Source of the DNA: an uncultured Pseudomonadales bacterium
Lineage (GTDB): Bacteria; Pseudomonadota; Gammaproteobacteria; Pseudomonadales; UBA7434
DNA: 64,000 nucleotides
Direction: 5' to 3'
Assembly (NCBI GenBank): GCA_943788835.1
Contig: CALSRU010000004.1
Location: forward strand, 490,300 to 554,299
Positions within the stretch are counted from its first letter, which is position 1; the number at the start of each line of letters is the position of its first letter. The notes below the pieces were generated by a model. It had not been told where the DNA came from. It saw only the letters and a program-made list of their open reading frames with translations, and ran no database searches. Positions 1 to 64,000 of this stretch are shown here, one piece after another. The position numbers and the translations under genes were made by a program.

Positions 1-115
1 TTGGCGGCGCTGCGAAAAAGTAATGCCAACTTATTCTTAGGCAGCAATTCATAAATGGCCCTGCACATTTAGCGCATGTTAATAAGCCTATTAATCAACG
101 TTCATTAAAGGTCCT

Positions 116-2278
116 ATGTCGAAAAAAACGTATTCTCCCAAAGCGGTCAATAAAAAAACGTGGCGTATTGCGGCCGAAAAATCACTCAAGGGGAAGTCTC
201 TGGATGAGCTGACTTGGCATACACCTGAAGGCATTGACGTAAAGCCCCTTTATACCCAAGAGGATGTTGCGGGCCTTGAATTTGCTGACACTATGCCTGG
301 GTTTGAACCCTTTGTTCGAGGCCCTCAAGCCACTATGTATGCCGGTCGGCCTTGGACTATTCGGCAGTATGCAGGTTTTTCAACGGCGACTGAATCGAAC
401 GCTTTTTATCGTCAGGCGCTGGCAGCAGGCGGTCAGGGCGTTTCGGTGGCATTCGATCTAGCGACCCACCGCGGTTATGATTCAGATCATGCGAGGGTAG
501 CCGGTGATGTTGGCAAAGCTGGTGTGGCTATTGACTCCGTTGAGGATATGAAGATTTTGTTTGATGGCATTCCTTTGGATGGTGTGTCGGTATCCATGAC
601 GATGAATGGGGCGGTGCTGCCTATTTTAGCAGGGTACATTGTAGCTGCTGAAGAGCAGGGAGTAAGTCCAGCACAACTGACCGGCACCATCCAGAATGAT
701 ATTCTTAAAGAATTCATGGTGCGTAACACCTACATTTATCCACCATTGCCTTCAATGCGCATTATTGGCGACATCATCGCGTATTGCTCTGAGCACATGC
801 CGCGTTTCAACACGATTTCAATTTCAGGCTATCACATCCAAGAAGCTGGGGCTGATGCGTCGCTCGAACTGGCTTATACGCTGGCTGATGGAAAAGAATA
901 CATTCGCACGGCTCTTGCCGCAGGTCTAGATATAGACGACTTCGCCCCACGCCTCTCGTTTTTTTGGGGCATTGGCATGAACTTTTATATGGAGGTGGCA
1001 AAGCTTCGCGCCGCGCGACTATTGTGGTCAAAAATCGTCGAGGAGTTTTCGCCTAAAAATGAGCGCTCTAAAATGTTGCGCACTCATAGTCAGACGTCGG
1101 GCTGGTCATTGACCGAGCAAGATCCCTATAACAACGTCGTACGCACGACCATTGAAGCGATGGCAGCCGTGTTTGGCGGAACGCAAAGTCTGCATACCAA
1201 TGCTTTAGACGAAGCTATTGCTTTGCCGACGAAATTCTCTTCGCGAATTGCACGTAATACCCAGTTAGTTATTCAGGAAGAGTCCGGCATAACGAATGTG
1301 GTTGACCCCTGGGGCGGCTCGTATTTCATGGAAAATCTAACACATGAGCTAGGCGAAAAGGCGTGGGCATTAATTGAAGAGATCGAAGCGCAAGGCGGAA
1401 TGGCTAAAGCAGTCGAGTCCGGCTTGCCTAAACTGCGCATTGAAGAAGCAGCGGCTAAAAAACAAGCTCGGATTGATCGCGGCGAAGATGTTATTGTTGG
1501 GGTCAACAAATACAAGCTTGCCGAAGAGGAAGAAGTCGATATATTGGATATCGACAATGTTGCGGTGCGCGATGAGCAAATAGAGCGCTTGCAAAAAATT
1601 CGCGGCACGCGTGATACTAAAGCGGTTAATGCAGCACTCGCTCAGATCACACAAGCTGCTGAATCGGGGCAAGGTAATCTGCTGGAGCTGTCGGTGTCCG
1701 CTGTACGTGCACGCGCTACCGTCGGTGAAATTTCGGATGCGATGGAACAAAGCTTCGGCCGCTTTAAGGCCAGCAGCCAAACCGTAGCGGGCGTTTATGG
1801 TGCCGCATATAAAGAGGATCGGGAGTGGATGGATATTAGCCAGGATATCGACGCGTTTAGCCAAGAGTATGGCCGAAGGCCCCGCATACTCGTTTGTAAA
1901 ATGGGGCAAGATGGACATGATCGAGGCGCTAAGGTAGTGGCTACTGCATTTGCTGATGTGGGTTTTGATGTTGATCTGTCCCCGATGTTTGCGACCCCCG
2001 AGGAAGTTGCTCGCCAGGCAATTGAGAATGACGTGCATGCCGTTGGGGTTTCCTCGTTAGCAGCCGGTCATAAAACGCTCATTCCTATGTTGATCGAGGA
2101 GCTAAAAAAACAAGGAGCCGGTGAAATCATCGTCTTTGCAGGGGGTGTTATTCCGCGCCAGGACTATGGCTTCTTATTCAATGCCGGTGTCAAAGGTATT
2201 TACGGCCCAGGCACAGAGATTCCGGTCTCGGCAAAGGATGTCATAAAGAATATTCGAGAAGCACAAGCGACGGCTTGA
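116..2278 (+). CDS. scpA: Methylmalonyl-CoA mutase, single-chain catalytic subunit
   Basis: This enzyme interconverts (R)-methylmalonyl-CoA and succinyl-CoA using adenosylcobalamin in the cytoplasm. The 720-residue length fits the single-chain (Sbm/MutB-like) form. The N-terminal TIM-barrel part carries the substrate-binding stretch [17 protein letters not shown]. The C-terminal B12 domain shows the base-off signature DGHDRG with Asp599, His601 and Gly604, followed by GVSSLAAGH. The ATG at 116 is preceded by an AAAGGT ribosome-binding site. The meaB chaperone gene begins 4 bases after the stop codon, so the two are very likely co-transcribed. No propionyl-CoA carboxylase or epimerase gene lies in the window. 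Confidence 0.96.
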
Positions 2279-2282
2279 CCCT

Positions 2283-3242
2283 ATGCATACTATCGACCTC
2301 AATGCGCTGCGCAATGGTAATCGGCGTGCGTTGGCTAAAGCTATCACCCTCATAGAGTCCTCGCGGGCCGATGACCGCGAAGCAGCGCAAGCCATGCTCG
2401 AAGAATTGTTGCCGGGCACAGGGCGCAGTATTCGCATAGGTATAAGTGGTGTTCCGGGTGTAGGTAAATCGACTTTCATTGAAGCATTCGGTTTGTATCT
2501 GGCTGAGCAAAATCACAATGTAGCGGTGCTTGCCGTCGACCCTAGCTCTCCGCTAGCTGGGGGTAGCATATTGGGTGATAAAACCAGAATGGAATTATTA
2601 TCTCGGCATCCTCATGCGTTTATACGACCGTCTCCTGCATCAGGGGCTCTGGGCGGCGTTGCGCAAAAGACACGTGAAACTATATTGCTGTGTGAAGCGG
2701 CAGGCTTCAATATTATTTTGGTTGAGACTGTCGGTGTCGGCCAGTCTGAGTATGACGTGGCTAGTATGGTTGACTTTTTTCTGTTGCTCATGATCCCTAA
2801 CGCTGGCGATGAGTTGCAGGGTATAAAAAAAGGCATTATGGAATTGGTGGACGCACTGGTAATCAACAAAGCCGACGGTGAGAGCAAGGGCATGGCTCAG
2901 CAAAGTCGACAGCATTATCAAAATGCATTGCATTTGTTGCGCTCAAATGAGCATTGGGATCCTCAAGTGCTAACTTGTTCGGCCTTGCATAGTGAGGGTA
3001 TTGCTGATGTATGGCATATGATTGAGAGTTATATTGCTAAAATGGGTCAGCTCAATGAGTTTGAAGAAAAGCGTGCGGGGCAGAATTTGGCGTGGATGAA
3101 AAAGCTCATGTCCGAGGCTGTCGATTGGCGTATTAAAAATAACCCCGATATTGAGCGGGTACTTAAAAATACGGAAGCTGAAGTCGTGGCCGGAACCACA
3201 ACACCCTATGCTGCAGCAATCAAAGTTATAGAGCACCTGTGA
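2283..3242 (+). CDS. meaB: MeaB/ArgK-family GTPase, chaperone of methylmalonyl-CoA mutase
   Basis: This is a G3E-family P-loop GTPase that loads and protects the adenosylcobalamin cofactor of the mutase encoded just upstream. Visible motifs are the Walker A loop GVPGVGKST near residue 57, the metal-binding VDPSSPLAGGSILGDKTRM, the switch region VETVGVGQSE, and the guanine-specificity motif NKAD near residue 195. At 319 residues it has the usual family length. The 4-base gap to scpA and the lack of a separate ribosome-binding site suggest translational coupling. Older annotations call this family an arginine/ornithine transport ATPase (ArgK), but the mutase neighbour supports the MeaB role. 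Confidence 0.95.
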   Translation: MHTIDLNALRNGNRRALAKAITLIESSRADDREAAQAMLEELLPGTGRSIRIGISGVPGVGKSTFIEAFGLYLAEQNHNVAVLAVDPSSPLAGGSILGDKTRMELLSRHPHAFIRPSPASGALGGVAQKTRETILLCEAAGFNIILVETVGVGQSEYDVASMVDFFLLLMIPNAGDELQGIKKGIMELVDALVINKADGESKGMAQQSRQHYQNALHLLRSNEHWDPQVLTCSALHSEGIADVWHMIESYIAKMGQLNEFEEKRAGQNLAWMKKLMSEAVDWRIKNNPDIERVLKNTEAEVVAGTTTPYAAAIKVIEHL

Positions 3243-3516
3243 TAAAGGGCCGGCGACAATCGGCAAAATTACGTCGGTCTATAACTCGCTCGAGCATACG
3301 CTTGCCTGCCCTGTGATCAGTCTGGCCGCTTTTAGTTATTAGTTGGTATTTTCTGCGCCAATAGTGTTGTGTGAAACTAGCGCCTCAAGATTGCCAAATC
3401 ATGGTGGCTTGCCACGGCCCCGTATCAGATTGCTTTTCAAGGCTGCCGATTGGCCAGCAGCACAAAAATTCAATGTGCTTAAAGGGATGCTGCATTTGCT
3501 CAACAGGAACAACAAG

Positions 3517-5934
3517 GTGAAATTGGTGCTGCAAGGTTTAACAGGCACACACAAGGCAAGGTCGTTCAAGGGCTTGGTCGCCCAGTGTTTGGCGACGGTG
3601 GTTTGCTTCATCGCCTTAATTTCGGCCAAAGCGTACGGGCTTTCGGTTGGCGATATCGAGGTTAACAGTGCTGTAGGCGAACACTTCTATGCAGTAGTGA
3701 AGCTCAGGGACACGCGTCGAATTCAAGCCGATCAGGTCTTGGTTAGTATTGCGCCACGCTCAATCTATCAGCGAATGGGTGTTGACTGGGAGTATTTTCA
3801 TACGGGTCTAATTTTTGATGTTTTGGCCGACGAGCAGGACGGCATGTACCTGCGCATCGTGAGCAAGGATCTCATTTTTGAGCCTTTTATTGATTTTGTA
3901 ATTTCTGTCCGCTGGCCGAGCGGGTTCATTTCTAAGCAGTTCACCGTTTTACTGGATATGCCACGCACCTCTCCCAGTGCGTTGGTTAATGCCGATGCGA
4001 GTGAGAGAGCTAGCAGCACAGCCGATTTAAAAAGCGGCTCGGTTGATCGCTCGTCGAAAAGTCAGCAGCCTAACGATGTGGCTGCAGAGCCCTTGGCTTC
4101 GAAGCCGCGCATCAATCCCCCATCATCAGACGCGCCCAAGTTAGAAGAGTCATCGGCGGGCCTACCAGTGTCACCTCAACAAGCGCTGGCGCAGGCTAGG
4201 GCTAAAGCGGAAGCGGCCGCCAAGGCGCTAGCCAAAGCTGAAGAGGATGTTGTTGCGCAGGAAAAGTCTAAGGCAGAAGCACAAGCTAAGGCAGAGGCTC
4301 AAGCTAAGGCAGAGGCTCAAGCTAAGGCAGAGGCTCAAGCTAAGGCAGAGGCTCAAGCTAAGGCAGAAGCTCAAGCTAAGGCAGAGGCTCAAGCTAAGGC
4401 AGAGGCTCAAGCTAAGGCAGAGGCTCAAGCTATGGCAGAAGCTCAAGCTAAGGCAGAAGCTCAAACTAAGGCAGAGGCTCAAGCTATGGCAGAGGCTCAA
4501 GCTAAGGCAGAGGCTCAAGCTAAGGCAGAGGCTCAAGCTAAGGCAGAGGCTCAAGCTAAGGCAGAGGCTCAAGCTATGGCAGAGGCTCAAGCTAAGGCAG
4601 AGGCTCAAGCTATGGCAGAAGTTCAAGCTAAGGCAGACGCACAGGCTATGACTGAGGCAGACGCCCTAGGCGAAATACAAGCCGAAACACAAGACGTAAT
4701 TGAAGAGCAGGCTAAGACCTCGGAGGCCGCACTAAGTGGTCAGTCGCTTTCTGCAGAGTCGGCGGATGCTGATCCCTCATGGCAGTTCGTGTCTCAGGCG
4801 GGGGATAGTTTATGGGCAATTGCTCGCAGTGTTCAGCGTGAAAGTGGTGGCCGTGTGGTCGATATCGTGCAGGCGCTCCATGTTAATAACTCTGCGGCAT
4901 TTATAGAGAACGATGCGAATAAGCTAAAAATTGATGCTCGCCTCAATCTGTCGTTGGCTCAAATCAAGGCAGCTACTCCTGTTGCGCGTAGGGCTGAGCT
5001 TGGCCGAGCGATAAAAAATATTGCACAGGCGACTAATTCCGCGCCAGCTGGCGCCTCGCAATCAAGTTCATCAGCAACACTTCGCAGCACTCAAAGCGGC
5101 GGTGTTCTTTCACTAGTTACCAACAACGATAAAAGCGCAGCCGTGTCTCCACTCACCCAGCAGCTGAGTCTTGAAGTGAAGGCAAGCTCCGCGCAGGTCG
5201 ACGAGGAGCTGGCCGCAGGCTCCGACAAAGTTGGATTGGTTGAGGAGCGTATGGATAACTTACTCAATCAATATGAGGCACTCACCGAAAAAACGAGCCA
5301 ACTTAAAGAGCTTGAGGAAACTTTAAATAGGAGAATTGCTGACAAAGCTCAGATTGATATTGGGCTAGATACGGCGGCGATGCCCGTACCGGCGACTCCA
5401 GTCAAGAACGAAGGTTTGCTGCGTAATCAAGAAAGGAATCTTTGGTGGTGGTTACAACTTGTGCTGGGTATGGCAGTGATGGTTTGTCTAGTCTACGCCA
5501 TTTATATTGCGCTTAAAGCGCGCCACGTAAAAAATCGTAATGCCTACTTTCAGCATTGGGATGAGGGCGTCTTAGCTCCGCAAGGTCATACTACAGACAA
5601 TGAATTGGCCAAAATTGTCAGGCTTAAAAAAGCCGCGTCGACAGTAGCCAGGCCTCTCGATGACTTGTCGAATCAACAAATGCAAGTAGATGACAGTGAG
5701 GGCATAGCAGAGCTCCAAGCAGGTTTGTATATTGCCTACCAGCGCTATGCGGAAGCCGAAGAGCTACTGCTTCAAACACTTGAGCAGCAGCCAGATAATA
5801 GAGCGCTCAAAAACCAGCTTCTAGAGGTTTATGATGCTACGAACAAGACGGTGGCTTACGATCGCTTGCTCGAGCACCTTGCTGAATGTGATGCTCAGGC
5901 CGAAAAGCAAAAAAGTCATGAATACAATCCATAA
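3517..5934 (+). CDS. fimV: FimV/HubP-like polar peptidoglycan-binding protein with a long repeat
   Basis: FimV/HubP proteins are inner-membrane polar landmark proteins that organise type IV pili, motility and chromosome poles. The order is: signal-like hydrophobic segment ([18 protein letters not shown]), the conserved FimV N-terminal domain ([16 protein letters not shown]), a linker with 21 six-residue Ala-Lys-Ala-Glu-Ala-Gln units (4267-4644), a LysM domain (about 4780-4950, [11 protein letters not shown]), a coiled-coil stretch, one membrane helix (about 5440-5510) and a cytoplasmic TPR-like C-terminus. The frame is open from TTG 3343 and has ATG 3487. I prefer GTG 3517 because AGGA lies 8 bases upstream and the signal segment then has normal length. 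No pilus or motility genes are adjacent. Confidence 0.88.
4267..4644 (+). repeat. 18-bp tandem repeat, 21 units, inside fimV
   Basis: The unit gctaaggcagaggctcaa is repeated 21 times in frame and encodes AKAEAQ. Variants are G/A changes at the glutamate codon, four AAG-to-ATG changes (Lys to Met), one GCT-to-ACT change, and diverged last units. Several non-coding frames also stay open across the tract because the period is a multiple of three; these are shadows. Confidence 0.95.
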
Positions 5935-5968
5935 TAGATTCGGCAGGCATGAATAGTCGGGTTGAGTG

Positions 5969-6799
5969 TTAGGCACCTGAGCTCAGCTGCGATGCTCTGG
6001 GCAGTCGTTGCGGGGCTCCAAACCCATGACGAAACATGTAATGCGTTAGTTGTTCAGTCGTGCTTGTAGTTTGCGTGAACCAGGCTAGGCGTGAAATATG
6101 GTTAGACTCATTAGCCTGTGTGGGCTGACTATTGAGTAAAGAACAAACGCGCGTCGCGATTGCAGCTCCAGAATCAATCCATTGCCAATCCTGCCGAAGT
6201 TCTATAAACACATCTTTTATCAAAGGGAAGTGGGTGCAACCTAGCACAATACTATCGATTTTTTCGCCGCCTGCTTGCTCATCAAACTCTCTCAAGACTT
6301 CGTCAACGGCTTCGATATCGAGGTTAACACCGTGGATATGCGCCTCAATTATCTCAACTAATGCACTGCTGCCTACCGAGATAACTTGAGTATTCGCCGC
6401 ATGCTCAGTGATTAAGGTTTTGGTGTATTCGCGGGCGACGGTGCCCGGTGTTGCAAGTAAGCCAATCGTGCCTGAACGGGTTAGTGCAGCAGCCGTTTTA
6501 ATAGCCGGCACAACACCGACTACGGGAATATTCAAGTGTTCGCGTAGCGTTGGGAGCACCGCGGTGCTCGCCGTATTGCATGCAACCACTAGCATATCGG
6601 CTTGAATGGTTTCAAGGGCTGTCTCAATCACCTCAAGGGCACGCTCAGTGACCGCCTGTTGAGTTTTTCCGCCATAGGGAAAAGCGGCATTATCGGACAA
6701 ATAATGCATTTGCAGGTTAGGAGACACCGCTATAATTTCGCGGCAAACACTCAGCCCGCCAAGACCTGAATCGAATACCAATAGTTGTTTGTTTGACAT
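5969..6799 (-). CDS. murI: Glutamate racemase
   Basis: This enzyme converts L-glutamate to D-glutamate for peptidoglycan. It shows the N-terminal active-site motif FDSGLGGLSV and both catalytic cysteine motifs, ACNTAST and GCTHFPL, plus the YPYGG-like stretch AFPYGGKT. The frame is open upstream to 6880, but the family N-terminus begins at MSNKQLLVFDSG. I therefore place the start at ATG 6799, which gives 276 residues, a normal length. It is divergent from xthA across about 126 bases and converges with fimV. Confidence 0.95.
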   Translation of the reverse strand: MSNKQLLVFDSGLGGLSVCREIIAVSPNLQMHYLSDNAAFPYGGKTQQAVTERALEVIETALETIQADMLVVACNTASTAVLPTLREHLNIPVVGVVPAIKTAAALTRSGTIGLLATPGTVAREYTKTLITEHAANTQVISVGSSALVEIIEAHIHGVNLDIEAVDEVLREFDEQAGGEKIDSIVLGCTHFPLIKDVFIELRQDWQWIDSGAAIATRVCSLLNSQPTQANESNHISRLAWFTQTTSTTEQLTHYMFRHGFGAPQRLPRASQLSSGA

Positions 6800-6925
6800 A
6801 GCCTTTGTATCAAATGTTCGCTTTGTGAGATTGAGGTACAGCGAGTCGCTGTAATGGCCTTTGTGTATTCGCTCAGTCAATCAGCCCACATGGGTCAATT
6901 TACTCACCAAAATAGAGTCGTGATC

Positions 6926-7705
6926 ATGCGCATTATCACTATAAACGTCAACGGAATTAGGTCTGCTCAACGCAAGGGTTTTTTTGCCTGGCTTGAAACG
7001 CAGAATGCTGATGTTATTTGTATTCAAGAAACCAAGGCACAGGTAGAGCAATTGAGTGCCCCCGTTTTTCATCCTACCGGCTATCACTGCTTTTACTACG
7101 ATGCAGAAAAAAAAGGTTACAGTGGCACAGCCATTTATGCCCGCCAAAAACCCGATAAAGTCACTCGTGGCTTAGGCTGGGATCCCTGTGATTCGCAAGC
7201 ACGCTATCTGCAGGCGGATTTTCCAGGTATAAGCGTCATATCGATGTATGTGCCATCAGGTTCAAGCAGCGATGAAGCTCTCGCTCGGAAGCTCGACTTC
7301 CATGATCGGATTATGCCGCATTTTAAGGCGCTACGACGCAAGCGGCGGGAGTTTGTGATCTGTGCAGATTGGAATACTTGTCACAAGCCAATTGATTTAA
7401 AAAACTGGAAGCCCAATCAAAAGAACTCGGGCTTTTTACCTATAGAGCGTGCTTGGCTTGACGAGCTTTATGATGAGGTAGGTTATGTGGACGGCTTTCG
7501 TCTGCTCAATCAAAATGCCGATGAATACACTTGGTGGTCCAATCGAGGGCAGGCCTACGCTAACAATGTCGGGTGGCGCCTAGACTATCACGTAATCACG
7601 CCCGGTCTTGTAGACAAAGCTCAATCGGTCAGCGTCTATCGCGATGAAAAGTTTTCCGATCACGCCCCAGTCATTATGGACTTTGCCTGGCCGGGAGTTC
7701 AATAA
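6926..7705 (+). CDS. xthA: Exodeoxyribonuclease III-family AP endonuclease
   Basis: This is an endonuclease/exonuclease/phosphatase-fold DNA repair enzyme acting at abasic sites. Motifs in order are ITINVNGIRSA (Asn), QETKAQ (metal-binding Glu), MYVPSG, ADWNTCH (Asp/Asn), WRLDYH and the terminal SDHAPV (catalytic Asp-His). The open frame starts at 6854, but homologous N-termini begin at MRIITINVNG, so ATG 6926 is chosen, giving 259 residues. It could act more like the Exo III or the ExoA/CrC subgroup, which I cannot separate by eye. It is divergent from murI. Confidence 0.92.
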   Translation: MRIITINVNGIRSAQRKGFFAWLETQNADVICIQETKAQVEQLSAPVFHPTGYHCFYYDAEKKGYSGTAIYARQKPDKVTRGLGWDPCDSQARYLQADFPGISVISMYVPSGSSSDEALARKLDFHDRIMPHFKALRRKRREFVICADWNTCHKPIDLKNWKPNQKNSGFLPIERAWLDELYDEVGYVDGFRLLNQNADEYTWWSNRGQAYANNVGWRLDYHVITPGLVDKAQSVSVYRDEKFSDHAPVIMDFAWPGVQ

Positions 7706-7914
7706 GCCTAAAAAAACAAACTGTAATTTCAGTCAGTCATGTGCAGTGCCTGCGCAACCAAAGAGAGTGTCGCGCATAGCGAGTAGCAACTATGCACATT
7801 GCATGCAAGCACCCAAAACTTCATACTCTGCGCGCGATTTTAGACGATGGCTTGGTTGTATGCTTAGTCTTGTTGTTTGGATAGCCCACTTCAATTTATT
7901 TACGAGGTTGATCT

Positions 7915-9402
7915 ATGAAGTTATATGAGCGTAGTGAACGAAAGCGGCCTGTTGATTATTTTACTGATTGGAAAGATCGAGAGGCATTAGCTGAAGGCAT
8001 GATCCCACTAGTGGGAAAACTTTACCGCAAAGACAACGTCAAAACCTATAACTACGGCCACCCTCTAGTCAACCGATCGGTTATCGAAATTATGCGAGAC
8101 CATCGCGCCGTTCGGCAAATCGAAGAAAACGAATTATCTGAATTTGAAACATTTCCTGTACTCCAAGCGCTTGCGAATCATGATTTGGGTCATGCGCATG
8201 TCGATGTAGGCCGCATTGCGTCTCGGTATTATTTTGGCGGGGCTGATAAAAATGCAGACGGCTCGGATATTGAATTACAAGATTATGTTAGTAGTCAGGT
8301 GGAAGAATTAATTGGCAGTACTCGTAAGCCACTCAAGGAGCCGCTTGATGTTGTTTTGTATGGCTTCGGCCGTATTGGACGCCTGATGGCTCGTTTGTTA
8401 ATAGAGAAAACCGGCGGTGGCGATACACTACGCCTGCGCGCTGTAGTGGTTCGCAAGGGTTGTCCTAACGATTTGATTAAGCGGGCCTCATTGTTAGAAA
8501 CAGATTCGGTTCATGGCCGATTTGATGGCACGATACGTGTTGATGAAGAGCGCTGTGCTTTTGTGGCTAATGGCAACGAGATCCGAGTCATTTATGCCAA
8601 CGAACCGGACAAGATTGACTACACCCAATACGGTATTAATAATGCGTTAATTATTGACAATACTGGCAAGTGGCGAGATAAAGACGGCCTCGGCTTGCAC
8701 CTCAAGGCTAAAGGGGTCAGTAAAGTCATGCTCACTGCTCCGGGCAAAGGTGATATTAAAAATATTGTTGCCGGTATCAATGATGGCGATATTGCGGATA
8801 GCGATACCATCTTATCTGCAGCATCCTGTACCACCAACGCTATCACGCCGCCGCTGCAAGCCATCCATGAGGAGTTCGGTGTGGAGGGTGGCCACATCGA
8901 AACGGTGCACGCCTATACCAATGATCAAAATCTCATTGATAACTATCATACTGGCAATCGTCGCGGTAGAAGCGCGGCACTGAATATGGTGCTGACCGAA
9001 ACAGGTGCAGTCGCTGCGGTGGGCAAGGTTTTACCAGCATTGGCCGGAAAGCTAACTGGCAGTGCTATTCGTGTGCCCACGCCTGACGTATCCATGGCAA
9101 TACTTAATCTACGACTGACGCGGGCTACAACCATCGAAGAGATGAATGAGTACATTCGAAAGATATCGGTCCATTCACCACTTCGTAAGCAAATCGCCTA
9201 TGTTAATTCGGCCGAGGCCGTTTCAACTGATTTTGTTGGCTCGCGAAATGCGTGCGTATTTGATGCGCAGGCAACGAAAGTTGAGGGCCAAAATGCGGTT
9301 ATTTACGTATGGTATGACAACGAGTTTGGCTACGCCTGTCAGGTGCACCGTGTGATAGAGAAGTTTGCTGGGGTTCGGTACGAGCTGTATCCAAAAGACT
9401 AG
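7915..9402 (+). CDS. gap: Glyceraldehyde-3-phosphate dehydrogenase, long form
   Basis: This enzyme oxidises glyceraldehyde-3-phosphate with NAD(P) and phosphate. The Rossmann motif YGFGRIGRLMARLL starts only near residue 146, and the catalytic cysteine lies in SAASCTTNAITP. The C-terminal YDNEFGYACQ is typical of the family. At 495 residues it is about 150 longer than classical GAPDH. The extra N-terminal domain (EREALAEGMIP-like region) is known from long GAPDHs of Pseudomonas and relatives. The start is an ATG behind GAGGT (7899-7903). The gene stands alone, with no other glycolytic genes beside it. Confidence 0.93.
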   Translation: MKLYERSERKRPVDYFTDWKDREALAEGMIPLVGKLYRKDNVKTYNYGHPLVNRSVIEIMRDHRAVRQIEENELSEFETFPVLQALANHDLGHAHVDVGRIASRYYFGGADKNADGSDIELQDYVSSQVEELIGSTRKPLKEPLDVVLYGFGRIGRLMARLLIEKTGGGDTLRLRAVVVRKGCPNDLIKRASLLETDSVHGRFDGTIRVDEERCAFVANGNEIRVIYANEPDKIDYTQYGINNALIIDNTGKWRDKDGLGLHLKAKGVSKVMLTAPGKGDIKNIVAGINDGDIADSDTILSAASCTTNAITPPLQAIHEEFGVEGGHIETVHAYTNDQNLIDNYHTGNRRGRSAALNMVLTETGAVAAVGKVLPALAGKLTGSAIRVPTPDVSMAILNLRLTRATTIEEMNEYIRKISVHSPLRKQIAYVNSAEAVSTDFVGSRNACVFDAQATKVEGQNAVIYVWYDNEFGYACQVHRVIEKFAGVRYELYPKD

Positions 9403-9803
9403 AGATCAGGCGGGCGCTTAGCACTTTGGGCCCCGACAGGAGGGTTATGGGGTCGGAAACAGATCGGCCCCATACAAAAAGTGTTGAATATCAACATCGC
9501 CGCTGCAAAAAGTGGTCATTTGATAAGCCCGCCACTATACTTGCGGTGCTTCCTCGATCGAGGTTGTCATTGGCTCCCGGATTTGTGAATTGAGCGGTTA
9601 TTGGTTTTTATCGCCGGTCTTTGCTTGGACTCGCAATGCCGAATTAACAGCCTTAGGCAGATATTTAAATCGTAGGTCACCCAAAGAACTGAGCTTGGGA
9701 GCGATTGGCGCGCTCAATCTAAGTACGGGGGTGGCTTGTGGGCCAGATGGTCTATTTTGTAACGTTGATGGTGGGCGTTCAGTGAAGCCCAGAGAACTTT
9801 TGT
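9403..9803 (+). other. Intergenic region upstream of the nqr operon
   Basis: These 401 bases separate gap from nqrA and should hold the nqr promoter. A symmetrical element TGTTGA-ATA-TCAACA lies at 9482-9496 and could be an operator. I saw no convincing -35/-10 pair. A 75-codon open frame (9590-9817) overlaps the nqrA start and is not convincing as a gene. Confidence 0.5.
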
Positions 9804-11144
9804 ATGATCAAAATTAAGCGTGGTCTAGACCTGCCTATTTCGGGAGAGCCCCAGCAGGTGATTGAAGAGGGTGCGAATGCGCGCTCGGTGGCGTTAATCG
9901 GCTTCGATTACATCGGTATGAAGCCGACAATGGAAGTCGCCGAAGGCGATCAGGTGGCACTTGGACAGCTATTATTCACCGATAAGAAAACACCCGGTGT
10001 CAAATATACCTCGCCGGGGGCGGGTCGAGTATCGGCTATTAATCGCGGCGAAAAGCGTGCTCTGCAGTCTGTCGTCATTGAGCTTGAAGGCGACGATCAG
10101 ATTAGCTTTGACAAAGTGCCAAGCTCAGAATTGAGCAGCCTAGACAATCAACAAGTTCGCGACAGACTTATTGACAGCGGTTTATGGACCGCGTTTCGCA
10201 CGCGTCCATTTAGTAAAGTTCCTGCACCTAAAGTGGAGCCTGCGGCGATTTTCGTTACCGCTATGGACTCTAATCCGTTAGCGGCCGACCCTCAGATCGT
10301 TATTAATGCTCAAGCCGAGCAGTTTAAAAATGGCCTAAAAGTGCTGGCGCGTCTTGGTGCGGCGAATGTCTTTTGCTGCGTGGCTGACGGAGCCGATATC
10401 GATGTAGGCGACTCTGGCGCGCGTCGTGAAGCGTTTGCAGGGCCTCATCCGGCGGGTTTGGCAGGCACTCATATTCATCATCTGGCCCCAGCCTCTGGAA
10501 CTAGAACTGTGCTGACCATCAACTATCAAGATGTGATTGCAGCAGGGATATTGTTCACTGAGGGGCGGATTTCGGTTGAGCGTGTAGTCGCCTTAGCAGG
10601 GCCTTGCGTCGATCGACCGCGGCTTATACAAACGCGATTAGGCGCTAATATCGACGAATTGATCGCAGGCGAGCATGCCGGTGGCGATGCGCGCGTGTTA
10701 TCAGGTTCGGTATTTAACGGTCGAAAAGCACGCGGGCCCTATGTGTACCTCGGCCGCTATCATCAGCAGATAACCGTGCTACTTGAAGGCCGTGACCGCG
10801 AGTTCGTCCACTACTTACGCGCAGGGGTGAACAAGCATTCAGTTACGCGCACGTTTATTTCCTCACTCAATCGTGCGAAGCGCTTACCATTTAGCACCAC
10901 CACTAATGGTAGTGATCGAGCCATGGTGCCGATTGGCAACTTTGAGAAAATCATGCCGCTTGATATTTTACCGACTCAGCTGTTGCGCGCTCTGATTGTA
11001 GGTGATAGCGATGTTGCGCAAGCACTGGGTTGTCTCGAACTTGATGAAGAAGATTTAGCTTTGTGTACGTATGTTTGCTCAGGGAAGTATGAGTATGGTC
11101 CCATCCTTCGCGACACATTAACGCGCATAGAAAAAGAGGGTTAA
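9804..11144 (+). CDS. nqrA: Na+-translocating NADH:quinone reductase subunit A
   Basis: NqrA is the cytoplasmic-side subunit of the six-subunit respiratory sodium pump. The N-terminus [16 protein letters not shown] and the [20 protein letters not shown] stretch are characteristic, and 446 residues is the standard length. It is the first gene of nqrABCDEF-apbE-nqrM. The nqrA stop overlaps the first possible nqrB ATG, showing tight coupling. Confidence 0.97.
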
Positions 11145-11149
11145 TGCAG

Positions 11150-12349
11150 ATGTCATTACGCAAAATTCTAGATGATTTAGAGCCGCATTTTACCCCAGGG
11201 GGTAAATACGAAAGCTGGTATTCATTTTACGAAGCGGTCGATACGATATTTTACCGACCCTCGTCCGTGACTAAGGGCGCCGCCCATGTTCGCGATGGCA
11301 TTGATCTGAAACGAATAATGATTACCGTTTGGATGGCCACCTTTCCCGCTATGTTCTACGGCATGTACAACGTCGGTCATCAGGCCAACGAGATATTGGC
11401 TGCGGGTGACATTGTTGCGGATCCAAGCTGGCGCCTAGCCATAGTGGGCATGTTTGCCGGCTTTGATCCCAACAGTCTCTGGGATTGCTTTGTACATGGT
11501 GCCTTATATTTTGTCCCGATCTACATGGTGACCTTCATTGCGGGTGGATTTTGGGAGGTGCTGTTTGCGATGCGCCGAGGGCATGAAATTAATGAAGGCT
11601 TTTTTGTTACCTCAGTATTGTTTGCGTTGAGTTGCCCACCAGACTTACCACTGTGGATGGTCGCTCTAGGTATTAGCTTTGGTATCGTTGTCGGCAAAGA
11701 GGTATTCGGTGGTACCGGCAAGAACTTCCTCAATCCCGCGCTTACCGGTCGCGCCTTTTTGTACTTTGCTTACCCAGCCTTTATGTCCGGTGACGGTGTT
11801 TGGACCGCGGTGGACGGGTACTCAGGGGCCACATCTTTGTCGGTGGCAGCATCGGGCGGTGTTGAAGCATTAAATGAGCAAATTGGTTGGATGAATGCCT
11901 TTGTGGGTAATATCCATGGTTCTATTGGGGAGACATCAACGCTGGCGATTGGTATCGGTATGCTTATCTTGCTCGGCACGGGTATCGCCTCGTGGCGCAT
12001 TATGCTGGGCACATTTGTCGGCATGTTTGCGCTGTCAACCTTGTTCAACATGATGGGTAATGAAGGCAATATTATGCTCAACGTGCCATGGCATTGGCAT
12101 TTGGTCGTTGGCGGTTTCATGTTTGGCTTGGTCTTCATGACCACCGATCCCGTGTCAGCTGCCATGACGAATACTGGAAGGTTTTGGTATGGCATGCTCA
12201 TTGGTGCGATGACAGTGCTCATCCGTGTCGTTAACCCAGCTTTTCCCGAAGGGATTATGCTGGCGATTCTTTTCTCAAACTTGTTTGCGCCGCTAATCGA
12301 TCACTTTGTGGTGCAAAGCAACATCAAGCGGAGGCTTGCTCGTGGCTAA
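11150..12349 (+). CDS. nqrB: Na+-translocating NADH:quinone reductase subunit B
   Basis: NqrB is a polytopic membrane subunit that carries riboflavin and covalently bound FMN and helps form the sodium channel. The N-terminus ([12 protein letters not shown]...PGGKYESW) and many hydrophobic helices fit the family. The FMN-attachment motif appears as [10 protein letters not shown], with Thr as the expected acceptor. Two ATGs are possible: 11144, which overlaps the nqrA stop, and 11150. GAGGG at 11136-11140 sits 9 bases before the second, so 11150 (399 residues) is preferred. Confidence 0.96.
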
Positions 12350-13109
12350 TCAAGATTCAACAGGCAAGACCTTAATGGTGGCGTTCTTATTGTGTATCGT
12401 TTGCTCGGTGGTGGTTTCAGCAGCGGCAGTTATTCTTCGCCCTATGCAAGATGCTAATAAAGACATCGATCGCAAGCGCAACATTTTATTGGCGGCAGGC
12501 CTATACGATGATGCTCGATCTATCGACGATCAGTTTAGCGCCATCCAAACACGACTGGTCGACTTGCAAACGGGACAGTTTAGCGACGATGTAGCGGAGG
12601 GGTTTGACCAACGCAAAGCGGCGAAAGATCCAGTGCGATCCATTGCTCTAGACTCGAAAACTGATATAGCCAAAATTTCGCGGCGAGAAAACCAAGCACT
12701 GGTCTATATCGTAGAGTCAGGAGGTAAAATCGACAAGATGATCTTACCGGTTCACGGGTATGGACTATGGTCTACGCTCTACGGTTTTGTTGCGCTTGAA
12801 AGCGATTTGAATACGGTTGCAGGGTTGGGATTTTACGACCATGCTGAAACGCCGGGATTAGGAGGCGAGGTCGATAACCCACGCTGGAAAGCTCTCTGGC
12901 CGGGCAAGCAGGTTTATCGCGATGGCGCTGTGACGCTGGCCTTAGCAAAAGGCGCAGTAGATCCCGCAGCGCCTGGTGCTGAATATCAGGTTGATGGCTT
13001 GTCTGGGGCGACTTTGACTGGGCGCGGTGTGACTAATTTGATTCAGTTTTGGTTGGGTGAGGACGGCTTTGCGCCATTTTTAGACAACTTCAAACGTGGC
13101 GAGGCGTAA
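12342..13109 (+). CDS. nqrC: Na+-translocating NADH:quinone reductase subunit C
   Basis: NqrC has one N-terminal membrane helix ([18 protein letters not shown]) and a periplasmic FMN domain. The covalent FMN site is visible as [13 protein letters not shown], and GLWSTLYGF and ETPGLGGEV are further family motifs. The frame is open from an ATG at 12306 inside nqrB. GTG 12342, however, has a strong GGAGG at 12330-12334, 7 bases away, and gives the usual NqrC N-terminus. With that start it has 255 residues and overlaps nqrB by 8 bases. Confidence 0.95.
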
Positions 13110-13127
13110 GGGAAAAGACTATGACTA

Positions 13128-13787
13128 TTGATTCCAAAAAAAACGCTGATTTCGCCGATTTTTGACAACAACCCCATTGCGCTACAGATTTTGGGTATAT
13201 GTTCGGCACTAGCGGTGACCAGCAATCTACAGACTACCGCGGTAATGTGCCTAGCATTAACCGTAGTAACGGCATTCTCTAACTTGTTTGTTTCGCTGGT
13301 GCGTAAGCAAGTTCCAAGCAGTATTCGTATTATCGTACAGATGATTATTATTGCCTCGCTCGTGATCGTGGTCGATCAAGTTTTAAAGGCCTACGCTTAC
13401 GGCATCAGTAAACAGCTTTCAGTTTTTGTTGGTCTGATCATCACTAACTGTATTGTTATGGGGAGGGCTGAAGCGTTTGCAATGAAGAATCCTCCTTGGG
13501 CAAGCTTTGTTGACGGCGTGGGCAATGGCCTGGGCTATAGCGTCGTATTGCTGGCGGTTGGTTTTTTCCGCGAACTGTTCGGTTCGGGCAAGCTGTTCGG
13601 CTATGAGGTGCTGAGTCTTTCAACTGAAGGCGGCTGGTATATTGGTAACGGTATGATGCTTTTACCACCGAGTGCGTTTTTCTTGATTGGCTTTTTCATC
13701 TGGGTATTGCGCGCGGCTAAGACCGAGCAAGTTGAAGTTGAGGAATTTAAAATTACCAAGAACTCTACTCTGAGGGAGGCGCTGTAA
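13128..13787 (+). CDS. nqrD: Na+-translocating NADH:quinone reductase subunit D (apparent 5' frameshift)
   Basis: NqrD is a polytopic membrane subunit; with NqrE it holds an iron centre between the two proteins. The body is intact: [53 protein letters not shown] and GNGLGY are all family motifs. The start is odd. The well-placed ATG at 13121, behind AAGGGA (13108-13113), reads only 14 codons and stops at 13163, one frame off. An A8 tract (13136-13143) lies between. With seven A residues the ATG frame would give [14 protein letters not shown], a normal NqrD start. In the sequence as given, only a poorly spaced TTG at 13128 is in frame. A sequencing error, mRNA slippage or true frameshift are all possible. 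Confidence 0.88.
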
Positions 13788-14395
13788 TGGAACATTATTT
13801 GAGTCTTTTCGTGAGAGCCGTTTTCATCGAAAACATGGCCTTGGCCTTTTTTCTTGGTATGTGTACTTTCTTAGCAATTTCCAAAAAAGTTGAGGCTGCG
13901 CTGGGTTTAGGTATCGCCGTGATTGTGGTGTTAGCTATCACCACTCCACTCAACAATATTATTTACCATAATTTATTAGCGGATGGTGCACTTGCTTGGG
14001 CGGGTTTTCCTGATGTGAATTTAAGCTTTCTGGGTTTTCTCAGTTATATCGGTGTAATCGCAGCTAGCGTGCAAATACTCGAAATGTTTCTCGACCGGTA
14101 TGTTCCCGCACTCTACAGCGCGCTCGGTGTGTTTTTACCGTTGATCACGGTTAACTGCGCTATTTTGGGCGCATCGCTTTTCATGGTTGAGCGCGATTAC
14201 GATCTACCGGAAAGTGTTGTGTTTGGCCTGGGGGCCGGTGTTGGCTGGGCATTGGCGATCGTAGCGCTGGCAGGTATCCGAGAGAAATTGAAATATAGCG
14301 ATGTGCCAGAAGGATTGCGTGGTCTGGGCATTACGTTTATCACTGTAGGCTTGATGTCTTTAGGCTTTATGTCTTTTGGTGGTATCGATATCTAG
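13787..14395 (+). CDS. nqrE: Na+-translocating NADH:quinone reductase subunit E
   Basis: NqrE is a six-helix membrane subunit homologous to NqrD. The N-terminus [20 protein letters not shown], the [16 protein letters not shown] stretch (with the iron-ligand cysteine) and the second cysteine in [14 protein letters not shown] are typical. The length of 202 residues is standard. Its ATG overlaps the nqrD stop codon in TAATG, so translation is coupled. This makes a true loss of nqrD translation costly for nqrE as well. Confidence 0.97.
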
Positions 14396-14460
14396 AGGGC
14401 CGGATCGCTGCGGTTTAGCAGCCGGCGAGAGGTAAAAGCTTTGGTAGGAGCGGATGAGTA

Positions 14461-15684
14461 ATGAATTTAGAAGTTAGTTTAGGCGTTGCGATGTTCACCG
14501 CAATAGTGCTCGCTTTAGTCCTGATTATTTTGTTCGCTCGCTCTCAATTAGTGAGCAGTGGCAGCGTCAATATCGAGATTAATGGCGAGAAAACCATTAC
14601 AGTACCTGCCGGAGATAAGCTGCTGCAGACGCTCGCGGCCAATGATTTGTTTTTAGCGTCCGCTTGTGGCGGTGGTGGTACCTGCGCTCAATGTAAGTGT
14701 ATTGTCAGTGACGGCGGTGGTGCATTGCTGCCTACCGAGGAAACGCATTTTAATAAGCGTGAGGCGACTGAGGGCTATCGACTTTCCTGTCAGGTAGCAG
14801 TTAAGCAAGACATGAAGATCGTTATACCCGAAGAGGTATTTGGGGTTAAGCAGTGGGTTTGTACCGTTGAAAGCAATCCTAATGTTGCCACTTTTATTAA
14901 AGAGCTGACCCTGAAGTTGCCGGAAGGTGAAAACGTTGATTTTCGAGCCGGCGGTTATGTGCAGCTAGAGTGCCCTCCGCATGAAGTCAAATACAGTGAT
15001 TTCGATATTGATCCGGAGTATCTAGCCGATTGGGAACGCTTTGGCTTCCTCGACTTAGTTTCAACGGTCAATGAAACGGTCATTCGCGCTTACTCCATGG
15101 CAAACTACCCCGAAGAGCGCGGTATCGTTAAGTTCAATATTCGCTGTGCAACACCGCCGCCAAATAATCTTGCGCTAACGCCAGGCCAGATGTCGTCGTG
15201 GACCTTTGGTTTAAAACCAGGTGACGAAGTGAAGGTTTATGGCCCCTTCGGCGAATTCTTTGCCAAGCAAACCGAAGCGGAAATGGTGTTCGTTGGCGGC
15301 GGTGCAGGTATGGCGCCCATGCGATCACATATATTCGATCAGCTGAAGCGTATCAAAACCGATCGCAAAATATCGTTTTGGTATGGGGCGCGCTCCATGC
15401 GAGAAGCGTTTTATATGGACGACTATGACGGCCTGGCAGCCGATAACGAAAACTTTGAATGGCACTTAGCTCTGTCCGATCCTTTACCTGAAGATAACTG
15501 GGAAGGTTACACCGGATTCATCCATCAAGTGTTGTTCGATAATTATTTAAAAGATCATCCGGCGCCAGAAGACTGCGAGTTTTACATGTGCGGTCCACCT
15601 ATGATGAACTCGGCAGTAGTCTCTATGCTACTAGACCTAGGTGTTGAACCCGAAAATATTTTACTGGATGATTTTGGCGGTTAA
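14461..15684 (+). CDS. nqrF: Na+-translocating NADH:quinone reductase subunit F
   Basis: NqrF is the NADH-oxidising subunit. It has an N-terminal membrane helix (about residues 5-25), a 2Fe-2S ferredoxin domain with the cysteine cluster [14 protein letters not shown] plus the later LSCQV cysteine, an FAD domain with RAYSMANYP, and an NADH domain with [12 protein letters not shown] and CGPPMM. The length of 407 residues is standard. TAGGAG lies 10 bases before the ATG. A 65-base spacer separates it from nqrE. Confidence 0.97.
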
Positions 15685-15701
15685 CCAGCTAGGGGTTGTT
15701 A

Positions 15702-16859
15702 ATGCGCAGTGAACGTATTACTCGAAAAAGCCGCTACCAACTGTTAGCGGCTTTTTCGTTGGTCGCGGCGATTTTAGTTTTAACTGGTCTTGCTGGCTGT
15801 GAACGCAAAATGCAAATGCATCAATGGTCGGGCCAGACCATGGGAACTTTCTACCGTATTACGCTTCTTCCATCACGCGGGCCGCAGCCCAACCATCGAA
15901 CGTCAGAGCTGCGGGTGCAGGTTGATGCGTTGCTTCGGGACATTAATAGGTCTATGTCCACATACCAATTGGATTCGGAGATTTCTAACTTTAATAGCTT
16001 AGAATCAGAGTCATGCCTGTTGATTAGCTCAGACTTCGCGTACGTTCTCGCTGAGGCGCTAACTATTGCGCAGGCTTCTGAAGGCGCTTTTAACCCGTTA
16101 GTTGCACCGTTGGTAAATCGCTGGGGGTTTGGTCCAATCGCGCAGGTATCCCGACTGCCTACGGACGCCGAAGTGAAATCACTGATGGCATTAACGCACC
16201 TAGACAATATCAGCCTGACCGACACTAGCGACCAATTATGCAAGCTCAACAGCCGTGCCCAGCTAGATCTATCGGCTATCGCCAAAGGCTATGCAGTTGA
16301 TCGAATTGCCAGTTTATTTACCGAGCAAGGTTATAGTGATTACCTGGTTGATGTCGGTGGGGAACTGAGGGTTTCAGGTCTAAATCCAGAGGGAGATCGG
16401 TGGCGGCTCGCTATAGAACAACCAATTACTCAAGCCGCGGCAACACCTGGAATACATGAAGTTGTGCATGTGACTGATCATGCTATTGCAACGTCGGGAG
16501 ACTATCGCAATTTTTTTGAGCATGAGGCTCAACATTATTCGCACACCATTAATCCGCTAACAGGCTATCCGGCACAGCATAATCTAGTTTCGGTAACGGT
16601 TATAGCTAAGCATGCCGCTACAGCGGACGCCTGGGCTACGGCTTTGCTTGCAGCAGGCCCTGAGCAGGCGCGGTATTTAGCCGTAAAACATGGACTTGCT
16701 GTGTATCTTATAGAACGTGATAATGGCCGGATGGTTCATTACAATGAGCTCAGCGGCTCTGAACTTGACCCGTTAGGTAATATAACTCGTAAAAATGACG
16801 TGCCCAAAGATTTTAGTGCTTGGCACTCGCGCGGTTTCGAATCTTTTCTAGCAGAATAA
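15702..16859 (+). CDS. apbE: ApbE flavin transferase lipoprotein
   Basis: ApbE transfers FMN from FAD to the threonine of NqrB and NqrC, so it belongs functionally with the operon. A lipoprotein signal ends in the lipobox LAGC (GLAGCERK). Family motifs include GQTMGTFYRI, LSAIAKGYAVD, YLVDVGGELRVSG and SHTINPLTGYP. TTG 15696 is possible, but ATG 15702 has AGGGG 6 to 7 bases upstream. It starts 17 bases after nqrF and is followed closely by nqrM. Confidence 0.95.
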   Translation: MRSERITRKSRYQLLAAFSLVAAILVLTGLAGCERKMQMHQWSGQTMGTFYRITLLPSRGPQPNHRTSELRVQVDALLRDINRSMSTYQLDSEISNFNSLESESCLLISSDFAYVLAEALTIAQASEGAFNPLVAPLVNRWGFGPIAQVSRLPTDAEVKSLMALTHLDNISLTDTSDQLCKLNSRAQLDLSAIAKGYAVDRIASLFTEQGYSDYLVDVGGELRVSGLNPEGDRWRLAIEQPITQAAATPGIHEVVHVTDHAIATSGDYRNFFEHEAQHYSHTINPLTGYPAQHNLVSVTVIAKHAATADAWATALLAAGPEQARYLAVKHGLAVYLIERDNGRMVHYNELSGSELDPLGNITRKNDVPKDFSAWHSRGFESFLAE

Positions 16860-16869
16860 AGAGGCAGAT

Positions 16870-17097
16870 ATGGCAACGTTCGTGTTCACCTTAATTTTTC
16901 TCCTCACCGTTGTTGCAGCAATGGCCGTAGGCGTTATATTCGCAAGCAAACCTATAAAAGGTTCTTGCGGTGGTATTCAAGCCCTAGGTATGGGCGGCAC
17001 TTGCGATATTTGTGGTGGCGATCCAGAAGCGTGTGATGAAGAAGAGGGTGCTACCGGCAAAAAAGTAGCAAACACTTCGTTTTATGATGCATCATAA
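16870..17097 (+). CDS. nqrM: NqrM (DUF539), Na+-NQR assembly factor
   Basis: NqrM is a small membrane protein needed for maturation of Na+-NQR, thought to deliver iron to the NqrD/NqrE site. The 75-residue protein has one N-terminal membrane helix (FVFTLIFLLTVVAAMAVGVIF), then a cysteine cluster: GSCGG, GTCDICGGDPEAC. The ATG follows GAGG with good spacing, 10 bases after apbE. It is the last gene of the operon and is followed by a hairpin terminator. Confidence 0.95.
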   Translation: MATFVFTLIFLLTVVAAMAVGVIFASKPIKGSCGGIQALGMGGTCDICGGDPEACDEEEGATGKKVANTSFYDAS

Positions 17098-17116
17098 ATT
17101 TCATCTATGGTTTCCC

Positions 17117-17141
17117 AGCCGGCAGATGCCGGCTTTGTTGT
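17117..17141 (+). terminator. Rho-independent terminator of the nqr operon
   Basis: The hairpin AGCCGGC-AGAT-GCCGGCT is followed by a short T-rich stretch (TTGTTG), 20 bases after nqrM. The stem is perfect but the T tract is weak. Confidence 0.7.
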
Positions 17142-17183
17142 ATCTGGCGCTTAGAAAAGTGAGTAGGGATTAAATATGTGGCC

Positions 17184-17966
17184 TTAGAGCTTCGGCAAAA
17201 AGGCAATAAGTGCAGCCGTTACGGCAACATTGAGTGACTCAACTCCGTTGTGCATGGGTATGGCACATCGCTCGTCGGCTAATGCACTGACTGCTTGAGT
17301 AACACCGTCACTCTCATTACCAAGCACGTAAGCAATAGCCCCTTTTTGATTGGCTGCGTCTAGCAGAGACGTTTGCTTATGCGACGACAGCATACTGATC
17401 CGAATCTTTTTGCCCTTTAACACCAAAATACATTCTTCGGTACTCTCACAGCGTACGATAGGGCATTTAAAAATCGCCCCTGCACTGGCTTTAATGACCA
17501 GTGAAGATATCGCGGCATTACCCTGCTCCGGAATAAACAGCGCGTCAATACCACCGGCAGCCGCGCTGCGAATAATCATGCCAATATTTTGTGGATTGTG
17601 TATTCGGTCAAGCACCAAATACCTAGGGTGGCCAGAGGGCAATGGCTCGCTGGCAAAGTCACTTAAGGTCCGCATGCGCTCCAATAGCAGGTCCGCTGCG
17701 ATGCCTTGGTCTTGCTTAGCATTGCGTGACACGCGCGAAAGTGCCGACTTTTCTTTGTAGCAGATTTCAATGTTGCGAGTTTCAGCCAGAGCAACAATTT
17801 CGTCTAATATTTTGGCAGGCCGATTGGTGCTGGCTAAGTGCAGACGATGAATGTCTATAGCAGTATTTTGTAACGCCTCAAGAACGGGTTTACGCCCATA
17901 GATAGTGAGCATACGCTGATAGTGATTTTTGCGGGCTTTATATTGCTTTGAGTCAGGTTGTGGCAT
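17184..17966 (-). CDS. TrmH-family (SpoU) RNA 2'-O-methyltransferase, RlmB-like
   Basis: SpoU-family enzymes methylate ribose 2'-OH in rRNA or tRNA using SAM. The N-terminal substrate-binding part starts at TIYGRKPVLEALQN, as in RlmB. The three SPOUT motifs are visible: LDRIHNPQNIGMIIRSA (motif 1), AYVLGNESDGV (motif 2) and IPMHNGVESLNVAVTAAL (motif 3). The length of 260 residues fits RlmB or TrmH-like proteins. I leave the symbol empty because the exact RNA target cannot be read from the sequence. It converges with nqrM. Confidence 0.9.
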   Translation of the reverse strand: MPQPDSKQYKARKNHYQRMLTIYGRKPVLEALQNTAIDIHRLHLASTNRPAKILDEIVALAETRNIEICYKEKSALSRVSRNAKQDQGIAADLLLERMRTLSDFASEPLPSGHPRYLVLDRIHNPQNIGMIIRSAAAGGIDALFIPEQGNAAISSLVIKASAGAIFKCPIVRCESTEECILVLKGKKIRISMLSSHKQTSLLDAANQKGAIAYVLGNESDGVTQAVSALADERCAIPMHNGVESLNVAVTAALIAFLPKL

Positions 17967-18017
17967 GTGATGGGCTGTAAAGTTGCGAGCGGATTGATGA
18001 ACCGTAGTTAACGGAAT

Positions 18018-19361
18018 CTATTTAACGGCTGTTTTTTTTAGCCATTCGGTATATTGTTCAGCAGGCATGGGCTTGCCAATGAAAAACCCTTGAGCGTAGT
18101 CGCACCCCATGCGGGTGAGCTCATCGAGCGTTGCCTGATCCTCAACGCCTTCAGCCACTACGTCAAGGTCGAAACTATGCGCTAAATCAATAATGAGTTT
18201 TACAATATTTTTACTGCCTTGATCTGTCAGCATGCTACCAATAAAGGCACGGTCTATTTTCAGTTCATCAGCTGGAATATGTTTAAAGTACGCCAGTGAA
18301 GAGTAGCCCGTGCCGAAGTCGTCAATAGAAATACGCACCCCGGTTTCTCTCAGCTTACTTAGGTAATCAAAGGCCAGCTCTTTATCCCTAATTAATACAT
18401 CTTCAGTAATTTCCAGCGTTAGACGACGCGGTTCGACGTCCCATAGCGAGAAGGCTTCTTCTATTATTTGGTACAGAACTTTGGTGGTTATAGATGCGGC
18501 AGGGACATTGATACTAATGCTGTTGTTGGGCGCAAAGGTAGATTCTTCACTGAGCTTTTTCAAAGTGCTATTGATCAGCCAACGAATGAGGTCGGCTTCT
18601 GAGCCGAGATGCTCGATCAAAGGAATGGTGGTGTTCGGCGCAATGATACCGTGTTCAATAGTCTCCCATCTAATCAGCGCCTCGGCACCATGATGAAATT
18701 TATTTTTTACTGCAAGGCTTTGTTGCAGGCAACACTTAGGTTGGTAGTACAAGCTAAGGTTTTCATCTTGAATCGCTGTGTGTAAATTATTGAGTAGCTG
18801 CCATTTGAGCTGGTCAACCTCAGCCTGCTCGTTTTTGCCCAGTAGCTGGAAAGGTTGATTCAGCGCTATAGCTTTTTTAAGGGCTGTCTCAGCGTCGTAC
18901 AAAATTCTGCAACTATCAATATGAGAATCGTAATTGTAAGCAACCCCGCAGTTTACGGTTATTTTTAGTGTGTGGTTATCCCACTCAAACACGCGTTTAA
19001 AGCTTGCCAGAATTTGGTCTACCGCAATAACGGCAAAGCCCGGGCTTTTTAGCTCGCGAAGAACAATGCCAAATTCATCGTTGCCCAGATAAAAAACCGT
19101 ATAAATATCTGTCGCAATTTCTTTGAGACGAGCCGCAATGGCGTTGAGAATGCTATCGCCACACGCTTCGCCAAAGCTGCGATTCAATTCACGAAATTCA
19201 CGAATATCAATTAAGATTAAACCGGTTTGATTATGCTCACTATCCCGTATTAGTTGCGTATGAAGCTCGGTGAGCATTTTGGCGCGCTCAACGCCAAGAG
19301 TATGCTCACATGTCGGTGTCGGTAGTTTCTGGGGAATTTGAGTGTTTGAAGTATCAGTCAT
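18018..19361 (-). CDS. GGDEF/EAL protein, probably an active c-di-GMP phosphodiesterase
   Basis: The 447-residue protein has an N-terminal GGDEF domain and a C-terminal EAL domain, with no membrane segment or sensor domain. The GGDEF site is degenerate (YLGNDEFGIV, first Gly replaced), so cyclase activity is doubtful. The EAL side looks complete: EALIRW, the Asn in SINVPAAS, LEITED, IDDFGTGYSSLAYFKHIP, LKIDRAF, VAEGVED and YAQGFFIGKP. The likely role is hydrolysis of c-di-GMP in the cytoplasm. It lies alone, 51 bases from the TrmH-family gene on the same strand. Confidence 0.92.
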   Translation of the reverse strand: MTDTSNTQIPQKLPTPTCEHTLGVERAKMLTELHTQLIRDSEHNQTGLILIDIREFRELNRSFGEACGDSILNAIAARLKEIATDIYTVFYLGNDEFGIVLRELKSPGFAVIAVDQILASFKRVFEWDNHTLKITVNCGVAYNYDSHIDSCRILYDAETALKKAIALNQPFQLLGKNEQAEVDQLKWQLLNNLHTAIQDENLSLYYQPKCCLQQSLAVKNKFHHGAEALIRWETIEHGIIAPNTTIPLIEHLGSEADLIRWLINSTLKKLSEESTFAPNNSISINVPAASITTKVLYQIIEEAFSLWDVEPRRLTLEITEDVLIRDKELAFDYLSKLRETGVRISIDDFGTGYSSLAYFKHIPADELKIDRAFIGSMLTDQGSKNIVKLIIDLAHSFDLDVVAEGVEDQATLDELTRMGCDYAQGFFIGKPMPAEQYTEWLKKTAVK

Positions 19362-19437
19362 GGTTCAAAGTGGCAGTTATTCCTAGTATTGATCCCCTGA
19401 TGCTCAAGTGATCGGTTTAATAACGCAAGTTTTGCGG

Positions 19438-20571
19438 CTACTCAAGAACGGCCCGACGGTTCAGGTCAAGTAGATTACTGACGAGCTGAGCATTGATAGG
19501 GCATTCTATATTGAGGTCCTGACCCATTTTAATGGCCTGCATATTTAAAGTAGCCAACTCCAATGTCCGACCTTCTCGGTAGTCACATAGCATTGACGAT
19601 GCATTGGCACGGGTAACCGATGCCACATGGCTAGCTTGGGTCAGTAGCTCAAACATGGCTAACGACCTGTCCGGATCCGATTGGTTATTATAAGCGTTAT
19701 ATAAGGTTTGTAACTCAGCGCAGAGTAATTTAAACCCATGGTAGTGCGTTTCATTTTGTAATAGCTCCCCATTCAAGCAGCCATAAAGCGCAGTAAGGGG
19801 GTTGATCGCGCAGTTAATAAAGAATTTCTGTACCATGGCCTGATGAATTAAGTTCGTGTATTCAATCGCTAAGGAGAAATTAAGGGGGAAAACTGCGTCG
19901 GCGTCTTGGGCCAAGCAGCGCTGCTTCGATGGATTAACGTCGGGATCAACCGTGTTGGGAGAGGGGTTTGTCGGTATGTATGTGCCAATGCGAGTGAGGC
20001 CTCGCCCCGTGTGCCTTAACACCCTGTTGCTCTCCAATAAGGCGCCTTCGGAAGTAACACCAGCATAAAACTCTATAGTATTACTCGACGCCTGTAATTG
20101 CTCGTAAAGCGTTTGATGAAACCCCAAACCATTACACAAAACGACTACACGCGCATTGTCTGATAACAGGGCTTTAACTTGATTCAGCGCTGTTACGGCA
20201 TCGTATGACTTGGTAGCAATAAGCAGGCGATCGATTGGAGTGTTGGCATGCGTGAGCGCCGCTGGGCTACTTTGTTCGAGTTGAAATACGCTCTTCGCGT
20301 TTGCTTGGGCCGGAGTGGGTTGCAGGCGCGCACCGTTATCACTTGCAGAGTGCCCCAGCTCCGTGCCGACTACTTTACTATCTTCGGTGGGTGGTACATA
20401 GGTCAACTCAATAGCTTTCGAATCGCCAGCGCTGCTGTCTCTCACTATCATCGTTACAGGGCAACCACATTGCCGAAGCCTCGTAGCCCATAGACAACCT
20501 ATTGAGCCTTTACCCAGTACAAACCAGCGGTCGTGGTTAAGATTGTGGCTGTCATCGGGCATTTGGTGCAA
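19438..20571 (-). CDS. Ketopantoate reductase-like (PanE/ApbA family) protein
   Basis: PanE reduces 2-dehydropantoate to pantoate with NADPH in coenzyme A synthesis. The N-terminal nucleotide-binding motif is FVLGKGSIGCLWATRL, followed by IATKSYD and VVLCNGLG. The C-terminal part has KFFINCAINPLTALYGCLNG and SSMLCDYREGRTLE, matching the catalytic Lys, Asn, Ser and Glu pattern of the family. At 377 residues it is longer than usual (about 300). A roughly 50-residue insertion of low similarity follows the first beta strands, and another short one comes near residue 200. It might act on a related 2-oxo acid, so no symbol is given. Confidence 0.85.
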   Translation of the reverse strand: MHQMPDDSHNLNHDRWFVLGKGSIGCLWATRLRQCGCPVTMIVRDSSAGDSKAIELTYVPPTEDSKVVGTELGHSASDNGARLQPTPAQANAKSVFQLEQSSPAALTHANTPIDRLLIATKSYDAVTALNQVKALLSDNARVVVLCNGLGFHQTLYEQLQASSNTIEFYAGVTSEGALLESNRVLRHTGRGLTRIGTYIPTNPSPNTVDPDVNPSKQRCLAQDADAVFPLNFSLAIEYTNLIHQAMVQKFFINCAINPLTALYGCLNGELLQNETHYHGFKLLCAELQTLYNAYNNQSDPDRSLAMFELLTQASHVASVTRANASSMLCDYREGRTLELATLNMQAIKMGQDLNIECPINAQLVSNLLDLNRRAVLE

Positions 20572-20812
20572 CTCTCACTACAAAGTGACTGGCTAGCATG
20601 GGGTAATTTTAGCGTGAAATGAAGCAATGATCTGCTGACAGCACGAATTAATTTTGCATACAATATCGTCGGTTTTAGCAAACACCAAGAGTACGAAAAT
20701 TTTCTTCGGTAGGCCTTGCTAGGCAGGCGTGATCGAGAGAGGTTCTGCGCTTTGAGTTAGCATATAATTCGGCGCCACCTTTTACGAATTAACAACAATG
20801 AGGATATACACA

Positions 20813-21295
20813 ATGCCATCTTTTGATGCCGTTTCCGAAGTTGACCTTCACGAGGCAAGCAACGCTGTTGACCAAGCCAATCGAGTGATTACCAACCGCT
20901 TCGATTTTAAAGGTGTTGATGCTCGATATGAGCGAGAAGAACGAAACGTTCACATGATTGCTGAGGCAGAATTTCAAATTCAACAAATGCTTGATATCTT
21001 GCAAAATGCGCTGCATAAATGCGGCATTGATATTAATTGCATTGATGCCGGTGATATCGTGCAGACGGGCAAGCAATGCAAACAAACGCTAGTCTTACGG
21101 CACGGCATTGATACTGAGACCTGTAAAAAAATCGTAAAACTGATTAAGGCCGAAAAGTTTAAAGTTCAGGCACAAATACAGAGCGAGCAAGTCCGAGTTA
21201 CCGGTAAAAAACGGGATGATCTACAAGCGGTCATGGCATTTCTTAAGCGCCAAGATGTCAATGTGCCACTACAATTTGGTAATTTTCGTGATTAA
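20813..21295 (+). CDS. YajQ-family nucleotide-binding protein
   Basis: YajQ-family proteins bind nucleotides; some bind c-di-GMP, and others bind RNA or tRNA. The N-terminus MPSFDAVSEVDLHEASNAV, the FDFKGVDA stretch and the C-terminal VTGKKRDDLQAVMAFLK are conserved in the family, and 160 residues is standard. An ATG at 20798 is in frame, but 20813 has TGAGGA just upstream and matches family N-termini. TATAAT at 20763-20768 is a possible -10 element. Confidence 0.93.
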   Translation: MPSFDAVSEVDLHEASNAVDQANRVITNRFDFKGVDARYEREERNVHMIAEAEFQIQQMLDILQNALHKCGIDINCIDAGDIVQTGKQCKQTLVLRHGIDTETCKKIVKLIKAEKFKVQAQIQSEQVRVTGKKRDDLQAVMAFLKRQDVNVPLQFGNFRD

Positions 21296-21411
21296 CTGGA
21301 GGCGCTGCCAAATAGGCACTCTTTGAAAGTGTTAGAGGCCAACCTAATACGCAAACATTGCGTCACCAGTGGGCATGTCTGCTTTAGTAAGCAAGGGGGG
21401 GCAGAGCCGAT

Positions 21412-23823
21412 ATGAATCTAGCGCCGTGTATCGCTCAGGCTCAGCAGCTGGTGGCGCAATGCCAATCAAAAAATACTCGAGCTATGTTTGTTATCACAGG
21501 CTCCCGCGACGCGACTCAAAACGGCGCACTCGATCTGCTCAAGCACCTCCAACCTAAACCCAAAGCCAGCCTTATTCATTGGGTGGCTGATGATGTACCG
21601 GTGGATGAGTTAGACGACGCTGGCCACGGAGCTCTTTGTCTTGCGCATGTCCACCGTGCCCAGGCCCAGAAGTTGTTGGGCAATGAAACCACCGTCGTAG
21701 TTATGAATTGCCATGACGGCTTTAATGCCAATGTTATGGCGGCCATTTCTGGTACTTTGGTGGGTGGCGGTATGCTCATCCTGCTCACCCCAGAACTGGC
21801 TAGTTGGCCGGCCTTTGCCGACCCTGACTATCAACGCATGCGCAGCAATGTGCAGGTTGCAAACGCGCAAACACCGTATTTGCAGGGAAATTTTTTAGCT
21901 CGTATGGTTCGCTTCATTAACGCCGAGGCGAGCCGCGATCGTTTTATGTTGGTGCTGGCATCTGATGAGATTCCGCGCTATGCCCGCCCACTAGCTTTAG
22001 ACACAGCGCGCTTAGAGAAACCGACTAGCGGTATTAAAATATCGGCTCAAATTTTGGAGCCAGATAGCTCCACCAATAATCACTCATGTATTGTGCCTAC
22101 AGCTGATCAACAGGCCATTGTTGCTGCAACACAAAGATTGCCCGAACAGCTCGCAGGCGCGATACTGATTACTGCAGCGCGAGGACGTGGCAAAACAACG
22201 GCGCTTGCGTTTTCTTTGAGCAAGCTATTACAAACTACCCAAATTCGCGTAGTCGTAGTGGCACCTCATCGCAACAATGTTAATGTGTTATTTAGCACAT
22301 TACAGGCGACGCGTGAGTTAAAAGACATTGACGTATTGAGCCGCGTAGTTTATCGACCCGCTGACGCGCTTTTATTGGATGCCTGTTCGCCTCAAAAAAT
22401 AGCATCGGCGGGGCAAACGTTACTGGTGGTAGATGAGGCGGCCGGGCTTGCGGTGTCTTTACTGAACAAACTCGATAGCGTCTATCCGCTAAAACTCATG
22501 GCTTCAACCGCGCAGGGTTACGAAGGTAGTGGCCGAGGATTTTTGCTGCGCTTTAAGCAGCAAGTTGCTAACCGAGCACAGCGGCAATCATGCGCCCAAT
22601 CTGTGGGCAACGCCGAGCTTACTATGCAGCATATAGAACTTGCTGACCCGATCCGCTGGGCTGCAGCCGATCCTCTTGAGTCTTTTACTAACGAGTTGAT
22701 GTGCTTGCACGATACGTCATGGCAGGTCGAGCGTGGCAAGCCCCAAGCAGCGTTACCCACCCGCCAAGGCACGGTAATCGAAAAGATCGAAAAGATCGAT
22801 CTTCTTGCATCAGAAAGCTTGCTGCAAGGTGTGTTTAGTTTATTGGTTGCGGCTCATTATCAAACACAACCTAATGATCTGCGTTTCACCCTCGATACGC
22901 CTTTTTCCCATCTGTGGGTTGCGCGCAATCAGGCGGGCATAGTAGTTGGTGTTTTGCTGGCGGTAGCTGAGGGTGGCTATCCAGTGGACGACCCACTTAC
23001 CGAGGCGATTGTGAAAGGTTTGCGGCGGCCGCGCGGCAACTTGTTAGCGCAGCGCCTGGCTAATCATAGCGGTGAGTCGCGTTGGTGTACGGAGAACTCT
23101 CTGCGAATAATGCGAGTAGCGGTGGCAAAGTCTGCGCGTCGTCAACGCGTGGCAAGCCAACTCATTCAAGCGATGAAGCAATGGGGGCATGAAGCGAACT
23201 TTGACTACTGGAGTAGCAGCTTCGGATATGAGCGCTCTTTGTGTTCGTTTTGGGCCTCAGCAGGAGCTCTGCCTGTATATGTCGGCATGCATTTAGATAA
23301 GGCCAGCGGCTCGCGCAATGTGATGCTGGCCGGGGCTTTGCAATCAGAGGCATTGGCACAGGCTATTGAGTCTAGAGCAGACGCGTTGGCGGATGATATT
23401 CAATACTGGTTTCCGCGTTTTCTGCCCGAAATGGAAGCGGCCGACATTGAACAATTAAGAAGTTGGGCGGGCTTGAGCACCACAAAGACAAGGCCAATAG
23501 GAACGATGCTCAGTGGGACTGCTGAGTCGCGCCTTGCAGGAGGCAAGCGGGCTGAGTTAGTTGAGCCTCGCAATGCTGATCATCAGTGTCTGGTGCGTTT
23601 TGTGAGCGGCGAAATTGATGTTTCTGCAGTGTTTCCAGCGCTATGTCGCTATGGCGTGTCAACCAATGCGCTGTTGCCTCAAGGAGAGGATCAGAGGTTG
23701 CTGCACGATTACATTCGCCTAGCTCCGGATTGGAGGCAGCTGGGTCAAATAGTCGGGGTTGATGGACAACGCCTAGTGGTTGATGCGCTCCGCAATATTT
23801 GTCGGCAGCTGACACATATTTAA
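21412..23823 (+). CDS. tmcA: tRNA(Met) cytidine acetyltransferase
   Basis: TmcA makes N4-acetylcytidine at the wobble base of elongator tRNA(Met) using ATP and acetyl-CoA. The 803-residue protein has an N-terminal DUF1726-like part, an ATPase/helicase module with Walker A ITAARGRGKTTAL near residue 255 and the DEAA box VVDEAAGLAV near residue 342, then a GNAT domain with IMRVAVAKSARRQRVASQL, and a tRNA-binding tail. It is longer than E. coli TmcA (about 670). The ATG at 21412 lies after a G-rich stretch. No neighbour has an obvious functional link. Confidence 0.93.
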   Translation: MNLAPCIAQAQQLVAQCQSKNTRAMFVITGSRDATQNGALDLLKHLQPKPKASLIHWVADDVPVDELDDAGHGALCLAHVHRAQAQKLLGNETTVVVMNCHDGFNANVMAAISGTLVGGGMLILLTPELASWPAFADPDYQRMRSNVQVANAQTPYLQGNFLARMVRFINAEASRDRFMLVLASDEIPRYARPLALDTARLEKPTSGIKISAQILEPDSSTNNHSCIVPTADQQAIVAATQRLPEQLAGAILITAARGRGKTTALAFSLSKLLQTTQIRVVVVAPHRNNVNVLFSTLQATRELKDIDVLSRVVYRPADALLLDACSPQKIASAGQTLLVVDEAAGLAVSLLNKLDSVYPLKLMASTAQGYEGSGRGFLLRFKQQVANRAQRQSCAQSVGNAELTMQHIELADPIRWAAADPLESFTNELMCLHDTSWQVERGKPQAALPTRQGTVIEKIEKIDLLASESLLQGVFSLLVAAHYQTQPNDLRFTLDTPFSHLWVARNQAGIVVGVLLAVAEGGYPVDDPLTEAIVKGLRRPRGNLLAQRLANHSGESRWCTENSLRIMRVAVAKSARRQRVASQLIQAMKQWGHEANFDYWSSSFGYERSLCSFWASAGALPVYVGMHLDKASGSRNVMLAGALQSEALAQAIESRADALADDIQYWFPRFLPEMEAADIEQLRSWAGLSTTKTRPIGTMLSGTAESRLAGGKRAELVEPRNADHQCLVRFVSGEIDVSAVFPALCRYGVSTNALLPQGEDQRLLHDYIRLAPDWRQLGQIVGVDGQRLVVDALRNICRQLTHI

Positions 23824-23934
23824 CCCATTGGCGACGGCAATTAATCATTCAATCAAGCCGGCTACCATGCAAAAAGGCAGCATTCTTCACAGCGTATAGG
23901 CGGGTTCTGGCGCTAATAGTTTCTAGAATTAGCG

Positions 23935-23940
23935 TATAAT
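23935..23940 (+). promoter_or_regulatory. Candidate -10 element upstream of acnB
   Basis: A consensus TATAAT lies 109 bases before the acnB start. No good -35 hexamer sits 16-18 bases upstream, so this is a weak call. Confidence 0.35.
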
Positions 23941-24048
23941 AACCACTGGAGCTTCCGTGCCCCAAGAGCGCAAAGCGCATTCATTTGTCGCTTCAGCCAT
24001 GCGCGCCCGCGTCCATTTTTTTCTGTTTAATTGTCTTAGGAGTTCACA

Positions 24049-26676
24049 GTGTTAGAAGCCTATCGCCAGCATGAAGCCGAGCGCGCCGCGCAAGGAATCC
24101 CCGCCAAGCCGCTTTCACCCGAGCAAGTGGCCAGCTTGATCGAGCAGTTACAAAATCCAGCTGCAGGCGATGAGGCGACTTTGATTGATCTGCTGGCGAA
24201 TCGTGTGCCGCCAGGTGTCGACGAAGCGGCTTATGTCAAAGCCGGTTTCTTGTCGGCAGTGGCTAAAGGCGAGCAGCAGTGTGCACTTATTTCGTCTGAG
24301 CAGGCCGTTCTGATGCTGGGAAAAATGCTGGGCGGCTACAACATTGCTACCTTGGTTGAGTTGCTAGACGATGCCACACTAGCCGCACAAGCTGCGGAGC
24401 AATTGAAGCATACATTGTTGATGTTTGATGCATTCCATGACGTAGCTGAAAAAGCGGCTGGCGGCAATGCTAAAGCAAAAGAAGTGATGCAATCGTGGGC
24501 GGATGGTGAGTGGTTTAGCTCGCAAGATACAGTACCTGAGTCGTTGTTAATGACCGTCTTTAAAGTCACCGGCGAAACAAACACCGATGATTTGTCACCG
24601 GCACCAGACGCTTGGAGTCGTCCCGATATTCCACTGCATGCTCTGGCAATGTATAAAATTGCTCGGGATGGAATCAGCCCCGCTGTGCCGGGTGAGATCG
24701 GCCCCCTAGCGACTATTAAGGAGCTTGATGCCAAAGGTCACCCAATTGCCTTTGTTGGCGATGTGGTGGGCACGGGATCTTCGCGCAAATCGGCTACTAA
24801 TTCGGTTTTGTGGTACTTTGGTGATGACATGGACGGCGTGCCTAATAAACGCAGCGGTGGCGTGTGCATCGGCGGTAAGGTTGCCCCCATATTTTTCAAT
24901 ACTATGGAAGATGCAGGCGCCTTAGTTTTTGAAGCGCCCGTAGAAAAACTTGCTATGGGCGACGTCATTGAAATTCGTCCCTACGAAGGCAGAATATTAA
25001 GTGAGTCGGGAGAAGTGCTAAGTGAATTTGAGATCCGCTCCGATGTAATCTTTGATGAAGTTCAGGCTGGCGGCCGTATTAATTTGATTATTGGCCGCGG
25101 GCTCACGGCGCGAGCTCGCGAGGAGTTAGACTTGCCTCCAAGCGATTTATTCCGCAAGCCAGAAGAGCCTGCCGAATCGAAGAGTGGCTTTACGCTAGCA
25201 CAAAAAATGGTGGGGCGCGCCTGCGGTCTAGCTGAGGGACAGGGCGTGCGTCCAGGTACCTATTGTGAGCCTAAAATGACCACCGTAGGTTCGCAGGACA
25301 CAACGGGCCCTATGACTCGCGATGAGTTGCAAGATCTGGCCTGTCTTGGTTTTTCTTCTGATTTAGTCATGCAGTCTTTCTGTCATACCGCGGCATATCC
25401 TAAGCCGGTCGATATTGAAACTCAGCACACCTTGCCCGATTTTATCATGACCCGCGGCGGCGTCTCGCTTAAACCTAAAGACGGTATCATTCATAGCTGG
25501 TTAAATCGGATGCTATTACCTGACACAGTAGGCACAGGCGGCGATTCCCATACACGCTTCCCGCTAGGCATTTCATTTCCTGCCGGCTCGGGCTTAGTGG
25601 CTTTTGCTGCAGCCACAGGGGTTATGCCGCTGGATATGCCCGAATCGGTATTGGTGCGCTTCAGCGGTCAAATGCAGCCGGGTGTAACGCTACGCGACCT
25701 AGTGCATGCTATTCCCTTGTATGCGATTAAAGAAGGTTTATTAACGGTTGAAAAGAAGGGTAAAAAGAATATTTTTTCAGGTCGTATATTGGAAATTGAA
25801 GGCTTGGAAGATCTTACGGTGGAGCAAGCATTTGAACTCTCTGATGCTTCTGCCGAGCGCTCGGCAGCGGGTTGTACTATCAAACTTTCCCAGCAAACGA
25901 TTGCCCAATACCTTCGCTCAAACATTACCATGTTGCGCTGGATGATAAGCGACAACTACGGTGACGTTCGGACACTAGAGCGCCGCGCTAAAAAAATGGA
26001 AGAGTGGTTGGCTAATCCAGAGCTGCTGCAGGCCGATGCCGATGCTGAGTACAACTCAGTGATCGAAATTAATCTAAATGATATTGTCGAGCCTATTGTT
26101 TGCGCGCCAAACGACCCCGATGATGCACGAACGCTATCAGATGTAGCTGGTGACAAAGTCGACGAGGTATTTATTGGTTCATGTATGACGAATATCGGTC
26201 ATTTCCGCGCAGCCGGTGAGATGCTGCGCCAGCACACAGGTAACTTGAGCACTCGAATGTGGATCGTGCCGCCCACACGTATGGATGAAAAGCAGCTGAT
26301 TGAAGAGGGTTACTACAGCCTTTACGGCGCGGTGAATGCACGAACCGAAATTCCAGGATGCTCATTGTGCATGGGCAACCAAGCCCGCGTAGCCGACGGA
26401 GCGACGGTGCTGTCGACGTCAACACGCAACTTCCCCAATCGACTAGGCAACGGCGCCAATGTTTACTTAACATCAGCTGAGCTTGCATCGGTAGGCGCGA
26501 TCTTAGGTAAATTACCTACGCGTGCAGAGTACATGGAATTTGCTGAAAAAATCGACGCGATGTCTGGCGACATTTTCCGTTATATGAATTTTAATGAAAT
26601 GGATAGCTATGTGAATGCAGCTGAAGAGGGTTCGCGTATTGCTGCCATTGAAGTTCGTGAGGTTGGAGCGCTATAA
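24049..26676 (+). CDS. acnB: Aconitate hydratase B
   Basis: AcnB interconverts citrate and isocitrate in the TCA cycle and can act as an iron-responsive mRNA-binding protein. The domain order is that of AcnB: an N-terminal HEAT-like region (EAYRQHEAERAAQGIP), the swivel domain with GDVVGTGSSRKSATNSV, then the core. The 4Fe-4S cysteines are in GSCMTNIGHF and GCSLCMGNQ. At 875 residues it has the expected length. The start is GTG 24049 behind TAGGAG. A strong hairpin terminator follows. Confidence 0.97.
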   Translation: MLEAYRQHEAERAAQGIPAKPLSPEQVASLIEQLQNPAAGDEATLIDLLANRVPPGVDEAAYVKAGFLSAVAKGEQQCALISSEQAVLMLGKMLGGYNIATLVELLDDATLAAQAAEQLKHTLLMFDAFHDVAEKAAGGNAKAKEVMQSWADGEWFSSQDTVPESLLMTVFKVTGETNTDDLSPAPDAWSRPDIPLHALAMYKIARDGISPAVPGEIGPLATIKELDAKGHPIAFVGDVVGTGSSRKSATNSVLWYFGDDMDGVPNKRSGGVCIGGKVAPIFFNTMEDAGALVFEAPVEKLAMGDVIEIRPYEGRILSESGEVLSEFEIRSDVIFDEVQAGGRINLIIGRGLTARAREELDLPPSDLFRKPEEPAESKSGFTLAQKMVGRACGLAEGQGVRPGTYCEPKMTTVGSQDTTGPMTRDELQDLACLGFSSDLVMQSFCHTAAYPKPVDIETQHTLPDFIMTRGGVSLKPKDGIIHSWLNRMLLPDTVGTGGDSHTRFPLGISFPAGSGLVAFAAATGVMPLDMPESVLVRFSGQMQPGVTLRDLVHAIPLYAIKEGLLTVEKKGKKNIFSGRILEIEGLEDLTVEQAFELSDASAERSAAGCTIKLSQQTIAQYLRSNITMLRWMISDNYGDVRTLERRAKKMEEWLANPELLQADADAEYNSVIEINLNDIVEPIVCAPNDPDDARTLSDVAGDKVDEVFIGSCMTNIGHFRAAGEMLRQHTGNLSTRMWIVPPTRMDEKQLIEEGYYSLYGAVNARTEIPGCSLCMGNQARVADGATVLSTSTRNFPNRLGNGANVYLTSAELASVGAILGKLPTRAEYMEFAEKIDAMSGDIFRYMNFNEMDSYVNAAEEGSRIAAIEVREVGAL

Positions 26677-26710
26677 GTAGCACGGTTTGAGAGGCCGACA
26701 AGCATTAAAA

Positions 26711-26734
26711 AAGGCTGCATTTGCAGCCTTTTTT
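26711..26734. terminator. Bidirectional Rho-independent terminator
   Basis: AAGGCTGCA-TT-TGCAGCCTT is a perfect stem with an A tract before it and TTTTTT after it. It lies between the convergent acnB and cyclic-nucleotide-binding-like gene and can serve both. Confidence 0.92.
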
Positions 26735-26762
26735 AATGCAGACGATAAACCGTACTCAATGC

Positions 26763-27047
26763 TTAAGAAATTTTGTCGAGCGCCTCAGGTGTGTTTTGCA
26801 CCATATCTTTGAAGGCCTGATTGTTAATGTGCTCAACTAAACACTCCTCACTAGCAACAATGGTTGCCGCGCGCTTATTACCGGTAAGAGCGGCGAGCGC
26901 CCCAAAATATTGACCGGAGGTAATTGTTCCAATTACATCACCAGCACGCAGCACTTTAGCTGAACCAGATAGTAGGCGACAAGCAAATTGGCTATCTTCT
27001 CCGTAACCAATAATTTGTTGGCCGCTGTTGTAAAGATGAGTGTTCAT
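26763..27047 (-). CDS. Solitary cyclic-nucleotide-binding-like domain protein
   Basis: A short protein of 94 residues that is almost entirely one CNB/cupin-like domain. The phosphate-binding-cassette region reads YFGALAALTGNKRAATIVA, resembling the CAP family pattern FGE...R.A.V.A. The ribose-contacting Glu is Ala here, while the Arg is kept. There is no HTH, kinase or channel part. Classical cAMP binding is therefore doubtful. Nine extra in-frame codons upstream (to 27074) are possible; I chose the internal ATG MNTHLYNSGQ. It faces a long AT-rich spacer and shares the acnB terminator. Confidence 0.75.
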   Translation of the reverse strand: MNTHLYNSGQQIIGYGEDSQFACRLLSGSAKVLRAGDVIGTITSGQYFGALAALTGNKRAATIVASEECLVEHINNQAFKDMVQNTPEALDKIS

Positions 27048-27074
27048 AGTTGAGCTCGTTGTAATGGGTGACAT

Positions 27075-27864
27075 TGAGTGCGCGACTAATCGTTAAGTAA
27101 TATCAGTCGCATTAGAAGGTAGTTCACCAGCCGAGCTTTGCCAGTTGCACCATGGCGAATCCGTTGGATTGAGGACTTTTTTACTCTTTTTTTAACTTTT
27201 TTCCGGGTTGAAAGATTTGAACGTCAGATTTTGGCGGGATCGCGCGATTTTCATAAACGCAAGGTGCTGAAATAATGGAGCCTTTCCAGCGGCGTCGGTC
27301 AGGCTGCAAAAAATCGTCAACGGGCCTTTAAAAGGCTTGACTTTTTATTCGTTTTCTCAGAGGTTAGTGAGCACTTTCCTTGTGGTCTTAAAACTTAATG
27401 GCGGAGAGGAATTTAAAACGTTATACACATTGCACTTTTTCAGCAATGTTGGCTAAAAAAAAAGCTTCATGCTATGAATTTTTAAGAAAGACCGCTAAGT
27501 CATTGATTTTAATATAATAACGTTGTTCAAAATACAACCTACTTAAGGCGAATGCCTTTAAACAAGGGCTAGGAGGCCTTCGGCAACGGGTTTTCCACAC
27601 AGTTACCCACAGATTCTGTGGATAGATTTTTTCACTCATTCTCTGTTTTAAATGTCAATACCTCAAAGCCATAAAATCTTATATTTCATCACCATAAATT
27701 GACCGATCTTGATCGCCGCCTTTCGGCAATTTGCGGTTTGATTTTGCTATGATGCGAGGGTCTTTTATGTCCAAGATAACCTCAGTATTAAAGGGCTAAC
27801 ACACAGCTATTTTGCTTTAGCTACTCATTCAACCCCAGTTAAGCGCACGGGAGCGCCATTAGTC
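27075..27864. other. AT-rich 0.8 kb spacer with a DnaA-box-like cluster
   Basis: No believable gene is seen here. The stretch is rich in A/T runs. It holds TTATACACA (27421-27429) and TTTTCCACA (27591-27599), both matching TTWTNCACA, plus near matches TTACCCACA (27603-27611) and, reversed, CTATCCACA (27617-27625). The last two form an almost perfect palindrome around 27607-27621. A TGC-TATGAT extended -10-like element lies at 27745-27753, upstream of the dUTPase gene. Two close GATC sites lie near 27704-27713. Confidence 0.55.
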
Positions 27865-28515
27865 ATGCAAAATACCCCAAGCCAAATATTACAAAAAGTT
27901 GAAACCATGTTGGCAATGCAAGACGGGATGAATACAAAGGTTCATCCCGACTGGATTACCCAGAACTTTGCCTGGTATCGTGCCGCCTGGGTTGAATGCG
28001 GAGAGCTAATGGATCACTTTGGCTACAAGTGGTGGAAGAAACAAAACCCCGATATTGAGCAAGTTCGGCTTGAGGTGATAGACATCTGGCACTTTGGCAT
28101 GAGCGCTTTGTTTACGGAAGGTGTGAGTCAGGCTGATTTGGCCGCGCATATTACCGACGCTATTGTGGCTCACCGGCCACTGGGGCAGGATGTGTTAAAG
28201 GCCACAGAGGCACTGGCGCAAGACTGCATCGCAACCAAAGGGTTTTCAGTGGCAGTCTTTTGGCATTTGCTCGACGCCGTTGATCTAGATATAGATAGCT
28301 TATTCAAATCTTATGTTGGTAAAAATGTGCTGAACTTTTTTAGGCAAGACCATGGCTACAAAGACGGAAGTTACCGTAAGGAGTGGCAGGGTCGCGAAGA
28401 TAACGAGCATCTGTCCGATATACTAGCCGGCTTAGACAGTGATAAAGCTAGCTTTCGCGATGCGGTTTATAATGAGCTGGCCGCGCGCTATGCCGCTACA
28501 GTGAGCGAGGCTTAG
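27865..28515 (+). CDS. Dimeric all-alpha dUTP diphosphatase
   Basis: This family (dUTPase_2, MazG-like NTP pyrophosphatase superfamily) hydrolyses dUTP to dUMP and keeps uracil out of DNA. The metal-binding acidic helices are visible: WVECGELMDHFGYKWWKK and LEVIDIWHFGMSAL, with E-x3-D and E-x2-D spacing. Later comes FRQDHGYKDGSYRKEW, also typical. At 216 residues it fits the dimeric class and is unrelated to the trimeric Dut. It lies 105 bases upstream of mrp/apbC, and dCTP deaminase (dcd) follows; together they suggest a dUTP/dUMP theme. Confidence 0.9.
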   Translation: MQNTPSQILQKVETMLAMQDGMNTKVHPDWITQNFAWYRAAWVECGELMDHFGYKWWKKQNPDIEQVRLEVIDIWHFGMSALFTEGVSQADLAAHITDAIVAHRPLGQDVLKATEALAQDCIATKGFSVAVFWHLLDAVDLDIDSLFKSYVGKNVLNFFRQDHGYKDGSYRKEWQGREDNEHLSDILAGLDSDKASFRDAVYNELAARYAATVSEA

Positions 28516-28620
28516 GGCTTTCTCTTAGCGCATGGCCAATTTTCACTGAGTCGCTCTGCGGCGTTTTTCTCAGTCAACCTATCTTTTTTTCCAATTGTTG
28601 AACTTTACGTTGTTGAATCT

Positions 28621-29742
28621 ATGTCATCAAATGAATCTGCCCCCTATAGCGCTTCACAGCTGGTCGCTTTAGAGCACGCGGCACAGGCGTGCCACGTTAA
28701 TGCGTTCGGCCTGAGCCTTGGAGAGCTTAAGGCACATTGCCAGGCAAGCGTTATAGACTCAGCAATCACACTAACGGTGACTTTAGGCTTGCCTATTGCG
28801 GCTTTAAACAATGAGCTGCACGCCGCATTGGAGAAAATAGTAAAGCCATTGACGGCCGGAGTGGAGTTGCATATCGATATTAAAGGGGACATCCCCGCCG
28901 GAAGCGGTAATGGCAAGACGCAAGCTCTACCGGGTGTCAAAAACATCATAGCCGTGGCATCAGGCAAGGGCGGCGTGGGCAAATCGGCAACGGCGCTTAA
29001 TTTAGCGCTGGCACTGCGATCGCAAGGAGCCAGTGTTGGCTTATTAGATGCTGATATTTACGGACCTAGCCAGCCAAACATGATGGGTGTAGCCAGGGAC
29101 ACGCGACCGGAGGTCGAAGACCAAAAATACTTCCTTCCCGTCATGGCGCATGGCCTGCAAACGATGTCTATGGGCTATATGGTGACGGAAAAAACACCCA
29201 TGGCGTGGCGCGGGCCGATGGTCAGTGGCGCCCTCATGCAGATGATAGGGCAAACACGCTGGAATGACCTCGATTACCTACTGATCGATATGCCGCCAGG
29301 CACTGGCGATATTCAGCTAACGCTAGCTCAACAAGTGCCATGTACCGGTTGCGTGATCGTTACGACACCGCAAAATATTGCTCTACTTGATGCCCGCAAA
29401 GGCATTGAGATGTTTCAGAAAGTGGGGATTGATTGCCTAGGTATTGTTGAAAATATGGCCACCCATATTTGCTCTCAATGTGGGCATGAAGAATTTATAT
29501 TTGGCACCGGTGGTGGCGAATCGATTGCCGAAGAGTATGCCGTGCCGCTGCTGGGCTCATTACCGCTGGCCCCTATTATTCGCGAAATGTTTGACCAAGG
29601 TCAGCCGATTGTCACCGCCCAGCCTGATTCACCTATTACTGAGCAATACATCAAGATTGCTCAGCAACTAGCTCTGCGCGTATGTCAGGCCGCGGATGAT
29701 ACAACGGTTGCAGTGCCAGAGATTATTATTAGTGATGACTAA
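28621..29742 (+). CDS. apbC: Mrp/ApbC iron-sulfur cluster carrier ATPase
   Basis: Mrp/ApbC proteins are P-loop ATPases that bind and transfer Fe-S clusters. The 373-residue protein has an N-terminal MIP18-like domain and a deviant Walker A motif VASGKGGVGKSATALN, then DADIYGPSQPNMMG, IDMPPGTGDIQLTL and the cluster-binding CSQCGHEE (CxxC). All positions typical of the family are present. It starts 105 bases after the dUTPase gene and 180 bases before dcd. This neighbour pair mrp-dcd is familiar from other gammaproteobacteria. Confidence 0.95.
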   Translation: MSSNESAPYSASQLVALEHAAQACHVNAFGLSLGELKAHCQASVIDSAITLTVTLGLPIAALNNELHAALEKIVKPLTAGVELHIDIKGDIPAGSGNGKTQALPGVKNIIAVASGKGGVGKSATALNLALALRSQGASVGLLDADIYGPSQPNMMGVARDTRPEVEDQKYFLPVMAHGLQTMSMGYMVTEKTPMAWRGPMVSGALMQMIGQTRWNDLDYLLIDMPPGTGDIQLTLAQQVPCTGCVIVTTPQNIALLDARKGIEMFQKVGIDCLGIVENMATHICSQCGHEEFIFGTGGGESIAEEYAVPLLGSLPLAPIIREMFDQGQPIVTAQPDSPITEQYIKIAQQLALRVCQAADDTTVAVPEIIISDD

Positions 29743-29922
29743 AAATCGCGGTGTAGTCGACTAGCTCGGTGGTTGCCAATGAGGCCGCTCTTGATACTCG
29801 TGTTGGCCGAACACACCGCTGATAAACCAACAGCCGCTTTGAACCCGTTAGCGCTTTACAGTACTAAACACCGTTATCAATAGGTAACTTACGTAAACTT
29901 TTACAGAAGAGAAACTTTAATT

Positions 29923-30489
29923 ATGTCAATTAAATCCGACCATTGGATTCGTCGCATGGCCACTAACGAAAAAATGATTGAGCCGTTTGAACCCGGCCAA
30001 GTGCGCGAGCATGATGGTCAACGAATCATTTCTTATGGCACTTCAAGTTACGGATATGACGTGCGCTGTTCACGGCAGTTTAAAGTGTTTACTAATATCC
30101 ACTCGACTACCGTAGACCCTAAGAACTTCGATACAAAGAGCTTTGTAGATATTGAAGCGGATTATTGCGTGATTCCGCCTAACTCATTCGCTCTGGCGAG
30201 TACGGTCGAGTATTTTCATATTCCTCGAAGCGTTTTGACTATCTGTCTGGGCAAGTCTACTTACGCTCGATGTGGCATTATTGTTAATGTCACGCCTCTC
30301 GAGCCTGAATGGGAAGGGCACGTTACATTAGAGTTTTCTAATACCACTAATCTACCCGCAAAAATTTATGCTAACGAAGGCGTGGCGCAAATGTTATTTT
30401 TTGAATCTGATGAAGTGTGCGACGTCAGTTATAAAGATCGCGGGGGCAAATATCAGGGCCAGCGCGGTGTAACACTGCCTAAAGCTTAG
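29923..30489 (+). CDS. dcd: dCTP deaminase
   Basis: Dcd deaminates dCTP to dUTP, supplying dUMP for thymidylate synthesis. It belongs to the trimeric dUTPase fold. Visible motifs are [41 protein letters not shown] (catalytic Arg/Ser region), [15 protein letters not shown] (catalytic Glu) and [11 protein letters not shown]. At 188 residues it has the usual length. With the dUTPase encoded about 2 kb upstream it would complete the dCTP to dUMP route. Confidence 0.97.
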
Positions 30490-30537
30490 GCCGTTTAGCA
30501 ATTATGCTTGGTTTTTTTTCATGGCTTAGCTACACGA

Positions 30538-30576
30538 TTTCGCTCCATGGTTTCGTTCCATGAATTCGTTACATGA
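30538..30576 (+). repeat. Imperfect 13-bp tandem repeat, three units
   Basis: The units TTTCGCTCCATGG, TTTCGTTCCATGA and ATTCGTTACATGA lie in a row downstream of dcd, in the convergent spacer before the DUF3108 gene. No hairpin with a T tract was seen. Confidence 0.6.
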
Positions 30577-30638
30577 CTTAGCGGTATGGATTCTCAGTAT
30601 GGCTAGGCCGCTTGAGATCACAGCTTAGCGGTACAGCG

Positions 30639-31448
30639 CTAAAAATCGTCGTCTTCTATGCTATTCGCTGTTTCCTGTAAAACGGGGTTGACGCTAATGG
30701 GCTCTTCTTCGTCACTACTTAGTGATGACAACTGGGTTGCTGGAGCAACCGATTCTGATACCCAGTTTCTAATTTCAACAATGTTACGGTCACCGTCTTC
30801 AAGCTGCTCTATTTTGATCGGCAGGTAATTCTCACGCGGCGCTATCCAAAGTTTTATCTGCTTGTTTTTCTTATCGCGTTTAAAAACGAGGGTTTCGCGC
30901 TGGCCAAGGTTAGTATTAATTTTTTCAGCACCGGCATATCTGAAACTGTAGGTGCTCAAACGACTATAATTTGCTACTCGGTAATCAAACGCTGTGCTTT
31001 TAGGGTTGGCAATAAGGTCAATTTGCATCTGCACTTGATAAGAAAGCTTGTCCAGCGCGCCTGGAACTAAATCAAATTCATAGCTAGCTTCGCCCTTGCT
31101 GCCGCTGGCGCGCAGAGTGTTCCAATCAAAGGAGAGATGAATAGGGCGGTCGGTACCCAATCCTTTGCGGGTATAGTGATAGCTGATAGGCTTTACACGG
31201 CCATCAACAATCGTAAACTCGGACCATTCATGTAGTCTCATCCAAAGAGCTTTAGCGCGCCAGCTAATTCGATAACGCGCTTCGCTAACCTCTTCGAACT
31301 TCCTCACGCCTTTAATTTTTATGCCACGCAGTTTGGTTGTATACGTGGCTTCATAAGGCGGTAGCGGGGTCGAGGTACACGCTACCTGGCTTGTTGTAAG
31401 TAATAGAACGACCAGCAGGGAGATTAGGGGCTTTTGCAGTTTATACAT
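30639..31448 (-). CDS. DUF3108 domain exported protein
   Basis: A DUF3108 protein of unknown function, usually exported. The N-terminus MYKLQKPLISLLVVLLLTTS is a clear signal sequence ending near QVACTSTPLPP; the Cys after QVA could be a lipid site, but the lipobox is not ideal. The body starts with YEATYTTKLRGIKIKG and has ISYHYTRKGLG, typical of the family. The frame runs up into purN. I use ATG 31448 because AGAGG precedes it; ATG 31475 would overlap purN by 11 bases. It lies directly after purM-purN on the same strand, an arrangement also known from Pseudomonas. Confidence 0.85.
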   Translation of the reverse strand: MYKLQKPLISLLVVLLLTTSQVACTSTPLPPYEATYTTKLRGIKIKGVRKFEEVSEARYRISWRAKALWMRLHEWSEFTIVDGRVKPISYHYTRKGLGTDRPIHLSFDWNTLRASGSKGEASYEFDLVPGALDKLSYQVQMQIDLIANPKSTAFDYRVANYSRLSTYSFRYAGAEKINTNLGQRETLVFKRDKKNKQIKLWIAPRENYLPIKIEQLEDGDRNIVEIRNWVSESVAPATQLSSLSSDEEEPISVNPVLQETANSIEDDDF

Positions 31449-31464
31449 AGCTGTCAGAGCCTCT

Positions 31465-32139
31465 TTAATCTTCATAGGTTTGGCCGTTTTCGGGCAGTGG
31501 GTTGCCATCAAGCGAGGCCACGCCCGAGTCAAGCACAAGTCGCCCGTCAACAAACCAAGCGACCGCTTGTGGATAAATTTTGTGTTCTTGCACGAGCACC
31601 CGTTGTGTTAAGTCGGCCGCAGAATCATCAGGGTGTATAGGCACTCGTGCCTGAAGCACAGGCGGGCCTCCATCAAGCTCGCCTGTGACGAAGTGAACCG
31701 TAGCACCGGCTTCGCTATCGTCGGCGTCTATTGCGCGTTGGTGTGTATTCAACCCAGTATATTTAGGCAGGAGCGAAGGATGGATGTTCAATAATTTACC
31801 GGCAAATTGTTGGGTGAAAAATTCCGACAAAATCCGCATGAATCCTGCAAGCACAATAAGCGAGGGTTGCTGCGCCTCAATAAGCTCAGCCAACGCAAGA
31901 TCAAAGCGCTCGCGCGTGTCAAATTGGGTATGATCTAAGGTAAACGCAGAAATATTAGCGGCCTTGGCGCGCTCTAAGCCGAAGGCGCCTGGCTTGTTAC
32001 TAATAACCGCAACAATGTTCGCTCGGACAAAGCCGGTCTCACAAGCGTCTATGAGTGCTTGCAAGTTACTGCCGCTGCCCGACAAAAGAACCACAATTCT
32101 TTTCTCGGATTGCTCGAGACTGGTGGCCGCTGGGTCCAT
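31465..32139 (-). CDS. purN: Phosphoribosylglycinamide formyltransferase
   Basis: PurN adds a formyl group from 10-formyltetrahydrofolate to GAR in purine synthesis. The phosphate-binding motif VLLSGSGSNLQALI, the catalytic Asn-His in NIHPSLLPKYTG, HFVTGELDGGPPVLQ with the catalytic Asp, and GFMRIL are all visible. At 224 residues it is slightly longer than the E. coli enzyme because of an N-terminal tail. It starts 15 bases after purM, so the two form an operon. Confidence 0.96.
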   Translation of the reverse strand: MDPAATSLEQSEKRIVVLLSGSGSNLQALIDACETGFVRANIVAVISNKPGAFGLERAKAANISAFTLDHTQFDTRERFDLALAELIEAQQPSLIVLAGFMRILSEFFTQQFAGKLLNIHPSLLPKYTGLNTHQRAIDADDSEAGATVHFVTGELDGGPPVLQARVPIHPDDSAADLTQRVLVQEHKIYPQAVAWFVDGRLVLDSGVASLDGNPLPENGQTYED

Positions 32140-32154
32140 GACTAACTCGACGAC

Positions 32155-33222
32155 TTAGCCTAACTCGCCGGTAAAAACGATGGGGGCTTCGTCACTTTCC
32201 CGAGCGCGCACCTGACCAATCTGCCAGGCATGCTCACCCGCATCGGCTAGTGCCGCGATACAGGTATCTGCCTCATCCGCAGGCACAGCGATAACCATGC
32301 CAGCACCACAATTAAACGTGCGAAGCATTTCGACATTAGCTACATTGCCATGCTGACGAAGCCAACTAAAAATAGGTGGTAATTCCCAAGAGTCTAAATC
32401 GATTACAGCCCGGACATGATCAGGCAGGACTCGTGGAATGTTTTCGCTGAGTCCACCGCCGGTGATGTGTGCAAATCCATGAACGCTGTGTTTAGCGGCC
32501 AAGTCAAGTAGCGGCTTAACATAGATGCGCGTTGGCTCAAGCAGGGCTTCCGCTAACGTGGTGTCGCCAAATTCACTGCTAAGCGCAATGCCCGAGACGC
32601 TGAGTATTTTACGAATTAATGAATACCCATTGGAATGTGGGCCGGAAGAGGCAACACCTAAAAGAACGTCGCCGGCAGTGATTGCCGCCCCATCAATGAT
32701 TGCTTTTTCCTCAACCACACCAACGCAAAAGCCGGCAAGATCGTAGTCTCCACTAGCATACATACCTGGCATCTCGGCAGTCTCACCGCCCACTAACGCC
32801 GCACCCGCTTGCTTGCACCCCTCGGCAATACTTGTGATGACCGCCTCTGCAACGTCCACCTGCAACGTCGACGTTGCGTAGTAATCCAAGAAAAATAGTG
32901 GCTCGGCACCAATCACTAGAAGATCATTGACGCACATGGCTACTAGATCAATACCGATGCCTTCATGCTGGCCGCTGTCTATGGCTAGCTTCAATTTAGT
33001 ACCAACGCCGTCCGTACCGGATACCAGAACTGGGCTGTCGTAGTTGGTCGGTAGTTTAAACATCGCCCCAAAGCCGCCCAAATTACCCAGCACTCCGGGC
33101 CGACTTGTAGCGGCCGACACCTTTTTAATGCGCTCGACCAATTCATTACCGGCATCAATGTTTACACCAGCATCGCGATAAGTGAGGGAGGTACCTGACG
33201 CTACCGAGTCTTGTTCTTTCAT
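32155..33222 (-). CDS. purM: Phosphoribosylformylglycinamidine cyclo-ligase (AIR synthetase)
   Basis: PurM closes the imidazole ring of AIR with ATP. Motifs are [17 protein letters not shown] at the N-terminus, [45 protein letters not shown] and [16 protein letters not shown]. The length of 355 residues is normal. It is the first gene of purM-purN(-DUF3108). It is divergent from the DUF2066-perM-hda group. Confidence 0.97.
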
Positions 33223-33727
33223 GAAAGAGAGTTACCTAGTTGGGAGGGCCAGTGCCCAAAGAAAGATGAAAGGTATACCGATTGAATATAAGCTGCCTAT
33301 TGTAACCATTACCGAGGCAGTTTGCAGGTGTAGAGGTTTATCTCTACGCTCGCCGCATAGAGCGCCAGCCGTTCGCATATCGCACCGCAGCATCCACATT
33401 GGCTATGGGGCTGTGGGCCTGTTTTCAGACGACATTTTACCCGTTGGCAGCCACCTTGCGAGGCATTCTAACGGATTTATTCACGTCAAATTCTTCACTT
33501 ATGTGAAAATGCCGAGGCTAGCCCGTGCCAATCAGCGTCTAACTTGTTAGCATCGGCCATGGATTTCGTAGCGCATTACGGTATAGAGAAGCCTTGCAGT
33601 ATTTTCATAGCGATGTCGGTTAGTTCAACGGACCAGGGGATTGAATTTGGCCATAGGGTTAAAAATAGGGCATACAGCGCGGCCAGAAGCATCCGTTGGG
33701 GTCTGGTCTTTGTGCTGCGTGCTAGTG
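33223..33727. other. Divergent control region between purM and the DUF2066 gene
   Basis: About 0.5 kb that should carry promoters in both directions. Open frames of 122 and 72 codons here overlap the purM start or lack family features and are not called. I found no clear PurR-like palindrome by eye. Confidence 0.4.
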
Positions 33728-34996
33728 ATGCTGTGCAGGGTGGTGGTGCGGTTGGTGCCTAAGTCGCTGCGAGCCTTGCTACCCGCTGCCGCGGTAATCC
33801 TTAATGCTGTTGTGTGTTCGGCGGGGCAGGTACAGTCTGTTGATCTATATTCTGTGGTCATGCCCGTTGAAAGCCGCAGCGAGGCTCAGCGCAATAGTCA
33901 GGCACAAAGTGCTCTTAAATATATTTTTGTTCGTATTAGCGGAGATCCCAACGTTATTGATAATTATCCGACGTTGCAAAACTATATTGTTAAGGCAGAG
34001 CGATACATAGCCAGCTATCAGTATCAGCTGAAGCCTGTTTTGGTGATCGAACCAAGCGGCTGGATGCCTTCAACTGATAGCACTAATGAACGTACAAACG
34101 GAGCGGCGTATGATGCGGCTAGGCTGAGTGCGGCCATACCTGATACATCCAAACCTGATACATCCAACTCTGATGCAGCAATCCCTAACGGGCTGGCTGA
34201 GGGCTTGGAGACAGCTGGCAGTAGCAAGGAGCAGCCTCCTCAACTGCAGGTACAGCTGACCTTCAATCAAGCCGCTGTGCGCAGCGCCCTCAGGCTTGCC
34301 GGTGCACCATACTGGCAAGCCAAGCGACCGGTTGTGTGGGCAATACTGGTTCAGCAGCAGAACGGTGTACGCCAATTGGTGCAGCCAGAAACGTCGCCTA
34401 TGCTCAAGCAGGCCCTGTATGAGCATGCGGCACTGCGGGGGCTTCCGGTCATTTTTCCAATCGACGAGTTGACTAGTCTAGATTTAAATGCTGATAACGT
34501 TGGATCGCTTGAGCCTGAACAACTAATAGAGGCGGCCCAAAGTTTTGATATCGATATTGTTTTGCTGGGCAAGGTCTCGCAAATTGATGCATTTACTTGG
34601 CTGGGGCAGTGGAAGACTTATGAAGGCAGCTTTCGTAGCGAGCAATTTATTGATGTAGACAGCGCACAAAAAGTCGCACTTGCTGGCATTGAGCCTTTGT
34701 TTAGTCGGCTTGGCGCTCAGTTTGGCGTTGGGCTAGGCGGTGATCTGGAGTCCAACCGCTATCTACTGACTATTAATAACATAGCAACACAAAATGATTA
34801 CTTGGCGATGATCACGTCGCTTGAAAAAATTGATGGTCTTACCAATATCAAAATGCTTGGCATCATAAATAAGCAGTGTCAGTTCAGTATTGAATTCACC
34901 GGTACTCTGGGCAAGGCTCAAGGGCTAGTGGCTTTAAACAAGCACTTTTATCCAACGGGTGACGACCAAACCTTAACCTTTGAATGGCATCGCTAA
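33728..34996 (+). CDS. DUF2066 domain exported protein
   Basis: DUF2066 proteins are of unknown function and are commonly found upstream of perM and hda. The signal-like N-terminus contains LLPAAAVILNAVVCSAG. After it come VDLYSVVMPVESRSEAQRN and ALKYIFVRISGDPNVI, typical of the family. The middle has a low-complexity insertion with PDTSKPDTSNSDAA repeats. The frame is open from TTG 33641, but ATG 33728 gives a sensible signal peptide; no good ribosome-binding site decides it. Confidence 0.82.
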   Translation: MLCRVVVRLVPKSLRALLPAAAVILNAVVCSAGQVQSVDLYSVVMPVESRSEAQRNSQAQSALKYIFVRISGDPNVIDNYPTLQNYIVKAERYIASYQYQLKPVLVIEPSGWMPSTDSTNERTNGAAYDAARLSAAIPDTSKPDTSNSDAAIPNGLAEGLETAGSSKEQPPQLQVQLTFNQAAVRSALRLAGAPYWQAKRPVVWAILVQQQNGVRQLVQPETSPMLKQALYEHAALRGLPVIFPIDELTSLDLNADNVGSLEPEQLIEAAQSFDIDIVLLGKVSQIDAFTWLGQWKTYEGSFRSEQFIDVDSAQKVALAGIEPLFSRLGAQFGVGLGGDLESNRYLLTINNIATQNDYLAMITSLEKIDGLTNIKMLGIINKQCQFSIEFTGTLGKAQGLVALNKHFYPTGDDQTLTFEWHR

Positions 34997-35111
34997 GTTT
35001 TATTATGCTTGGGGCACGGGTGCCTCATAAACATGACCTAGATTGCTAACGATAACCGTAGCACTTCACAACACAGAGCCGGGGTCACTGCCCATCCGGC
35101 GCGGAGAAAAG

Positions 35112-36164
35112 ATGGATAAGAATATCCGACTGCTTATAGGACTGATTGTCGCAGTGGTCTCGCTGGCGCTTGTTTACTGGCTGCGTATTATTTTAGCGCC
35201 GTTTGTGTTTGCCATGTTGATGGCTTATTTGGGCGACCCCTTGGTCGATCGGATCGTTCGCGCAGGCGTGACACGGACGTTGGCAGTGAGCCTTGTTTTT
35301 GTGGCGATGACGCTACTGGTAATTCTTTGTGTCCTTTTATTAGTCCCCATGATTGCCTCGCAAATAGACTTATTTACAGAGGTGTTGCCTGGCTACATCG
35401 ATTGGTTGCGCGAAACCATGCTACCGGCAATGCAACATATGCTGGGGGTAGACGAACAGTCCGAACTAGTTAGCAAGCTTAAGGTGGCGCTCAACCAAAA
35501 CTGGGAGCGCGCCAGCGATATTCTGGTGCTCGTATTAGCAAAGGTGACTCAGTCGGGGCTCGCCGTCGCGGCATGGTTGGGTTCGGTGGCATTAATCCCT
35601 GTGGTCACTTTTTACTTACTGCGCGACTGGGATAGATTAATTGAGCACATTCAAGATTTACTCCCACGCTCTAGCGTAGACACCGTAAGTCGTCTGGCGA
35701 AAGAATGCGATGAGGTGCTGGGCGCATTTTTACGCGGTCAGCTGCTCATCATGGTTGCATTAGGGGTGGTCTATACGACCGGTCTTTTTTTGGTAGGTTT
35801 AGATCTGGCTTTATTGGTCGGTTTGCTCGCAGGAACAGCCGCCGTAGTGCCTTATTTAGGCGCGGCATTGGGCATCACTGCAGCATCGGTGGCGGCTTTA
35901 GTCCAATTTAATGACTGGATTTACTTAGTGCCGGTGGCAGGTGTATTTTTAGTCGGCCAGCTTCTAGAGAGCATGGTTCTCACACCGGTTCTAGTGGGCG
36001 ATAAAATCGGCTTGCATCCGGTAGCGGTTATTTTTGCGGTATTGGCTGGCGGACAAATATTTGGATTTGTGGGCGTGCTGCTAGCATTGCCAGTCGCTGC
36101 GGTTATGATGGTGTTGATCCGGCATGCACACCACAACTATACGGCCAGTGTGTTCTACCGCTGA
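35112..36164 (+). CDS. AI-2E/PerM-family membrane transporter
   Basis: A polytopic membrane protein of the AI-2E (PerM) family, whose members export or exchange small molecules or ions; the substrate here is unknown. About seven or eight helices are visible: IRLLIGLIVAVVSLALVYW near the N-terminus, a periplasmic-type loop (about residues 80-150), and GLLAGTAAVVPYLGAALGI and GVLLALPVAAVMMVLI near the C-terminus. The frame starts at 35043, but ATG 35112 has GGAGA 4 to 8 bases upstream and gives the family N-terminus (350 residues). It precedes hda, a common neighbour. Confidence 0.9.
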   Translation: MDKNIRLLIGLIVAVVSLALVYWLRIILAPFVFAMLMAYLGDPLVDRIVRAGVTRTLAVSLVFVAMTLLVILCVLLLVPMIASQIDLFTEVLPGYIDWLRETMLPAMQHMLGVDEQSELVSKLKVALNQNWERASDILVLVLAKVTQSGLAVAAWLGSVALIPVVTFYLLRDWDRLIEHIQDLLPRSSVDTVSRLAKECDEVLGAFLRGQLLIMVALGVVYTTGLFLVGLDLALLVGLLAGTAAVVPYLGAALGITAASVAALVQFNDWIYLVPVAGVFLVGQLLESMVLTPVLVGDKIGLHPVAVIFAVLAGGQIFGFVGVLLALPVAAVMMVLIRHAHHNYTASVFYR

Positions 36165-36285
36165 GGTTATAACGCGCACCGTACATTTATTGCTGTACTG
36201 TCGAAAAATGTGGTGTACGTAAACGTGCCGCCATCGACGACCACTCAATTTTTCATTCACTAGCTGCTCAGGCGCTAAAAAAGCT

Positions 36286-37014
36286 ATGCAAAAAGCCCCG
36301 CGCCAGTTTCCCTTACCTTTGAGGTTCGACCGCTCAGCGACATTTACCAATTATTGGGTAGGCGCTAATGAGCATATAGTCGGCCAGTTGAATTCACTGA
36401 TCACGCAAGTGCAGACGCGCTGGATCTACCTAGCGGGCGCTCCGAGCAGCGGGGTGAGTCACCTTTTACAAGCCACCATGGCGCAGGCTAGCGAATTGGG
36501 GCACAGCGCTATCTATATTAGCCTTAGCGAAATGCTTAGCTTAGCTGATGAGCGGCCTGAAATCACAGCGCTTGACTTGATGGAATCCATTGAGAACTAC
36601 GAGCTTATATGCATCGATAATATTGACGCATTAAGCGCTCGCGGTGACTGGCAGGAGGCACTCTTTTATTTACTAATTAAGCTACAAGGATTGCAAGTAT
36701 CGCGCATCGTGTTTGGCGCGCAAGAGTCAGCTTCGTTCATTGACATCGCCTTAGCCGACTTGCGTTCACGACTCGCCGGCGCAGAAGCTTTTAAGCTAAA
36801 GCCACATAGCGATGAAGATAAAGCCTTCATTGTGCAACACCATGCGCAACTCAGAGGTTGCGAAATTAATGATGAGTTGGCCAGTTTTATTGTGCAGCGT
36901 TATTCACGCGACTTACCTAGCTTAATAGCGGCTGTTGACCTGCTCGACCAAAACTCCATGAGCGAAAGTCGCAAGCTGACTATCCCGTTTGCTAAAAAGG
37001 TCTTGCTGCTGTAA
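36286..37014 (+). CDS. hda: Hda, DnaA-homologous replication regulator
   Basis: Hda with the DNA clamp promotes hydrolysis of DnaA-bound ATP and so prevents re-initiation. The N-terminus QKAPRQFPLPLRF holds the QxPLxLxF-type clamp-binding motif. The AAA+ core shows LAGAPSSGVSHLLQA (a P-loop lacking the Lys, as in Hda), ELICIDNIDALSARGDW, SRLAGAEAFKLKP and YSRDLPSLIAAVDLLD. At 242 residues it is the right length. It follows perM by 121 bases. Confidence 0.94.
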   Translation: MQKAPRQFPLPLRFDRSATFTNYWVGANEHIVGQLNSLITQVQTRWIYLAGAPSSGVSHLLQATMAQASELGHSAIYISLSEMLSLADERPEITALDLMESIENYELICIDNIDALSARGDWQEALFYLLIKLQGLQVSRIVFGAQESASFIDIALADLRSRLAGAEAFKLKPHSDEDKAFIVQHHAQLRGCEINDELASFIVQRYSRDLPSLIAAVDLLDQNSMSESRKLTIPFAKKVLLL

Positions 37015-37029
37015 AGCAGTTCTTACGAG

Positions 37030-37527
37030 TCAGTCAAACTGCTTGAGCAGACAATCTTTAGCGCGATTGATTTTGGCAGCAAGGTAATCACTGCCACCAC
37101 GATCTGGATGGAGCTTTTGAATAAGACGGCGGTGCGCCTCGACAATATCAGTTTTGCCAGCATTGATTTCAACACCTAAAACTTCTCGGGCCTCAGCATC
37201 TGTCATCTCACCCGACTCGGCGTACGGTTTCTTCGCCTGATCACCCTGGTTTTGCTCTGCGCGAGCTTTCGACCAGTGCTGTAAAAACGGCAGCCCACGC
37301 AGTAGCAGGGGTAGGGCAAAACGCAAGGCCGCCAGCCCGCTTGCCAAAAATGCTCCAACCCAGTGAACACGCCCCGTAGCCGCTAAAGCTATCAACAAGC
37401 CTGCGGTAGTGACTAAGGCCGTTTTCACCGCAAATGGCCGACCCTTTTTTTGGTATTCAGCACGTAACCAACGCCATAAATAGAGGCCAATCACCAGCGC
37501 TGCAATAATAATGATAATTCGAGCCAT
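37030..37527 (-). CDS. Membrane-anchored J-domain protein
   Basis: The 165-residue protein starts with hydrophobic helices ([18 protein letters not shown], then [22 protein letters not shown]) and ends in a short J domain, [14 protein letters not shown]... with the HPD motif in [24 protein letters not shown] proteins stimulate DnaK (Hsp70). This design, with N-terminal membrane helices and a C-terminal J domain, resembles TIM14/Pam18-like bacterial proteins, not DnaJ or DjlA. It converges with hda. Confidence 0.85.
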
Positions 37528-37692
37528 ATCTACATTACCTATATAAACCGTTTTGTTTATCTGTTTTAAGCAAGGCGTGCTGCATACAAAAAAGCGCGCA
37601 ATATTAGCTCATGCTACTAGCCCGCTTAACGTGCCATTATATTTGTTACTCATTTGTAAAGACTAACACCTCTGCATTAAATATTTTATGCC

Positions 37693-38574
37693 TCAAGCCA
37701 TCGCACGGCAAATACGCATCCACGCATCGACTGCATCAATTTCGAAACGCTTTTTATGCGTCGCAAAATAGAAGGTACGCTTCATGTTACGTTTAGGCAG
37801 TGTAAGCGGCACCAAGTCGCCATTGGCGAAATTCTTGCGCAACACAATTTGTGATAAGCAGCCAATACCAAGGCCTGATTCAACGGCATTTTTGATAGCC
37901 TCGTTATGTTTAAATTCAAGGTACACATTAATATCTGGAAGCAGTTCGGCTAATGAGTGCTCAAATGTTTGTCGCGATCCTGAATCGGGCTCACGTAAAA
38001 TCCATTGGGCTTCTTTAATATCTTTGACATTTAGCGTCGACTTGGTGGCTAAGGGATGCTGCGCGGCACAAAATACGACGAGTTCATCGCGAAACCAAGG
38101 GGTCAATGTCAGTTCGTTATCCTGCACTGCATTTTCTACCATAGCAATATCCACCTCATGATTACGTACCATAGCGACGATGTCGGGTGTATTTGCAATA
38201 TGCAAACTCACGTCAGCCTCTGGGAACTCGGCGAGGTAACTGGAGAGATAGCGGGTTGCTAGATGGTTGCCAATAGTAAAACTAGCTCCCACACGAATGT
38301 GGCCTACCGATTTGTGTCCTTTAAGGCCTTCTTCGAAAATCTGGCTATGGGCCAAAAGACTTTCCGCGTCGGTACGCAGGGTCTGGCCGATGGCACTGAG
38401 CTCTAGTTTGTTGTGTTTTCGCTCAAATAGATTAACCGCATAACCTTGCTCTAGATTCTTCAGCGCTTCGCTAGCCGCCGACTGAGACATATGTAGGCTC
38501 TGAGCAGCCTTAGAGATGTTCTGGTATTTAGCCACGGCTAAAAAAATATCGAGCTGTCGGAGGGTGAAAGTCAT
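37693..38574 (-). CDS. LysR-family regulator, divergent from cysC-sat
   Basis: A LysR-type regulator. The N-terminal winged HTH reads TLRQLDIFLAVAKYQNISKA then AQSLHMSQSAASEALKNLE. The C-terminal effector domain has GHIRVGASFTIGNHL, and ESGLGIGCLSQIVL. The open frame runs to 38763, but the family start is MTFTLRQLDIF, so ATG 38574 (293 residues) is chosen. It is divergent from cysC and sat across 355 bases, so it probably controls them, its own gene, or both. The effector is unknown; sulfate-pathway intermediates are one guess. Confidence 0.9.
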   Translation of the reverse strand: MTFTLRQLDIFLAVAKYQNISKAAQSLHMSQSAASEALKNLEQGYAVNLFERKHNKLELSAIGQTLRTDAESLLAHSQIFEEGLKGHKSVGHIRVGASFTIGNHLATRYLSSYLAEFPEADVSLHIANTPDIVAMVRNHEVDIAMVENAVQDNELTLTPWFRDELVVFCAAQHPLATKSTLNVKDIKEAQWILREPDSGSRQTFEHSLAELLPDINVYLEFKHNEAIKNAVESGLGIGCLSQIVLRKNFANGDLVPLTLPKRNMKRTFYFATHKKRFEIDAVDAWMRICRAMA

Positions 38575-38929
38575 GGCGAAACCTTGCTCAGTAAGGCGTT
38601 CAGTAAGGAGTTTGGTCAGGGATTGGTTAAGAGATTCGTCACATGGGCACCTAAGTGGGGCAATAGGCGCTCGGGTTAACCCAGCCTGACATCCGGCAAA
38701 ACCGATAGTATGATCCTGTTTATCCTGTTTTACAATAACTAGCGTTTGGCGTAAGCTGCGCACCCGTAGGCTTTTAGTTCAACGGCTCGGCCTCGGATCT
38801 GGCACTGTGCCCCCTCGCACAGCCGCTAAGTAGGCCGCGCAAGTCATGTAAAAGCGGCTCTTACCCATTCATTCAGTCAGGCATCCCGGTAGCGGCATGC
38901 TCGGCATATACGTCAGTAAGGAATAAATT
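38575..38929. other. Divergent control region, LysR / cysC-sat
   Basis: 355 bases between the LysR gene and cysC. It should hold both promoters and the LysR binding site. Open frames here are only upstream extensions of the LysR frame. No single clear T-N11-A palindrome was identified by eye. Confidence 0.45.
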
Positions 38930-39544
38930 ATGGTCGATCAAAAGGCAACAAATGTGCACTGGCACGATGGCGAAGTCAGCACAGAGCAACGCAGTCAGTT
39001 ACTGGGCCAGAAGGGCGCTACGCTATGGTTTACTGGTCTCTCAGGCAGTGGTAAGAGCACCGTCATGGTAGCGTTAGAACATGCGCTCTATCAGCAGGGG
39101 CGGCTTGTGTACCGTTTAGATGGCGACAATATTCGCTTGGGCATAAACAAAAACTTAGGCTTTTCAGCAGAAGACCGCACGGAAAACATTCGCCGGATTG
39201 GCGAGGTAGCTAAGTTGTTTGTTGATACGGGTGTGATCGTGCTGTCGGGTTTTATTAGCCCCTACAGAGCAGATCGCGATACGGTTCGTGCGCTGCACGA
39301 GAGCAACGGCATGAAATTTATCGAAGTATTTGTCGATGTGCCGCTTGATGTGGCCGAGAGTCGCGATCCCAAAGGCTTATACAAAAAGGCGCGCGCGGGC
39401 GAAATTAAAAATTTCACCGGCATTGATGACCCTTATGAAGCACCTAGCGCTCCTGAAATTGTATTGCCTAGCCATGAACTCTCACTTGAAGCAGAAGTCG
39501 AGCTATTGATGAATGCTTTGCGCGAGCACAACATTATTACCTAG
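38930..39544 (+). CDS. cysC: Adenylyl-sulfate kinase
   Basis: CysC phosphorylates APS to PAPS in sulfate assimilation. The P-loop is [12 protein letters not shown] near residue 40, followed by [18 protein letters not shown] and [13 protein letters not shown], then [10 protein letters not shown] and [21 protein letters not shown], all typical. The length of 204 residues is standard. AAGGA lies before the ATG. sat follows after 71 bases, so the two steps of sulfate activation are paired. Confidence 0.96.
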
Positions 39545-39615
39545 CGGAAACGCACAGCTGTTTTAATTGCGGGACAAGTCATGTCTCGCCTTACATCGAA
39601 CTTGGAGAAATGAGT

Positions 39616-40800
39616 ATGATCAAGCCCCACGGCGCGGAGCAACTTAAACCTTTATATGTTGCCGATCAACAGCAGCGAGAGGCACTGCAAGCGCAGGCTC
39701 AATCAATGCCTTCAAAAATTGTCAGCTCTGCCGCTGCGACCAACGCTGTCATGTTGGCTGGCGGCTACTTTACGCCGCTTTCGGGCTACATGAATGTGGC
39801 CGATGCGATCAGCGTTGCAGATAATCTACATACAGCTGATGGAGTTTTTTGGCCGGTTCCAGTGATGAACCTGCTAGCTGATGCTAGTGACGTCGTGGTT
39901 GGTGAACAACTCGCTTTGCGCGACCCCAACGTCAGTGGTAATCCTGTCCTTGCGGTAATGACCGTGGACGCTATAGAAACGCTCAGTGATGACCAAATCC
40001 ACCATATTGCCGAGCAAGTGTTTGGCACTCTTGATGGGCAGCATCCAGGCGTTGCCGCGTTTACAGCTCAGGGTAATATCGCTGTTTCTGGGCCCATTCA
40101 AGTGCTCAACTTTTCTTATTTTGCAACAGATTTCCCCGATACATTCCGAACCGCCGTGCAAATTCGCGATGAAATGGCCACCCTTGGTTGGGAAAAAGTG
40201 GTTGCCTTTCAAACACGTAATCCCATGCACCGTGCACACGAAGAACTATGCCGAATGGCTATGCAAGACCTCCAAGCCGATGGCTGCTTAGTGCATATGT
40301 TGCTCGGTAAACTCAAGGCAGGCGATATACCGGCAGATGTGCGTGATAGCGCAATTCGCACCATGGTCGACGTATACTTCGAGCCCAACACGGTACTGGT
40401 CACCGGCTATGGCTTTGATATGCTCTATGCGGGTCCTCGCGAAGCAGTATTGCACGCGGTATTTAGACAGAACTGTGGTTGCACCCACCTCATTGTAGGT
40501 CGCGATCACGCCGGTGTCGGCGACTATTACGGGGCCTTTGATGCGCAAACCATTTTTGATGATAAAGTGCCTGCAGGCGCGTTACTTATTGATATCTATC
40601 GTGCCGACCACACAGCTTATTCAAAAAAGCTCGACAAAGTCGTCATGATGAAAGATGCACCAGATCATAGTAAAGACGATTTCGTTTTGCTTTCGGGCAC
40701 TGCCGTCCGTGAAATGCTAGGCAACGGCATTGCACCGCCGCCTGAATTTTCTCGACCTGAAGTGGCAAAAATCCTTATGGATTACTATCGCTCGCTGTAA
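39616..40800 (+). CDS. sat: Sulfate adenylyltransferase, homomeric type
   Basis: Sat converts ATP and sulfate to APS and pyrophosphate. It is the single-chain type, unrelated to the CysD/CysN pair. Signature motifs are FQTRNPMHRAHEEL and VGRDHAGVGDYYG, with the start IKPHGAEQLKPLYV. ATG 39610 is only 2 bases after GGAG (39604-39607), so ATG 39616, 8 bases away, is preferred, giving 394 residues. It is probably co-transcribed with cysC. Confidence 0.96.
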   Translation: MIKPHGAEQLKPLYVADQQQREALQAQAQSMPSKIVSSAAATNAVMLAGGYFTPLSGYMNVADAISVADNLHTADGVFWPVPVMNLLADASDVVVGEQLALRDPNVSGNPVLAVMTVDAIETLSDDQIHHIAEQVFGTLDGQHPGVAAFTAQGNIAVSGPIQVLNFSYFATDFPDTFRTAVQIRDEMATLGWEKVVAFQTRNPMHRAHEELCRMAMQDLQADGCLVHMLLGKLKAGDIPADVRDSAIRTMVDVYFEPNTVLVTGYGFDMLYAGPREAVLHAVFRQNCGCTHLIVGRDHAGVGDYYGAFDAQTIFDDKVPAGALLIDIYRADHTAYSKKLDKVVMMKDAPDHSKDDFVLLSGTAVREMLGNGIAPPPEFSRPEVAKILMDYYRSL

Positions 40801-40896
40801 CTGCTAAGGCATAGGTTAATCGCTCGTATAGGCGTTTTTTATAAGCGCCAACTCACCAGGCCTAGATTTTTTTGGGCTCTTTTAGAGGATGGTTAA

Positions 40897-41220
40897 ATGA
40901 ACGATACTAACGATAAGTCTCAGCTGAGCAAAGCGCAGCAAACCGAGGCGGAGGCAGCCGCCTTTAGAAGACTTTTGGCGCACCTTGATTCGCGCAAAGA
41001 CGTGCAAAATATTGACCTTATGATTCTTGGCGGCTTTTGCCGTAATTGCTTGTCCAAATGGTATGCTGCCGCCGCCCAGGGTGAGGGCGCTAACATAGAC
41101 TACGAAGCGGCCCGCGAACACATTTATGGCATGCCGTTTGCGCAGTGGAAATCTAGATACCAAGCCCCAGCCACTGCCGAGCAACTGCAGGCCTTTAATG
41201 CGCTTAAGAAAGACGATTAA
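40897..41220 (+). CDS. DUF1244 domain protein
   Basis: A 107-residue protein matching the DUF1244 pattern: FRRLLAHLDSRKDVQNIDLM, then GGFCRNCLSKWY and a C-terminal YGMPFAQWKSRYQ. The conserved cysteines in FCRNC suggest metal binding, but no function is established. The ATG follows AGAGGA at good spacing. It lies 96 bases downstream of sat on the same strand and could be read from the same transcript. Confidence 0.88.
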   Translation: MNDTNDKSQLSKAQQTEAEAAAFRRLLAHLDSRKDVQNIDLMILGGFCRNCLSKWYAAAAQGEGANIDYEAAREHIYGMPFAQWKSRYQAPATAEQLQAFNALKKDD

Positions 41221-41368
41221 CTTTACAGCTCAGCTCTCATTGAAGCGGTACTCTTTGAACGGGCTCTGATTGAATCGCGTCTTGTGGAGCGGCTAGGGGC
41301 TTTAAAACAACGTGGGTAAAGTGCTGGGCTGGGTGCTTGGATCTGTGACGTGCAGAATGCTAGGTCTA

Positions 41369-41776
41369 TTATAGGACAGCGCCGTTTGGAATAAAGCGAT
41401 TGGTGCTGTTCTTGCGAATCCACAGCAGTAGCTCACGTTCGAGCTTAACCCCTCGGCACTTTAGTTGAGCAGTGATTGCAATGACCGGCGATTGAGACCC
41501 ACCCACCCAGCTTGGCAGCTGCATTTCTACCAGCGTAAAGAATTTGATTAGGGCGATAAGTTCGCCATCGGAATAATCTTTCAGCGCACGGTCCCAACCA
41601 CTTTGCCCGGCAAGCATAATCGCATTGCCCTGTTGATCTTCCACGCTCATCACGTTTGGTAAGTCCTCAAGCGAGTCCTGCAAGGCAATCTTCAACAGGC
41701 GGTCAAGTAAAGCGGCATCAATCACAACCTCCTGATGCGTGGTCTTTTTGTCTGGATCCCAGGCCCCAGTGCTCAT
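41369..41776 (-). CDS. Unrecognised conserved-looking small protein
   Basis: I do not recognise this protein. The frame is open to 41833, but ATG 41776 has AGGAAG 5 bases upstream and starts MSTGAWDPDKK, so that start is chosen (135 residues). It is soluble, with no signal or membrane helix, and has about six leucine-rich or acidic segments (LLDRLLKIALQDSLEDLP) and a central GYDGWDRALKDYSDGELIAL-like stretch (residues approximately 50-75, true sequence GQSGWDRALKDYSDGEL). It is convergent with the DUF1244 gene and divergent from accA. Confidence 0.7.
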   Translation of the reverse strand: MSTGAWDPDKKTTHQEVVIDAALLDRLLKIALQDSLEDLPNVMSVEDQQGNAIMLAGQSGWDRALKDYSDGELIALIKFFTLVEMQLPSWVGGSQSPVIAITAQLKCRGVKLERELLLWIRKNSTNRFIPNGAVL

Positions 41777-41990
41777 AATGACTTCCTTAGTGATAGTTGT
41801 AGGGCGATCGGCTCGCTGAGTTTGCGCCATCATTGATGGTTTTCCAACCGATCATAGTGAATAGTACGGTGGTGGCAAATTCTTCGCCTACTAGTAGTTG
41901 CGGCAAGTATAACGCGATTCAGATGTGCGTCTTGCACAATCTGTGTTGGTAGAACAACAATTCAGCACACTATTGCACCGTGCAATGACG

Positions 41991-42018
41991 TTAACAAAGC
42001 ATTAAATTGGCTTATAAT
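41991..42018 (+). promoter_or_regulatory. accA: Candidate sigma-70 promoter of accA
   Basis: TTAACA (41991-41996) and TATAAT (42013-42018) are separated by 16 bases. This lies 150 bases before accA. A transcript from here would have a long leader in which I saw no clear structure. Confidence 0.6.
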
Positions 42019-42167
42019 TGTCGAGCTAGGGCCAACTGGTCGCCGTATTTAAGTAAGACTGATGTCTAAGTGCTTTCTCGCGCTGCAGTGCTTGGTTAAA
42101 AAATTTTTCTGCTGTTGGTAGAAACCCATAGCCGCAGAGATGTCATGTCAACGATAGAGAAGTTTCT

Positions 42168-43127
42168 ATGAATCCCAATTATTTAGATTTCGAACAGCCA
42201 ATTGCCGAGCTTGAAGTAAAGATCGAAGAGCTGCGCTCAGTCGGCGACGATAATGATTTGAACATCTCCGATGAAATTAATAAATTATCTGAAAAAAGCG
42301 CCAAGCTGACGGACAAAATTTACTCGGCTTTATCGCCTTGGGATATTGTGCGCGTGGCTCGCCATCCGCAACGACCCTACACGCTAGATTACCTCTCGCG
42401 TATCTTTACCGACTTCGATGAGCTCCACGGCGATCGCCAGTTTGCCGATGACCCTGCGATTGTAGGCGGCATGGCTAAGCTTGGCGATATGCCGGTCATG
42501 GTAATCGGCCAGGAAAAGGGACGGTCGGTCAACGATAAAGTTAAGCGCAATTTTGGCATGCCGCGCCCTGAGGGCTACCGCAAGGCTCTGCGCCTTATGG
42601 AGATGGCTGAGCGTTTTCGTCTGCCGGTCGTTACACTAATCGACACACCGGGTGCGTACCCTGGGATTGATTCCGAAGAGCGCGGTATTTCTCAAGCCAT
42701 CGCACAAAACCTAGCCGTGATGTCTCGCCTTAAAACGCCAATTATTTCGGTGGTAATCGGCGAAGGCAGCTCAGGCGGCGCCCTCGGCATAGGGGTGGGC
42801 GATAAGCTAGCCATGCTGCAATACGCTACGTACTTTGTCATTTCGCCCGAAGGCTGTGCGAATATCATCTGGAAGAGCTCAGACAAGGCGCCCGAAGCTG
42901 CCGAGGCTATGGGGGTCACTTCAACGGTCCTTAAAGAGCTTGGCATCGTTGATGAAACCATCGAAGAACCGGCCGGTGGTGCTCACCGCGACCTAGATGC
43001 CGCCGCAGAATTCGTTAAATCGTTTTTACTCAGCGAGCTGCCTCCGTTAATGGCAACGCCCATCGATACTTTGCTCGAACAGCGTTACACACGTCTGATG
43101 TCTTATGGCAACACTGCGGCGAGTTAA
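42168..43127 (+). CDS. accA: Acetyl-CoA carboxylase carboxyltransferase subunit alpha
   Basis: AccA with AccD transfers the carboxyl group to acetyl-CoA, making malonyl-CoA for fatty acid synthesis. The N-terminus [19 protein letters not shown], then [25 protein letters not shown] and [15 protein letters not shown] are characteristic. The length of 319 residues is standard. tilS follows after 104 bases on the same strand, the usual gammaproteobacterial order. Confidence 0.97.
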
Positions 43128-43231
43128 GACGGCTCTCGGGCGTTTCCTCATGCCGGTGCTCAGCTTTGCCGAGTGCCTTTTCCTAGCAGGGCTCGCGCCG
43201 CGAGATCCTCACCTGTTAGCTCGCAATCACT

Positions 43232-44629
43232 GTGTGCAAGTCGCTCATGCTTGAGCAGCAACTAAGCCCTTATCTCGATTGTCAGCGCTGGATTGTTGGC
43301 TACAGCGGAGGTCTCGATTCAACCGTGTTGTTACACGCCTGTCAGACTCTACTTAAAAGACTTAGCAGCGAGCGCGCCGTCCACAATGCCACTGCGCCAA
43401 GGCTGCCGGAGCTGGTGGCCGTGCACGTCGATCATCAATTGATGCCACAGCATCTGGACTGGGTGGCCCACTGTCAGCACTTTTGCGAGCGGCAACAAAT
43501 CGCACTAGAGCTGCAAACCGTTGACGTTCTGGTCGACGGTCAGGGCCTAGAAAATGCAGCCAGAAATGCACGTTATGCAGCATTTTCACGGTACATAGAT
43601 ACGCCGCACCATCTATTACTCAGTGCCCACCATCAAAATGATCAGGCCGAAACCGTATTGCTGCGCTTGTTTCGCGGGGCGGGTATGCAAGGTGTAGGCG
43701 CAATGAGCACCATTCGTCCATTTTTTAGCGGTCGCCTAGCGCGGCCTTTCTTAGGCATACCCCGCGGGGTACTGCAGAACTATGCCAATGAGCACCAGCT
43801 CGACTATCTTGAAGATCCATCTAACGCTGATGATAAGTTCGATAGAAACTTTGTTCGTCGTACTGTACTGCCGTTAATTGCCGAGCGCTGGACGGCGGTA
43901 GAGTCCACTCTAGCGCGCTTTGCGGGTCACGCTGCGGACAACGAGCGCCTAGCGCGCGATTTAGCCCATCTCGATGTCAGCTCTGGGCTGCGCGGTTCAA
44001 AAACGTATGGCGAGTGCTTGCAAATTGAAGCGCTAAGTATTTTAGCCAGCTACCGACGTGCGAATATTTATCGCTTTTGGCTGGGAACCCTCGGAGAAAA
44101 AATGCCTAGCACTGCTAGGCTCGAAGAAATTGACGCTTTGGTGTTAGGCAAGCGAGCTGGCAGCAAATTGATCTTCCGTGACTACAGCTTGCATGTGCAT
44201 AGTGACGGTTTGTACTGGGTTTCCAATACGTGGCTCTCTGCGTTAGATGGCTTTTTTATGCAACCACTCACTTGGAAAACTGCGGAGGTTTTAGCTGTGA
44301 AAAGCATTGGCACTTTGTGCGTCACCGCAGGCGGTGGGCGTGACGGGCTAACCCCCGGCGAATATCAAATCGGCGTTCGCGCCGACGGTATGGAGTGCAG
44401 ACTTAACGGCCAGAGCAAGCCATTGAAAAAATTGTTACAGAAGGCCGCCATACCGGCTTGGCTTCGCGACCGTTACCCCATTATTTATTGCGTTCAATCT
44501 GATGGCAGTCGGCAGGTCGCAGCCATTGGTGATCAGTATATCTGTGATGACTATCGCTGCCCACAGGGTGGGGCGGTTAACTGGCATTATGATTTTGACC
44601 ACCAGGCCACTAAGCAGTTAAATTGGTAA
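43232..44629 (+). CDS. tilS: tRNA(Ile)-lysidine synthase
   Basis: TilS modifies C34 of tRNA(Ile2) to lysidine so that it reads AUA. The PP-loop motif is VGYSGGLDSTVLLHA near residue 25. Other motifs are VHVDHQL, ENAARNARYAAF, SAHHQNDQAETVLLRLFRG, and the region EDPSNADDKFDRNFVR, all typical. At 465 residues it has the long form with C-terminal domains. Start codon choice is open between GTG 43232 and ATG 43247; neither has a clear ribosome-binding site. Confidence 0.94.
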   Translation: MCKSLMLEQQLSPYLDCQRWIVGYSGGLDSTVLLHACQTLLKRLSSERAVHNATAPRLPELVAVHVDHQLMPQHLDWVAHCQHFCERQQIALELQTVDVLVDGQGLENAARNARYAAFSRYIDTPHHLLLSAHHQNDQAETVLLRLFRGAGMQGVGAMSTIRPFFSGRLARPFLGIPRGVLQNYANEHQLDYLEDPSNADDKFDRNFVRRTVLPLIAERWTAVESTLARFAGHAADNERLARDLAHLDVSSGLRGSKTYGECLQIEALSILASYRRANIYRFWLGTLGEKMPSTARLEEIDALVLGKRAGSKLIFRDYSLHVHSDGLYWVSNTWLSALDGFFMQPLTWKTAEVLAVKSIGTLCVTAGGGRDGLTPGEYQIGVRADGMECRLNGQSKPLKKLLQKAAIPAWLRDRYPIIYCVQSDGSRQVAAIGDQYICDDYRCPQGGAVNWHYDFDHQATKQLNW

Positions 44630-44700
44630 GCAGGCGTAAAACACAACGCTAACAACAAACGTTTTTTGTATCATTTTTAATTTCAACGAAGGTCGTTTTT

Positions 44701-45801
44701 ATGGGTCCATTAGCAGGTATAAAAGTTATTGAAATTGCTGGTCTTGGGCCTGCACCCGTGGCCGGAATGATGCTGGCTGATATGGGCGCCGAGGTAATTT
44801 TAATCGAGCGCGCCACAGCTGACGGTAGCGCAGCAGATACGGTCAAGGACGCCTTTTTCATGCGCGGAAAAAAATCCATTGCGCTTAATCTCAAAGACCC
44901 TAGCGCTATCAGTGTGGTGTTAAAGCTGGTCGCTCAGGCCGATATGCTGATCGAAGGTTTTCGCCCAGGTGTAATGGAGCGGCTGGGGCTGGGGCCAGAT
45001 GTTTGCTTAGATATAAAGCCTGAATTAGTTTATGGCCGCATGACGGGCTGGGGGCAAACAGGTCCATTGGCGCACGCGGCAGGACACGACCCAAACTATA
45101 TTGGCGTTTCAGGCGCTTCATGGTACGGAGGCGGAGCACAGCGCACGCCCATCGCGCCAATTACGCTTGTAGGGGACGTAGGCGGTGGCACTATGGTACT
45201 GCTGTTTGGATTAATGTGTGCACTGACTCACGCGCAAAAAACGGGGCAGGGACAGATAGTCGACTCGGCCATTACTGATGGTTCTGCTTATATCTCAAGC
45301 TTGCTATGGATGATGCGTAACACTGGGCAGGTGCAAGACGAGTTGGGGCAAGGATGGGCGGACTGGGGCTCGCCATGGAACAACACTTATGCTTGTTCAG
45401 ATGGAAAGTTCATTTCAATATGCCCGCTAGAGCCGCAGTTCTATGCCGAATTAATGAAGCGCCTAGCCCTCACCGACAACCCCGTTTTTGCCAGTCAGTG
45501 GGACACATCGCAATGGCCCGAAGGGACCCAACAGCTGACCGCACTCTTTCTCACTAAAACCCAAGATCAATGGTGCAGTGAGTTAGAGGGTACAGATGTT
45601 TGTTTTGGGCCGGTACTAAATTTAACAGAGGCGGCCCAACACCCGCACAATGTGGCACGCAACACGTTTATCACCATCGATGGGGTTACGCAGCCGGCGC
45701 CGGCACCAAAGTTTAGTGTAACGGTACCGGAAGTGGGCGCCATGCCCAAAACGGGCCAACATACTGAAGAAATACTGGCCTCAGTTAACGATAGCGATTG
45801 A
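44701..45801 (+). CDS. Alpha-methylacyl-CoA racemase-like CaiB/BaiF family protein
   Basis: A class III CoA-transferase family member. The stretch GRMTGWGQTGPLAHAAGHD followed by PNYIGVSGA is the pattern of alpha-methylacyl-CoA racemases (AMACR/Mcr), with His and Asp as catalytic bases. The N-terminus has GPLAGIKVIEIAGLGPAPV, and RGKKSIALNLKDP is also typical. The length of 366 residues fits AMACR. GAAGG precedes the ATG. It converges with fadB, so a role in branched-chain or sterol-side-chain acyl-CoA breakdown is plausible but inferred. Confidence 0.9.
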   Translation: MGPLAGIKVIEIAGLGPAPVAGMMLADMGAEVILIERATADGSAADTVKDAFFMRGKKSIALNLKDPSAISVVLKLVAQADMLIEGFRPGVMERLGLGPDVCLDIKPELVYGRMTGWGQTGPLAHAAGHDPNYIGVSGASWYGGGAQRTPIAPITLVGDVGGGTMVLLFGLMCALTHAQKTGQGQIVDSAITDGSAYISSLLWMMRNTGQVQDELGQGWADWGSPWNNTYACSDGKFISICPLEPQFYAELMKRLALTDNPVFASQWDTSQWPEGTQQLTALFLTKTQDQWCSELEGTDVCFGPVLNLTEAAQHPHNVARNTFITIDGVTQPAPAPKFSVTVPEVGAMPKTGQHTEEILASVNDSD

Positions 45802-45835
45802 GGCAAGGGAAACATAGGCCCGGTTACACCTGAAA

Positions 45836-47980
45836 TCAATAATAAGTGCTCCCTGAGGCTGCCATAGCACGCATTGTTGGCGTAGCCTGGTAGCCTTCAC
45901 CTAAGGCCGCGTAACGATCACTCCATTGACACAATGTAGCCAGTCCCACCTCATCCATCCAGCGTACTAAACCGCCTCTAAACGCGGGAAATCCAACACC
46001 GTTTAGCAGCGCAATATCGGCCTCAGCTGGCGATGCGACAACAGATTCTTCAAGACAGCGAGCCATCTCGGTGGCCATGGGTAGCAAACAGCGGGCGATA
46101 ATGGTTTCATCGTCGCAGGTTTTTTTGGCCGTGCCGAGCCTCCCGATTAACGCCATGGCATCGGGGCTTGGAGTGCGCGATCGGCGTCCTTCTGCATTGC
46201 TGGTATAGGTGTAGAATCCAGCGCCCGTTTTTTGCCCGTAATCGTTGCGCTCATACAGCGCAGTAATTAATGACTGCGGTGGCCGCGACATACGTTCGGG
46301 AAAATCATCAGACAGTACGCCCAGGCAATGATCCAGTGTATCCAGGCCAACAACATCGGCAAGGTAGGCGGGACCCATAGGCCAGCCCCAGTCTTGCATG
46401 ACTTGGTCGATATGTTCAAACGTGTTGCCTTCCAATACCAGTTGCTCAAAAGCTCGCATATAAGGAAAGAGCACCCGATTAACCAAAAAAGCAGGGCAAT
46501 CATTCACAACAATGGGCTTCTTACCTAACGCTATGGCATAGGCGACTAAGTTAGCTATCGTTGCCTCGGACGTTTTCTTTCCGCGAATCACCTCAACTAA
46601 CGACATTGCATGCACCGGATTGAAAAAATGCAGGCCGGCAAAATTAGCAGGTCGCGTTAGATTTTCAGCAAGGCCGCTAATAGAAAGTGTAGAGGTGTTG
46701 CTGGCTATAATTGCGTTAGCCGACAAAGTCTCTTCTAGCTCAATGAACACCTTGTCTTTAACGCTTGCATTCTCAACGACTGCCTCAATCGCGATGTCAG
46801 CACCACTAATAGCGGCAAGATCCAGCGTGGGGGCAATCTTCTCTAGCATCTCATCCTTTTTTGCTTGGCTAATAGGTGCTTTGCTAAAACGCTTGTCTAA
46901 AATCGACCGCGCCTCCGACACACCTAGTTCCAGTGCGGTCTGATGAATATCCTTCATAAGTACTGGGATTCCACAAACCGCGTTCTGATAAGCAATTCCA
47001 CCGCCCATAATGCCAGCGCCAATAACCGCCACTTGCTCGAACTTTACCGAGGCTTGCTTGGCAAAAGTTTTCGCCACTTTTGTTGCATGCTGATCGTTTA
47101 AAAAATTGCCCACCAGTGCTCGCGCCTGAGCCGTGCTGGATAGGCTCTTAAAGACGTTAAACTCCATTGCCAGAGCGGCATCGCGATTGACTTGGGCAGA
47201 CGCCACTAAATGGTCAATAGCCGCAGCGGGTGCTATTAATTGCGGCGTGCGTCGCAATAGCGCGGCTTTGGCGGCCTCAGCTTCAGCCAGCGCTTGCGTG
47301 GGGTCAATGTCCAGTGAACCCAGTTTGCGAGCGCGGCGCGCTGGCAAGATCTGCTGATCGGCCATTGCGGCAATTAAAAAGTTCAAGGCGCTCTCGCGCA
47401 AGCCATCGGGTGAGACAACCTCATCGACTACTTGCGCAGCCAATGCCTGTTCACTCGTATAGTGCCTTGCACTGCCAATCCATTCCATTGCAACACTCAA
47501 AGTTGCAACACGTGGCAGCCTAACGGTACCACCCCAACCAGGCAGAATGCCTAAGCCGGTTTCAGGGAGGCCAATTTTTGCGGTGCTCGCCATCACGCGG
47601 TAGTCGCAGGCTAAGCAGAGCTCTAAACCGCCACCTAAGGCAAATCCATTAATCGCCACAACACTAGGAAAAGCAAAGCTTTCTAGCTGCTTAAAGTTTT
47701 TGTTGTTTTTAGCAAAGTGCTTTTTGAGTTGAGCCGGCGGTAGCACAAAGGTATTTTTAAACTCAGTGATATCAGCACCCACGACAAGTACCGGCTTAGC
47801 GCTAGTGACTAACAGTCCGCGGACATTTTTTTTACTGCGCAACAGTTTCAAAGCTGCGCTCAGCTCATCAACAGTGGCATCATTAAATACGTTCACTGAC
47901 GCACCGTGCGCGTCGAAACATAACTCAATAATGTTATCGGCTTGAGCTTGCAGCCTTATTTTTTTACCCTGATAGATCAT
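45836..47980 (-). CDS. fadB: Fatty acid oxidation complex alpha subunit
   Basis: FadB is the multifunctional subunit with enoyl-CoA hydratase/isomerase (N-terminal) and 3-hydroxyacyl-CoA dehydrogenase (C-terminal) activities. Hydratase motifs are INGFALGGGLELCLACDYR and LPETGLGILPGWGGT, with both catalytic Glu. The dehydrogenase part begins at VIGAGIMGGGIAYQNA and has GLHFFNPVHAM. The length of 714 residues and start IYQGKKIRLQ fit FadB. No fadA thiolase gene lies next to it, unlike the usual fadBA operon. Confidence 0.94.
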   Translation of the reverse strand: MIYQGKKIRLQAQADNIIELCFDAHGASVNVFNDATVDELSAALKLLRSKKNVRGLLVTSAKPVLVVGADITEFKNTFVLPPAQLKKHFAKNNKNFKQLESFAFPSVVAINGFALGGGLELCLACDYRVMASTAKIGLPETGLGILPGWGGTVRLPRVATLSVAMEWIGSARHYTSEQALAAQVVDEVVSPDGLRESALNFLIAAMADQQILPARRARKLGSLDIDPTQALAEAEAAKAALLRRTPQLIAPAAAIDHLVASAQVNRDAALAMEFNVFKSLSSTAQARALVGNFLNDQHATKVAKTFAKQASVKFEQVAVIGAGIMGGGIAYQNAVCGIPVLMKDIHQTALELGVSEARSILDKRFSKAPISQAKKDEMLEKIAPTLDLAAISGADIAIEAVVENASVKDKVFIELEETLSANAIIASNTSTLSISGLAENLTRPANFAGLHFFNPVHAMSLVEVIRGKKTSEATIANLVAYAIALGKKPIVVNDCPAFLVNRVLFPYMRAFEQLVLEGNTFEHIDQVMQDWGWPMGPAYLADVVGLDTLDHCLGVLSDDFPERMSRPPQSLITALYERNDYGQKTGAGFYTYTSNAEGRRSRTPSPDAMALIGRLGTAKKTCDDETIIARCLLPMATEMARCLEESVVASPAEADIALLNGVGFPAFRGGLVRWMDEVGLATLCQWSDRYAALGEGYQATPTMRAMAASGSTYY

Positions 47981-48008
47981 TTCTTTATACCCTAAAAAAA
48001 GTAATCAC

Positions 48009-49442
48009 CTAAATTTTCACCTGCGTGCTGTAGCTCAATGTCACTGAGCTTTCTGCCGGTATTTGCAGTCGCCATTGAGCGGTACTTGCGTTGACTTTTT
48101 CATGCGAGAAATTTTCGCTCACTATTTTCCAATCACCAGGAATGGGCTCACGTATAAAAACGTCGGTCGCGCTTTTTTTACCGTTGGTGACGACTATGTC
48201 GTAGCTGGATTCATAAACATCGCTCATCATGACACGCTCCTTAACTTTGAATTGAGTTTGCTTTTTATCGGCCACTACATCGAAGGCTTCCCCTAGCTTT
48301 AAACGAATTTTATCTTTATTAGGTGTATGGCCTATGCGGTCTTCACCAACAAATTGGATAGCGTTACTCGCGTCGCGTTTATAAACCCGCACCACGCCTT
48401 TGGGAAGGGCTAGGCCGAGGCCTGCGTCTTTTTCGTTAGCGACCTCTACATAGACGCCAAACTTAAGTTTCTCTCCAATGCGCGTTGTGCTCGAGCGATA
48501 GTAATAATGATCACCGCTCAAAACCAATTCCTTTGTGACCGGTATGTTGGCTGCGGCTAGCAACGAGACCTGTTTGCTTTGTTGGTTTTGGATGGTTGCG
48601 GGTCGATTGAGAGTGTACAAGTGGTACTCAAAGAGTGACTCCTCGCTCATTTTTGGCGCTTTATCGGCACTCATCTCAAGGCTAGCCATACGATGGGTTG
48701 CGCGTGCGGCCATTTGCTGGCGAACAATATTGATATCGCCAGCTACCAGTTGCATGTGCGCGTTATTGTAGCTGGTGCCGCTCGTGTTGTTCAGAGTGAC
48801 CCAACCGGTTAGATCCAGCGTGGCGTCATCACCGCTCAACTCCGCCACATAATCAGCCTTCCAGCTGAGACCACCTGTTAGATAGCTAAGCTGCAACTCT
48901 TTGGGCTTTGGTGAATCGCTGCGCAGCATCACTGAAAGAGTTGGTTGGTCACGCAGATTTGCTGGGAGGGCATCAAAAACAAAACGACCGGGCGGGTTAG
49001 CTTCAATGCGATCACCCAGTCTAACCACCGTGCCATTATTGGTGGATAAAACAGTAGCGCGATGCTCCTCTTCGATACCCGATACCGGATTAACGGTAAT
49101 GAGCCCAACTTCTTTGCCAACATACTTCTCCAGTAACGTCTGCGGCGTTAGTAAGTCAAAGTCAAAATTTTGTTCGAGGATGTCCAGTCGATCACCGCTG
49201 TTTTTGTTACGCAATAGCGCCGTTTCTGGGCGCAAACGTGCGCTAACTCCGCGCAATGCCAGTGTCTGCTCGCCTGCAGGTATCGCGACGGTGCGGCTAT
49301 CTTTGATGAGCGCCAAGTTTTCATTATAAATAGTTACAGCTACACGGGTCTGCTGTTCGAGCGTGCTGACAATTTCACTGAAAGCCGGCCAACTTGCGAA
49401 CAGGCATAGGGCAATAGCCCCAGCCGATAAGCGGCTAGTCAT
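48009..49442 (-). CDS. DUF4139 domain exported protein
   Basis: A DUF4139 protein with a signal peptide. Start MTSRLSAGAIALCLFASWPA followed by FSE is a good signal sequence, so ATG 49442 is preferred over frame extensions to 49574. Family features include VAVTIYNENLALIKDSRTV, SYLTGGLSWKADYV, GWVTLNNTSGTSY and VLSGDHYYYRSSTTRIG. Its role is unknown; members are outer-surface or periplasmic. It precedes fadB by 28 bases on the same strand, but no link is known. Confidence 0.85.
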   Translation of the reverse strand: MTSRLSAGAIALCLFASWPAFSEIVSTLEQQTRVAVTIYNENLALIKDSRTVAIPAGEQTLALRGVSARLRPETALLRNKNSGDRLDILEQNFDFDLLTPQTLLEKYVGKEVGLITVNPVSGIEEEHRATVLSTNNGTVVRLGDRIEANPPGRFVFDALPANLRDQPTLSVMLRSDSPKPKELQLSYLTGGLSWKADYVAELSGDDATLDLTGWVTLNNTSGTSYNNAHMQLVAGDINIVRQQMAARATHRMASLEMSADKAPKMSEESLFEYHLYTLNRPATIQNQQSKQVSLLAAANIPVTKELVLSGDHYYYRSSTTRIGEKLKFGVYVEVANEKDAGLGLALPKGVVRVYKRDASNAIQFVGEDRIGHTPNKDKIRLKLGEAFDVVADKKQTQFKVKERVMMSDVYESSYDIVVTNGKKSATDVFIREPIPGDWKIVSENFSHEKVNASTAQWRLQIPAESSVTLSYSTQVKI

Positions 49443-49674
49443 ACGGTATTCAGAACCTTGATTCATTGTGGTGTTAATTGGACAGTTGGTGCGGTCACAA
49501 CTTGGCATAATGTGAACTCCAAATGATAGAGGTAGACGCGGCAGTGGAGGTCGGAGCAATAGCCGCCATGACACACGCTCCCATCATATAGACAACGTAT
49601 TTGACTAGTCTACTCCCATTGTTGATGACGAAGTGCTGCCTTCAAGAGGCGGCCTGCCGGCCGCGCCTCAGCAT

Positions 49675-49707
49675 GCCTTAGCTGTGCCTTAGCTGTGCCT
49701 TAGCTGT
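49675..49707 (+). repeat. Perfect 11-bp tandem repeat, three units
   Basis: GCCTTAGCTGT occurs three times in a row without change in the spacer between the DUF4139 start and the thioesterase stop. No T tract follows. Confidence 0.85.
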
Positions 49708-49719
49708 GCCGTGCCTAGT

Positions 49720-50187
49720 TTAGTGGTCGCCGAGCAATACAAACACACCGTCAAAATAAGCGACCACATCAGTTTCATTGCGGATTTGGCTAGTGAGCGT
49801 AATCGAGCTCCTACCGGCTTTTTGGTAGTGTGCGAAAAATCCATCCCACTGTCGCGGGTTGGGTTTGCGGCAAGAGGCTTTGAGGATAGGTGACGAGGCC
49901 GGATGACGGTAGCGCATCTGGGCATCGCGCGTAACTAGCCGAGGATTCTCAACGGACTTAATGCACTCAAGGTACAGTGTTACCCAGCAGGACATTAAGG
50001 CGAGGTTGTATAAGCTCCCTCCAAATGCAGAATCTTGATCGTTATGGTTTTTAGCAAGGGGGGCCTGCAGTACCAAAAAATCGTCGGATTGGGTTGCGTA
50101 TTCAATACCTGCATGGGCAACGCTGGGAAAATGCTTTGACAAATAACCTTCTAACTGCCGCAAGTCCTTTGGGTCCATTGTAGCCAT
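49720..50187 (-). CDS. YiiD C-terminal domain (hotdog) thioesterase-like protein
   Basis: A 155-residue hotdog-fold protein resembling the YiiD C-terminal domain family of putative thioesterases. Visible segments are YLSKHFPSVAHAGIEYAT, LQAPLAKNHNDQDSAFGGSL (the N-x3-D region of the fold), and FDGVFVLLG at the end. The substrate is unknown. It follows lpxH with a one-base gap, so it is probably in the same operon. Confidence 0.8.
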   Translation of the reverse strand: MATMDPKDLRQLEGYLSKHFPSVAHAGIEYATQSDDFLVLQAPLAKNHNDQDSAFGGSLYNLALMSCWVTLYLECIKSVENPRLVTRDAQMRYRHPASSPILKASCRKPNPRQWDGFFAHYQKAGRSSITLTSQIRNETDVVAYFDGVFVLLGDH

Positions 50188-50188
50188 A

Positions 50189-50968
50189 CTACTTGCCCAC
50201 CTTTGGCGCTATAGCGAAAGAAACCAGCTCAAGTGCGCTGGCGCAGGCTTTAATATACCAGCCCTTGTCATTCCAGTCGCCCAATACAATGCGCCTGATT
50301 GAGTCCCTACCATTGTCATCTGATCTCATCGAATGTGTATGCTCGGCAGGTCGGTGGGTATGTCCATGAATCAGCGTGCGTGTGCCGTGCTGCCGGCATT
50401 CTTTGAGAACTTCGTCAGCCGATACATCCATAATGTCTTCGGCCTTATTTGAGTTGGCGCTTTTACTTTGAGCCCGTAAAGAAGCAGCCAACTCGCGTCG
50501 CTGATCTAGCGGCTGGGTAAGCAACAACTGCTGTGCTTGCTTATTTTGAACTTGCGCACGAAAAGCCATGTACTCTTCATCGCCCGTACATAAGCTATCG
50601 CCATGCATCAGCAATACCGACTCGCCATATAAATCCACACAAGACGGATCCGGCAGCAACGTTAAATTGCAATCTTCGGCTAGCTGATCGCCCATTAAAA
50701 AATCGCGGTTGCCGGTCATCAAGTACACTGAAACTCCTGCTCGGGTCAATGTGCTGAGGCTTTCACGGATAAGCGCTGCTGTAGCACTATCGTCATCATC
50801 ACCAACCCAGGCATCGCTTAAGTCGCCAAGAATATACAGTGCCTGCGCATTAATCGCAGTTTGTGTGCAAAAATCTTGGAAGGCTCGGTTAAGATCCGGG
50901 CGCGCAGCGCACAAATGTAAGTCCGAAATCAGCAAGCTGTGCTTTGCATGAGAAGATGATGACGTCAT
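50189..50968 (-). CDS. lpxH: UDP-2,3-diacylglucosamine diphosphatase
   Basis: LpxH hydrolyses UDP-2,3-diacylglucosamine to lipid X in lipid A synthesis at the inner membrane. Its metallophosphoesterase motifs are LLISDLHLCAARPD, LGDLSDAWVGDDD, MTGNRDFLMG, LLMHGDSLCTGDEEYMAFR and LIHGHTHRPAEH. The length of 259 residues is usual. It is the upstream gene of the pair with the thioesterase-like protein and lies 66 bases after ppiB on the same strand. Confidence 0.95.
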   Translation of the reverse strand: MTSSSSHAKHSLLISDLHLCAARPDLNRAFQDFCTQTAINAQALYILGDLSDAWVGDDDDSATAALIRESLSTLTRAGVSVYLMTGNRDFLMGDQLAEDCNLTLLPDPSCVDLYGESVLLMHGDSLCTGDEEYMAFRAQVQNKQAQQLLLTQPLDQRRELAASLRAQSKSANSNKAEDIMDVSADEVLKECRQHGTRTLIHGHTHRPAEHTHSMRSDDNGRDSIRRIVLGDWNDKGWYIKACASALELVSFAIAPKVGK

Positions 50969-51033
50969 AGCAACCTAAAAAAGCAGAAAAAATAACCTGT
51001 AGAGTCCGTTATCCGATTAAAGCCCAATCAATA

Positions 51034-51534
51034 TTAAGGTGTCTCGAGCACTTCAGCCTTCTCAATAATGAGCGGTTCTTTAGGTACATCCTGATGCATA
51101 CCGCTTGAGCCGGTTTCGACACCCTTCATAGCATCAACCACGTCCATACCCTCAACCACACGAGCAAAAACGGCATAGCCCCAGCCCTGAGTGTTTTTAC
51201 CACTGTGATTCAAAAAGCCATTATTGCTTACATTAATAAAAAATTGTGCGCTCGCCGAGTGGGGATCCTGAGTTCTGGCCATAGCCAGTGTACCGATTTC
51301 GTTCTTCAAGCCATTGTCGGCTTCATTTTGAATCGGTGCACGCGTCTCGGCTTCTTGCATATCGGCATCAAAGCCTCCGCCTTGAACCATAAAGCCATCA
51401 ATTACGCGGTGAAAAATCTTGCCATTATAAAAGCCATCTTCAACATACTGCTGGAAATTAGCCGAAGTTTTAGGAGCGTTTTCAAAGTCAAGTTCAATGG
51501 TAACGTCGCCTTTCGTGGTGGTAAATTTAATCAT
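51034..51534 (-). CDS. ppiB: Cytoplasmic peptidyl-prolyl cis-trans isomerase (cyclophilin)
   Basis: PpiB catalyses proline isomerisation. The cyclophilin core is plain: [52 protein letters not shown] and [18 protein letters not shown]. There is no signal peptide, so it is the cytoplasmic type; 166 residues is the usual length. It is the first gene of ppiB-lpxH-thioesterase on the minus strand and divergent from glnS, an arrangement common in gammaproteobacteria. Confidence 0.96.
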
Positions 51535-52008
51535 TGCTCAAGGGTCTCCGTGGTGGGATCAGAAAATTCAGTTAACGTCACAGGCTTAGACATGCGCCCT
51601 GTAAGTGGATAAGTTCTATGCATAGACTTGCACACAGGATCGGTATGATTTTGGCCCCAACATCGCGTACTCAATCACTTTGCGGGTGGCTGGTTTTTTA
51701 ACTTGCTGGGGCAGTACAACGGCGCCTTGATTCGACGCGTAGCCCTTTTAGCAACCTATTATCTATTGACGACCTCGCTAGCCGCTACTGCCTCAAAGTG
51801 CGCCTTGAGGGTCAATGGCCGGCGCGATTCTTAATACATAGGGCTAATTCCCTAAGGTAATACCTCAGGCAGCGGCTAAGATTCGCTATAATACGTTGTT
51901 TTAACACGAAGTAACATTGTACTTATTTTGAGTTTAGCCAGCCGCTGGAGCGCAGCGGCGTAGCGGGCACAGAGTGCCAACAACGGGCCTATGCAAAGAG
52001 AGCGAACC
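51535..52008. other. Divergent control region, ppiB / glnS
   Basis: About 470 bases. TATAAT at 51887-51892 is a candidate -10 for glnS, without a good -35. No gene is seen in it. Confidence 0.4.
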
Positions 52009-53718
52009 ATGACAGCCGAAAATGCCACCGCGTCAGCGAGTAGCGAACCTGCCAAAAGTAATAATTTTTTACGTCAACGCATCGAGCAAGACCTTGCTGC
52101 GGGAGCCATGAAAAAAGTGGTTATGCGATTCCCGCCGGAGCCCAACGGCTACCTACACATTGGTCATGCCAAAGCTATCTGCCTTAACTTTGGCTTGGCT
52201 AGCGATTTTGACGGCGAGTGTAATTTGCGTTTCGACGATACCAACCCAGAAAAAGAGAGCGATGAGTATATTGTTGCTATCACCGAAGATGTCAAGTGGC
52301 TGGGTTTTGAGTGGAATGGTGAAGTTCGCTATGCCTCCAGCTACTTTGAGCAGCTCCATTGCTGGGCGCAACAGCTCATCGCTGATGGCAATGCCTATGT
52401 CTGCGATCTGTCGGCTCAAGAGGCACGCGAATATCGCGGCACGCTAACCAGCGCAGGTACCAATAGCCCGCATCGCGACCGCAGTGTCGAAGAAAACCAA
52501 GACCTATTTGCGCGCATGACCGCGGGTGAATTTGACGAGGGGGCTTGTGTTTTGCGAGCCAAAATAGATATGGCAGCGCCCAATATTAATTTACGCGACC
52601 CTATCATTTATCGTATTCGTAAAGTTGTGCACCACCAAACGGGTGATCGCTGGTGTGTTTATCCCACCTATGATTTCACGCACGGCCAATCCGATGCTAT
52701 TGAAGGGGTAACCCATTCGATTTGCACCTTAGAATTTGAAGACCACCGCCCGCTGTATGAGTGGTTTCTTAATGCCTTACCCGTGCCGGCGCAGCCACAT
52801 CAATATGAATTTTCCCGTTTAAATCTAAATTACACGGTCACCAGCAAGCGCAAATTAAAACGCTTGGTAGATGAAGCGATAGTGGCCGGTTGGGACGACC
52901 CGCGAATGCCTACCATTTCTGGCATGCGCCGCCGCGGTTATGCGGCAGCGTCACTGCGCAGCTTTTGCGAGGCTACTGGCGTTACCCGAGTCAATGGCGT
53001 GGTTGACATGTCGATGTTGGAATTTTTTGTGCGCGAACATCACAATCTACATGCACCGCGCGCAATGGTGGTACTCAAACCTCTTAAGGTGGTATTAACT
53101 AATTACCCCGACGACCAAGTCGAGCAGCTCACGGGCGCCAATCACCCGCAAAATTCGGACATGGGTTCAAGGCAAGTGCCGTTCACTAAAACCCTGTACA
53201 TCGATCAAGAAGACTTTCGGGAATCAGCGAATAAAAAGTTCAAGCGTTTGGTGCTGGGCAAAAAAGTGCGCTTGCGCAATGCCTACGTCATCATGGCAGA
53301 GCATGCGATTACCGATGCGCACGGAAATATAGTTGAAGTGCATGCCACCTATGACCCCGCCACATTGGGCGAAGATCCACCCGATGGCGTTAAGCCAAAG
53401 GGTGTTATTCAGTGGGTATCAGCCAGTGAGGGCATAAACATTACCGTGCGTGAATATGACCGGCTGTTTAGCGCCGAAGCACCTGAGCAAGAGGGCGAGG
53501 GGGAAGATGGGTTTTTGGCGGCAATTAATCCCCAGTCTTTTGTTGAACACACTCAGTGTGTAGCAGAGCCTGCGCTTGGCAATACCGAGCCAGAGAGCGT
53601 TTTTCAATTTGAGCGCGAGGGTTACTTTGTCGCCGACCGAAACGACTACACAATAGAGCGACCCGTATTTAACAAAACCATTGGGTTGCGCGACAGCTGG
53701 GCCAAACAAGATAAGTAA
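52009..53718 (+). CDS. glnS: Glutaminyl-tRNA synthetase
   Basis: GlnRS charges tRNA(Gln). Class I motifs are PPEPNGYLHIGHAKAI (HIGH) and VTSKRKLKRLV (the KMSKS equivalent, with Thr in place of the usual Met). Further motifs are NLRFDDTNPEKE and YPTYDFTHGQSDAIEGVTHS. An in-frame ATG at 51991 is possible, but 52009 is preceded by GAGAG with better spacing. The protein has about 569 residues. Upstream is the divergent ppiB. Confidence 0.96.
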   Translation: MTAENATASASSEPAKSNNFLRQRIEQDLAAGAMKKVVMRFPPEPNGYLHIGHAKAICLNFGLASDFDGECNLRFDDTNPEKESDEYIVAITEDVKWLGFEWNGEVRYASSYFEQLHCWAQQLIADGNAYVCDLSAQEAREYRGTLTSAGTNSPHRDRSVEENQDLFARMTAGEFDEGACVLRAKIDMAAPNINLRDPIIYRIRKVVHHQTGDRWCVYPTYDFTHGQSDAIEGVTHSICTLEFEDHRPLYEWFLNALPVPAQPHQYEFSRLNLNYTVTSKRKLKRLVDEAIVAGWDDPRMPTISGMRRRGYAAASLRSFCEATGVTRVNGVVDMSMLEFFVREHHNLHAPRAMVVLKPLKVVLTNYPDDQVEQLTGANHPQNSDMGSRQVPFTKTLYIDQEDFRESANKKFKRLVLGKKVRLRNAYVIMAEHAITDAHGNIVEVHATYDPATLGEDPPDGVKPKGVIQWVSASEGINITVREYDRLFSAEAPEQEGEGEDGFLAAINPQSFVEHTQCVAEPALGNTEPESVFQFEREGYFVADRNDYTIERPVFNKTIGLRDSWAKQDK

Positions 53719-53833
53719 CTGTGTATGGGGCGCGGTCCATTGCCGGTAACAGCATAACTAGCTGTGTAAACCTTTAATTTTCTTAACCAAGTCATTTGTT
53801 TTACGACCCAACTATTCATTTTGCGACTTAACT

Positions 53834-55267
53834 ATGCCTGCCAACTCTAGCTTAGCGCTTTACAACACACGCCTTAGTAAAAAGGCACTGTTCACGCCCA
53901 TCGACCCCAATCGAGTCACCATGTACGTATGCGGTCCCACCGTTTACAACCGGGTACATATTGGTAATGCGCGACCAGCTGTTGTGTTCGACCTGTTGTA
54001 TCGCCTGCTGCAAACGCAATACCCCAACGTTGTTTATGCACGCAACATCACCGACATTGACGACAAAATCATGCGTGCTGCGGAGGAGCAGGGGGAGTCT
54101 ATTACCGCGTTGAGTGCGCGCTACGCCCAAGCCTATTTTGATGATATGCAGGCGCTCAACAATCTTTCTCCCGACATTCAGCCCTATGCGACTGCACACA
54201 TTCCGCAAATGATTGCTATGGTCGAAAAGTTAGTAGAGCGCGAGCATGCTTACGAAGCTGACGGACATGTACTTTTTGCCGTTCAATCAATGGCTGATTA
54301 TGGCAAGCTATCTAATCGAAGCATAGATGATATGTTAGCTGGTGCGCGTGTAGAAGTTGCCCCCTACAAAAGGTATGCGGGTGACTTTGTTCTTTGGAAG
54401 CCATCGAGCGAAGATGAGCCAGGCTGGAAGAGCCCGTGGGGCAGAGGCCGCCCTGGTTGGCATTTAGAATGCTCGGCCATGATCGAAACACATCTTGGCG
54501 AAAGTATTGATATTCATGGCGGAGGACGCGATTTAGTCTTTCCCCACCACGAAAACGAGCTAGCCCAAAGCGAGTGTGCGCATGATGGAAAAACATTCGT
54601 AAATCTTTGGATGCACAACGGCTACATCAATATTGATGGCGAAAAAATGTCGAAGTCGCTCGGCAACTTTACGTTGGTTAATGACCTACTGCAAAACTAT
54701 GCCGGCGAAACCTTGCGCTTCGCTTTGTTGAGCGCTCAGTACCGTTCAGAGTTAAATTTTAGTGTTGAATTACTTGACCAAGCTAAAGCCAGTCTCGATA
54801 GCTTGTACACTATTTTAAAAGCGTCCGCGCCGTCTCACGATACAACCGCCGAGGGTGGGACTCTGCCAGAAACGGGCACACCATGCGTAACCGCATTGGC
54901 ACAGGAGCCGTTTTATCAGGCATTGCTCGATGATTTGAACACGCCGATTGCTATCCGCGAGCTGCATGTTTTGGGTAAATTACTTTCGCAGGCTAAGCCT
55001 GGGCCTGAGCAGCAGCTACTGCGCCAGCGCCTGCTCAATTGCGCCAAGTTACTGGGCATTTTGCAACAGTCGCCCACCGAGTGGTTTCATGCAGTCATTG
55101 GCGCTTCGCAGTTGAGCGAAGCTGATATTGAAGCCAGTATCGCTGCACGCAACGCCGCCAAACTCAATAAAGATTATGCGCAAGCTGACGCTATTCGTCA
55201 GTCTTTGCTAGAGCAAGGCGTGGTGCTTGAAGACAGCCGCGACGGTACCAGCTGGCGGAGAGAGTAA
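53834..55267 (+). CDS. cysS: Cysteinyl-tRNA synthetase
   Basis: CysRS charges tRNA(Cys). Zinc ligands and class I motifs are visible: [19 protein letters not shown] (Cys and HIGN), [21 protein letters not shown] and [11 protein letters not shown] (KMSKS). The N-terminus [16 protein letters not shown] is typical, and 477 residues is close to the usual length (about 460). It follows glnS by 115 bases on the same strand, the common glnS-cysS order. Confidence 0.97.
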
Positions 55268-55461
55268 GACGCCAAGCGCTAATTTGTTGCAACCGCTGAG
55301 TCCACGCGAAGCCGTCAAGGGCTTCAAGCTCGACTTTTTTGGTTGATCCACAAAGGCGCTGAGGCCTAACACCAGAGTTAGCCAATAAGCGCCTATTGGC
55401 TAGGTATTTCCACACTAGTGATTCTACGGAATTGTTTGGTTGCTCAGCACTTATCATAATA

Positions 55462-55494
55462 GTTACGTTATCAAAGTTACGTTATCAAAGTTAC
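55462..55494 (+). repeat. 14-bp direct repeat, two and a third units
   Basis: GTTACGTTATCAAA occurs twice in tandem followed by GTTAC, in the spacer after cysS. Confidence 0.8.
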
Positions 55495-55574
55495 CCCATT
55501 CAGCGTTGCACAATGGCTTCATGATCGCGTGCAAAACACCGCTCTAAAGTTAACTTCATACAAGGTGAACCAGG

Positions 55575-55868
55575 TTGATTATTATGACAAAACAATTTGA
55601 AGACGTTTACAACCAAACTCAACGTCATTTTCGACCAAGGTACACCAGACCTGCTCCCCGAGTTTTAAGCGCTTTATTTGACGTCCCGCTTTCTGGATCG
55701 CAAAAAAAAAGAATAGTCCAAACTTGCACTTTTAAAGACCCAAGGACTTTACTTGACCGGCGCCAGAAAACAGGTGAGAAATCTAGTCTGCAATATGATC
55801 GCCGTAATGAACAACGGCGACGCAGATGTATTACAGAACGTCAGTGGTGGTTGGAGCGGAGACTCTAA
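55575..55868 (+). CDS. Uncertain small open frame with an A9 tract
   Basis: This 97-codon frame is not recognised. It starts TKQFEDVYNQTQRHFRPRY and becomes Arg-rich at the end (RRNEQRRRRC), which looks like a shifted frame. A second frame (55717-55968) overlaps it and ends in a Cys-containing, more protein-like stretch: VRNLVCNMIAVMNNGDADVL. A run of nine A lies near 55701-55709. The two could be parts of one decayed or frameshifted gene. There is no clear family and no clear ribosome-binding site. Confidence 0.25.
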   Translation: MIIMTKQFEDVYNQTQRHFRPRYTRPAPRVLSALFDVPLSGSQKKRIVQTCTFKDPRTLLDRRQKTGEKSSLQYDRRNEQRRRRCITERQWWLERRL

Positions 55869-56157
55869 CCCATGCTCATGTGGTCTATTAGTCGAGGACA
55901 AGACTCCTGGCTGTAGCATCAGCACCTGGCTTAATGACGACCCCAAACGATCGACAAATCGTGCCTAATTCCTGCTTACGCGCGCAGGCTTTTTAATTTC
56001 TCTCTCTCGACCATGCTACCGCGACGAGCCAGCGGAAAAAATATTTCGGTGCATCGGAAACGAGCATTCGTAAGTGTGCGAATGCCACAAAACTGCGATG
56101 CCTGTCCCCAAAGCGCGCTATTTGAGGCAAAGGTCGGTAAAACTACCCGCTTAACAT

Positions 56158-56186
56158 TTGACGATCTTCGCCGACCTAAGTAGAAT
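56158..56186 (+). promoter_or_regulatory. Sigma-70 promoter of the tRNA operon
   Basis: TTGACG (56158-56163) and TAGAAT (56181-56186) are spaced by exactly 17 bases. A GC-rich stretch (CGCGCCTCCCGC) follows the -10, as in promoters of stable RNAs under stringent control. It lies 62 bases before tRNA-Pro. Confidence 0.8.
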
Positions 56187-56247
56187 CGCGCCTCCCGCAA
56201 TGGCCTTGAAAATACAAGTGAGCAGCGCCGTTGCAGGAAACCGGTTT

Positions 56248-56324
56248 CGGGGATTAGCGCAGTCTGGTAGCGCGCCTGCTTTGGGAGCAGGATGTCGGGG
56301 GTTCGAATCCCTCATCCCCGACCA
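56248..56324 (+). tRNA. tRNA-Pro (anticodon TGG)
   Basis: A 77-base cloverleaf with acceptor stem CGGGGAT/ATCCCCG, anticodon stem CCTGC/GCAGG around loop TTTGGGA, T loop TTCGAAT, and encoded CCA end. It is the first gene of the three-tRNA operon. Confidence 0.96.
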
Positions 56325-56421
56325 TTTTTCAATGGAGCTGCAGTTGAAATTGTAGCTGCGGTCGGCTTTAAAATAGTCACTCGCGGACGGCTGTTTAAAG
56401 CGTTGTTATCTTCAAATTAAT

Positions 56422-56498
56422 GGTGGGCGTAGCTCAGTTGGTAGAGCGCCGGATTGTGATTCCGGTGGTCGTGGGTTCAATCCCCATCGTCCACCCCA
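56422..56498 (+). tRNA. tRNA-His (anticodon GTG)
   Basis: Acceptor stem GTGGGCG/CGTCCAC, anticodon stem CCGGA/TCCGG with loop TTGTGAT, T loop TTCAATC and encoded CCA. The extra G at -1 (56422) faces discriminator C73, the hallmark of bacterial tRNA-His. Confidence 0.96.
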
Positions 56499-56518
56499 TT
56501 TCTTTATTGCCCAAGTCC

Positions 56519-56595
<77 letters not shown>

Positions 56596-56800
56596 TTTTT
56601 AATAGCCCCAATTGATCGTACCCACTAACAATAACTAGCTTCAGTGTTAGTTATGTGCAATTGCTTGCGGCAGGATAGGCGACGGCTATCGCACTGTGCT
56701 TGATTTTGCGATCCGCTATGTCGCTCGTTACGTCTTTGCTTGTTCTTGCGAGAAAAGTACAAGCCTTGAACCTTTCTGGTCGAGCAGGCGTAACAAACGC

Positions 56801-57226
56801 ATGACAACGACGACTTTTTCTGATTCTCGCGCCCTTATTTTAGGCTTAGGTATCGCCGGCCTTGCGCCGTTTTTACTGGCAGTGGCTTGGGCGCTCTGGC
56901 ACCCCATCAATTACATGCCCATTATTATTTTCTGCTATTACTCGGCATGCATACTCTCATTTTTGGCGGGATCTTTATGGCGTCACAGCGGTCAGACAGC
57001 CAGCTTACTAATTCAAAGTAACGGGGTCACCTTGCTGGCGGCGTTTGGCTTGGTGGCGTTTCACATTGAGCATAACTACAGTCTTTTTATGTTAATGACC
57101 GGCTTTGTTTGGATGTTGTACCTTGACTTATTCAAGACCGATTATGCGCCATGGTATAAGCGGTTCCGCTCTGTGGTGAGTATTGTGGTGATTGCATTGC
57201 ATGTTGTGCTGCTAGCAATACGGTAG
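56801..57226 (+). CDS. DUF3429 domain membrane protein
   Basis: A small membrane protein with about five helices, such as LILGLGIAGLAPFLLAVAWA, the stretch YYSACILSFLAGSLW, and VVSIVVIALHVVLLAIR. The SFLAGSLW stretch and overall layout match DUF3429. The frame is open from 56696, but ATG 56801 starts the hydrophobic protein properly (141 residues). Function is unknown. It lies 200 bases after the tRNA operon. Confidence 0.8.
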   Translation: MTTTTFSDSRALILGLGIAGLAPFLLAVAWALWHPINYMPIIIFCYYSACILSFLAGSLWRHSGQTASLLIQSNGVTLLAAFGLVAFHIEHNYSLFMLMTGFVWMLYLDLFKTDYAPWYKRFRSVVSIVVIALHVVLLAIR

Positions 57227-57559
57227 CGTCTGAAGGCACTTTTTCTCGCCGGCGCCCACTATCAGTACCGTGTTCGCTGCGGACTGTCTAAATATTCGGG
57301 CTACGGAGACTTTTATATTGTGGCACGCCCTCTAAGGCTACCCCGTACAGCAAGCGGCCACGATGGGGAGCATCAGGAGCCATCATCGCTTGGCTAGCGA
57401 GCGGCGCGGTCTGCTCGGCGAAAGCGGTCACTCGATCCGCATGATCACCGTCCCTATGCAGACCCAAAATAAAGAGCAATAGCGCATGTCAGCGTACCAG
57501 TGAATACCACACTGGTACGCTGATAGAGAATTACTTTGTGAGCGAAGAAAGCCCCAACC
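57227..57559. other. Spacer with a 13-bp perfect inverted repeat
   Basis: No gene is seen. A strong stem-loop lies at 57490-57522. The open frames on the minus strand here (57288-57479, 57454-57672) show no family feature. Confidence 0.5.
57490..57522. repeat. Perfect 13-bp inverted repeat, 7-base loop
   Basis: CAGCGTACCAGTG and CACTGGTACGCTG are exact complements separated by AATACCA. It lies 38 bases beyond the stop codon of the PEP-CTERM gene on the minus strand. There is no T tract, so it is not a classical terminator, although it may slow transcripts or protect an mRNA end. Confidence 0.85.
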
Positions 57560-58180
57560 TTAAGACGGGTTTTTGTGTTGCCGGCTAAAACCCAAGGCAG
57601 CAAGACCCAAAGCCAGTAGAGCCACCGAGCCTGGTTCGGGTACTGATACACAATCACTAGTACATTGGCCATTAGTGCTGTTTAAGAATGCCGTCCATTG
57701 GTTTCGCTGCCACTCACTAGGTGCAACGCTTGGGCTTAGAACTTTTTTGTCGGTGTCAATGCTATCGGTAATAGCAGAGATGTCCCATACGTGTGCGATG
57801 CCCGAACTCCCATGGTACTTTTGAATTAAAAAGTCACAACCTAAAGCATCATTTGGTGATCCTCCGCCGTGCTCGCATTGCGCGTCAGCATAGCTATTTG
57901 CAAGAGCATAAATTGGGTCGATGAATGATTGGGTTCTATCGAATACAGCGGTTGTGCTGGTTGCGCCCGGATCGGGTAATGTAGACGATGATCCTGCTGC
58001 TACACTGAGCAGCGCAACGATGCGTTCATAGTCGGTTTGATTAGCAGCATCGGTGGGGGGTTGTATTGAGCCCAAATAAAATGCGTCTCCAACCGTCAGA
58101 AGCGTTGCGTGGCTTGGAGCGATTAAAACGCCAAGGCTTGCTGCGACAAAAGCGGGTATTCTCAATGCGGATAGTTTCAT
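57560..58180 (-). CDS. PEP-CTERM sorting domain protein
   Basis: An exported protein of 206 residues. It has an N-terminal signal (PAFVAASLGVLIAPSHA) and the C-terminal sorting signal VPEPGSVALLALGLAALGFS followed by basic RQHK, which is the PEP-CTERM pattern recognised by exosortase EpsH-type enzymes. The region between is not recognised; it has four cysteines (in QCEHGG, LGCDF and QCTSDC). No exosortase gene lies in the window. It follows the second sorting-signal protein (58370-59020) on the same strand. Confidence 0.88.
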   Translation of the reverse strand: MKLSALRIPAFVAASLGVLIAPSHATLLTVGDAFYLGSIQPPTDAANQTDYERIVALLSVAAGSSSTLPDPGATSTTAVFDRTQSFIDPIYALANSYADAQCEHGGGSPNDALGCDFLIQKYHGSSGIAHVWDISAITDSIDTDKKVLSPSVAPSEWQRNQWTAFLNSTNGQCTSDCVSVPEPGSVALLALGLAALGFSRQHKNPS

Positions 58181-58325
58181 TACGGTCTCCCTCTGGTATC
58201 AGTACAAATGGCCTACCAAGGAGCTATTGCTTCGCAGCATTAACAGCGCTCGTTGGAGGCTGCATTATTATGCTGATACATGAGAGCGTCATTGAGCGAG
58301 ATCAATAAACTAACAGCTTATAATT

Positions 58326-58348
58326 AAAAACGGCCCCCGAAGGAGCCG
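58326..58348 (-). terminator. Rho-independent terminator on the minus strand
   Basis: Read on the minus strand, CGGCTCC-TTCG-GGGGCCG is followed by TTTTTAATT. The stem has a stable TTCG tetraloop. It lies 22 bases beyond the stop codon of the VPxxA-CTERM gene and so separates that gene from the downstream PEP-CTERM gene. Confidence 0.9.
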
Positions 58349-58369
58349 CTGTTGGCATTCAATAAACCG

Positions 58370-59020
58370 CTAGCTTTGCTTGCGTTTGAGCACCGTGAGT
58401 CCGGCCAAGGCCGATCCCAATAACCATGCGGCTGCAGGCACAGGAACGACTGCGATGTCGGCAACCACTGCTACATTATCAATGAAATAGTTAGCAACAC
58501 ATCCACCATCGGCGCCACACGGAGCGTTGAGTGAGAGAGTCAAGCCACCGGCCACATCCGGACCAATGGTTGTGGTAACGGAAAAGTTAGTCCACGTGCT
58601 TGCATTGCCGTTCGGAAATACTGGGCCGCCACCCACTATTTCAGTTTTAGTTACTGCGTTATTTGCATCTAACGAAAATAACTCAGGAAAAAACACGCCA
58701 CCAGCGCTAGCCACTCCTCGAAAATCGAAAGATACAGTTACCGATTGCCCCGCAGTTAAGAATCCAGCGCCCAGACCTGTTTGACTTATGATGTTGGCTG
58801 ACGGCGACGTGTTATTTAATTCGGCGGCATAAGAGCCTGTTTTTGGATTGACCGCAGATATGCCTTGCGTTCCTGCAATGGCCTGAGTCCAGCTGCTAAA
58901 ATCGCCTGTTTCAAAGCCACCATTAGCAATAAGATTAGTAGGCGCAGCGTGCGCTGCTGCGGTGAGGAGTAATGCTCCAGACATTACTACCGGTGTAAAG
59001 AGTCCTTTTAACATGTCCAT
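58370..59020 (-). CDS. VPxxA/PEP-CTERM-type exported protein
   Basis: An exported 216-residue protein. It has an N-terminal signal (PVVMSGALLLTAAAHAAP), a beta-sandwich/carbohydrate-binding-like start (NLIANGGFETGDFSSWTQ), and the C-terminal signal VVPVPAAAWLLGSALAGLTV followed by LKRKQS, the VPxxA-CTERM pattern. NGGFETGDFSSW resembles the first strand of CBM4/9-like or DUF642-like domains. It should be sorted by an exosortase encoded elsewhere. A terminator follows. Confidence 0.88.
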   Translation of the reverse strand: MDMLKGLFTPVVMSGALLLTAAAHAAPTNLIANGGFETGDFSSWTQAIAGTQGISAVNPKTGSYAAELNNTSPSANIISQTGLGAGFLTAGQSVTVSFDFRGVASAGGVFFPELFSLDANNAVTKTEIVGGGPVFPNGNASTWTNFSVTTTIGPDVAGGLTLSLNAPCGADGGCVANYFIDNVAVVADIAVVPVPAAAWLLGSALAGLTVLKRKQS

Positions 59021-59348
59021 TCGCCTTTTTTAATATGAGTTATTGTAGGGTCTCACAGCGCAGGGGAGCGCCTCGATGGCTCGCAATTTGACTGCCAATC
59101 CTCTTTGAGGCCGTTGACACAAAAACAGGGCGGGCTTGCCCGCTGTGCGATTTGCGCTCAACGGCCTGCAATAAGCGTTAAACTGGCCAGAAAATACTCG
59201 CGCAGCACAACAAAATTTTTTTTAATCTTCCGCCCACTAGCAACCGCTGTAGCGGTCAGAAATCAGTCAATACAGTTAGCTCAAGCAGGTGATCCATTTA
59301 ACGAACAAGACGTAAACAACTCAATGGATTTACCAGGGGCAAAAGCTA
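59021..59348 (+). other. Spacer upstream of the DUF2805 gene
   Basis: About 330 bases. An 88-codon frame (59105-59371) overlaps the DUF2805 start and lacks family features. I see no clear promoter. Confidence 0.35.
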
Positions 59349-59645
59349 ATGGCAGTCTCAGCAGCAACTAAACCCGATTTATCAAAAGGCTTATCGGACG
59401 AAGAGCGCTCCCGCATTATTGAAATGGCGTGGGAAGACCGAACACCTTTCGAGGCCATCGCGGTTCAGTTTGGGTATAGCGAGGGTGCTGTCATCGCGCT
59501 GATGCGTGGCGAGTTGTCGCGCCGAGGCTTTAATTTATGGCGGGCCAGGGTTAGCGGCCGCGCAACTAAACACCGGGCACGCCGCCCTAAGGGCGTGCTT
59601 CGCCATCATTGCCCCACGCAATACAAAATAAAAAGCTCAAAGTAG
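59349..59645 (+). CDS. DUF2805/TIGR03643 family protein
   Basis: A 98-residue protein of the DUF2805 (TIGR03643) family. The signature is LSDEERSRIIEMAWEDRTPF then EAIAVQFGYSEGAVIALMR, an HTH-like fold, and NLWRARVSGRATKHR. The ATG has AGGGG 9 bases upstream. It is 12 bases from the DUF2256 gene. This pair is often found together and near cryptochrome/photolyase genes in other bacteria; no such gene is in this window. Confidence 0.88.
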   Translation: MAVSAATKPDLSKGLSDEERSRIIEMAWEDRTPFEAIAVQFGYSEGAVIALMRGELSRRGFNLWRARVSGRATKHRARRPKGVLRHHCPTQYKIKSSK

Positions 59646-59657
59646 GTTTGGTTGTCT

Positions 59658-59837
59658 ATGCCTAAAAATCGCGTGCGACAAGGTACAGCCACAAAACTAG
59701 AAAGTAAAATGTGTCCAGTGTGCACCTTATCGTTTAACAACCGGAAAAAATGGCAACAACGCGGCATATGGCCCGATATTGTTTATTGCTCTGCCCGCTG
59801 CCGCAGCGCACGTAAAAGACAAGAGGCACGAACCTAG
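59658..59837 (+). CDS. DUF2256 domain protein
   Basis: A 59-residue protein with the DUF2256 zinc-ribbon-like pattern: MCPVCTLSFNNRKKWQQRGI, then WPDIVYCSARCRSARK, with two CxxC/CxxxC pairs. TTG 59652 is possible, but ATG 59658 is the natural start. It follows the DUF2805 gene closely and is surely in one operon with it. Confidence 0.88.
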   Translation: MPKNRVRQGTATKLESKMCPVCTLSFNNRKKWQQRGIWPDIVYCSARCRSARKRQEART

Positions 59838-60334
59838 GCGCGGGGCATCTTACTCACCTACGATGACAACCATAAAATCTTCTTTAGCTCTCTGCCGCTC
59901 TATTAGTATGCACTTCATTTGAAAATGCTTTCTACCCAGCAGGGTGTCCAAAATATTATCTCAAAGCGTAACCACCTAGGAGTGCGTCCTGCACTGTTCA
60001 ATGGTGCGAATACCTTCCTAACCATTACTTGTCGCACCGACTGAATTTTTCGCACGGGCTGACTGATGCCGATACAGCTACTGATTTTTCTTTTGAGCAC
60101 TCCATTGATACTGTCGTGCTGCGCTTAATACATTGAAAAATACTGAAGACAACAAAGTGACTACAGCCCACGATCCGGCCTGCTAGTTTCTTGTAGGATA
60201 TTATGGTGCTTGCACCAATTTACGCCTTAAATGTAAGCCGCCGCGCTTATAGATACCGCTGGACGTTTAAACCTCGAAGCGACAGACTAGCCGATAATTT
60301 GATAATAACTCACTGACGCGGGCGAATAAAAATA
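59838..60334. other. Spacer without a recognised gene
   Basis: About 500 bases between the DUF2256 gene and the YkgJ-like gene. A 61-codon frame on the minus strand (59915-60100) lacks any family feature. I see nothing else in it. Confidence 0.4.
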
Positions 60335-60757
60335 GTGAAGGAATGTAACCAATGCGGAAAATGCTGCATTCACTACAGCAATGGCGGGCTCTGCGCCACC
60401 CAAGAAGAGATTGACTGGTGGGAGGCTTCGCGCCCAGATATTTTTCAATATGTACGCGATGGCGAGATTTGGATCGATCCGAAGACGGGGGAGGCGCTGC
60501 AACGCTGCCCTTTTTTAAAGTTGACCGCGGATATCTCGAAAATGTCCACCCCCGAGCCTCTGCAAGATAAATACATTTGCTCTATTTATCATGACCGGCC
60601 CGATGACTGTCGGCACTATCCTACGCATATTGATGAGATGGTCAGAGATGAATGCGAAATGATAGAAGTGAAAGATTTATTAGATAAGAATCGAGCGCAA
60701 AAACAATTAGACCAACTCATGACTGACAGCAGGCCGCCTTACTTACGATACAAATAA
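60335..60757 (+). CDS. YkgJ-like cysteine cluster protein
   Basis: A 140-residue soluble protein of the YkgJ-type zinc- or iron-chelating family. The pattern is CNQCGKCC near the N-terminus, then CPFLK, CSIYHDRPDDCRHYP and later Cys in DECEM. The start is GTG 60335 with no strong ribosome-binding site. Function is unknown; members may bind Fe-S clusters or zinc. Confidence 0.88.
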   Translation: MKECNQCGKCCIHYSNGGLCATQEEIDWWEASRPDIFQYVRDGEIWIDPKTGEALQRCPFLKLTADISKMSTPEPLQDKYICSIYHDRPDDCRHYPTHIDEMVRDECEMIEVKDLLDKNRAQKQLDQLMTDSRPPYLRYK

Positions 60758-61112
60758 TCATCTTAAAAGCTCCACGATTGTGCGATGCCGACGAAGCGCT
60801 CGTATTCTTATACCGGCTGCGCTTAAATTAGCCTCCGTTTGCACATTCGTTTTGAAACAGAAAAATCAGCGGAACATTTTTACGAAAGAAAGAAAAATAA
60901 TCGGTTTAATTTATTTTTCTTGTTGCCTAAACAAAAAAAGACCTTGAAAAGCTCAATAATGTAAAAAGGAACAAAATAAAACCGCTTTACGACAGGAATC
61001 TGCATGAAATAAATTTTTTAGTTGTCTATTATTGGCTTGGTAGTATCCTTTTTTTAAATTTCACACACTTAACCCATTTGATGAAGTAGATTTTTTCTTC
61101 ATAGGAGACACA
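60758..61112 (+). other. AT-rich spacer upstream of the H1-like gene
   Basis: About 355 bases, very A/T rich. TTGGCT (61032-61037) and TAAATT (61055-61060), 17 bases apart, may be the promoter of the H1-like gene. No other gene is seen. Confidence 0.45.
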
Positions 61113-61760
61113 ATGCCACAAGCAAAGAAAGCAGCAAAGAAAGCCTCTAAAAAACCAGCCAAGAAAGCTGCAGCAACGCCAGCCATTGCAAAAGCAGAAT
61201 TAGGTCTGAGTAAATTACAAAAAGAAATTAAATCTTTGGCCAGAGCATTAAAAGCTGAAAAGCGAAAGGTTGCATCTGCTCGCAAAGCGGCCGCAAAGTC
61301 TAAAACGGCTGCCGATAAAGCTGCTGTTAAAAAAGCAGCCGCAGCAGCAAGCAAAACATCAGCAAAAATTAAGGCATTGCGAGCTCGCGTGTCGGCTACG
61401 AACGCTAAGCTGGCGGTAATGAAGTCGGATGCAGCTTTGAAGAAAGCCGTGGCAGATTTTGAAGCCAAGCTGATTGCTAAACGAGCAGCCGCTGAAGCGA
61501 AAAAGAAAAGCGCTGCTGACAAGAAAGCGGCATTAAAAGCTAAAGCTGCGGCAAAGCGTGCAGCGGCTAAAGCTAAAGCTGACGCTAAGAAAAAAGCTGC
61601 TGCTGACAAGAAAAAAGCAGCCGCGGCAAAGGCTAAAGCAGCGTTAGCTGCTAAAAAGGCGAAAGCAAAAGCTGCCGCAGCCGCCAAAAAAGCTAAGGCG
61701 AAAAGCAAGCCTGCGAAAAAAGCAGCTAAGAAAACCACCAAGAAAACTGCCAAGAAGTAG
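61113..61760 (+). CDS. Lys/Ala-rich histone H1-like protein (AlgP-like)
   Basis: A 215-residue, extremely Lys/Ala-rich protein with no aromatic residue except one Phe. It starts MPQAKKAAKKASKKPAKKAA and ends with KPAKKAAKKTTKKTAKK. A middle region (about residues 30-130) looks like a coiled coil with SLARALKAEKRKVASARKA. It resembles the C-terminal tails of AlgP/AlgR3 and bacterial H1-like nucleoid proteins, so DNA or RNA binding is likely. TAGGAG lies 6 bases before the ATG. A terminator follows. Confidence 0.85.
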   Translation: MPQAKKAAKKASKKPAKKAAATPAIAKAELGLSKLQKEIKSLARALKAEKRKVASARKAAAKSKTAADKAAVKKAAAAASKTSAKIKALRARVSATNAKLAVMKSDAALKKAVADFEAKLIAKRAAAEAKKKSAADKKAALKAKAAAKRAAAKAKADAKKKAAADKKKAAAAKAKAALAAKKAKAKAAAAAKKAKAKSKPAKKAAKKTTKKTAKK

Positions 61761-61786
61761 CGCCGAGCGCAAGGTAGTAGAAAGAG

Positions 61787-61820
61787 CCTCCGCAATCTTT
61801 ACGGTTGCGGGGGTTTTTTT
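61787..61820 (+). terminator. Rho-independent terminator of the H1-like gene
   Basis: CCTCCGCAA and TTGCGGGGG form a 9-bp stem (one G-T pair) with a 9-base loop, followed by a run of T. It lies 27 bases after the stop codon. Confidence 0.9.
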
Positions 61821-61900
61821 ATGCCTGCTATTTAAGGCAACAAAATGCCCAGTAGGGCGTTAAAACCAGACGGGTGCCCATATTAAATTGAGCATAAAAA

Positions 61901-61922
61901 AAGGCTCCTCAAGGAGCCTTTT
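61901..61922. terminator. Hairpin terminator of the zinc-ribbon gene
   Basis: AAGGCTCC-TCAA-GGAGCCTT is a perfect stem with an A tract before it and TT after it. It can terminate the minus-strand zinc-ribbon gene and may back up the H1-like gene terminator. Confidence 0.85.
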
Positions 61923-61942
61923 CACATCGTAGACGTAAACTT

Positions 61943-62164
61943 TTATTTTACGCCCACACACTGTTTTGGTTGAATGGGGGAGCCGCTACTCAATCGCACC
62001 CTTGCTCGCTTTTGCCACCTTATTGGTGCGCCTTGTAAAGTCCGAGATTTGTTAGTAAAAACGCAGTCCTTACATAGCATTGGCTTGCCAATTGATCGGC
62101 CAAGAAAGACGCCGCATTTAGTGCACAGGGTACCGTTACAGATGAGCCGGTCTATTTCAGTCAC
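61943..62164 (-). CDS. Small zinc-ribbon-like protein
   Basis: A 73-residue protein with the motif LCTKCGVFLGRSIGKPMLC followed by KDC, two CxxC pairs 14-16 residues apart, which look like a zinc ribbon similar in spacing to TraR/DksA-type fingers. The frame is open to 62203, but GTG 62164 has a perfect AGGAGG (62170-62175) 5 bases upstream, so it is the start. The basic stretch RWQKRARVRL follows. Function is unknown. Confidence 0.75.
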   Translation of the reverse strand: MTEIDRLICNGTLCTKCGVFLGRSIGKPMLCKDCVFTNKSRTLQGAPIRWQKRARVRLSSGSPIQPKQCVGVK

Positions 62165-62402
62165 TTTTTCCTCCTGGTTGGCCGTTACCACGAGGCTAGT
62201 CAATCAGCCAGCGGCCTAAACTTGATAAGTTGTCAATGCCCACAAATTAAAGCAGAACAAAACGGCGCTGGGTATACGGGAAAACACGTAGCGTTTATAA
62301 AAAACCAACTAAAAAAGTGAAGTATTTGATGACAAGATCATAAGACTTCTTGATTGGCCTGAAAAATAGATTCAGGACAGGAGCGAAAAAAGACACTTGA
62401 AA

Positions 62403-62715
62403 ATGGCATCATCCATAAAAGTAAAACAGCTGTTGAGGCCGGCTCCGCCATTTACCGGATTTAATGGCCAATAATTGGTCGCGGCAGGCATTGTTGATCG
62501 ATAGCGCGTATGAACAATACGAGCCTGATCTAGCGCTTATTGGCAAGCTGGATTTTAGGGTGTCAGCTTGTTTAGAAACCCACTGCCATGCCGATCATGT
62601 CACAGCCGCATAGCTTTTAAAGACGCAACTGAACCCTCAGATTATGGCGTCACAGCACTCGGGTATTACACCGCTCAACAAAAGCTTGAAACAGGGCGAC
62701 CACTTTACGCTTTGA
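62403..62715 (+). pseudogene. Decayed ETHE1-type MBL-fold (persulfide dioxygenase-like) gene
   Basis: Three shifted frames carry successive pieces of an MBL-fold protein of the ETHE1 kind: an N-terminal KQL (from ATG 62403) continuing after one lost base as EAGSAIY (62435), then in the next frame SRQALLIDSAYEQYEPDLAL and LETHCHADHVTAA (62479-62610), a TAG at 62611, then LLKTQLNPQIMASQHSGITP up to a TGA at 62713. HCHADH is the metal-binding HxHxDH motif. Frameshifts and stops make an intact protein impossible. Confidence 0.75.
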
Positions 62716-62836
62716 TGTCCATTCTGCTTGGTGCAAAAGTCATGCTTTGCGAGTCATTGCAATGGGTGGGGCTGTCAAAACCTTGCTCGTGCTGCACCTC
62801 TTGCAGCGTTGCATAAAGCTTTTAAAGGCCTGGCAT

Positions 62837-63448
62837 CTATCGTGTAAGATTCATTAAGTTAGCCAGCTCAACGGCTGAATTGGCTTGCATTTTCAACATA
62901 ACGTGCGAACGATAGATTTCGATAGTGCGTGGGCTTAAGTTCAATTCACTTGCAATGACCTTACCCGACTTCCCCTGTGCAACCCGCTCAAAGACCTGTT
63001 TTTCTCGCGGCGATAATTTTTCTATACGCGCGATTACCGCCTGCGTCGCGGTTATCTCTTTTTGCTGGCGTTCATTGAGGCTTAGCGCCTTGGTAACGTA
63101 GTCGAGTAGTACTGTATCATTAAACGGCTTTTGTAAAAATTCAAATGCACCATCCTTCATGGCTTGAACGGCAATGGGTATGTCTGCATGACCTGTGATA
63201 AATATGATGGGCAAAATGGATCCAACATCGGCCAAGATCTCTTGCAATTCTAAGCCTGTCATACCGGGCATTTGAATATCTAAGATTAAGCAGCCGGGCC
63301 TGGTAGGTTCATAGTCGCTCAAGAATTTCTCGGGTCCATCGTAAGTGCAAGCTTGAAAACCTGCTGTTTTCAGCAATAGCTGAAGCGAATCAAGTATGGC
63401 TTCATCGTCGTCGACCACGTAAACCGTAGCGTTAATTTCCTCACCCAT
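62837..63448 (-). CDS. FixJ/NarL-type response regulator
   Basis: A 203-residue response regulator. The receiver domain has acidic residues in YVVDDDEAI (Asp13, Asp14), the phospho-acceptor in LILDIQMPGM (Asp57), ITGHAD (Thr), and LQKPF (Lys). The C-terminal LuxR HTH reads LSPREKQVFERVAQGKSGKV then SELNLSPRTIEIYRSHVM. The layout is that of FixJ or StyR. It overlaps the histidine kinase gene by 8 bases, so the two are a pair. Confidence 0.94.
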   Translation of the reverse strand: MGEEINATVYVVDDDEAILDSLQLLLKTAGFQACTYDGPEKFLSDYEPTRPGCLILDIQMPGMTGLELQEILADVGSILPIIFITGHADIPIAVQAMKDGAFEFLQKPFNDTVLLDYVTKALSLNERQQKEITATQAVIARIEKLSPREKQVFERVAQGKSGKVIASELNLSPRTIEIYRSHVMLKMQANSAVELANLMNLTR

Positions 63449-64000
63449 TTGAACTCTCCGTTTTTGTCGGTGTTTTTATAGCTGCATTAATGGTTGGCAA
63501 AGTAAAAAAGAACTCGTTACCCTCATGCCGATTTCGATTGATATTTAAGTTGCCGCCATGAGCAGCAATCAGTGTCCGGCATAGCGACAGACCAATACCC
63601 AAGCCGTGCTCTTTGGTAGAGAAAAATGGCGTGAAAAGTTGATCCATTGTTTCCTTACGAATAGGCGGACCATTGTCCCTTACACAGACATAGATTTGCT
63701 GATGGGCGCGCGGCTCGGTGATGAGGATGACGTGTGGGTGCGGAACATTTGCCGCCTCCAAAGCTTGCATAGCGTTGACAATTAAGTTGATTAAAACTTG
63801 CTGAATTTGCACTGAATCGACGTCAATGGCTGCGATGTCATCGCCGGGCCGGTAATCAATTTCAACCTTTTTTCTGTCAGCCTCGACGCCAATCAAGTTA
63901 AGCGTATCTACAATAATGGTGTTGATACTTGTCCGCTCACGAGTGGCTTCGCCATACTTTATAGAGCTTCGTAAGCGGCTAATGACCTCGCTAGCTCTGC
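63441..64000 (-). CDS. Sensor histidine kinase, FixL-like, C-terminal part
   Basis: This is the C-terminal part of a sensor kinase that runs past the window end; on the minus strand the frame is open from the stop at 63441 to base 64000. It shows the N box LINLIVNAMQAL, the G1 box VRDNGPP and the F/G2 boxes FFSTKEHGLGIGLSLC. The stretch RASEVISRLRSSIKYGEATR at the window edge is typical of the region after the phospho-His helix. The His box and any sensor domain lie outside. With the response regulator it forms a two-component system. Confidence 0.93.
   Translation of the reverse strand, partial: RASEVISRLRSSIKYGEATRERTSINTIIVDTLNLIGVEADRKKVEIDYRPGDDIAAIDVDSVQIQQVLINLIVNAMQALEAANVPHPHVILITEPRAHQQIYVCVRDNGPPIRKETMDQLFTPFFSTKEHGLGIGLSLCRTLIAAHGGNLNINRNRHEGNEFFFTLPTINAAIKTPTKTESSNG

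Follow-up and report, generated by a model that had tools for sequence, protein, structure and literature searches.

The locus analyzed here raises the question of what purpose a cluster of DnaA boxes serves in the spacer in front of a dUTPase gene. A first-pass annotation of the window, by which we mean the whole 64,000-nucleotide stretch of DNA analyzed, had described two matches to TTWTNCACA and two near matches in this spacer, and had suggested that DnaA either controls dUTPase or is titrated there. The matches were indeed found at 27421 and 27591 and the near matches at 27603 and 27617, and the latter two, on the plus and minus strands, respectively, together form the near-palindrome that had been described.

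Anatomy of the element

We took the interval 27421–27625 as the whole element because an IHF site and a fourth box (27421) lie before the three-box core. The element and its flanks comprise the following features:

27421–27625, plus strand: whole element (distal DnaA box, IHF site and DARS-type core), intergenic
27421–27429, plus strand: distal DnaA box TTATACACA, exact TTWTNCACA, 170 bp before box III
27496–27508, plus strand: perfect IHF consensus site TAAGTCATTGATT (reverse complement AATCAATGACTTA = WATCAANNNNTTR), 95 bp before box III
27525–27539, plus strand: Fis-like site GTTCAAAATACAACC, one mismatch to GNNYANNNNNTRNNC, a weak part of the element
27591–27599, plus strand: core box III TTTTCCACA, exact TTWTNCACA
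27603–27611, plus strand: core box II TTACCCACA, one mismatch to TTWTNCACA, 3 bp after box III
27617–27625, minus strand: core box I CTATCCACA, inverted, one mismatch, 5 bp after box II
26763–27074, minus strand: left flank, gene of a small cNMP-domain protein
27865–28515, plus strand: right flank, dUTPase (dUTPase_2) gene, starting 239 bp past the end of the element

On the plus strand, the core (27591–27625) reads TTTTCCACA-3 bp-TTACCCACA-5 bp-TGTGGATAG, that is, a tandem pair of DnaA boxes followed by an inverted one. Neither the IHF consensus site nor this DARS geometry had been recorded in the first-pass annotation. The number of boxes alone is ordinary, as exact TTWTNCACA occurs 4 times in the window against 5.7 expected; over the whole genome and both strands, it occurs 220 times, compared with 156 for the reversed pattern. 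The triple III-3-II-5-I fits in the window with 2 mismatches in total over all three boxes, while the best fit in 100 first-order Markov resamples of the window had 4 mismatches (2/100) and the rest had 5 to 8. Chance origin of the box arrangement was therefore ruled out, as no resample fitted the triple as well. TAANNNNTTGATW matched only twice in the 64-kb window, and one of these matches is the IHF site at 27496–27508.

The palindrome of boxes I and II was also considered as a terminator (27607–27621), a candidate that we set aside because a terminator needs neither DnaA-box letters nor the other parts of the element. Terminator-like sites numbered 3 in a 1.4-kb stretch (1.5 expected), and as single-stranded DNA the palindrome showed only modest folding (z of −1.7). 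Sigma70-like matches near the element did not exceed chance (2 versus 2.8 expected), and an Rfam scan returned three tRNAs and nothing else.

Conservation, chromosomal position and gene neighbors

The I/II palindrome was present in 23 of 38 genomes, comprising the window genome and its relatives, compared with 2 of 38 for the reversed control. Within the genus, the window genome and nine others carry it, each in exactly one place, and all 10 possess the box III-II-I core, the IHF site and the distal box; the comparison of the spacer among relatives that the first-pass annotation had proposed thus showed the boxes to be conserved. The perfect IHF consensus lies at −94 to −96 from box III in 10/10 members, against a shuffle expectation of 0.9 IHF sites across all ten stretches combined, and a TTATWCACA box lies farther upstream in all of them (at −170 in the window). 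Box II reads TTATCCACA in the nine other members versus TTACCCACA in the window. In the remaining two genomes of the genus (G006 and G011, 70–73% complete), neither dut nor the element was found.

At the level of the order, the pattern TTATCCACA-N(0..15)-TGTGGAWA matched 53 of 145 genomes (6 for the reversed control); the other 92 had no place that fitted this strict pattern, among them the window's own genome, whose box II is TTACCCACA. Although gaps of 0 to 15 bp were allowed, the I/II gap was exactly 5 bp in 68 of 74 distinct places, the others measuring 3, 3, 8, 8, 11 and 15 bp (distinct places were counted from the pattern listing over the 145 genomes, and a binomial was computed). The gap preferred in the order is that of the E. 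coli DARS. One locus (L041; G028:C17:22438–23173) has four palindromes in a row, approximately 215–265 bp apart, near a DUF559 protein, an array that differs from the few scattered copies usual elsewhere.

The wider spread was followed with R1, a sequence-only model of 45 columns made from 22 cores, including the window's own. The training cores were chosen by the I/II palindrome and oriented by their resemblance to box III; the conservation of boxes I and II in the training alignment (A2) therefore follows from its construction, and the conservation evidence independent of the choice of cores comes from box III, the gap spectrum and the IHF site. R1 scored the window element, a training sequence, at 43.7 bits, and the runner-up in the genome, near dnaA, at 19 bits. 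At E ≤ 1e-5, matches were obtained in 214 of 281 genomes of the class and none in the other 67, the best class matches listed reaching about 37–47 bits; a set of 299 genomes taken from the phylum, some of them outside the class, gave 124 with matches at the same threshold. Elsewhere in the class, genomes mostly hold one to three copies of the core, with differing gene neighbors and dnaA not adjacent. Genomes of family f211, from another class of the phylum, had up to nine core matches each.

A combination of DnaA boxes with an IHF site and AT-rich sequence would suit a replication origin, a reading that the first-pass annotation had already considered less likely. However, dnaA lies on a different contig (C1) with a box pair of its own, two TTATCCACA boxes 0.3–0.5 kb upstream of its reading frame, and dnaA, dnaN, mnmG, rnpA, yidC and mnmE were absent from 260 of 260 element loci searched by tblastn with flanks of 0.4–8 kb. 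The GC skew, a further check that had been proposed, was computed within the 64-kb window of a genome of 17 contigs; it is approximately +0.1 over most of the first 16 kb and near 0 beyond 32 kb, and no change of sign was observed at the element. Moreover, 56 R1 matches in 27 genomes were spread over 4% to 98% of the distance from dnaA to the terminus, with 9 in the first tenth (24 of these genomes consisted of one contig and 3 of two, and some lengths were rounded; G024 and G055, with dnaA on another contig, and matches above E of 1e-5 were excluded). The element has neither the position nor the neighbors of an origin, and we regard this explanation as hardly credible.

In the window genome, the dnaA region (L027:973–2680, G000:C1) comprises two overlapping frames of 390 and 190 amino acids, while in the other genomes listed dnaA is mostly one frame of about 440–540 amino acids; the split may be a true frameshift or an assembly error. 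The genome encodes IHF-alpha (above the curated cut-off), and an Hda-like gene of the DnaA family (PF00308, 22.8 bits) lies at window positions 36331–36774, at a distance of 9 kb from the element; the genome therefore offers partners known from the DnaA cycle of E. coli.

Gene neighbors were searched with 17 proteins by tblastn against the 260 loci, again with flanks of 0.4–8 kb. These loci were merged into 186 distinct core loci, 64 loci lacking a regular-expression core and other genus members being excluded. At least 2 kb of flanking sequence was available for 127 of the 186, and the neighbors of the remaining ones were mostly invisible because less than 2 kb was present. The commonest of the 17 was priA, which adjoins the element in 29 of 186 distinct core loci, followed by dut in 3 (one being the window), polA in 2, and thyA and uvrB in 1 each; bioD was found in 0/186 of these loci and mutH and rppH in 0/260 element loci. 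Loci with priA, the replication restart helicase gene, beside the element include L112, L117, L199, L200 and L231. In 80 of the at least 117 loci of a scan of named genomes (see below), the flanking genes stood in all four orientations (++ in 22, −+ in 18, −− in 12 and +− in 10), while 8 loci were one-sided and 10 had the core inside a called open reading frame. Neighboring proteins for Pfam were chosen by hand, partly by size, and bioC was rejected as a neighbor in L237, where Pfam indicated a methyltransferase only and NCBIfam gave no support.

These data bear on the proposal that the element is a DnaA-controlled promoter site for dut (or dut-mrp-dcd), at which DnaA-ATP would tune dUTPase over the cell cycle. 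The proposal draws on the 239 bp that separate the element from the dut start in the window, on the presence of dut in the fetched flank of all 10 genus genomes with the palindrome, on the recurrence of the DNA-metabolism genes priA, dut, polA, thyA and uvrB as neighbors, and on the binding of E. coli DnaA upstream of nucleotide genes (excerpt of PMC11317965). However, the site does not keep its place before the same gene. Its vicinity to dut is kept within the genus only, at a distance that varies from about 205 to 1300 bp; dut is about 440–1300 bp off in part of the genus, and in G008 a short-chain dehydrogenase (SDR) gene stands between the element and dut. Outside the other genus members, dut accompanies just the 3 of 186 distinct core loci mentioned above, and in most other families examined no comparable cluster was found upstream of dut. 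Excerpts of the literature joining dUTPase and the DnaA box yielded nothing on such control. The variety of neighbors, the spread along the chromosome and the lack of origin genes make both an origin and a dut operator unlikely, and control of dUTPase as the purpose of the site, improbable on these grounds, is not upheld. The dUTPase neighborhood is incidental, and a side effect on dut transcription may occur.

IHF sites and distal boxes outside the genus

To place the IHF site relative to the core, we collected 110 cores from outside the genus and used the 106 with full 300-bp flanks. They came from loci found by the palindrome or by R1, with the best-scoring class matches preferred (19 new loci and 60 stretches), and had also to pass a regular expression requiring parts of the boxes; owing to this selection, the set is neither a random nor a phylogenetically independent sample. 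With up to one mismatch, TAANNNNTTGATW occurred on the core strand at 58 sites in the −100 to −91 bin and at 0–5 sites in the other bins; on the opposite strand there was 1 site in this bin and a maximum of 8 in any bin. A near-consensus IHF site lay between −130 and −80 on the core strand in 67 of 106 cores and was absent there from 39; the corresponding numbers with a site were 13 for the opposite strand and 2 for the mirror window. The exact sequence YAANNNNTTGATW was found 31 times on the core strand of the 106 cores, where about 2 were expected, and 8 times on the other; 27 of the 31 lay in the interval from −125 to −97, including 20 at positions −97 to −99. The rarer positions at about −108 and −118, together with −87 in E. 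coli DARS2, look like steps of one helical turn, the sites concerned being few.

The scan of named genomes, in which 77–105 bp were allowed from TTGATT to the core, gave at least 117 loci with at least 125 matches. Among the 125 matches listed, the gap was 89–91 bp in 94 and 87–92 bp in 113, and the bases before TTGATT, left unconstrained by the pattern, were TAA or CAA in 101. Judging by the titles of 80 loci, where a group or genus was given, these are presumably gamma- and betaproteobacteria, two titles naming the phylum only; the taxa, as we understand the titles, include Stenotrophomonas, Burkholderia, Lysobacter, Methylobacter, Stutzerimonas and Pasteurellaceae.

Distal boxes and Fis sites were examined in 107 cores, that is, the 106 from outside the genus and the window's own, a set that drew on 80 of the at least 117 named-scan loci. 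Exact TTWTNCACA peaked on the core strand in the −180 bin, with 60 occurrences versus 0 on the other strand, and the exact Fis consensus peaked in the −70 bin with 57. This Fis peak lies between the IHF site and the core, whereas in the E. coli DARS2 model, as excerpted, FBS2-3 lie beyond the IHF sites. The box-IHF-box distances are 75 and 95 bp in the window and mostly about 77–81 and 97–99 bp elsewhere.

The fixed geometry also bears on the suggestion that the site does no more than titrate DnaA through high-affinity binding. The presence of several near-consensus boxes away from oriC would suit this role, and titration has been proposed for E. coli (excerpt of PMC12371093), but it needs neither a fixed 5-bp gap nor an IHF site at a fixed distance and on a fixed strand. 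We therefore consider that simple titration carries very little probability. The first-pass comparison with datA held insofar as this is a DnaA-box site outside the origin, while plain titration explains neither the I/II gap nor the IHF distance.

Comparison with DARS1, DARS2 and datA of E. coli

In E. coli (NC_000913), DARS1 reads TAATACACA-3-TTATCCACA-5-AGTGGATAA and DARS2 reads TTCTTCACA-3-CTATCCACA-5-GGTGAATAA, the box III/II pairs agreeing with an excerpted table in PMC11317965. Both share a three-box core with opposed boxes I and II, on which DnaA meets head to head and loses ADP (excerpt of PMC8682772); the IHF and Fis consensus sequences used here were taken from excerpts of PMC4585315 and PMC8682772. 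The window core likewise has three boxes, with I and II opposed at the E. coli spacings, and the element lies outside oriC in a noncoding region.

DARS1, in the bioD-uvrB intergenic region, has the same three boxes, strands and 3- and 5-bp gaps as the window core. It differs in having no consensus IHF site but an IHF-like site with two mismatches at −99, and its sole distal box-like sequence is TTATCCCCA at −197; according to an excerpted review (PMC5742627), DARS1 works in vitro without other factors. In Pasteurellaceae bacterium Pebbles2 (L241:2138–4452), a core with an IHF site at −100 and a distal box at −179 lies upstream of uvrB, and in this one genome the element reads away from uvrB, in the same orientation as E. 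coli DARS1.

DARS2, at rppH-mutH, shares the core layout; an IHF-like sequence lies on the side of box III and on the same strand, with more DnaA boxes beyond. The IHF site of the window element, at −95, lies 8 bp farther away than the IHF-like sequence of DARS2 at −87, and DARS2 carries its exact distal boxes at −185 and −280 of the other strand. A check for the Fis layout of the DARS2 type, in which DnaA boxes overlap FBS2-3 beyond the IHF site, found the Fis-like site with one mismatch between the IHF site and the core in the window. The gene order of the window differs from the rppH-mutH location, and the DARS2 core, IHF and Fis sites have been tied to E. coli relatives (excerpt of PMC4245941).

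datA has a box-IHF-box arrangement on one strand, with 77 bp from its first tandem box (TTGTAAACA) to the start of the IHF site and 97 bp from there to the next box, near the 75 and 95 bp of the window; counted from the second tandem box, the first distance is 65 bp. The IHF spacing of the window element fits datA better than DARS2. However, the tandem pair of datA is not followed by an inverted box at 5 bp, and a DARS core is hence lacking. In short, the window element resembles datA in its scaffold spacing and DARS in its core.

R1 was run on nine E. coli loci totaling 86 kb (DARS1, DARS2, oriC, datA, nrdA, polA, purH, nrdD and dnaA). Its best match was the DARS1 core (positions 7–41, 22.3 bits). 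At E ≤ 1, R1 gave no match to the DARS2 core, so layout alone links R1 cores to DARS2, another stretch of which scored 13.7 bits over positions 6–42; datA gave a partial match (positions 7–30, 16.7 bits), and the other matches were partial or on the reverse strand.

Taken on sequence, the window element is likely a DARS-type replication-control element on an IHF scaffold and probably acts as a replication-timing switch rather than as a control site of the adjoining gene. Several observations weigh against this reading: R1 missed the DARS2 core and scored DARS1 far below the best class matches, 67 of 281 class genomes lack an R1 match and 39 of 106 cores a near-consensus IHF site, the uvrB synteny comes from one genome, and the IHF-like sites of E. 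coli have two mismatches (−99) or lie at −87. By analogy with E. coli, we infer binding of DnaA and IHF and exchange of ADP for ATP at the element. ADP-DnaA would bind boxes III, II and I, and DnaA on the opposed boxes I and II would meet head to head, with loss of ADP. The released apo-DnaA would take up ATP, so that ATP-DnaA would rise ahead of the following round of initiation at oriC. By bending the DNA, IHF bound approximately 95 bp away would allow the distal DnaA box, perhaps together with Fis, to reach the core and would thereby gate the reaction within the cell cycle.

A datA-type element, in which the IHF bend would join DnaA on the distal box to DnaA on the core and ATP-DnaA would be hydrolyzed and so inactivated, is suggested by the nearly equal box-IHF-box distances, all on one strand; it is nevertheless a rather doubtful alternative. 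Reactivation is favored over hydrolysis because the most constrained feature here, box I inverted at 5 bp, is missing from datA, and the R1 match to datA is partial. Hydrolysis, or both activities, may take place at the element. More speculatively, and with a low likelihood, the element could represent an ancestral DnaA switch of the class, a single IHF-scaffolded module combining a DARS core with a datA-like box-IHF-box arrangement. Such a module would reload or hydrolyze DnaA depending on IHF and nucleotide state, and DARS1, with its IHF site lost, DARS2 and datA would be its specialized descendants or rearrangements.

Elements of this general kind have been described before. A V. cholerae RctB site has been likened to DARS (excerpt of PMC3937223), and a 2023 review, as excerpted (PMC10380432, citing its reference 91), describes conservation of DARS1- and DARS2-like sequences across many species of proteobacteria. 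As DARS-like sequences in proteobacteria are already published, the kind of element is known. Reference 91 of the review is, we presume, the 2009 DARS paper. In the excerpts of literature compared, that 2009 paper aside, we found no description of a fixed class-wide IHF distance, a datA-like scaffold, a distal box or a recurrent priA location; what appears new relative to these excerpts is the layout in which a DARS core is combined with an IHF scaffold of datA-like spacing, including its occurrence upstream of uvrB in one Pasteurellaceae genome.

The DnaA cycle of RIDA, datA and DARS was worked out in E. coli in the excerpted literature considered, and a module of fixed geometry in most of the sampled genomes of the class would make the DARS system testable in many bacteria. 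The comparison further suggests that gating by IHF is the usual situation, to which the IHF-free DARS1 is the exception, and the box-IHF-box distances in common raise the question of a shared origin of DARS and datA.
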